NCBI GenBank assembly: GCA_031278815.1
Contig: JAITJS010000032.1
Span: 1 to 33,441, forward strand
Direction: 5' to 3'
Length of the DNA stretch: 33,441 nucleotides
Origin: Treponema sp.
Lineage (GTDB): Bacteria > Spirochaetota > Spirochaetia > Treponematales > Breznakiellaceae
Each line of letters starts with the position of its first letter. Position 1 is the stretch's first letter. The position numbers and the translations under genes are program-made. The notes beneath the pieces were generated by a model that was not told the DNA's origin, searched no databases, and saw only the letters and a program-made list of their open reading frames with translations. Of the stretch, positions 1 to 33,441 are shown piece after piece.

Positions 1-19
1 TGTATGGTATAGTGTGTAT

Positions 20-84
20 ACGGCATCGTTAACCTCCGATAGAGTGTATTTTACAACGTTATTCTACCGTGTTTACGATGCCGT
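20..84. repeat. 10-bp inverted repeat, 45 bp apart
   Basis: ACGGCATCGT at 20-29 is the exact reverse complement of ACGATGCCGT at 75-84. The intervening DNA is AT-rich and continues with weaker similarity between the arms. It could be the end of a small mobile element, a binding site or chance; nothing nearby decides it. Confidence 0.45.
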
Positions 85-414
85 TTCTATGCCCCGCTAT
101 TTTCGCACTTCAAAAAAAAATCGGCCTTTGAAAAAATAAAATTACCAACAGATTATATTTTTATCTTGGTAAAAACCTCTATATCGGATTATTAACCTGC
201 CTTGCGGAAACCAAATTAGATCATAAAACAAAAGAAGTTATTGCCCGACCAATGGAGATTATACCAATTATTTATTTCACAATTAAAGCGAGTGTATTAT
301 CTAGACGTTCCTCATAAATATGCAGAATAGATAATTTCAAATCCGCCGTTGAAGGGTTCGACAAAAATCTGTTTGAAAAGAATACCGCGGCAGAAAAGCC
401 AATCGGGTATATAA

Positions 415-432
415 GGGCATCACAAGATGCCC
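415..432 (-). terminator. Weak hairpin after the ATC-hydrolase-like gene
   Basis: On the minus strand GGGCATC, loop TTGT, GATGCCC lies about 20 bp past the stop codon at 451 and is followed by TTATAT. The 7-bp stem and imperfect T tract make it a plausible but weak intrinsic terminator. Confidence 0.45.
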
Positions 433-450
433 CTGATTACAACGCAACGG

Positions 451-945
451 CTATTTATGGAAACGCAGCTTGCAATCCGAACAACCCTTGGCGATGGTTT
501 CATTGAGTTCCAGTTGAAGCCCCATAATCTCGGCAATACCCCGATCTCCTTCCATCGCCATATCGCAGAGCAGATCACAGGTCTTATCGTCAAATCCCAG
601 CTTTTGCCAGGCGCTGATCAGCGCGCAGTAATGGAAATCAACGCTCAGGCTGTCCCGGCCGGCGCTGATAGGGCGCATATCAAACGTTTTGACCACAAGC
701 TCGCTTAAAAAAGCGTTCCTAAAGTCTTCGCAATTTGCCGGATCCGCGCATCCTTGTTTGATGGTTTCACCATGGATCTGTCCGCATCTCCTTATGGCCC
801 GCCGTATAATAGGCTCGGCATTAACGCCAGCCTTGACCATTTCATCGTAGATAAGCCCCATCCAGGTTGCCCGATGTTCAATCTGAGCCCGGTTTACTGC
901 GCCATGCTCATCTACTGGGCCTGTCTCGTTTATAATCGTTGACAT
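451..945 (-). CDS. L-2-amino-thiazoline-4-carboxylic acid hydrolase-like protein
   Basis: The 164-residue product resembles the ATC hydrolase family. In characterised members this enzyme opens the thiazoline ring of L-2-amino-thiazoline-4-carboxylate on the route to cysteine. The recognisable part is the C-terminal half: DFHYCAL followed by W..LG, then LLCDMAMEGDRG, a G...L.LN.TIA.G segment and a final C..C pair, the family layout as I remember it. There is no signal peptide or membrane segment, so it is probably cytosolic. The start ATG follows an AGGAAAAGGT-type ribosome binding site. It lies downstream of a threonine synthase gene on the same strand but is separated by a palindromic repeat, so co-transcription is uncertain. 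Family members are often over-annotated, and the true substrate may differ. Confidence 0.72.
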   Translation of the reverse strand: MSTIINETGPVDEHGAVNRAQIEHRATWMGLIYDEMVKAGVNAEPIIRRAIRRCGQIHGETIKQGCADPANCEDFRNAFLSELVVKTFDMRPISAGRDSLSVDFHYCALISAWQKLGFDDKTCDLLCDMAMEGDRGIAEIMGLQLELNETIAKGCSDCKLRFHK

Positions 946-1038
946 ACCTTTTCCTCTCTCTTGGTAATCTCATACCCTTTGATTTCAAAAGACAGTTTAG
1001 CTAGTTTTTTAATCAATGGCAACAAGTTAAGAATTTTG

Positions 1039-1117
1039 GTCCACAGATTACACTGATTGCACCGATGTAGGAAGGATTTTAGTATAAAAATCAGTGCAAT
1101 CGGCGTAATCTGCGGAC
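1039..1117. repeat. 28-bp imperfect inverted repeat (REP-like element)
   Basis: The arm at 1039-1066 (beginning GTCCACAGATTAC) matches the reverse complement of 1090-1117 (ending GTAATCTGCGGAC) at 24 of 28 positions, and the mismatches can form G-U pairs in RNA. The loop is about 23 nt. It sits just downstream of thrC without a T tract. The form recalls repetitive extragenic palindromes seen in several bacterial genomes, and it could act as a 3' stabilising hairpin. Confidence 0.7.
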
Positions 1118-1125
1118 TATTTTAC

Positions 1126-2370
1126 TTACCGGTCAAAAACATCGGTGAGCACGCTCAAATCCGGAGGGATACACAGGGGAGACCCCGCAGTCTTTTGGGC
1201 TGAGACCACATCCTTAAGCCCATTGCCCGTTACCAGGGAAACCACCACTGCATCTTGAGGGATGAGGCCCTGTTCCGCCAACTTCTTTAGCCCGGCCGTA
1301 CCAGTTACCCCGGCAGGCTCGCCAAAGATCCCGCTGGTGGATCCCAAGAGCCGCATGGCTGCGAGGATTTCTTCATCCGACACGTTCACCACCAGACCCT
1401 GAGATTCCCGGATGGCCCCCAGGGCCTTCTCCCCGTTCCGCGGGACCCCCACGGCAATGCTGTCTGCCAGGGTGTTCTCCTCCATCCATGCAATAGGGGC
1501 GCCCGTGGCAAAGGCCCGGTTCACCGGACAGCACCCCTCAGCCTGGACGCTGATGAGTTTCGGCAGGGTTTCAATGAAACCCAAGGCATGAAGGTCTTTG
1601 AAACCCTTCCATACCCCCGCGATGGTACAGCCATCCCCCACGGAAACCGCCACATAATCCGGCGCCTTGAACCCAAGCTGTTCCGCAATCTCCAAAGACA
1701 CGGTCTTCTTCCCTTCTGAAAGATAGGGGTTGATCGCGGCATTGCGGTTGTACCAGCCCCATTGTTCGATAGCCACCGAAGAAAGCCGGAAGGTGTCTTC
1801 ATAGGTCCCTTGGACGCTGATAACCTGGGCGCCGAAGATCAAAAGCTGGGTAACTTTAGCCTTAGGCGCCCGTTCCGGTACAAAGATGACTGACTTGAGC
1901 CCCATAGCCGCGGCGTTTCCTGCCAGGGAGGAGGCAGCGTTGCCCGTAGAAGAGCAGGCCACCGTAGTCATCCCCGCATGAACCGCCCGGACCACGGCAA
2001 TGGCAGAGGCCCGGTCCTTGAGGCTGGCTGTGGGATTAAGCCCATCGTCTTTGATGTAGAGCCGTGTAAGCCCCAAAAGCTTCCCCAGTTTTTCTGCCCG
2101 GTACAGGGGCGACCAACCCACCCGCAAAGGACTGAGCTTGCTCCCTTCTGCTATGGGAAGGAGCTCCAGGTAGCGCCACAGGGAATACTCCTTCCGGTTC
2201 AGGAGCTTTTCCCGGGTCAACTGGGATTTGATGTACCGGTAATCATAGCAGATCTCCAAGACTCCGCCGCATTTCGTACAGGTATAGGTATGATCCCCGG
2301 ACTCATGTTCTGCACCGCAGGTAATACACACCGCGGCGCTTATATTTTTTTCCTTTTTTTCTTTTCCCAT
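1126..2370 (-). CDS. thrC: Threonine synthase
   Basis: A 414-residue PLP enzyme of fold type II that would convert O-phospho-L-homoserine to threonine in the cytosol. An N-terminal zinc-ribbon-like segment has Cys15, Cys18, Cys31 and Cys34 (C..C, then C..C). The PLP-binding lysine is Lys118 in PTASLKDRA, and the phosphate-contacting loop is probably SSTGNAASS around residue 140. TSGIFGEPAGVTG and VTGNGLKD near the C-terminus are typical of ThrC. Length fits the zinc-ribbon-bearing class. It starts 30 bp after the stop of the upstream PLP-enzyme gene, with GAAGGGG before the ATG, so the two are probably co-transcribed. A promiscuous threonine/cystathionine-type synthase remains possible because the partner gene is an unusual relative. 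Confidence 0.9.
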   Translation of the reverse strand: MGKEKKEKNISAAVCITCGAEHESGDHTYTCTKCGGVLEICYDYRYIKSQLTREKLLNRKEYSLWRYLELLPIAEGSKLSPLRVGWSPLYRAEKLGKLLGLTRLYIKDDGLNPTASLKDRASAIAVVRAVHAGMTTVACSSTGNAASSLAGNAAAMGLKSVIFVPERAPKAKVTQLLIFGAQVISVQGTYEDTFRLSSVAIEQWGWYNRNAAINPYLSEGKKTVSLEIAEQLGFKAPDYVAVSVGDGCTIAGVWKGFKDLHALGFIETLPKLISVQAEGCCPVNRAFATGAPIAWMEENTLADSIAVGVPRNGEKALGAIRESQGLVVNVSDEEILAAMRLLGSTSGIFGEPAGVTGTAGLKKLAEQGLIPQDAVVVSLVTGNGLKDVVSAQKTAGSPLCIPPDLSVLTDVFDR

Positions 2371-2400
2371 CCTGGACCCCTTCTTTTTTTTAGGAAAACC

Positions 2401-3876
2401 TTAACGACCTGCCACCAGGCCGGTCTGGGCATTGAATGCCTTGATGAGTTCGTCAATCGCCGCAGCCTGGTTCTGTACCCCTTGGAAGGACCGTTCCTGG
2501 TGATACCACTGGTCTTCCAGCTCTGCTGGGGCCCGCCCCTGCTGCTCTACCCAGGTGTAGTACTTCAAGTTATGGAGCTGCTTGCGATCTTGATAGGAAA
2601 GTTCCTGCATGGCATCGGTCCGTATCCCCTGTAAGCTCCGCCCAAAATCCGCTGCCGCAGTGCAGGCCCGGTATTCCCCGCATTCCTGATGCAGCTCTGC
2701 AAGGCGGGACCGGTACATCTCCACCGAATCGGTGAGGACCGTGGCCACCACATCATGGGAGGAAAGCTCATAATACTTGGCAAACTTGATGGAGCACAGC
2801 ATATTGGCAATACCGGAAATGCCCATATAGGAAAGGACCTCCACCTGCTCAGGGCGTAACCCTACTTCTTCAGCCAAGTAGGTTTTACCCGCGGCTTCGT
2901 TGAACAGCCGCAAAAGCGCGATGGGGTCGGCATCGTCGATGGCAATAACCAAGTCCGTGTTTTTCACGTTGTGCACCCAGGGGACGTGCTTGTCCCCAAT
3001 GCCCTCGATCCGGTGGGCGCCGAACCCGTTGTTGAGAAGGGTAGGGCATTGCAGGGCTTCCCCCACCGCGATCTTACTGTGAGGGTACCGTTGCTTGAGG
3101 TAATCCCCGCTCCCCAAGGTCCCTGCAGAACCAGAGCTGAGGCAAACCCCGGCAAAGGTGTCCCCTGCACCTTTGATGCCTTCAAAGGCTTCGGCAATGG
3201 CCTGGCCGCTTACCTGGTAGTGCCAAAGGTAGTTCCCCATTTCCTCAAACTGATTGAAGATGAGCACATCCTTCCGGGTGGCTTTCAGTTCATGGGTCTT
3301 GTCAAAGATCTCCTTCACATTGGATTCCGTACCCGGGGTGGCGATGATTTCCCCGGCCATGGTTTTAAGCCAATCAAACCGTTCCCGGCTCATCCCTTCC
3401 GGGAGGATGGCCACTGAATCCACGGCCAAGAGCTTGGAATTAAAGGCCCCTCCCCGGCAGTAATTACCTGTGGAAGGCCAGACTGCTTTTTGGCGTGAGG
3501 CGTCGAATTGTCCGGTTACCAGCCGTGGCACGAGGCAGCCGAAAGCGGCTCCTACCTTGTGGCAGCCTGTGGGAAAGAACTTCCCCACCATGCAGATGAT
3601 CCGGGCCTTGACCCCGGTGAGGCTTGGGGGTAGTTCAATCATATTGGGCTTTCCGTACAGCCCGCCGGATGCTTTGGGCTCATTTTTCCAACTGATTCTG
3701 AAAAGGTTCAGGGGATCCACATCCCACAAGCCGATGGTTTTTAGCTTTTCCTTGATGGCCTGGGGGATCTGCCCAGGGTCTTGTAGCTGTGCGAAGGTGG
3801 GAATGATCACTCCCTTTTCCTTGGCTTTGCGGATGTTCTTTTCCAGAACCGGTTTATTAAGGGTCAAATCAATCAT
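2401..3876 (-). CDS. PLP-dependent fold-type-II enzyme of unknown substrate (tryptophan-synthase-beta/cysteine-synthase superfamily)
   Basis: A 491-residue protein from the chosen ATG, which follows AGGAGGAG. PTGCHKVGAAFG puts the probable PLP lysine at residue 107. A substrate loop WPSTGNYCRGG and a glycine-rich phosphate-binding loop SSGSAGTLGSGD follow. It is longer than typical cysteine synthases (about 310) and has a roughly 100-residue C-terminal extension. The reaction cannot be assigned from sequence. It sits between hydG and thrC on the same strand, which suggests amino-acid metabolism. The same frame is open upstream, with another AGGGAGG-preceded ATG at 4020. I prefer 3876 because the extension reads like non-coding DNA and the usual family N-terminus begins near the later Met. 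Confidence 0.82.
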   Translation of the reverse strand: MIDLTLNKPVLEKNIRKAKEKGVIIPTFAQLQDPGQIPQAIKEKLKTIGLWDVDPLNLFRISWKNEPKASGGLYGKPNMIELPPSLTGVKARIICMVGKFFPTGCHKVGAAFGCLVPRLVTGQFDASRQKAVWPSTGNYCRGGAFNSKLLAVDSVAILPEGMSRERFDWLKTMAGEIIATPGTESNVKEIFDKTHELKATRKDVLIFNQFEEMGNYLWHYQVSGQAIAEAFEGIKGAGDTFAGVCLSSGSAGTLGSGDYLKQRYPHSKIAVGEALQCPTLLNNGFGAHRIEGIGDKHVPWVHNVKNTDLVIAIDDADPIALLRLFNEAAGKTYLAEEVGLRPEQVEVLSYMGISGIANMLCSIKFAKYYELSSHDVVATVLTDSVEMYRSRLAELHQECGEYRACTAAADFGRSLQGIRTDAMQELSYQDRKQLHNLKYYTWVEQQGRAPAELEDQWYHQERSFQGVQNQAAAIDELIKAFNAQTGLVAGR

Positions 3877-4045
3877 GATGTTTAACGCTCCTCCTGACTG
3901 TTTGTTACGGTACAATGGTTTTTCCCTTCTGTAAAGGAGGTATTTTTCATGTATGCTACCCCTCTTGACTTTTCTCCGAGGATGCGGTGTTGTAAGGTCG
4001 GGTATGGGTTCGATAGGCATCATGACCCTCCCTTGCACACACAAA

Positions 4046-5461
4046 CTAAAAATAAAAATCCCTTTGGCCGCTTTGAATGTTTATAAGATTTTTACGCACT
4101 ATAGTGCGGACTTTTTCTTTCGGGATACTATATAGTTCTTTTTCAATCAGTTTTTCCCCGGCAGCCTGTGTTTGCGGCGCGGCGTAATCCACCAAATATT
4201 CCTTAAGCGTCATTAAAGCATTCGGATGGCAACAGTTAAGGATTTGTTTGTTCTTGCATAGTTCCATAAAACGGTCCCCGGTGCGCCCCTCACGGTAACA
4301 AGCGGTGCAGAAACTGGGAACATACCCCAGATCAATGAGCCATTTGATAACATCGTCAAGGGAGCGGGTATCGGAAACAACAAACTGCCGTGTATCTTCA
4401 TCATCAATAGTCTTTTCGTCATAACCGCCAACAGAAGTTCGGGACGCGCCGCTCACCTGCGACACACCCGCGCGCAGCAGCTTTTCACGGACGGTTTGAC
4501 TTTCCCGCGTAGAGATGATCATGCCGGTATAGGGCACGGCTATGCGAATACAGGCCGCGATCTTTTCAAAAAGTTCATCGCTTATGCTGCCGTCAAATGC
4601 ATGAGGATCAACACCCTGAGCGGGTTTTACGCGGGGAACGCTTATCGTATGGGGCCCAACGCCGAAACACGCTTCCAGATGTTCGGCGTGCATAAGAAGC
4701 GCCGCAAACTCGTAGGCGTAATTCTCAAGGCCAAAAAGAACGCCGAGTCCTACATCATCAATACCGCCAAGCATTGCCCTGTCCATGGCTTCGGTGTGGT
4801 ATGCAAAATTGTGTTTGGGCCCTTTCGGATGCAACCGTTCATAACCTTGTTTCTCATAGGTTTCCTGAAACAGAATATAGGTGCCAATGCCGGCATCGCG
4901 TAATTTCTGGTAGTTCTCGATAGTTGTTGCGGCAATATTGACATTCACCCGCCGTATTGAGCCGTTCTTGTGTTTAACACCGTATATCGTATCAATGCTT
5001 TCGAGTATATACTCTATAGGATTATTCACCGGATCCTCGCCGCACTCAATCGCAAGCCGCTTATGTCCCATATTTTGGAGCGCGATAGTTTCGGCGTGAA
5101 TTTCGTCCTGGCTTAGTTTTTTGCGGACCATATCCGATCCGTAGTGATACGGACAGTACAGGCAGCCATTAACGCAGTGATTTGAAAGATAGAGCGGCGC
5201 GAAAAGCACAATACGGTTTCCGTAAAACTGCTGCTTGATGTCAAAGGCAAGATCGTAAATTTCGTTTACCGTATCTTTGTTGTTACAGGCAAGGAGTACT
5301 GCCGCTTCGCGGTGTGAAAGCCCTTTTGCCTCACGCGCCTTCGCGAGTATGCCGTCAACGACAGCCTTGTCATTTTTCACATGCTCCGCATATTCCAGTG
5401 TGGAACGTACTTCTTCGCTGGAAATAAATTCTGCCGCTTTCTTTGATTTTACATCGTACAT
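4046..5461 (-). CDS. hydG: [FeFe]-hydrogenase H-cluster maturase HydG (radical SAM tyrosine lyase)
   Basis: HydG cleaves tyrosine with radical SAM chemistry and yields the CO and CN- ligands of the H-cluster, delivered as an Fe(CO)2CN synthon. The radical SAM cluster motif CX3CX2C is Cys96, Cys100 and Cys103. The C-terminal auxiliary-cluster motif CX2CX22C is Cys385, Cys388 and Cys411. This second motif and the 471-residue length separate HydG from the related thiamine enzyme ThiH. The start is preceded by GGAGG. No hydE, hydF or hydrogenase subunit gene is in the window, so they must lie elsewhere. The gene is controlled by the leader described at 5534-5755 and its start overlaps a short upstream ORF. 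Downstream genes are PLP enzymes, not other maturases. Confidence 0.95.
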   Translation of the reverse strand: MYDVKSKKAAEFISSEEVRSTLEYAEHVKNDKAVVDGILAKAREAKGLSHREAAVLLACNNKDTVNEIYDLAFDIKQQFYGNRIVLFAPLYLSNHCVNGCLYCPYHYGSDMVRKKLSQDEIHAETIALQNMGHKRLAIECGEDPVNNPIEYILESIDTIYGVKHKNGSIRRVNVNIAATTIENYQKLRDAGIGTYILFQETYEKQGYERLHPKGPKHNFAYHTEAMDRAMLGGIDDVGLGVLFGLENYAYEFAALLMHAEHLEACFGVGPHTISVPRVKPAQGVDPHAFDGSISDELFEKIAACIRIAVPYTGMIISTRESQTVREKLLRAGVSQVSGASRTSVGGYDEKTIDDEDTRQFVVSDTRSLDDVIKWLIDLGYVPSFCTACYREGRTGDRFMELCKNKQILNCCHPNALMTLKEYLVDYAAPQTQAAGEKLIEKELYSIPKEKVRTIVRKNLINIQSGQRDFYF

Positions 5462-5523
5462 AATAATCCTCCATGCTCATTTGGTTCGTCCAACAGGGCG
5501 CTGATAAGGGCAATACGTTTCAT
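5449..5523 (-). CDS. 24-codon upstream ORF overlapping hydG; possible remnant of a TM1266-type hydrogenase regulator
   Basis: The ATG at 5523 follows an excellent ribosome binding site (GGAGG, 5 nt spacing) right after the T tract of the leader terminator. The peptide begins MKRIALISALLDEP, which resembles the N-terminus of the small TM1266-type 'iron-only hydrogenase system regulator' family (about 80 residues). After about residue 16 the reading passes straight into the hydG ribosome binding site and stops at 5449, inside hydG. Two readings are possible: a deletion has removed most of a regulator gene that once preceded hydG, or this is a genuine leader peptide that couples translation. The family resemblance is from memory and short. 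Confidence 0.55.
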   Translation of the reverse strand: MKRIALISALLDEPNEHGGLLCTM

Positions 5524-5533
5524 GGCTACCTCC

Positions 5534-5566
5534 AAAAAAAAGCCTTCGAGGAACTTCCCCGAAGGC
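5534..5566 (-). terminator. Intrinsic terminator (attenuator) upstream of hydG
   Basis: On the minus strand GCCTTCG (5566-5560) pairs with CGAAGGC (5548-5542). The stem is extended by three inner pairs and is followed by eight T residues (5541-5534). It lies after a strong promoter and immediately before the first ribosome binding site, so it would stop transcription before hydG unless an alternative fold prevents it. Confidence 0.88.
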
Positions 5567-5720
5567 AGATACACACGCCAAGACACCATACCCCATTGCG
5601 GCAGGCCCCTTTCTGCCCTCGGCGAATCAGGAGAACGCGCTTTCCGCTTCGCTGCCCCTTATCCGTAAGGTCTTAATGTATCCACAACGTAAAGACTACT
5701 CTAAAGCGTGATGGACTTAT
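5567..5720 (-). promoter_or_regulatory. Structured 5' leader of hydG, candidate riboswitch of unassigned class
   Basis: Between the predicted transcription start (about 5720) and the terminator there are about 150 nt with clear pairing. A long-range closing helix uses GATACA (minus 5682-5677) with TGTATC (5573-5568) and AAGAC (5674-5670) with GTCTT (5584-5580). Inside are the hairpin CCTTA-CGGA-TAAGG (5670-5657), a GCGAA/TTCGC helix, and GGCAG...CTGCC (5617-5600). GGGCAG occurs twice (minus 5657-5652 and 5618-5613), and either copy could pair with CTGCC at 5568-5564. That pairing would disrupt the terminator stem and give an antiterminator. I do not recognise the TPP, cobalamin, FMN, SAM or Moco consensus. 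The repeated GGGCAG distantly recalls the NiCo (czcD) class, but this is only a guess. Confidence 0.6.
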
Positions 5721-5726
5721 GATTTT

Positions 5727-5755
5727 ATTATAATGGGGATTTTTGATGATGTCAA
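5727..5755 (-). promoter_or_regulatory. Near-consensus sigma-70 promoter for the hydG leader
   Basis: TTGACA (minus 5755-5750), a 17-bp spacer and TATAAT (5732-5727) match the housekeeping consensus perfectly. The predicted start at about 5720 gives a leader of about 190 nt to the upstream ORF. Such a strong promoter followed by a terminator is typical of attenuation control. Confidence 0.88.
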
Positions 5756-5888
5756 TGCCATTTTTATACCCCTCATTGGGCAGAATCATGTTTCAAACTA
5801 ACAGCGTAACGTCCACCCAAATGCGTCCCATTAGAGCTGGTAAGTCTCCGATTGCCCCGCCAGGGTGGAATCATAAAACAGGGACTGC

Positions 5889-7361
5889 CTAGCCGGGCAA
5901 GGTAATGGAACTCAGCAAACGGCTTAGGGCATACCAAGGGTCTTCCCGCCGTTCTATCCGTATATGCAGCTCATAGTTCTTCTCAGAGATGATCCGTATG
6001 GTCTTTCCGATACAATCCTGTAGTACCTGGGAACCAATATCCGGGAAGAACTGGGGTTTTTGGGGAATGAAGCAGTAAGAGGTCCCATCGAAATACACCC
6101 GGGCAATACGGGGCGGTACCGGTACGAGGAGTATCAGAAAATCCGAGCTACCCCCTCCCAAGCTTAACGAATACCCTGCTTTAAGGATATGCAGGTTCCG
6201 TTTGCCTAAAGTGGCGCTCTGATCCTTTACAAACAAGGATAGCATCGGCGGTCCTTCAAACCCCGGCGCTTCCGTACCATGGGCCAGCATCCGGTTAGGA
6301 GCGTCCTGAAGCCGCCTGGAGAGGAGTCCAATGATGATGAGGATAATCAGGGCAGCCACGATCCCGAACCCTGTATTGATGAAGATCAGCGGGAACCGGA
6401 CCGCTGCCTCAGCAGGTCCCCCGGCGCTTTCCGGGGCTTCTGCAGGGTCTGGGCGTTCCGGTACTCCAGAAGGGGTGTCCACCGGTTCATCGGTAAAGGG
6501 CAGGGGGGCGTTCTCCTGCTCGTGGTCCGAGGACAGTGCAGCTTCAGGGAAAAGGTCCATGAACGGGTCTGGTTCAGGGATAAGGATCGGTATTTGCAAC
6601 GCGGATGCGGGTGGTGGCGGAGCAAGCTCAACAGCTACCGGAGCCTGAGTTGGAGGGGCCCTGGTTTGAGGAACTACCGGAGTTGGGGCCTGAGGTGCGG
6701 AGCTGGGAGGGGGGACCGTTGCGGTTCGAGGCTGCACCAGGGCTGGGGCTTGGGAAGCCGGAGCCGGGACAGGCTGCACCGGGGTAAGGGCCGGGCGGGG
6801 CCTGCGGCTCATCCCTTCGGGAACCTGGATGAACTCAAAACGAATCCCACGCCAGCTCAAACGGTTCTGCATATCCCGGATGAGGCTTTGCAATCCTGCA
6901 GCATCTACACTCGAGGAGCCTGGCGGCGGGTTATGATCCCCATCGGAGAGTAACAGCATGGTCCTATTTCTGCTCCCCGGCAGAGAAGAAACATATCCCT
7001 CCGTATAGGCAAGGGCGCCTGCAATATCCGAATAGGGATCCAGGGGGTAGAGCAGCAACATACGGCCGATGATGACTTCCAGATCTCCCTGCACTTCGAT
7101 ACGCCGGGAAATTTCCAATCGGGCCTTGTCGGAAAAAGAGATAAGGTGAAAAGTATCCCCTAAGCCTAAGAATTCTTGCAGCAAGGGTCCGGTTATAAAG
7201 GTACTCAGTGCCTGGTAAAAACCGCTCATACTGGATGAGGTATCTAGGAGCACTACCAGATCCATAGGCTCCCTGGGGATTCCACCGGAAGGATCCGTCT
7301 GACCGGGGAGCAAAAAACTCATATATAACGACCATATAAGGGCAAATACTAGTTTCTTCAT
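5889..7361 (-). CDS. Exported VWA-domain protein with proline-rich linker and one transmembrane segment
   Basis: A 490-residue protein. Residues 1-20 form a signal peptide or anchor. A von Willebrand factor A domain spans about 33-185, with the MIDAS motif DTSSS (Asp40, Ser42, Ser44) and the SDGDHN segment near residue 140. Residues about 190-320 are rich in Pro, Ala and Glu and look disordered. A membrane helix lies at about 324-348, followed by a C-terminal cytosolic domain of about 140 residues with a GYSLSLGG segment that faintly recalls FHA-type beta sandwiches. The layout suggests an envelope protein that binds a partner through a divalent metal outside and signals or anchors inside. 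It is upstream of no obvious partner here. Exact function is unknown. Confidence 0.85.
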   Translation of the reverse strand: MKKLVFALIWSLYMSFLLPGQTDPSGGIPREPMDLVVLLDTSSSMSGFYQALSTFITGPLLQEFLGLGDTFHLISFSDKARLEISRRIEVQGDLEVIIGRMLLLYPLDPYSDIAGALAYTEGYVSSLPGSRNRTMLLLSDGDHNPPPGSSSVDAAGLQSLIRDMQNRLSWRGIRFEFIQVPEGMSRRPRPALTPVQPVPAPASQAPALVQPRTATVPPPSSAPQAPTPVVPQTRAPPTQAPVAVELAPPPPASALQIPILIPEPDPFMDLFPEAALSSDHEQENAPLPFTDEPVDTPSGVPERPDPAEAPESAGGPAEAAVRFPLIFINTGFGIVAALIILIIIGLLSRRLQDAPNRMLAHGTEAPGFEGPPMLSLFVKDQSATLGKRNLHILKAGYSLSLGGGSSDFLILLVPVPPRIARVYFDGTSYCFIPQKPQFFPDIGSQVLQDCIGKTIRIISEKNYELHIRIERREDPWYALSRLLSSITLPG

Positions 7362-7423
7362 AGATACGGTACTACCTATCTTAGTGCTTTAGGGGATATA
7401 TGCTCTGTACTAAACCTCAAATC

Positions 7424-7429
7424 ATTATA
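7424..7429 (-). promoter_or_regulatory. Possible -10 element for the VWA gene
   Basis: TATAAT on the minus strand in the 128-bp gap between the greA-type gene and the VWA gene, about 60 bp before the ATG. No good -35 hexamer lies at the right distance, so this is tentative. Confidence 0.4.
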
Positions 7430-7489
7430 GTCTCGCCTAGGCTGCTTTCACCAATCCCTGCACCATACCCTTTTAAAAGAACCAACCCC

Positions 7490-10177
7490 TCAAAAAGATA
7501 CAGCGGCAATGGATTCTACCTTATATGAAACTTTCTCTTCATGTATGGAGAAATCAAACTCTTGTCCCGGGGATTTATTTAAAAGGGTCCCTCCAAAGGG
7601 GGAAAGATAGGAGATGATCCGGTTTTCCGGGTCTGATTCCCAAGGGCCCAAGATGGTATACTCCTCTCTTGTACCGTTAACGCTGTTTACCAAGGTAACC
7701 TTGGTCCCGAAGGATACCCGGTTCGTATTGATCGTCCCTGGATCAAAGAGCTGGGCCCGTTCAATTTCGTCTTTGAGTTTTGCCACCGTGGCATTGAGGA
7801 GTTCCTGTCTTTCCTTTGCCGCCTTGTACTCCGCATTCTCCCGAAGATCCCCCAGGGACAGGGCAAAGGCGATTTCCTTGGAATTGGCCGGGACCTCCAC
7901 CTCCACGATATGAGCCAACTGCCGCTGTTTTTCCTCATACATCGCGGCAGTAACCATAAGCCCCCGGGTGATCACCGTTTTCTCCACATCTCCGAAGAAT
8001 TTGAAGTTCGGGTATTTATCCAGAATACAGTTCCGTAATTTGAACTTATCCGTAGGATCCAGGTCCTTCACATCGTTGATGAAGGTGTATATCCGGATGA
8101 TGGTATCTGGATCCGCCCCATCAATAAAGGTGTGGAGGAGCCCTTCCTTAAACAAGAGGGTATACACCTGTTTGTTGATCTTCCGATTTTCTGCAGTATC
8201 CCGGTGATTTTCTATGTCCCGGTAGGTAATATCCAGGATATGGATGAGGGTGATGAGCTGTTTTTCCTCAGGAATTCCGGCTTTTTTAAACCAAGGACTT
8301 TCCTTGCTGTTTTTAAACAACCATACCGCAGCTTCTTTATAATCCCGGTAGTTTTCAAAACAACTTACCACCATAGATACCAGCTTGGCTTCATGCCCCT
8401 CTTTCTCGAGGTTCGCGATGATGGAATTGAGTAGGGCATAGGGGAAGAGTTGGACGTACTCATCTGCCCATTGGGGTATAAAGAGCTTGATATGATGCAA
8501 GAAGGCTTCTTTTAATTTAGTGTCCTTTAAATTTGAAAACAGCATCGGTATATCATCAATCGCATTAAAAATATCCACGAAATTCAGAGAGAGGGCTGTC
8601 CCGAGATGGGGATAGGTACCTATCAGATCTTTTACCAGAAGATAGGAAGCCAGGACCTGTTCATTGATCTGACTGGGGGACCGAAGATACCCGGTAAAAT
8701 AGGCGAACATTTCGGTAAAATATTCCGAATCCAGTTCTGCATTTTTCTGCGCCACATAGTTCCGCAGCGTCTCCACCCGGTCAAAGAAATTCCGTTCCGC
8801 CTTAAACTCGTTAAAGAGTTTTTCCTCGATGCTGATAGGCCGTTCCCGGACCGTATAGACATCAATGTTTTCAGGACTGACCCCAAAAGAAGGATCCGTT
8901 CTGAGGATCTCCCGGGATTTGGAGCTCCAGGTGGTCCATTCCCCCAGGGAAAGCACCGAGGGTACCAATTCCCCTTTAATCCGCTTAATGTCACAGGCAT
9001 TATCAAAGCTCTTGATCACGGTTTTAAGGGTCCAGGCAAAGTCGGTTTTGATCCGCTCGTGGAGTTTTTCCTTTTTCTGGGTGGCCTTTAAAACCCAGAT
9101 ATGGTTCTTCGACAGGGTTTGCAGGGCATTGATCGCCATTTTAAGGGACATGGCATGTTCCCGCCTCTTGGCAAAATCAATGACGATCTCATCCCCCTTT
9201 ACACTGGCGATGCGCCCAACCCCCCAGGTCCGGTGATACACGAAGTTGCCCTTATCAAAGGCAATGTGTTTCTCAAAGTCCGTGATGGCTTCATGGACAT
9301 TTCGCCAATGTTGGGAAAGATTGGCGACCCGGATGTATTCTTCGAGCTGGCTGTGCTGGGCGTATTTCTTTTTGAAACAGTCGATGATCTCTTTTCGCGC
9401 CTGGTTATCCCGTTCATCGTATTGCAGGATCAGTTTTAAGATGCTGATGGCGGTGTTAATATCATCCCGCTTCCTACAAGAGGCGTACACGTCTTGCAGG
9501 AGCAGGACCGCCTTATCCTCGCTGATGTTTCGGGCGATCTTCTTCTCCACGTGGAGAAAGAAATCAATATCCTCCGGGCAATACCCCAGGAGTTTCTCCC
9601 AAATCTCCTTGACATTGGTAAAGAGCTGTTTATTGATGTACCGATGCAGGGCTTTTTTATAGTAATCCACCGCACTTTCCCTATCTCCCTGGGTTTCAAA
9701 GTATTCCCCCAAGGATTTGGCGATATCCGCCTCTTCCAGATCAACTTTAACGAGCCGTTCCCAGATGCCATAAATGGCTTCTTCCTGGTTCTCGTTCTTA
9801 TAGCAGTTTATCAGGGTGCGGAGGGCGAACTTGGATTCACCGTAATCCAGGATCCGCTCACAGAGATACCGAACGATGCTCCATTTATGGTTGTCCACAA
9901 AAATGGTTACCAGGTTGATCAAGGCGGCATCATCAATGATCTGCCGGGAGAGGGCGATCATTCCTGAAAGATAGAGGGCGATGATGCTGTTCTTGGTATG
10001 CACCAGATGTTCATCGCAGTTCTTCTTGAGGTCATCATAGACCCGTGCTTCCAGCGCCTCTTTCAGGATAAGATCCAAGTCCTTGAACTGGTTGGTAGAA
10101 TAATTACTGAGGGTGGCTCGGGTCCACTTTTCCTCATTCAGCATTTCCTGTACGTTTTTAAGGAGAGCTTCAGACAT
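7490..10177 (-). CDS. greA: Long GreA-domain transcription elongation/cleavage factor with a large N-terminal helical region
   Basis: The last about 140 residues (from about 754 of 895) are a GreA/GreB domain. It has a coiled-coil tip with GDLRENAEYKAAKERQ, carrying the acidic residues that reach into the RNA polymerase secondary channel, and a C-terminal FKBP-like fold beginning at about residue 820. It should rescue backtracked polymerase by stimulating transcript cleavage. E. coli GreA has about 158 residues, so over 700 residues are extra. They contain TPR/HEAT-like helical repeats and a short beta domain (VYHRTWGVGRIASVKGDEIVIDF, split here as WGVGRIASV and DEIVIDF) that looks SH3- or CarD-like. 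I chose the ATG at 10177 because GAGGAG precedes it by 8 nt. The frame is open upstream, but that part would cross the promoter and palindrome. Confidence 0.88.
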   Translation of the reverse strand: MSEALLKNVQEMLNEEKWTRATLSNYSTNQFKDLDLILKEALEARVYDDLKKNCDEHLVHTKNSIIALYLSGMIALSRQIIDDAALINLVTIFVDNHKWSIVRYLCERILDYGESKFALRTLINCYKNENQEEAIYGIWERLVKVDLEEADIAKSLGEYFETQGDRESAVDYYKKALHRYINKQLFTNVKEIWEKLLGYCPEDIDFFLHVEKKIARNISEDKAVLLLQDVYASCRKRDDINTAISILKLILQYDERDNQARKEIIDCFKKKYAQHSQLEEYIRVANLSQHWRNVHEAITDFEKHIAFDKGNFVYHRTWGVGRIASVKGDEIVIDFAKRREHAMSLKMAINALQTLSKNHIWVLKATQKKEKLHERIKTDFAWTLKTVIKSFDNACDIKRIKGELVPSVLSLGEWTTWSSKSREILRTDPSFGVSPENIDVYTVRERPISIEEKLFNEFKAERNFFDRVETLRNYVAQKNAELDSEYFTEMFAYFTGYLRSPSQINEQVLASYLLVKDLIGTYPHLGTALSLNFVDIFNAIDDIPMLFSNLKDTKLKEAFLHHIKLFIPQWADEYVQLFPYALLNSIIANLEKEGHEAKLVSMVVSCFENYRDYKEAAVWLFKNSKESPWFKKAGIPEEKQLITLIHILDITYRDIENHRDTAENRKINKQVYTLLFKEGLLHTFIDGADPDTIIRIYTFINDVKDLDPTDKFKLRNCILDKYPNFKFFGDVEKTVITRGLMVTAAMYEEKQRQLAHIVEVEVPANSKEIAFALSLGDLRENAEYKAAKERQELLNATVAKLKDEIERAQLFDPGTINTNRVSFGTKVTLVNSVNGTREEYTILGPWESDPENRIISYLSPFGGTLLNKSPGQEFDFSIHEEKVSYKVESIAAVSF

Positions 10178-10216
10178 CTCATAACTCCTCGCCCTAGGGG
10201 CACTACAATCAAGCCT

Positions 10217-10234
10217 GGAGCAGGATCCTGCTCC
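10217..10234. promoter_or_regulatory. Perfect 18-bp palindrome at the greA-type gene promoter
   Basis: GGAGCAGGATCCTGCTCC is its own reverse complement and touches the -10 hexamer (10235-10240), so it covers the transcription start on the minus strand. It may be an operator for a dimeric repressor or a 5' mRNA hairpin. Confidence 0.65.
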
Positions 10235-10263
10235 ATTATAACCACACATTTATTACATAAAAA
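10235..10263 (-). promoter_or_regulatory. Promoter of the greA-type gene
   Basis: TATAAT on the minus strand (10240-10235), with a 17-bp spacer to TTTTTA (10263-10258). The -10 is perfect and the -35 poor. It lies in the gap after the TPR gene and gives a leader of about 50 nt to the ATG at 10177. Confidence 0.6.
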
Positions 10264-10286
10264 CAGGGAACTTTTTCCATCGACCC

Positions 10287-11294
10287 CTAATTCCGGTACC
10301 GTTCATATATCCCCGGATCTATGACTTTAATCTTGAGCATGGTCTCTTCAATCACACTGCTATCTTCCCGTACATGCTCATAGTGATCGATAAGCCAAAA
10401 ATACCGGTTAATAAGCCGCGGCTTTAGGAGCATGGTAGTATCCTGCTGGTTGCGGAGTTCATTTTCCAAGGTAAAAATGGATTGTTTTAATCTGCCCAGT
10501 TCCACCTGTTTTAACACCCGCTTGACTGAAAATACCCCCAAAAGACACCCATAAATCGGGATCCATTCGGCAAGCTCCGCTCCCTCATAGCCCAGTTCCT
10601 TTACCCAGTCCCGAAGCCGGATGATCATCTCCGATTCCATAGACCGCAGATCAATGCCTTGGGGATCCAAAAAAAAGGCTTCCCGGAACAGCACCTTGGC
10701 AGCCCTGGTTTCGTTTAAGAGGGCATTCACATCCGCGAGTTCTGAGAGGGTTTCTCCATCCTCCCGTTTAAACCGGGCCGCCTGTTCCAGGTACTTAATC
10801 GCCAAATCGTAGTTCCCCACCCCCTTATAACAACGGCCTACCTGCAACAAGAGTCCCGGATCATGTTGATTGACCCCGTCTCCCAGTACATTTTGAAAGG
10901 ATTGCAGGGCAGTGGAAAAAACAAAACGCCGCAGTGCATACTGACAAGGGTCATAGGCCTCACCAATACGATCCAGAAAGCTATAGAAGGATTTCCATTG
11001 GGAAAGGATAAATCCCCCTCGTTCATAGGGATCAGCGAATTCGGGCAAGCGCTTGATCCGATCAAGCCACCAATTAAGACACTTTAAGGCGTAGACCACT
11101 TCTGGGTGCTCAAAATCAATTTTAAGCGCTTCTTCCAATACCTTCAGGGCTGAAGTGGCATCAGAGACTTTCAGGCTGTCATAGGCTTTCTGAATGAGCC
11201 CCTGTACTGATATTTCCGTATTCATGGTTTGAACAATTTCATCGTCATCTGTTCGTTCATATAGTGTTGATTGTGCCTTCTCTATAGAAAACAT
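10287..11294 (-). CDS. Tetratricopeptide-repeat protein, treponemal, function unknown
   Basis: A soluble helical protein of about 335 residues. Near the N-terminus are TPR-like helices (AYDSLKVSDATSALKVLEEALKI is one, covering about 20 residues). Others follow in the middle, such as VGRCYKGVGNYDLAIKYLEQA and LADVNALLNETRAAKVLFREA. TPR scaffolds bind protein partners, and none can be named here. There is no signal peptide in the chosen form. I set the start at ATG 11294 because more upstream ATGs overlap the predicted promoter at 11341-11368. No clear ribosome binding site precedes it, and ATG 11225 is the alternative. It precedes the greA-type gene on the same strand. Confidence 0.75.
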   Translation of the reverse strand: MFSIEKAQSTLYERTDDDEIVQTMNTEISVQGLIQKAYDSLKVSDATSALKVLEEALKIDFEHPEVVYALKCLNWWLDRIKRLPEFADPYERGGFILSQWKSFYSFLDRIGEAYDPCQYALRRFVFSTALQSFQNVLGDGVNQHDPGLLLQVGRCYKGVGNYDLAIKYLEQAARFKREDGETLSELADVNALLNETRAAKVLFREAFFLDPQGIDLRSMESEMIIRLRDWVKELGYEGAELAEWIPIYGCLLGVFSVKRVLKQVELGRLKQSIFTLENELRNQQDTTMLLKPRLINRYFWLIDHYEHVREDSSVIEETMLKIKVIDPGIYERYRN

Positions 11295-11340
11295 ATCTAA
11301 AATTATAGAACAACCCGATCCTTTGAAATATGACTCTTGC

Positions 11341-11368
11341 ATTATACCATGAGGACTATATTTTTCAA
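11341..11368 (-). promoter_or_regulatory. Promoter of the TPR gene
   Basis: TTGAAA (minus 11368-11363), a 16-bp spacer and TATAAT (11346-11341). A start at about 11334 leaves a 40-nt leader to ATG 11294. This argues against the longer reading frame that begins at 11378. Confidence 0.68.
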
Positions 11369-11413
11369 GGGCCTTCACGGAGCCCTCTACTGGAGCCCCT
11401 TTAGGAACATCCC

Positions 11414-12862
11414 TTACAGGCTCTTGATGATCGCTTCTGCCGCAGCCCGGCCGTCCGCGATAGCCCGTACCACGAGGCTCGCCCCATGCCGGGCATCCCC
11501 TGCCGCCCAGACCTTGGGGTTTGAGGTGTGGAAGCTGCCCCGGGTACGGATATTGCCCCGCTCATCCAGTTCAAGACCAAAATCCTTCACCAGGCCCTCC
11601 TGTACCACATGGGTAAAACCCATAGCCAGCAGCACCAGGTCCGCGCCAATCTCAAAATCCGAACCCGGAATCTCCGTCATGACCTGCCTACCCTGCTGAT
11701 TCGTCCAGTTTACCTTAACCGCATGGATAGCCTCTACCTTCCCTCCTCGGCCTATAAAGGCTTTGGTGTTGACCCACCAGAGCCGCTCCCCTCCTTCCTG
11801 GTGGGAACTTGACGTTTTAAGCACCCGAGGCCAGAGGGGCCAGGGTTCTTCTGGGGGACGATGCTCCGGCGGTTTGGGGAGCACCTCGATCTGGGTTACC
11901 CGCAAGGCCCCTTGACGATTGGCAGTACCCACGCAATCCGAGCCGGTATCCCCACCGCCTATAACCACCACCCGTTTCCCATAAGCGGTGATAGGTTCAA
12001 TGCCCCGGGCTTCTCCTGCCAAGGTACGATTTTGAAGGGAAAGGTAATCCAGGGCCTGCACAATGCCGGCGTTTTCCCGTCCCGGAACGCTGATGTCCCG
12101 AGGCTCCCGGGCGCCGATAGTGAGCAGCACCAGATCAGAGGATGCTTCCACGGTTTTTGCTTCGATAGACTGGGCCCCTTCTGAAACCGTGCCGAACCCG
12201 TAACGGCCCGAACCTACAGGAGCATTGGTTTTAAAGGTGATCCCCTCGGCTTCCATGATCTGAATACGCCGGTCGATAAAACTCTTGTCCAACTTGAAAT
12301 CCGGTATTCCGTAACGAAGATACCCTCCCAGCTTCCGGTCCGCTTCGTACACCGTAACCGAAAAACCCGCCCGGTTAAGGTAATAGGCCGCAGCAAGCCC
12401 GGAAGGTCCTGCTCCCAGGATGGCCACCTGTTTCCCGTTCCGCTTCCGGGGAGGCCGGGGGATGACCAGTCCCAGGGCAAAGGCCCGTTCAATGATCGCC
12501 AGTTCATTCTGCCGGATCGTTACCGGATCATCATTGGCACCGAGCACGCAGGAAGCCTCGCAGAGAGCCGGGCAAACCCGACCGGTAAATTCCGGGAAAG
12601 GGTTATTGTCTTCCAACAAGGCCCAGGCCCCTGACCAGTCCCCTCGGTACAAGCGGTCCTGCCATTCAGGCATCACATTGGAGATCGGGCAGGCCCAATG
12701 GCAAAAGGGTACGCCGCAATCCATACATCGAGCTGCCTGATCCTGCCGTTCATCATCCAGGAGTTCTACCTCTACCTCGCTGTAATCATTGACCCGTTCT
12801 TCCACGGGCCGGTACCCGGAAACCTTCCTCCGTATTTTTAAAAAGCCCTTGGGATCACCCAT
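11414..12862 (-). CDS. gltD: Glutamate synthase small subunit (NADPH, FAD, 4Fe-4S)
   Basis: The 482-residue protein passes electrons from NAD(P)H through FAD to the large GltB subunit for glutamate synthesis. The start ATG has AAGGAGG 5-6 nt upstream, and MGDPKGF is the classic GltD N-terminus. Iron-sulfur ligands are Cys46, Cys49, Cys54 and Cys58, with a second set at Cys97, Cys101 and Cys105. The FAD-binding GAGPSG is at 150-155 and the NAD(P)H-binding GGGDTG at 302-307. Length is standard. No gltB is present on either side, so it may serve a distant GltB or act as a stand-alone electron-transfer flavoprotein of the GltD/NfnB/dihydropyrimidine dehydrogenase type. The gene is monocistronic or leads into the TPR gene about 120 bp downstream. 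Confidence 0.93.
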   Translation of the reverse strand: MGDPKGFLKIRRKVSGYRPVEERVNDYSEVEVELLDDERQDQAARCMDCGVPFCHWACPISNVMPEWQDRLYRGDWSGAWALLEDNNPFPEFTGRVCPALCEASCVLGANDDPVTIRQNELAIIERAFALGLVIPRPPRKRNGKQVAILGAGPSGLAAAYYLNRAGFSVTVYEADRKLGGYLRYGIPDFKLDKSFIDRRIQIMEAEGITFKTNAPVGSGRYGFGTVSEGAQSIEAKTVEASSDLVLLTIGAREPRDISVPGRENAGIVQALDYLSLQNRTLAGEARGIEPITAYGKRVVVIGGGDTGSDCVGTANRQGALRVTQIEVLPKPPEHRPPEEPWPLWPRVLKTSSSHQEGGERLWWVNTKAFIGRGGKVEAIHAVKVNWTNQQGRQVMTEIPGSDFEIGADLVLLAMGFTHVVQEGLVKDFGLELDERGNIRTRGSFHTSNPKVWAAGDARHGASLVVRAIADGRAAAEAIIKSL

Positions 12863-13091
12863 ATATGCCTCCTTTATTATGACCTTACCATCAAGGGGCA
12901 TGAGGGTCAAGGGAAACGGGGAACTCCGGTGGAGATGAAGAATACAGCATTACCCATAGAGAAGGCAAAGTGCCCCGGTGTTTTGACGAGGAGCTGCAGT
13001 AAGCCTGAGCTCGCCGGGATTTACCCTTTTACCATGAAACGGTAATGAACGGTTGAAAATAACTTTACTTATTAGTAAAAATATGGGAGGT

Positions 13092-13211
13092 GATCTGCAA
13101 AGTATGATGCAATAAAAACGGCTCATGATCAATGAATGTAATTCATTATATTACCGTGAATGAGCTCTTCTTGGATTAATACCAGAAAGTTTCCATCATA
13201 CTTTGTGGATC
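13092..13211. repeat. Nested inverted-repeat element upstream of the serpin gene (MITE-like)
   Basis: Outer arms 13092-13109 and 13194-13211 match at 16 of 18 positions as inverted repeats (core CAAAGTATGATG). Inside lies a second pair, GCTCAT and ATGAGC, around an AATGAATGTAATTCATT palindrome. The 120-bp unit has no coding potential. It lies in the gap of about 380 bp between gltD and the serpin gene and ends 29 bp before the serpin ATG, so its hairpin would be in or near the serpin 5' leader. It is either a miniature element or a regulatory hairpin. The rest of the gap (12863-13091) shows nothing I can name. Confidence 0.6.
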
Positions 13212-13240
13212 GCTACTATTATTTTTTAGAGGTGAAAAAC

Positions 13241-14572
13241 ATGAGACACAAACCATGCTTTGCTATTTCAGGACGATTCTTTTTTCTTTTATTATACCCT
13301 TTTTGGGGATGTACTCCTGAAATCAACGGCGGTCTTGATGATTATACCGCAATAAAAGTTGTACAGGTAATTCCAAAGGAGCTTCAGCGGACGGAAGACC
13401 TTAATCCGGCTGCTGTTTCGGTTGCTAACGGGGCAAATGATTTTGCCTTTCAGTTGAGCGCGGCCCTTGCGGCACAAAAGGGTACAACAAACAATTTGGT
13501 TTGTTCGCCCCTTTCAGTCTGGATCCCCTTGACGGCGCTGGTCAATGCGGTCAAGGTTCAATACAAAGCAGATTTACTCAGGGCGTTGTGTGTGCCGGAC
13601 CTTGAAGATGCGGATATAAACAACGGGGTCTCGCGTATGTTGTATGATTTGACGCGGCAGCGATATAAGGAATATGAGGAGATGTACGGACAGGGGAACT
13701 ACCACGACCCTATTAAAATAGCCAATGCGATTTTTGTTGATTATGATCTAAAAATCGAAAATGATTTTGCGCAGGCCTTTATGGATTACTACCGGGGCAG
13801 TTCCATACATGTGGATTTTGAGTCCCCCACGGCCGTTACCGAAGTAAACGACTGGGTAGACAAAAACACCAATGGGATGATTCAGAACATAATACCGGAA
13901 TTTGAACCTGAAACGCTGGTGGTTCTTGCCAACGCCGTTTATTTTTTCGACCGGTGGAGTTGGGAATTTGACCCGAACAAAACCAAACCGGATACATTTT
14001 ATGCTCCCGGGGGAAGAAAAACACAGGCGTTTTATATGCTGCGGGAGGGAGAGAGGCAAATCTATTTTGAAGATGAAAAACTGCAAGCCATACCATTGAG
14101 TTTTAAGACAGACAGCGGACTCTATATTCTGCTTCCCAAGGACGGGAACGCGACAGGACTGCTGGCATCCCTGACCAGCGATTATTTTCTCGCGATACAA
14201 AACGGTTCAAAACTTGCCGATGGAAAATTGCTCCTGCCGCGGTTTTCCATTGACGGGGATGTAATGCGGCTGAAGGATATACTGATAACCATGGGCATTC
14301 CCCTGTTTGAACATAATTCCCTGACCGGACTGATACAGGAAGCGGATGTATTCCTTCGCGACGCGATACACAAAGCGGTGATCCAGGTCGACGAAAAAGG
14401 GACGACCGCCGCTGCGGTAACGATCTTGGAAGGAGCAACGTCATCGGGGGAGAATCCACCGAGAGAGCAATTTGAAATGATCTGCGATAAACCATTTGTG
14501 TTTATATTATACGGCCGTACCACTGACGGGGGTAATCAGGTATTATTCACGGGGGTGGTAAATCAGCCATAA
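13241..14572 (+). CDS. Serpin (serine protease inhibitor), probable lipoprotein
   Basis: A 443-residue protein with a complete serpin fold. It has NLVCSPLSVWIPLTALVNAV near the start, VNDWVDKNTNGMIQNIIP, then LANAVYFFDRWSWEF, and the C-terminal signature FEMICDKPFVFILYG. The reactive-centre-loop hinge EKGTTAAAVT (from Glu385) has the small residues required for loop insertion, which predicts an inhibitory serpin. By standard spacing P1-P1' is Ser401-Ser402. The N-terminus MRHKPCF...FLLLYPFWGC looks like a lipoprotein signal with Cys at about residue 27. The ATG follows AGAGGTG. The protein would sit on the cell surface or in the periplasm and block a serine or cysteine protease, perhaps from the host or from neighbours. 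The closest neighbours give no further clue. Confidence 0.95.
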   Translation: MRHKPCFAISGRFFFLLLYPFWGCTPEINGGLDDYTAIKVVQVIPKELQRTEDLNPAAVSVANGANDFAFQLSAALAAQKGTTNNLVCSPLSVWIPLTALVNAVKVQYKADLLRALCVPDLEDADINNGVSRMLYDLTRQRYKEYEEMYGQGNYHDPIKIANAIFVDYDLKIENDFAQAFMDYYRGSSIHVDFESPTAVTEVNDWVDKNTNGMIQNIIPEFEPETLVVLANAVYFFDRWSWEFDPNKTKPDTFYAPGGRKTQAFYMLREGERQIYFEDEKLQAIPLSFKTDSGLYILLPKDGNATGLLASLTSDYFLAIQNGSKLADGKLLLPRFSIDGDVMRLKDILITMGIPLFEHNSLTGLIQEADVFLRDAIHKAVIQVDEKGTTAAAVTILEGATSSGENPPREQFEMICDKPFVFILYGRTTDGGNQVLFTGVVNQP

Positions 14573-14586
14573 AGGGGCTTTGCATT

Positions 14587-14614
14587 TTGCAGCCCGCAGG
14601 CTTGGTAGTATACT
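14587..14614 (+). promoter_or_regulatory. Possible promoter giving a leaderless hydrolase mRNA
   Basis: TTGCAG (14587-14592), a 16-bp spacer and TATACT (14609-14614). A start 7-8 bp downstream falls at or next to the ATG at 14622, and no ribosome binding site precedes that ATG. Confidence 0.45.
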
Positions 14615-14621
14615 ATAAGAA

Positions 14622-15512
14622 ATGAATAGTATGCGGATGTGGCCTTCCCTGGCGGCCCTAGGAAAGGTCTTAGCCCTTAAGGGGGATGAGGAAACCCTCT
14701 TTTATTATGACACCCAAGGACCGGGTAAACCCGCTATCATGCTGATCCATGGGCTTGGGGATGAAGCGGATTCCTGGCGCCACCTCATTCCACGGTTGCG
14801 TCCTTATTACCGGGTACTGGCCCTGGATCTCCCCGGTTTTGGCCGGTCTCGGACCCGCTCTTCCAGCAGTCTGAAACAGCATACTCAGGCGGTACTCCGG
14901 CTGCTGGAGAAGACCGGCCCTGCGGTATTGGTGGGCAGTTCCATGGGTGGTATCATCGCCGAGGCTGGGGCCTTTGCCCGGCCCGATAGGGTCAAGGGGC
15001 TTATCCTCTTGGACGGCTGCCTCCCCACAGGCAGGAGCCTTGATCCGAGACGGATGCTGAGCGCGCTTCCTTGGGTGGGCAAACAATGGTATCGGAGATT
15101 GAGAACCGATCACCACGCCGCGTATCGGTCCCTCTATGGTTACTATGGGGACTTGGCTGGTCTTCCTGAAGCAGACCAGCAGTTTTTGTGGGAGCGGGTC
15201 ATAGCCAGGGTAGACAGCCCTACTCAGGAACGAGCCTATTTCGGGACCCTGCGGAGCCTACTGTGGACCCACCTATGGGGGGTTTCCCGTTTCAGCACGC
15301 GGATCCGGACTTTTCCCGGTTTCATCCTCATCCTCTGGGGTGAAAAAGACCGGATTCTGCCCTTGCATACCGCGGATACCCTCAGAAGCCTTCGGCCTGA
15401 TGCGGAGTATCGGCTGATTCCCGGTGCGGGCCACCTCCCCCATCAAGAAAGACCTGAGGAAACCGCAGAGGCGATCCTCGCCCTTTGTGGCGCTCGGTTG
15501 CAATTACGGTGA
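14622..15512 (+). CDS. Alpha/beta-hydrolase fold protein
   Basis: A 296-residue protein with the full catalytic set: nucleophile Ser107 in VGSSMGG, acid Asp243 in WGEKDRILP and His271 in GAGHLPHQERPEE. The oxyanion segment is LIHGLGDEADSW. It belongs to the lipase/esterase or C-C hydrolase type. The substrate cannot be told. There is no convincing signal peptide, though residues 8-19 are hydrophobic. The start could be the ATG at 14622 or the in-frame ATG at 14631 or 14637, and none has a ribosome binding site. It converges on the acyl-ACP thioesterase gene with a 20-bp gap. Both are lipid-type hydrolases, but they are transcribed towards each other. Confidence 0.85.
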   Translation: MNSMRMWPSLAALGKVLALKGDEETLFYYDTQGPGKPAIMLIHGLGDEADSWRHLIPRLRPYYRVLALDLPGFGRSRTRSSSSLKQHTQAVLRLLEKTGPAVLVGSSMGGIIAEAGAFARPDRVKGLILLDGCLPTGRSLDPRRMLSALPWVGKQWYRRLRTDHHAAYRSLYGYYGDLAGLPEADQQFLWERVIARVDSPTQERAYFGTLRSLLWTHLWGVSRFSTRIRTFPGFILILWGEKDRILPLHTADTLRSLRPDAEYRLIPGAGHLPHQERPEETAEAILALCGARLQLR

Positions 15513-15532
15513 AAGTCGAGTATAGTCAAAGG

Positions 15533-16276
15533 TTAGGGCACTAGCCGTAGTTCCGCGCGGAACACAACTGGCCCATCCTGTCGTCGCCCCTCAAAAGCGA
15601 ATCTAGAGCCCTCTTCTGCTCCTTTTAAGGGAGCAGACCATAATTCGGTGATTGCTCCGCCCTTAACCTCACCGAGGTAATTAATATCCAGATGCATGGA
15701 CGATGCCTGTTCCAGGAGTGCTGGGTCGGTAATATCTTGAATCCATTGGATATACCGAGTGTTGTTAACGTGTCTGTTATAGTCGATATCCGAATACGCT
15801 GCCCTTCGCTCCCCAACCTTGTTAAGCCCGTCCCGGACACTGAGGGCGGACATTGCCTTTGGCAAGGCATCAAAGCCCTGGTTCAAAGGGAGCTTTTCCA
15901 CCACTTCATAAGGACGCAGGGGCCTGAGTTTTTCCCTATCCACAATAAGCCAACCGCTTCTCCCCCGAACCAGGGGAGTATCTGACGCATCCCGGATATC
16001 GTAATCCCTAAGGGCAAAGAGCTTTTCCGTCCCCCGAGGCCAAGAACGCAGGGTAAGGGTTTCTCTATACTGAGGCCGCCGGTCAAGGACCACGGATATA
16101 CGAGAGAGTATCCATACCTGGCCGCTTTGGGCCATAGACGCCCTGCCTACGCCCAAGTGCTCTGCATGGTTAATGGAAGCCTCCTGAAAATACTCAAAAA
16201 CCGCCCCTAAGGTGAGCCGATCCGAGGGATCTATATCTTTGAAAGCCACAGAAAACCTGTGTTGCCATATATCCAT
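15533..16276 (-). CDS. Acyl-ACP thioesterase (FatA/FatB-like)
   Basis: A 247-residue double-hotdog protein that hydrolyses acyl-ACP and so releases free fatty acids or sets chain length. Signature features are the N-terminal hotdog helix VFEYFQEASINHAEHLGVG, and the second-domain motif YSDIDYNRHVNN with Asn167 and His169, the residues that position or form the active site in plant and bacterial homologues. GWLIVDREKLRPLRP is typical of the linker strand. Length agrees with bacterial members. The start ATG follows AAGGA by 6 nt. It is cytosolic. Bacterial copies are common in gut anaerobes. Confidence 0.9.
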   Translation of the reverse strand: MDIWQHRFSVAFKDIDPSDRLTLGAVFEYFQEASINHAEHLGVGRASMAQSGQVWILSRISVVLDRRPQYRETLTLRSWPRGTEKLFALRDYDIRDASDTPLVRGRSGWLIVDREKLRPLRPYEVVEKLPLNQGFDALPKAMSALSVRDGLNKVGERRAAYSDIDYNRHVNNTRYIQWIQDITDPALLEQASSMHLDINYLGEVKGGAITELWSAPLKGAEEGSRFAFEGRRQDGPVVFRAELRLVP

Positions 16277-16456
16277 AGTGTATCCTTACGGTATGTTCGA
16301 TTCAGACCGATACTATACTACATCATGGCTTGTGCCCTTGGGTCAATAAGCCCTCTCTCCCCCAGGGCCAGCGCACATAATTTTAAAAACCTAGGCCCCC
16401 TGAAAGCTTCCAGAGGCATAAGGCGCCGGCGTTTACTTTTCAGCAGTAAGGAGGGC

Positions 16457-16795
16457 ATGATGGGGAGCATAAGCATACATGACCTTGCACGGGTCATAGA
16501 TTATCCGGAACAGATAAACGATCCCCGGCGCAGGGCATACGGGAATATCCGGCACAAACCGATAGACCTAATCGTGATAGCCTTTACAGAAGCACGGGGA
16601 GGGGGAAAGAGCGGGGTCGGCGCCAAACGCCGCATGGCGCTTAGGATCAAACACCTTGCAGTGGCTGCTGGTCTGGATTGCACCTGCGGTAGGCGTATTG
16701 GGGGGGCTGCATGGTCAGAGATAAAGGAGCACATCCTTGCGTTTCTACTACTGGCGGGGCGTACTGAGCTATATCGTGGGCTATCTTCCCGATAA
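16457..16795 (+). pseudogene. Internally deleted ISAs1-type transposase remnant
   Basis: The reading from ATG 16457 (GGAGG just upstream) begins like the N-terminal domain of ISAs1/H-repeat-associated transposases: INDPRRRAYGNIRHKPIDLIVIAF. After about 45 residues the typical domain should continue with a cysteine/glycine segment and then the DDE catalytic core. Instead the sequence jumps to KSGVGAKRRM, which resembles the C-terminal tail of the same family, and then continues in unrelated low-quality sequence. It has 112 residues against about 370 for an intact enzyme, with no catalytic residues. I call it a decayed copy with a large internal deletion. Confidence 0.65.
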
Positions 16796-16850
16796 CGCTG
16801 TCAGCTCTCTTCCGACAACCCTGTTAGCTTTCTCCTGACAATGGGTCAGA
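16781..16850. repeat. Three imperfect 23-24 bp tandem repeats
   Basis: Units at 16781-16804, 16805-16827 and 16828-16850 share a pattern like CTNTCTTCCGACAAC.CTGTTAG. The last runs into a GGGTCAGACCC palindrome (16843-16853). They overlap the end of the transposase remnant and may mark the old element boundary. Confidence 0.6.
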
Positions 16851-16920
16851 CCCCCATATTGCCGAACTCACGTTACATACACTTGGTCCCAAGGCTGGCC
16901 AAACGGTTCTTCCATCCTCC

Positions 16921-17652
16921 TCACCACCGTTGAGGCTTCCACGACTCAGGGGTGGCGCTAATATGTACCGTGTCCCCTGACTGTTCCAGCACATACAGAC
17001 CCTTCTTTAGGGCGTAGTTCTTGACATCGTCCCCGATAATCCCTCCGGCTATGGCTCCCAGATACTCCCGCTTGTCATGATGAGCGTCAGCATACACCCG
17101 CAGCGTTTCCATACGGTTGATATGGTCATTGACATCCTCAATTGAGGGATCCGCTTTAATCTCCACCGCCAACATGCAGTCGCCATTTTCAAGCAGCACG
17201 TCAACTTCCGCAAGGGTTCTGCCGGTGTTCGGGTCTTTGTACTTGACCCGGGTGTTGGTTCGGCTAAAGGTATACCCCCGTGCGGTGAACTTTTCCAGCA
17301 CATTGGGAGAGACTAAATGCTCAATCAACTCACCGAAGCGGTTACCGAGTTTTCCGATTGCCTGGTTAAGTTCCCGGCTCATGGTGGCTATGGTTCGGTC
17401 GGTTTGGGCACGTGATTCTTGAAAGAGCCGATCGGTTTCGGCTTTCGACTCTCGAAAGAGCCGATCGGTCTCCTCCAGTTGCCGGTCGGTTTCCTTGCCG
17501 TCATCCCGCAGTTCCCGGATAAGCCGGTCGGTCTCCTTCATTCTTCGGTCGGCTTCCTGTTGAGCCTCCTTCAGTTGCTGGCGGTTCTCCATGAGCGCCG
17601 CCCATACCTGCTCGAAATTCAACCCCATTTGGGGTTGTATTATTTCTGCCAT
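16921..17652 (-). CDS. DUF3782-type coiled-coil PD-(D/E)XK nuclease-fold protein
   Basis: A 243-residue protein. Residues about 20-100 are a charged coiled coil built from repeats of the form ETDRLFRES (at least five ETDR/QTDR units). The C-terminal half is a restriction-endonuclease-like fold. The candidate catalytic set is Asp151 in LAEVDVLLENGD plus Glu164 and Lys166 in AVEIKAD, with Glu109 in a preceding helix. No partner methylase or toxin-antitoxin gene is next to it. The family occurs in many copies in some treponemes and cyanobacteria, and its role is unsettled. It lies between two transposase remnants, which suggests it arrived with or was rearranged by a mobile element. Confidence 0.82.
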   Translation of the reverse strand: MAEIIQPQMGLNFEQVWAALMENRQQLKEAQQEADRRMKETDRLIRELRDDGKETDRQLEETDRLFRESKAETDRLFQESRAQTDRTIATMSRELNQAIGKLGNRFGELIEHLVSPNVLEKFTARGYTFSRTNTRVKYKDPNTGRTLAEVDVLLENGDCMLAVEIKADPSIEDVNDHINRMETLRVYADAHHDKREYLGAIAGGIIGDDVKNYALKKGLYVLEQSGDTVHISATPESWKPQRW

Positions 17653-18042
17653 AGTAGCCTCCTATACGCATAGGTTAATCATACATGAATTCGACAGAAG
17701 AAATCCCGGCTCACAGGTTGAGCACAGCCGATGCCGGCGCCTTGCCAATTTCCTGCAACTAACCTGAACCTCAGGTAAAAAATCTACGCCAGAGCGAAGA
17801 CATCCGGCTTTTTCTTACCCCTGATCCGGACGGATCATGCACCTTGAAGGAAGATGGCGTTACACCGGCTGAGGAAAATGAAGATAGGAAAGAAAGGGGT
17901 CGGTGCCAAACGGCGTATGATGCACGCTGCCCTGGATTCGGGTTTCCTGTATGAGGCCTTGTTCTTAGCGTAAACGCCGATGCCCTGGCCAGAGGCAGCC
18001 ACCCAATTTACCCGCCCCAGGCCCTTGTGTTAGTATTAAAAG
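17653..18042. other. Intergenic region before xdhA
   Basis: This holds two small hairpins (ACCTGA..TCAGGT near 17760 and TGATCCG-GA-CGGATCA at 17822-17837) and the transposase tail fragment at 17878-17973. No clear promoter or ribosome binding site for xdhA is visible. Confidence 0.5.
17878..17973 (+). pseudogene. C-terminal fragment of an ISAs1-type transposase
   Basis: The 31-codon frame from ATG 17878 reads KKGVGAKRRMM and ends in SGFLYEALFLA, close to the usual transposase C-terminus of a basic GxxAKR stretch followed by a short hydrophobic tail. Its DNA at 17887-17919 matches 16604-16636 at 28 of 33 positions, so two copies of the same element contributed to the locus. Confidence 0.5.
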
Positions 18043-20331
18043 ATGAGCATCGGACAAAGCGTTCCCCGAGTTGACGCCTATGAAAAGGTTACCGGCAGGG
18101 CTAAATATACCGACGACCTGGTTGAGCGGCATGCCCTTATTGGGAAGGTCCTCCATGCATCTATTGCCCACGGACTGGTAATCCGCATAGATACGACCGA
18201 GGCTGCCCAGATCCCTGGAGTGGTCCGGATCTTTACCTGCTTTGAGGTGCCGGATATCCCCTTCCCCACTGCCGGGCACCCCTGGTCAACGGATCCGGCT
18301 CATCAAGATCCGGCAGACCGTAAACTCTTAAACCGCCGGGTCCGGCTTTACGGAGATGACATTGCCGCGGTGGTGGCAGCGGACGAAGTAGCCGCTACCC
18401 GGGCCCTGCGGGCCATCAAGGTGGACTACGAGCCCTATCCTATCCTGCTCACCCCAGAAGCAGCAATGCAGGAAGGGGCCCCGTTGATCCACGAGGGCTG
18501 CCCCGGTAATGTGCTCAAGCATACCGCGCTGGAAGAAGGGGATTTTGAAGCCGCGATTCAGGAGCCTGGGCTCCTGCACTTTGAAGAGACCTATGAAACC
18601 CCGTCGGTGCAGCACTGTCATCTTGAACCGGTGGTATCCTTTGCCTACATGGAAAACAGTCGGTTGGTGGTGGTCTCCTCTACCCAAATTCCCCATATTG
18701 TACGGCGCATTGTAGCCCAAGCCCTGGGCCTGCCCTGGGGTCAGGTGCGGATCATCAAGCCCTTTGTAGGGGGCGGCTTTGGTAACAAACAGGATGCCCT
18801 CTATGAGCCCCTCAATGCCTACCTCTCCCTGAGTTTAGGGGGGCGCCTGGTGAAGCTGGAATTAAGCCGGGAGGAGGTCTTTTTTGCCACCCGGGTGCGG
18901 CACGGGATGCAGATCCGCCTCTCCTCATACTTGCGTCCCAATGGCAGGCTGGTGGCCCGGCAGTATAGGGCATACGCCAACCAAGGGGCCTATGGTTCCC
19001 ACGGACATAGCATTGCCGCCAAAGGAACCAACGTGTTCCGACAGTTGTACCAGGATGAAAAGGCCCGAAAGGTTGCCATTTTTACCGTCTATACGAACAC
19101 CGCTACTGCCGGGGCTATGCGGGGATACGGTACCCCCCAGGCGGTGTTTGCCATTGAATCCCACATGGACGATATGGCCAAGGCCCTTAACCTGGACCCT
19201 ATCGAATTCCGTTTTATGAACCTCATGCCCCAGGGCTTTCAGGATCCCTTTTCCAAGAATGTCAACTATTTTGACTCCTTTCATCAGTGTGTGGAACAGG
19301 GCAAAGCCTATATACACTGGGAGGAGAAACGGCAGGCCTATCAGCATCAGACCGGCCCCCTGCGGCGGGGAGTGGGTATGGCCCTGTTTTGGTACAATAC
19401 CGGGGTATGGCCTATTTCCATTGAAGTGTCCTCCTGCAGGATGGTATTGAATCAGGACGGAAGCGTGCAGATCCAACTGGGGGAAACGGAAATCGGCCAA
19501 GGGGCGGATACGATCTTTGCCCAGATGACCAGCGAAACCTTAGGGGTTCCCTTTGAACAGGTACATGTGATAAGCACCCAGGACACGGACATTACCCCCT
19601 TTGGTACCGGAGCTTATGGGTCCCGTCAAAGCTATGTGGGGGGCATGGCAGTGCAGAAGACTGCGCTGCTGCTCAAGGAAAAGATCCTCTGCCTTGCGGA
19701 GACCTACACGGGGATGCAAGCATCCGCGCTGGATATCAGCGCAGGAACCATCCTCTTGAAGTCCCTCCATAACAAGCCCTTGATGAGCCTGGGAGAACTG
19801 GCCACTGAGGTGCTCTACAGCCCGATCCATGCGGAACACCTCACCGCAGAAACCACGCTGCAGGCCAAGAGCAATGCCTACAGTTTCGGCTGCGCCTTTG
19901 CGGAGGTCGAGGTGGACCTCCCTTTGGGAAAGGTCCGGCTCCTGGATATGATCAACCTGCATGACTGCGGCAGGCTGCTCAATCCCCAGCTTGCCCAGGC
20001 CCAGGTGCATGGGGGCATGAGTATGGCTATTGGGTACGGCCTCTCAGAACAGCTCATCTATGATCCCAAGACCGGCAGGCTCTTAAACGGTACGTTTCTG
20101 GATTACAAGCTGGCTACCATCATGGATCATCCCCGCCTAGCTACGGCGTTTGTGGAAAACTATGAACCTACCGGCGCGTACGGCAGTAAAGCCTTGGGAG
20201 AACCTCCGGCTGTACCAGGAGCTCCGGCGATTCGTAATGCGGTCCTCCATGCCACAGGGGTGGGGATACCCCGCATTCCGCTTACGCCTCATGTGTTAGT
20301 ACCTGCCTTTAAGCAAGCTGGGCTTATATGA
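18043..20331 (+). CDS. xdhA: Xanthine dehydrogenase molybdopterin-binding subunit
   Basis: A 762-residue protein of the xanthine oxidase family that hydroxylates hypoxanthine or xanthine at a molybdenum centre. Motifs are VGGGFGNKQD (243-251), AMRGYGTPQ (358-366, carrying the arginine that faces the substrate), GETEIGQGAD (the glutamine near Mo), GTGAYGSRQSYVGG and the catalytic glutamate Glu720 in LGEPPAVPGAPA. Length fits the three-subunit E. coli-type enzyme. No ribosome binding site precedes the ATG. The N-terminus SIGQSVPRVDAYEKVTG is the normal family start, so the position should be right. It leads the operon xdhA-xdhB-xdhC. In anaerobes such enzymes can also run in reverse and reduce urate. 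Confidence 0.95.
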   Translation: MSIGQSVPRVDAYEKVTGRAKYTDDLVERHALIGKVLHASIAHGLVIRIDTTEAAQIPGVVRIFTCFEVPDIPFPTAGHPWSTDPAHQDPADRKLLNRRVRLYGDDIAAVVAADEVAATRALRAIKVDYEPYPILLTPEAAMQEGAPLIHEGCPGNVLKHTALEEGDFEAAIQEPGLLHFEETYETPSVQHCHLEPVVSFAYMENSRLVVVSSTQIPHIVRRIVAQALGLPWGQVRIIKPFVGGGFGNKQDALYEPLNAYLSLSLGGRLVKLELSREEVFFATRVRHGMQIRLSSYLRPNGRLVARQYRAYANQGAYGSHGHSIAAKGTNVFRQLYQDEKARKVAIFTVYTNTATAGAMRGYGTPQAVFAIESHMDDMAKALNLDPIEFRFMNLMPQGFQDPFSKNVNYFDSFHQCVEQGKAYIHWEEKRQAYQHQTGPLRRGVGMALFWYNTGVWPISIEVSSCRMVLNQDGSVQIQLGETEIGQGADTIFAQMTSETLGVPFEQVHVISTQDTDITPFGTGAYGSRQSYVGGMAVQKTALLLKEKILCLAETYTGMQASALDISAGTILLKSLHNKPLMSLGELATEVLYSPIHAEHLTAETTLQAKSNAYSFGCAFAEVEVDLPLGKVRLLDMINLHDCGRLLNPQLAQAQVHGGMSMAIGYGLSEQLIYDPKTGRLLNGTFLDYKLATIMDHPRLATAFVENYEPTGAYGSKALGEPPAVPGAPAIRNAVLHATGVGIPRIPLTPHVLVPAFKQAGLI

Positions 20332-20371
20332 TACAGGGCGTATATACAAGAAACTGAAGGGGAAGCAAAGG

Positions 20372-21253
20372 ATGTATGATATAGCAGCTTTATATGAAGC
20401 GGAGACCCTGGAACACGCCCTTGCCCTCTTGGAGGAACACCCGGAGGCCCGGATCATCGCGGGGGGAAGCGATGTGCTGATTCAAGTGCGGGAGGGCAGG
20501 CTTGCCGGGTCAGTGCTGGTGAGTATACAGAAACTGGATACCCTCCGGGGCATAGCCCTTGAAGAAGACGGGGCTATCCGCATTGGGGCGCTCACCAGTT
20601 TTTCCCAGATTGCCCAAGACCCCTTGATCCAAACGCATCTGGCCGTACTGGGGGAAGCGGTTTCCTTGATCGGGGGACCCCAGATACGGAATATCGGTAC
20701 TATAGGCGGGAACACCTGTAATGGGGTAAGCTCTGCAGACAGCGCGGCTACCCTCATGGCCTTGGATGCGATCATGGAATACCAGGGGTCTGGGGGAATA
20801 CGCCAGGTCCCCATACAAGCCCATTATGTGGCCGCAGGAAAAACCGCCCTGGCTCAGGCTGAACTGCTCACCGCCATACGGATCCCCCAGGAAAGCTACC
20901 GGTGCTGTTACGGGCATTACCTGAAATATGCCATGCGTAATGCCATGGATATCGCCACCCTGGGTTGTTCGGTGAATGTGCGCCTTACCGAGGATAAGGG
21001 GTGTCTGGAACGGGTCCGCATCGGCTTTGGGGTGGCAGGTCCAGTACCCATGCGTGCCCTCCATGCAGAAGCCGCGGTCAAGGGGCAGCGGGTAAGCGGA
21101 GAGACCCTGGATGCGGCAGGTAAAGCAGCCCTCATGGATGTACAGCCCCGTTCAAGCTGGCGGGCAAGCCGGGACTTGCGCTTACATCTGGTGGAAGAGC
21201 TGACCAAACGGGCCTTAGGGTGTTCCATACGCCATGCAGGAGGTATGCTATGA
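20372..21253 (+). CDS. xdhB: Xanthine dehydrogenase FAD-binding subunit
   Basis: A 293-residue CO-dehydrogenase flavoprotein-type FAD subunit that carries electrons from the iron-sulfur clusters to NAD+. FAD-contacting segments are AGGSDVLIQVREG (about 31) and IGGPQIRNIGTIGGNTCNG (about 107-125). GVAGPVPMRA lies near the start of the C-terminal domain. The gene starts 40 bp after xdhA with GAAGGGGA upstream, and its stop overlaps the xdhC start as ATGA, so translation is coupled. Standard length. Confidence 0.94.
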   Translation: MYDIAALYEAETLEHALALLEEHPEARIIAGGSDVLIQVREGRLAGSVLVSIQKLDTLRGIALEEDGAIRIGALTSFSQIAQDPLIQTHLAVLGEAVSLIGGPQIRNIGTIGGNTCNGVSSADSAATLMALDAIMEYQGSGGIRQVPIQAHYVAAGKTALAQAELLTAIRIPQESYRCCYGHYLKYAMRNAMDIATLGCSVNVRLTEDKGCLERVRIGFGVAGPVPMRALHAEAAVKGQRVSGETLDAAGKAALMDVQPRSSWRASRDLRLHLVEELTKRALGCSIRHAGGML

Positions 21254-21741
21254 GCCGTAGACAATGGGCGGTGGTTCGTTGTGTCATCAATGGGAACGCG
21301 AGGGAGACCGTGGTGGATGTACGGGCCTCTTTAGCGGATATGCTTCGCTCTGAGTACCGGCTGACCAGTGTAAAGAAAGGTTGTGAAGTGGGGGAGTGCG
21401 GGGCCTGTACGGTGCTCATCAATGGGGAATCTTTTAATGCCTGCATTTACCTTGCGGTCTGGGCAGATGGCAAGGAAATCCGCACCCTCGAAGGGGTGAG
21501 CAAACCAGATGGGGAGCTTTCTGTGGTACAACGGGCTTTTGTTGAGGAAGGGGCCATACAATGTGGGTTCTGCACCCCTGGGTTCGTGATGACTGCGGAA
21601 GAGATTGCCGCTCATGGAAAAGGCTACCGCGATGAAGAACTACGGAAACTGCTTTCCGGTCATTTGTGCCGTTGTACGGGCTATGAGAATATCCTCAAGG
21701 CGGTGAAGCGGGTTGCCGGCATCGGGCCAGAGGTCAAGTAA
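21250..21741 (+). CDS. xdhC: Xanthine dehydrogenase 2Fe-2S subunit
   Basis: The 163-residue subunit holds two [2Fe-2S] clusters that pass electrons from Mo to FAD. The plant-ferredoxin-like cluster uses Cys45, Cys50, Cys53 and Cys65 (GCEVGECGACTV). The second uses Cys105, Cys108, Cys140 and Cys142 (CGFCTPG and LCRCTGY). I begin at ATG 21250, which overlaps the xdhB stop by 4 nt with AGGAGG just upstream. The longer frame from 21220 would lie inside xdhB. The subunit name follows the E. coli XdhABC scheme. It is not the unrelated XdhC chaperone. Confidence 0.95.
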   Translation: MSRRQWAVVRCVINGNARETVVDVRASLADMLRSEYRLTSVKKGCEVGECGACTVLINGESFNACIYLAVWADGKEIRTLEGVSKPDGELSVVQRAFVEEGAIQCGFCTPGFVMTAEEIAAHGKGYRDEELRKLLSGHLCRCTGYENILKAVKRVAGIGPEVK

Positions 21742-21826
21742 GCATATCCGGCCTGAGTGGGGTACTTTCAGGGCTTTTTCTAGCCGATAGTATGTTTATT
21801 AAAATAAAGAAAAAAGGAATAACACC

Positions 21827-22438
21827 ATGATAAGTATATACCGACTGCGCGCTCTTCTGGTTTTGGGCTGTTTCTTGACCGCCTCCTTAGGAATGGCCCA
21901 AACCGGCCCTGAGGAGCGGGATGTTCCTCAGGCTGGGGAGGAGGTACCCAACACGGGTAATGCGGAAAAAAAGCCGGAACTTCCCCGGGTATACCGGAAA
22001 CTTTCCCTGGGTATGGGCCTGGAAGACCTCAAAGAGGCATTGAAACAGGATGAGTTCTTTAATTTTCGGGGAGACCGGGATGTTTCGTTCCTGCCCCTGG
22101 GGGAGCAGAACCTGGTTGAAACCACGGGTTTTTCCTTCATCAAGCGGGCCCTTTTTCAGCTCCGTTCAGGGAAAGTCTTTGTCATGGCCTTTACCATGAA
22201 TAGGGAACTGATGGATCATTATTCGATCTTCACGGTCTTTGTAGAAAAATACGGTGAGCCGGATTTTCTTGACCCGAAGCAAGCGGTTTGGGAATCCGCA
22301 AATACGAGAATCGCCATTGAACGGCCTTTGACGGTAACATATATAGATATGCAGGTGTTTAATGAACTGCTCGATACCGCTCAAACAAAAGCATCTCAGG
22401 AATTCCAGATACGAGAGGATTTTTTGAATGACTTTTAG
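21827..22438 (+). CDS. Exported protein of unknown function
   Basis: A 203-residue protein. Residues 1-24 form a clear signal peptide (hydrophobic LLVLGCFLTASLGMAQ). An acidic, proline-containing linker (about 25-50) follows, then a compact domain starting at KLSLGMGLEDLKEALK. This opening recalls small secreted domains in which a short G.....L...L segment begins an alpha/beta fold, but I cannot place the family. A ribosome binding site (AAAGGAA) precedes the ATG. Its 3' end overlaps the DUF192 gene by 11 nt, which implies coupled translation. It is in the same orientation as xdhABC after an 85-bp gap, so it may share the transcript. Confidence 0.8.
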   Translation: MISIYRLRALLVLGCFLTASLGMAQTGPEERDVPQAGEEVPNTGNAEKKPELPRVYRKLSLGMGLEDLKEALKQDEFFNFRGDRDVSFLPLGEQNLVETTGFSFIKRALFQLRSGKVFVMAFTMNRELMDHYSIFTVFVEKYGEPDFLDPKQAVWESANTRIAIERPLTVTYIDMQVFNELLDTAQTKASQEFQIREDFLNDF

Positions 22439-22931
22439 GGGCCTTTTCCGTATTGTTCGGGCGGTCACTCTTCACCAGGGGATCCAGTTCTGGATAGGCC
22501 TGAGTTGCTGCCTTTGTTTTGCCTTGGTCGGGGTTAATTGTATGCCTCGAAGTTTGGCTTTTGAAACCAGGGAATTAACCATTGAGACCACCCAAGGGGC
22601 GAGGGTACCGATTAGTGCGGAGATTGCCCGGACCGATCAGGAGCGCTCCCAGGGCCTTATGAACCGAAAGACCCTCGCCGATGGCAAGGGGATGCTCTTT
22701 GTCTTTGAAAAAGATCAGATCCTGTCGTTCTGGATGAAAAACACCCTCATTCCCCTCTCTATCGCTTTTATTTCCTCTGAAGGGAGGATCCTGGAAATCC
22801 ACGATATGGAACCCGGGGATATGAACCCCCTCCATTCAAGCCGCTCGGCCCGGTACGCCCTAGAGACCCCCCGGTCCTGGTTCAACCGGGCCGGGGTTAC
22901 GGTTGGGGACATCCTGCAGGTGGAATGGTAG
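22428..22931 (+). CDS. DUF192 family exported protein
   Basis: A 167-residue protein with an N-terminal hydrophobic segment (about residues 18-36, ending ALVGVNC, possibly lipidated) and a DUF192 domain from about 45. Domain marks are RTDQERSQGLMNRKTL, GMLFVFEKDQILSFWMKNTLIPLSIAFIS and GDMNPLHSSRSARYALETP. DUF192 proteins are small beta-barrel proteins found on the outside of the membrane, and no biochemical role is established to my knowledge. It overlaps the preceding gene and stands 6 bp before the guanine deaminase start, so it belongs to the purine operon by position. Confidence 0.88.
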   Translation: MTFRGLFRIVRAVTLHQGIQFWIGLSCCLCFALVGVNCMPRSLAFETRELTIETTQGARVPISAEIARTDQERSQGLMNRKTLADGKGMLFVFEKDQILSFWMKNTLIPLSIAFISSEGRILEIHDMEPGDMNPLHSSRSARYALETPRSWFNRAGVTVGDILQVEW

Positions 22932-22937
22932 CGTACC

Positions 22938-24248
22938 GTGGAATACCCTAATTTTGTTCTGCACGGGGATATTTGTTATAGCCAAACCAAGCATTCCCTG
23001 GCTACTGCGGAAAACAGCTTCCTGGTTTGTGCAGCAGGGAAATCCGCCGGGGTATTTTCCCACCTACCCCCTGAGTATAAACTCTTTCCCTGTATAGACT
23101 ATACCGGAAAGCTCATCATACCGGGCCTGGTGGACCTGCACATGCACGCCCCCCAATTTGCCTTCAGAAGCCTAGGGATGGATCTGGAGCTTCTGGACTG
23201 GCTTGAAACCCGGGCTTTTCCTGAGGAAGCGAAATACCAGGATAGGAGCTACGCGCTGAGGGCCTATACGACCTTGGTAGAAGATTTACAGCAAGGGCCC
23301 AATACCCGGATCTGCCTCTTCGGAACGGTCCATGTACCGGCTACCCTCCTTTTGATGGATCTCCTGGAGAACTCAGGGCTGGTGTGTATGGTGGGTAAGG
23401 TCAACATGGACCGCAACAGCCCGGATACCCTGAGGGAACAGGACGCTGCCAGTGCAGCGGCCTCAACCCAGGAATGGCTCGAACAGTGCACGCCCTACCA
23501 GCACTGTAAACCTATCCTGACTCCTCGCTTTATTCCCTCTTGTACCGATGAATTGATGCGCCGCTTATCCGCGATACAGCAGCACTATGGGCTTCCCCTC
23601 CAATCCCATCTATCGGAGAATCTCCGGGAAATCGCCTGGGTTAAGGAACTGTGTCCTGAGAGTAGCTGCTATGGGGACGCCTATACCCGGTTTGATCTCT
23701 TTGGGGGCGGTGTACCGACAATTATGGCCCACTGTGTTTATTCCGGGGACGAAGAAATCGCCCTGATGCAGAGCCGAGGGGTCTATGTGGCCCATTGCCC
23801 CCAGTCCAATATGAACCTTTCTTCAGGGATAGCACCGGCACGGCGCTATCTTGAGGCAGGGCTTGCTATGGGTTTGGGAAGTGATGTGGCAGGAGGAGTG
23901 CATACCTCAATTTTTCGAGCCATGAGCGATGCTATTGGAGTTTCCAAGCTACGCCAATGCAGGGGAGCAGGAGATGAAGCGCCCCTTACTTTGGAGGAAG
24001 TCTTTTACTTGGGCACCCAAGGAGGGGGTTCTTTTTTTGGCCAGGTTGGGTCTTTTGAGGCAGGGTATGAATTTGACGCCCTGGTTATGGAAGATCCCCA
24101 CCCGGTTCCTCCCTTTCCGCTGACCCTGCGGGAACGGCTTGAGCGGGTACTGTGGTGTTCGGATGAGCGGGCTATCCTGAAGAAATACGTCCGTGGCATA
24201 CCCTTACCTCGTTCCATCGGTACAGATCCTTTTCCACCAGCCCTATGA
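22938..24248 (+). CDS. guaD: Guanine deaminase
   Basis: A 436-residue metal-dependent amidohydrolase that turns guanine into xanthine and ammonia. The start codon is GTG, 6 bp after the DUF192 stop. The hallmark segment is DLHMHAPQFAFRSLGMDLELLDWL, holding the zinc ligands His68 and His70. His224 (QSHLSEN), His265 (MAHCVYS) and Asp316 (GLGSDVAGG) complete the site. NMNLSSG is also typical. Length fits GuaD. Together with xdhABC upstream it would take guanine to xanthine and then to urate, or the reverse for the dehydrogenase step. No ribosome binding site is obvious, so translation may be coupled to the preceding gene. Confidence 0.94.
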   Translation: MEYPNFVLHGDICYSQTKHSLATAENSFLVCAAGKSAGVFSHLPPEYKLFPCIDYTGKLIIPGLVDLHMHAPQFAFRSLGMDLELLDWLETRAFPEEAKYQDRSYALRAYTTLVEDLQQGPNTRICLFGTVHVPATLLLMDLLENSGLVCMVGKVNMDRNSPDTLREQDAASAAASTQEWLEQCTPYQHCKPILTPRFIPSCTDELMRRLSAIQQHYGLPLQSHLSENLREIAWVKELCPESSCYGDAYTRFDLFGGGVPTIMAHCVYSGDEEIALMQSRGVYVAHCPQSNMNLSSGIAPARRYLEAGLAMGLGSDVAGGVHTSIFRAMSDAIGVSKLRQCRGAGDEAPLTLEEVFYLGTQGGGSFFGQVGSFEAGYEFDALVMEDPHPVPPFPLTLRERLERVLWCSDERAILKKYVRGIPLPRSIGTDPFPPAL

Positions 24249-24282
24249 CGGTCCTGCGGACTGCTTCGACCTTGCCCTCAAA

Positions 24283-25155
24283 TTACCGGCGCCGTCCTTT
24301 GATCACCATCACATCGCCAAAGCCGAAGTGTTTTGCCCCCCGATCACAGAGCTGTTTAAGCCACTGAGGAGCGATTCCTGCGGCAAGACCGCCCCAGGTA
24401 CAGACCCGGACCACGTCAAAGCCGCAATCCCGTAAAAGCCGTGAAAGGGTTTTGATCGAAAAGAGAAAGAGGTGATCAAAAATAGCCGAGCGCCAGCGGT
24501 TTTTGAAAAGCCGTGCCTGGAATCCCCCGATATTGGGGGTGGTAAGCAGGAAGTATCCTCCTGGAAAGAGGATACGGTGCACTTCTCGGATAAAGGCACG
24601 GGGATCATTGAGATGCTCAATGAGATGGGAAGCGAGGACCACATCAAAGGTATGGCAGGGAAAATGATTCTCCCTAAGGGGAAGGGACCGAACATCAAGG
24701 TTCCGTACGGCTCGGGCGTAAGCCTGTGCAGAGGTACAGATCTCCACCCCGGTAGCCTCCCAACCCCGATCCTTTAGAATTTCCAGCAATGCCCCGGTGG
24801 CGCATCCCACGTCCAAGATGGCCCGGTGTCCTTGGGCAAAGAGGTCATTTTCAAGGGCTGTAAAACCTGCATCCTGTAAGGCCAGTTCCTGGAGCTGTAA
24901 GAAGGCTTTTTCATTGGCCAATTCGTAGGCAAGGTAATCTGCGCCATGTCCTTCCTGATAACGCCGGGCTACTTCCGAGGCAAGGGGTTGGGGATTCATC
25001 TGTACGAGGCCACAGTCGGCACAACGCACATACGTAAAGCCTTCACATGCAAGGGAAGGCCTCAAACGCGCTCCTCCACAGAGGATACAGGGGATAAGCC
25101 GACTTTGTTCACCGGTAACCGGGGTTGACCATGTTTTAAGGGGCCTTTTGAACAT
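24283..25155 (-). CDS. SAM-dependent methyltransferase with N-terminal zinc ribbon
   Basis: About 290 residues. Near the N-terminus CILCGG and CADCG (Cys23, Cys26, Cys45, Cys48 in the chosen form) make a zinc ribbon. The class I methyltransferase fold follows, with motif I ILDVGCATGALLEI (about 114-127), FDVVLASHLIEHLNDP (motif II/III area) and LFPGGYFLLTTPN. Such proteins often modify sugars, lipids or small acceptors, and this one cannot be assigned. I prefer ATG 25155; a TTG at 25173 is also in frame, and neither has a good ribosome binding site. It is convergent with guaD and downstream of the M23-like gene. Confidence 0.86.
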   Translation of the reverse strand: MFKRPLKTWSTPVTGEQSRLIPCILCGGARLRPSLACEGFTYVRCADCGLVQMNPQPLASEVARRYQEGHGADYLAYELANEKAFLQLQELALQDAGFTALENDLFAQGHRAILDVGCATGALLEILKDRGWEATGVEICTSAQAYARAVRNLDVRSLPLRENHFPCHTFDVVLASHLIEHLNDPRAFIREVHRILFPGGYFLLTTPNIGGFQARLFKNRWRSAIFDHLFLFSIKTLSRLLRDCGFDVVRVCTWGGLAAGIAPQWLKQLCDRGAKHFGFGDVMVIKGRRR

Positions 25156-25182
25156 TTTTCTATATCCATACAACAGCTATAA

Positions 25183-25200
25183 TTGGGAACCCGTTCCCAA
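25183..25200. repeat. Near-palindrome between the M23-like and methyltransferase genes
   Basis: TTGGGAAC (25183-25190) and GTTCCCAA (25193-25200) form a perfect 8-bp inverted repeat with 2 bp between. It lies just after one stop codon and just before the next start, with no T tract, so it may be an operator for the methyltransferase gene or a short stem at a transcript end. Confidence 0.5.
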
Positions 25201-25215
25201 ACCGCTAGGCCAAGC

Positions 25216-26139
25216 CTATTCCACGGTCAGCCGATACACCGCACTCTGAGCATTGCCGATTATATCCTGGGCAATGATTTCCAAGCTTACCTGGCCACGG
25301 GTAACCCATACTTCGCCGACCTCAAAGCCTGGTGCAGGGGCATAGACCTGCTTTACTGGCACGAGCCCATTGCGATACACTATAAGGATCCCATCCCGGG
25401 CAGAGTAGGTTTCAAAGGTGAGGGCCCCAATCTCACTACCGTTAACCGTACAGAGGATCCGGTGAGGCGCGAGGGCGTTTTCGTTGGGGCCAATCCGGGT
25501 ATCGGTGGCACTCACGCACACCGTATACTTGCCCTGGCTTATGCTGCTTATTTGATTCGGTTCAATGATGCGGCCTTCTGCATTGCGTAAGACCACCGAT
25601 TGAATCGTGGGAGCACGAGTATCCGGTAAGGGAGTAATAATCATCGAAGGGTTCACCCAGCAGCGTTCCTTCCGGTCAAATAAGGAAAAATGAAATCCCC
25701 GCCGTGTAGACCACCCTGAACGGCCCGCCACCCCTAAGACCGTCCCCTTTTCAAGCACCTGGGGAAGTTCCTGAAGCTTGGTATCTTCAAGGCGGCTGTA
25801 TATACTGATGAGTCCCTCCCCATGATCCAGGGCAACCCAGGCCCCCAAAGGGCTCGGCAACCGGGAAGCGGTATCGGACCCATAGTGGCTAAAGATCAGC
25901 TCTCCCCTATCGGCAGCATGCACTGGACCTTCAGATTCAAAGGAAGTCCCCAAGGTGGGCTTTCCCTGATCATTCCAGCCGAAATTGGTGGTTACCGTGA
26001 GGGCTTGCGCGGGCCAATCTATGGGGTAAACGAGCGTAGGGGCGGCAAAGGAGATGCTGAACCCCAGCATAAGGATGAGCAACAGCTTGTTCCCTACCCG
26101 GTTTGCATAGAGAGCCTTTGAGCCTGTGGATTTATACAT
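25216..26139 (-). CDS. Degenerate M23 (LytM-like) peptidase-fold exported protein
   Basis: A 307-residue protein with a signal segment at about 17-33 (LLLILMLGFSISFA) and an M23-like beta fold at about 45-175. The fold is recognisable from the order of strands (TTNFGWNDQGKPTLGTSFES, VHAADRGELIFS, WVALDHGEGLISIYSRL, GTVLGVAGRSG, GFHFSLFD). The zinc residues expected in HxxxD are absent (the segment is GTSFES), and the HxH motif reads HFS. It is probably not an active endopeptidase but a scaffold or activator, as known for EnvC/NlpD-type LytM proteins. A C-terminal region of about 130 residues is beta-rich. It starts 2 bp after the stop of the upstream gene. Confidence 0.75.
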   Translation of the reverse strand: MYKSTGSKALYANRVGNKLLLILMLGFSISFAAPTLVYPIDWPAQALTVTTNFGWNDQGKPTLGTSFESEGPVHAADRGELIFSHYGSDTASRLPSPLGAWVALDHGEGLISIYSRLEDTKLQELPQVLEKGTVLGVAGRSGWSTRRGFHFSLFDRKERCWVNPSMIITPLPDTRAPTIQSVVLRNAEGRIIEPNQISSISQGKYTVCVSATDTRIGPNENALAPHRILCTVNGSEIGALTFETYSARDGILIVYRNGLVPVKQVYAPAPGFEVGEVWVTRGQVSLEIIAQDIIGNAQSAVYRLTVE

Positions 26140-26141
26140 AG

Positions 26142-27233
26142 TTACCTCAACTCCAGTGCAAACGATGCCAAAGTCATGTTTCCTCCCACATACACGTGGG
26201 AACCCTGCCGACCAAGAAAGAAGGTTTTACTCGTGAAGGGGGCTTCAATGATAAGCGTACCGGGAAACCGAATCGCCACTAAGCGCTTTTCCAGCGATCC
26301 TTGAGCGGTGATGAGAAAGAGGAGATGCTCACTACCGCTTTCGTCAAGCATGATGATTTCTCCTTCTAGGGGCAGCTTCAGGCTGGTCCGGGAATGAATC
26401 TCATACAAGCCCAGGCCCCCTTGGCGTTCAAAGGCAACCCGGTTGTCGTTATCCACAAACTCTACATGAACCGGCCGTCTAAACCCCTCTTCTAAAAATT
26501 CATGGCTGACCACCTTGTATTCAATGCTTCCGCTCTCTCCATAGCGTTCCAAGAGGAGGAAGCGCTGAAGATCAATCCCCGAAAGGATTGCCAGCCGTAA
26601 GCCGTCTTGGGAGATAGCACACCCTTGGATCACGGAAATCCGGGAACCTCCGGGTTCAAAGAAAAAGACCCTCCTCCCTTTAGCATCCAAGAGTTCTACC
26701 GTACCATCTAATAAACCGGCTACGATAAGTCCTGCTGCGCCATCAATCGTGGTGAGCGTAGCGGCAAAATCATGGGTCCAGGCTATTGCCCCGGACTCAT
26801 CTATCCCCGAGAGGGAGTTGAGTTCTTTGCTAACCAGGAAGATGCGTTTATCCAGAAACAAGGGGTACCCTTGACCTTCCAGGATGCTGAGCATCGGTTT
26901 ATCCAGGGGGTTACGGACTTCAATCCTATTGGGGATGGGGTCATATTCAGCCCAGTTATCGGTTGATATGGAAACTTCCCCTTTCTTAACCCGGTTAATC
27001 GTAAAATTACCCTCTCTATTGACATAGCCGAAACGATTTCCCAATTGAAAGGGAAGCAAGCGAGGCGTATCTTCCCCCACTTCATGCTCTGCCAGGGAAT
27101 AATTCGATTCCAGAGAAATAAACCACTGAGGGGTCAAGACGGTTTCGACAGGAATAGGCTGGGCCGCAACAAAGACATACACTACAAAGCCTCCTGCCCC
27201 GAAAAGGATCCACTTTTTTGTTTTTTGCGTCAC
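26142..27233 (-). CDS. Membrane-anchored beta-propeller-like protein
   Basis: A 363-residue protein. An N-terminal hydrophobic stretch (about 8-24, WILFGAGGFVVYVFVAA) is an uncleaved anchor or signal. The rest consists of repeated short strands with patterns like FGYVNREGNF, TIDGAAGLIVAGLLDGTVELLDAKG and GCAISQDGLRLAILSG, as in WD40/PQQ-type propellers. The start codon is GTG at 27233 with only AAGG upstream. It shares a promoter and transcript with the M23-like gene, whose start is 2 bp after its stop. The pair probably acts in the envelope. Function is unknown. Confidence 0.78.
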   Translation of the reverse strand: MTQKTKKWILFGAGGFVVYVFVAAQPIPVETVLTPQWFISLESNYSLAEHEVGEDTPRLLPFQLGNRFGYVNREGNFTINRVKKGEVSISTDNWAEYDPIPNRIEVRNPLDKPMLSILEGQGYPLFLDKRIFLVSKELNSLSGIDESGAIAWTHDFAATLTTIDGAAGLIVAGLLDGTVELLDAKGRRVFFFEPGGSRISVIQGCAISQDGLRLAILSGIDLQRFLLLERYGESGSIEYKVVSHEFLEEGFRRPVHVEFVDNDNRVAFERQGGLGLYEIHSRTSLKLPLEGEIIMLDESGSEHLLFLITAQGSLEKRLVAIRFPGTLIIEAPFTSKTFFLGRQGSHVYVGGNMTLASFALELR

Positions 27234-27259
27234 CGAAACTTCAACCTTACTATAAAACT

Positions 27260-27427
27260 TTAGAGTGTAATACTATATTCTTGGCCTTGTTCTGTCAACA
27301 CTCCGCATGGTATCACCGGTACTTTACCTCGTAACACGAAACTTCCCCCTCCGGTAGTTTTGAGAAAAAATCTTTTAGCCTGTTCCTGTAGGGCATCTAT
27401 TTCACGGAACCTATCGGCATCCCTCCC
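27260..27427 (-). other. Possible small ORF or gene remnant
   Basis: A frame of 55 codons is open on the minus strand between 27427 and the TAA at 27262-27260. It has no ATG; a GTG at 27337 lies 9-10 nt after GGAGG and gives 25 codons beginning VLRGKVPVIPCG. The frame ends across the promoter of the next gene. It could be a short real gene, a relic of a larger one or chance. No other gene is visible in this 250-bp gap. Confidence 0.3.
27270..27298 (-). promoter_or_regulatory. Promoter of the propeller/M23-like gene pair
   Basis: TTGACA (minus 27298-27293), a 17-bp spacer and TAGTAT (27275-27270). Start at about 27263, giving a leader of about 30 nt to the GTG at 27233. The -35 is perfect and the -10 has two mismatches. 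Confidence 0.72.
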
Positions 27428-27483
27428 TTAGCCCATCCAAGCTGAAGCAGAGATCTTGAATGAGGCCGTGAGCCAAGAAAAAA

Positions 27484-28332
27484 TCACTTAGAACAGGCCT
27501 GGATATTTTGCTGGAACACGATGAGCATCTTCCGAATATCCTCTTTACCGCGGTTCGATTGGCGTATCATGGTACTCAAGGTTTCATTTATGCAGTCGTA
27601 CTCTGCAAAGGTTGAGTCCAGAGCGTTAAGGTCCTTGTTCACCGTCTCTACGATAGTCTGTTCACTGCTGTTAATGGACACCAGTTTCTCAATCATCAGT
27701 TTACCCTGTTCCACCTCTCCTTTCATGCTGTCCATTTCCCCGGCCAAATGGTTTATCTTCTTGATGAGTTCCTCGATATTCCCAGAAATCGCCGCTACCG
27801 CGTCTTTGGTCGTTATGGCATGTTTACGGATCTCTCCGGCCACCACCGCAAAACCCTTCCCTGCAGCCCCTGCCCGGGCCGCCTCAATGGAAGCATTGAG
27901 GGCCAAGACATTGGTGATCTCCGTAATGTTATGGATCACCGAGAGGTTCTCCCCCGCGGCTTTAGCAATGCCCTGTAACTCATCGGTCAACACAAAAGAC
28001 TTACGAAAACCGCCGTCAATGACCTTATAGCCCTGGTTTATAGTATCCGCATACTGCTGGCTGTCTTTGAAGGAACCAATGAAGGAGCGGGTACTGGTTT
28101 GAAAGGAACTTTGTACCTGCTTCATCACCCCTGAAACCCGAATAAAGGTATCGTTGAGGTACTGCATGGTCGTATGCAGCAGCTCAACCCGGGAGAAGAT
28201 TTCAAACATCAAGGATGACAGTTTGCTGCTGAGATAATGCACGATCCGCTTCATCTTGAGGGTGAAATGTTCGTTTCCTGGGGGCCTGTCTTTGGTCTGC
28301 TCAAGAAAGGTCTGGGTCTGCTGGGTACTCAT
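27484..28332 (-). CDS. Soluble chemoreceptor signalling-domain protein
   Basis: A 282-residue protein with no membrane segment. The hairpin tip [38 protein letters not shown] (about 135-171) is the part of methyl-accepting proteins that binds CheW and CheA. The helical stretches on either side are short, about 110-130 residues each, so this is a small cytoplasmic receptor signalling rod. It has no sensor domain of its own. Its ATG follows directly on the stop of the FIST gene (TAG then ATG) with GGAGG inside that gene's end, so the two are translated together. The likely reading is that the FIST protein is its sensor partner. Confidence 0.9.
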
Positions 28333-29445
28333 CTAGGGCCTCCCAAAAAAGATCGCGGTTAAGGTCTGGTTATGGTGGGTAAATAACTCCTCTCCATAGG
28401 TGGTAAAGCCGATAAAGGGGAGGTGCTTAAACATGTTGTTGAACGCTTCGATTTTGTTGAGGGCCTTGAGTTCCAGCAGCCTGAAAGTGCAGTTAAACAA
28501 GATCGCCCCTTGCAACTGGGACAGGTATGATGATGCATCCTGTAATGCGTTCCGGGCATCTGCTATGATGTCTCCCCGCTTTAAAAGATGCAAAGTGGTG
28601 CCTGCTTCTATATAGCAATAAAACAGAAGTCCCCTTCCCTCGATAACACTGTGCATACTGCGGCAATAGACCGTGTTACCGGAGACCACCCCCAAAGGAT
28701 TGTTTGCAAATATCTGGAAGCCAAGCCGGTCAAGCCGCTCCACGCCTACCAGGTTGGCATAATAGGAAGCCGCAGGTTCTCCATTAATTTCCCAGACAAT
28801 CCGCTGCTTTGCGTCAGCCTTGGTTACTACCATGGAAGCGGTCCCTGGGGTAAGATGGACATAGTGGTTGTAATAAAAGGGTATCTTCATCTTCATAACC
28901 AAAAGCACCAGGCCATCAGGGGAAAGCTGCTCATCCAGGCCTACCAAGGTTTTGGTAAAGCTCATCTCATCCGCAGCGGCCCCTCCTATAAAAGGCAGAT
29001 TCAAATGGGCTTCCAGGCTTAATTCCTGCATGAGTACTTCCCCCTGGCTCAACCCATCCAAGAGGACGATACCGAGGTAGTCATCGGGGTTGATGTTTCG
29101 GTAGCCGAGCTTCTGTTTGAGTTCGGCTATGGCGGCCCGGGCGCTCTTAGTGGGGTCTGCCTTGATTCCCTCCTTGAGGGTAACAAAGACCTCTTCCACT
29201 TCATCGGCTCCTAAGGACAGGGCCACTATGCCTTTTTCCATTGGCCCTGTAGTACACCAGCCTCCCTGCATAGACGCTCCCACACAGATTGCTTGTGGGA
29301 AGGCCCGTTTCAGCGCCTTCTGGGGTTCAAACCGTTCATATTCCACTGAAAAGAAGTAGATCACCACCTTAATCCGAGGCTGTTCTATCTCTTTGAGCAG
29401 GCCGTCCATATCATAGTTTTGACGGCCTCCAACCTTGATACCCAT
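28333..29445 (-). CDS. FIST-domain sensory protein
   Basis: A 370-residue protein matching FIST_N followed by FIST_C, a domain pair thought to bind small ligands such as amino acids or their derivatives in bacterial signalling proteins. It has VIYFFSVEYERFEPQ, the glycine-rich ICVGASMQGGWCTTGP, LPFIGGAAADEMSF and the C-terminal GAILFNCTFR with HLPFIGFTTYGEEL, which I recognise as the strand and loop pattern of the family. There are no membrane segments. It starts 20 bp after the upstream chemoreceptor gene and its stop abuts the soluble signalling-domain gene. FIST domains are usually fused to an MCP or kinase. Here the output domain is a separate polypeptide. Confidence 0.88.
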   Translation of the reverse strand: MGIKVGGRQNYDMDGLLKEIEQPRIKVVIYFFSVEYERFEPQKALKRAFPQAICVGASMQGGWCTTGPMEKGIVALSLGADEVEEVFVTLKEGIKADPTKSARAAIAELKQKLGYRNINPDDYLGIVLLDGLSQGEVLMQELSLEAHLNLPFIGGAAADEMSFTKTLVGLDEQLSPDGLVLLVMKMKIPFYYNHYVHLTPGTASMVVTKADAKQRIVWEINGEPAASYYANLVGVERLDRLGFQIFANNPLGVVSGNTVYCRSMHSVIEGRGLLFYCYIEAGTTLHLLKRGDIIADARNALQDASSYLSQLQGAILFNCTFRLLELKALNKIEAFNNMFKHLPFIGFTTYGEELFTHHNQTLTAIFFGRP

Positions 29446-29465
29446 AGGTTCTCCTTATTAAAGTC

Positions 29466-31661
29466 TTATACTCTAAATTGAGCGGTTAAATTACGGAGTT
29501 TTCGGACAATCCTGGAATTCTTATTTGACCCTTCGGTAATATGCGTAACCGTCTTATCGATATTGCCGGTAAACTCGGCAATCCCCCGGGTGCTTTGCTG
29601 TACCTGCCGTGAACCCGTTTCCAGATGGCCCATGGCCTTGAGAATCCCTGCAGAGTCGGCGTTAATTCCCGCTGATTCATCCCGGATCTGCAGGGTGTTC
29701 TGCTGAATCAGTTCCAGGGCTTCTAATACCTGGCTGCTTCCTTGCGTCTGTTCAGTCATAGCTTGGGAGATTTCCTCAACCAGGGTATAGACCTGGGTAA
29801 TGTGCTGGGAAATCTGGTTAAAGGTGCTGTCGGTGTTGGCCGAAGCCTTGACGATTTCGTTAATGGTAGCAATACTCTGTTTCAGATCATCCCGGATCAG
29901 CTTGGATTGCCGAGCCGAGTTTTCCGCCAGTTTAGCAATTTCACTGGCCACTACCGCAAAGCCCCGGCCCGCGATTCCTGCATGGGCCGCTTCTATGGCA
30001 GCGTTCATGGCCAAAAGGTTGGTCTTGGAGGCAATGGTATTGATCACCTTATTGGTCTCCACAAGCTGGGAGGACTGTTGCGCTAAGGCTTGTACCAAAA
30101 CCATAACCTGGGTGAGGTTCTGCTTGCCATGCTCCGATACAGAGATAAGTTCCTGGAACAGGGTCTTCAGCTGGAGGCTATGCTGGGAAATGGAGGCGAT
30201 ATTCGTAGCCATTTGATGCACTGCTGCAGAGGATTGGATAATCGCCGCCGTCTGGGATTCAATTTTCTGAGAAAGGGTATCAATGCTGCAGGTAATCTGC
30301 CGGACAAAGCCGGTGGTCTCGTTTATCACAAGCCCTTGTTCATCGGTCTCTTCATAGAGATGGCTGATATTGGTACTAATGGCGGATACTTCCATGGCTA
30401 TATGGGCGGAGTACTGCTCAAGCTCCTGGGAAAGCTCCTCAATATGCACTTCCTGGTCCATAAGTTCTTGGATTAGGCTTTGGAGGGTGTTCATAAACGT
30501 ATTAAAATAAGTGCTTACCTCGGCAACCTCATCGTTCCCTATGACGGTCAGGCGCTGGGTGAGATCCCCTGAACCGCGGGATATGTCATGCAGGGTAGCC
30601 GCAGTATGGGCAATGGGGGTAACGATCCGGGTATTGAGGATGAAGGTCGCCACCCCTACCAGGAGGATGATCCCCAGCAAAAAAAACAGGGTGATGAACT
30701 TCATATCGTACAATGCCGCGTAGAGCACTTGATCGGGGATGGTCAACACCACTTCGTAGTCGGTTCCAGGAACCAAGGCCCTGGTCATGACCTGGGCTTT
30801 CCGGGTTTCCTCGTGCTTAAAAAGGGTATACCGCATACCCCGCTCCTGTAAATCTTTCAGGGCTTCCACCATTGGGGGGGAGAGATTTGCTAGGGTAATG
30901 TCCTCGTTAATTTGTAAGGCTTTTTCCACATACCGGGAACGGTCCGGATCGTATTCCCGGACGGTCGCAACTGATCCGGAACGGGTTACCAGGAACAGGC
31001 TCGCCTGGCTTCCAAAATTGGTATAAATATCCCCGGTAATCTCATCAAGGAGACTGCTTAAGGTGCCTGCGTTAAGCATCAGGGCAAAAAGGCCTGCGTT
31101 CCTGCCTTCCGGGGTTTGGACCGTAACAGCCACGATGATCTGTTTCTGCCCGGTGGACCGGGAAAGATTGGGATTGGCTACAAAGGTCTTATAGGCCCCC
31201 TGGGGATTCTGGGTAATCAACTGCTCAAAGTAGTCCCTGCTGATCAAGAGAGTCGGTTTAGCCTGGGGGTCTTCATTGTTCGCGCTTACCAGGCCCTCCA
31301 AGGCGGGATTCCCCGGATTATCCGAACGGTAATAGGAACCTTCCAGCCTGACCAGCATATAGGTATCTATGGCATCTACGGTGGAGAGCTTCTTCAAGGA
31401 AGCCTCCATTGCCTGGGTAACCAAGGGCCAATTCATAGCCTGGACTTCAGGATACAGGGCGCAGGACTGGGCAAAGCCCAGCTTTTCCGCAAAGAAACTG
31501 CTCACATCACTGGCGATGGTTTTTGCATATTCTTCGAGAAAGCCACGGGCATTCTGCCGGATGGTTTCACCGGATTTAGAAAGTATGAAAAACATCCCTA
31601 ACAGAAAAGGAACTATCGAAATCAGGATAAACGTAAAGGCCAGTTTTTTTTTCAGTCGCAT
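29466..31661 (-). CDS. Methyl-accepting chemotaxis protein with a Cache-type periplasmic sensor
   Basis: A 731-residue transmembrane receptor. TM1 is at about 7-27, a periplasmic region of about 290 residues (28-320) looks like a double Cache sensor, and TM2 is at about 322-342. A HAMP domain (about 343-395, with GDLTQRL and [15 protein letters not shown]) follows. The signalling hairpin has the tip [42 protein letters not shown] around 540-580. His in AIEAAHAG in place of Arg is a variant I associate with spirochaete receptors. The C-terminus ends in [12 protein letters not shown] without a CheR-docking pentapeptide. The start has AAGGAGAG upstream. It is the first gene of the operon with the FIST and soluble signalling genes. 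Confidence 0.95.
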
Positions 31662-32071
31662 GATACTCTCCTTAAAACCTTGTTGATGAATTACAAGGAC
31701 ATCGAATTACAAAGCATAGAAGGCATTACATGGTCGTCTACTTACGGTAGATTGGTATATTCAAGCATAGAATAATCCAGACCGTCAAGAACACTTTCCT
31801 GGGAATCAGGGCAACCCCATTTAAAAATATATTTCTTTAGGTAATAAAGACTGACCTGCATGGTATCTATGAGAATCTATTTCCTATTTTAATAAGGAAT
31901 TAAGAAAGTATATACTGCGGCCCTGTCTAAGAATCGCGTGTGCGGGTACCTTCTTTGCATGACCTGCTTCCAGGGCCCCAGAAAATGCACGAAGCCCCTA
32001 TTACTGGAGCTTGTTCCAAAACTTCAGTTTTGGAACAGCCTCACTGGTATGCCTCTTTTTTTGATGCTTTG
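31662..32071. other. Intergenic region between the chemoreceptor and TetR-type genes
   Basis: About 410 bp between divergent genes before the TetR promoter. No gene is apparent on either strand. I found no good sigma-70 or sigma-28 promoter for the chemoreceptor. The only clear structure is the hairpin at 32012-32037. Confidence 0.55.
32012..32037. repeat. Perfect 12-bp inverted repeat with 2-nt loop
   Basis: TGTTCCAAAACT (32012-32023), TC, then AGTTTTGGAACA (32026-32037). It may be an operator for a dimeric regulator, a terminator stem or one copy of a dispersed repeat. No T tract follows directly. Confidence 0.6.
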
Positions 32072-32100
32072 TTGCCTTCTGCTTCATTAATGGTTATTAT
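32072..32100 (+). promoter_or_regulatory. Promoter of the double-TetR gene
   Basis: TTGCCT (32072-32077), a 17-bp spacer and TATTAT (32095-32100). The predicted start lies at about 32107, inside the following palindrome, so a bound repressor would block transcription. Confidence 0.6.
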
Positions 32101-32128
32101 ATAAGTTAACGACCGGTCGGTAACTTAT
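32101..32128. promoter_or_regulatory. 28-bp near-perfect palindrome, candidate operator of the TetR-type regulator
   Basis: ATAAGTTA and TAACTTAT flank the self-complementary core CGACCGGTCG. Only one symmetric base pair is mismatched in 28 bp. The core is similar to GACCGGTCGGT-type operators of TetR/AcrR repressors. It sits at the transcription start of the regulator gene and 22 bp before its ATG, which predicts autoregulation. Confidence 0.7.
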
Positions 32129-32150
32129 AGCGGACCTGAGCGTATGCCTT

Positions 32151-33441
<1,291 letters not shown>

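Follow-up and report, generated by a model that had tools for sequence, protein, structure and literature searches.

In the PyrR-regulated pyr leaders of Bacillus, a hairpin competes with an antiterminator, the first gene encodes the regulator, and the bound hairpin leads to termination. Transcriptional OFF riboswitches have a covarying stem in the 5′ UTR and mutually exclusive antiterminator and terminator structures, with translational versions in relatives. These last features are shared by the leader of the hydG gene on contig JAITJS010000032.1 of a Treponema sp., of which positions 1–33,441 were analysed (the window). As in the pyr leaders, competition between hairpin and antiterminator, a first gene for a putative regulator and termination when the hairpin is held are predicted here, although no sequence relation was shown, and TM1266, the product of the usual first gene, is unrelated to PyrR and a putative RNA-binding protein. 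Unlike the OFF riboswitches, the leader has a single small hairpin with no Rfam match and no known ligand. The TPP and NiCo (czcD) riboswitches would suggest themselves by function, as HydG is a relative of ThiH and the enzymes use iron, but Rfam matched neither of them, whether in the window or in the leaders of relatives. The TM1266 family (TIGR03959/PF21699, PDB 2nzc), which carries the annotation of a putative iron-only hydrogenase system regulator, describes the protein and not the RNA; no account of its target or mechanism was present in the papers found, and no DNA-binding domain was recognised in it here. The mechanism would work like that of known attenuators, but the class, the target genes and the effector appear to be new.

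A first-pass annotation, made from the sequence, had been unable to assign the leader to a known RNA class, and the database comparison agrees with this. None of 4227 Rfam families matched the window at gathering score, the best at E ≤ 10 being skipping-rope (15.8 bits versus 36.7 needed), and in the related loci tRNA alone reached gathering score, elsewhere than in the leaders. A tyrosine T-box and a TPP riboswitch were rejected for lack of Rfam matches in the window and related leaders, and a cobalamin-riboswitch B12 box seen by eye at about 5860–5835 was dropped as Rfam gave no support. RNA-level control of HydE, HydF or HydG was found neither in Rfam nor in the papers searched, hydrogenase is not mentioned in two riboswitch reviews (PMC7266159, PMC10043782), and the element is not described in the papers found, which came from the open-licence literature and would not include a description in a subscription journal.

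The leader, its terminator and hydG are all on the minus strand of the window. A σ70-type promoter with TTGACA (5755–5750), a spacer of 17 nt and TATAAT (5732–5727) is a perfect 12/12 match (5755–5727), and transcription probably starts near 5720. The intrinsic terminator (5566–5534) consists of an 11 bp stem (5566–5542, −17.9 kcal/mol) and a U8 tract (5541–5534), directly followed by a strong GGAGG ribosome binding site (RBS, 5533–5529); the promoter and the stem with eight T before the first RBS had both been recognised in the first-pass annotation, and both were recovered. About 150 nt of clear pairing had also been claimed, which holds for the presence of a structured leader with a covarying hairpin, although the folding energy is only modestly unusual (z −1.95, with 8/200 shuffles folding equally well). 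An optional upstream hairpin, P0 (CCAU...GAG/UCUU...GUGG, 5716–5680), was identified by covariation and in the fold of the window; it was seen in 20 aligned leaders, with 24 two-sided cells versus 8.7 in shuffled alignments, and is not essential, as it is absent at several loci. Elsewhere in the window a serpin gene (PF00079, 253 bits) is located at 13160–14572, in what is a bacterial genome.

The hydG gene (5461–4046; TIGR03955, 840.8 bits) encodes the [FeFe] hydrogenase H-cluster radical SAM maturase, and has its own GGAGG at 5472–5468. As a correction to the first-pass annotation, the first RBS after the terminator serves a 24-codon ORF, MKRIALISALLDEPNEHGGLLCTM (5523–5449), a truncated tm1266 remnant of which the stop overlaps the hydG start. 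Nine of its 14 first residues equal the start of intact TM1266, as compared by eye since the ORF is too short for BLASTP. Relatives carry an intact tm1266 at this position, which together with the remnant indicates that the original operon was tm1266-hydG and that the window, judged by this comparison, has lost most of tm1266. The leader was also kept in front of a decayed tm1266 in the closest relative and of a truncated one in a third genome. The window HydG falls into a lineage near that of Clostridia, unlike most treponeme HydG, and most of the other leaders precede HydG proteins about 50% identical to the window lineage. The leader, present before two distant HydG lineages, thus does not simply travel with a single allele of hydG, and the grouping suggests gene replacement of hydG behind a retained leader.

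Within the leader, a conserved hairpin and putative sensor (5671–5615) was detected by a held-out covariance model, covariation and folding. In the leaders of relatives it measures approximately 38 nt with a variable end, and the core common to tm1266 and hydG leaders reads ACCUURYGRAYCAAGA – variable end – UUCUGRUUYNNYGAGGGC. In the window, helix P2 pairs CCUU (5670–5667) with GAGG (5620–5617) and helix P3 pairs 5665–5661 with 5627–5623, followed by a window-specific distal helix of 5659–5655 with 5633–5629. Covariation was first assessed in 15 leaders of relatives, excluding the window: 96% of the cells were paired, six pairs showed changes in both partners, and two-sided cells numbered 20 versus 6.9 in shuffles (0/500, a value that is not a strict probability as the sequences are related), with every slid control far lower. 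Larger leader sets also show the covariation, and a near-invariant U-G pair is present in 47/49 sequences. The covariance model built from these 15 leaders (R1) had one match in the window, at 5671–5615 (25 bits, E 8.6e-5). This copy has diverged, as the conserved AAGA/UUCUG distal module is lost and its score compares with up to 56 bits in other leaders. When the leader was compared with 59 relatives by nucleotide BLAST, the window itself was the only match, and the conservation is therefore structural rather than simple DNA identity. The hairpin represents a conserved, covarying 5′ UTR structure as expected of riboswitches, and the lack of conservation in related hydG leaders that the first-pass annotation had named as a refutation of its reading was not seen.

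The 3′ strand of P2 (YGAGGGC) is complementary to the 5′ arm of the terminator. In the window, CCGAGGGCAGA (5622–5612), which overlaps this P2 strand, can pair with TCTGCCTTCGG (5569–5559), which overlaps the terminator arm, over 11 bp with −21.6 kcal/mol, ranking first of 34 leaders. The first-pass annotation had based a terminator/antiterminator switch on two GGGCAG copies (5657–5652 and 5618–5613) that could pair with CTGCC (5568–5564); all are present, but only the second copy is included in the conserved element, and the actual pairing is longer. Over the 34 leaders, pairing with the own partner (−13.3 kcal/mol) was stronger than with partners swapped among leaders (−11.3 kcal/mol), and 0/20,000 permutations were as low, which with related sequences is not a strict probability either. 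The antiterminator extends to a covarying P2 position in 25/32 leaders, in C:G and U:A forms. Computed with a single energy model at 37 °C, the full states of the window are 1 kcal/mol apart (terminator −66.8, antiterminator −65.8). When folding is followed stepwise, the antiterminator becomes lowest in energy as soon as the transcript has reached 5559, giving a computed, mutually exclusive expression platform. Several related loci lack a terminator (L024/L055, L026/L049, L053, L054 and L058), and there the GAGG of the P2 3′ strand is the RBS of the first gene, so that the folded hairpin is expected to block translation.

The hairpin and its covariation, the mutually exclusive pairings and the gene association, all read from sequence, support the switch proposed earlier, and the leader very probably is a cis-acting RNA attenuator of the H-cluster maturation regulon. 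Transcription would begin near 5720, and by default CCGAGGGCAGA would pair with the terminator 5′ arm (5569–5559), preventing the terminator and allowing transcription of hydG; the in silico folding suggests that ON is the default state. An effector holding hairpin P2 would occupy the CCGAGGGCAGA strand, the terminator would form and transcription would stop. The folded hairpin would thus signify OFF in the terminator and RBS designs alike.

The distribution of the element further links it to H-cluster maturation. Model R1 gave 34 matches in 29 of 119 related genomes, with an intact tm1266 as first gene in 23, a truncated or decayed tm1266 in four (including the window), and hydG (2), hydF (2) or a substrate-binding protein (1) in others; in the remaining two the contig ended or the first gene was not resolved. 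With HydE, HydF, TM1266 and an SsuA-like binding protein identified by NCBIfam, the genes behind identifiable matches are tm1266, hydE, hydF and hydG, together with an ABC transporter in hydE operons, and the predicted regulon includes hydE, hydF and hydG. In three loci the SsuA-like ABC transporter genes are located between leader and hydE, and a fourth has the order leader, hydF, aspartase-like gene, tm1266, hydG, hydE (unprofiled genes in these four loci were named from sequence). The genome of the window contains exactly two copies, the second and stronger one (53 bits) ahead of tm1266-hydE. Ten of 393 genomes of the phylum had R1 matches, all within the same family, and every match at E ≤ 0.01 in the 393 genomes sits at a tm1266/hyd locus. 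An exact pattern searched in one genome per species (84,980 species) gave 43 matches, of which 37 were ahead of tm1266/hyd genes or were hyd-type leaders of Spirochaetaceae. The other six lie at unrelated genes and were discarded as chance matches. Two of the pattern matches are from Clostridia, with tm1266 and hydG and then a hydF-looking GTPase gene, and an order-level scan around the match in Oscillospiraceae, covering 294 genomes, revealed no additional member. Many of the genomes with the leader are metagenome bins titled Treponema sp., and these presumably originate from termite guts.

As for the effector, nearly the same probability applies to the TM1266 protein and to a small molecule. 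If the leader is an attenuator, there is close to an even chance that TM1266 is its RNA-binding autoregulator, a reading suggested by its position as usual first gene, the small free-ended hairpin and the related-looking hairpins before tm1266 elsewhere. The gene is present in 26 of the 29 motif genomes and was not detected in three that are 98%, 92% and 90% complete, the last with a contig end. Such genomes would fit a true riboswitch, in which the hairpin binds a small molecule or metal directly, without a protein (for instance an H-cluster intermediate, Fe2+ or a sulfur compound). This has a fair share of the probability, if short of even: a conserved unpaired M-A bulge and a U before UCUG lie beside invariant AGA:UCU pairs, some leaders have no adjacent tm1266 and directly precede hydF, hydG or a transporter, and the transporter within hydE operons is also consistent with it. 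An element made of one small and imperfect hairpin, the end of which varies freely, looks more like a protein site, however, and the predominance of tm1266 as first gene and the lack of a match to known classes likewise argue against direct ligand binding. The ligands suggested for HydG in the first-pass annotation, Fe2+, SAM and tyrosine, gained no support, and the regulon is broader than hydG.

Hairpins in other lineages bear on the TM1266 reading. With the element of termite-gut-type treponemes designated form A, a form B hairpin (NACU-GA-GAG...CUC-GA-GGUN) precedes tm1266 at 14 loci of other, more distant Spirochaetota. It covaries (18 two-sided cells versus 6.2), its model found held-out cases before tm1266-hydG in a distant family, and the 11 form B leaders compared with Rfam had no match. 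Form C (CUGA-X...X′-RAAGG) was seen in 15/60 Clostridial tm1266 leaders versus 1.1 in shuffles, was noted in L192, L194, L199, L206, L235, L250 and others, and covaries in 15 sequences that were partly picked by eye. Several form C hairpins are followed by an apparent terminator with a 5′ arm complementary to GAAGGC. The AAGA...UCUGR end of form C also occurs in form A, and its CUGA...RAGG base in form B, but models R2 and R3 give no score on Clostridial leaders, so that the relation of A and C is drawn from shared short elements only. That the three forms are one old RNA class, read by an RNA-binding TM1266 and tuning [FeFe]-hydrogenase maturation in two phyla, is conceivable but rather doubtful.

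The window copy could also be a decaying relic, with an unswitched terminator merely lowering hydG expression. Its altered distal module, its score of 25 bits, where the hydE copy of this genome reaches 53, and the truncated neighbouring tm1266 would agree with decay, but P2 and P3 are intact, the antiterminator is the strongest among all leaders and the perfect promoter is preserved, making this improbable. An inverted repeat serving as operator for a DNA-binding regulator might explain a conserved dyad near the promoter at several loci, but is very unlikely given the near-invariant U-G pair and the asymmetric internal loops, which point to RNA, and the location of the hairpin downstream of the −10 box, overlapping a terminator arm or RBS. 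Finally, a terminator of the unrelated gene upstream on the same strand (7361–5889), the alternative named in advance in the first-pass annotation, can practically be dismissed, since the perfect promoter lies in between and synteny ties the conserved leader to tm1266/hyd genes and not to that gene.

Attenuation of the H-cluster maturation genes by a single RNA element before hydE, hydF and hydG would mean that a feature shared by the pathway as a whole is being sensed by the cell. The element would offer a handle on the signal that is sensed, and would give the TM1266 family a concrete target. Turnover of H2 by gut treponemes is of importance to the nutrition of termites, and a control point of this kind would therefore have ecological weight.
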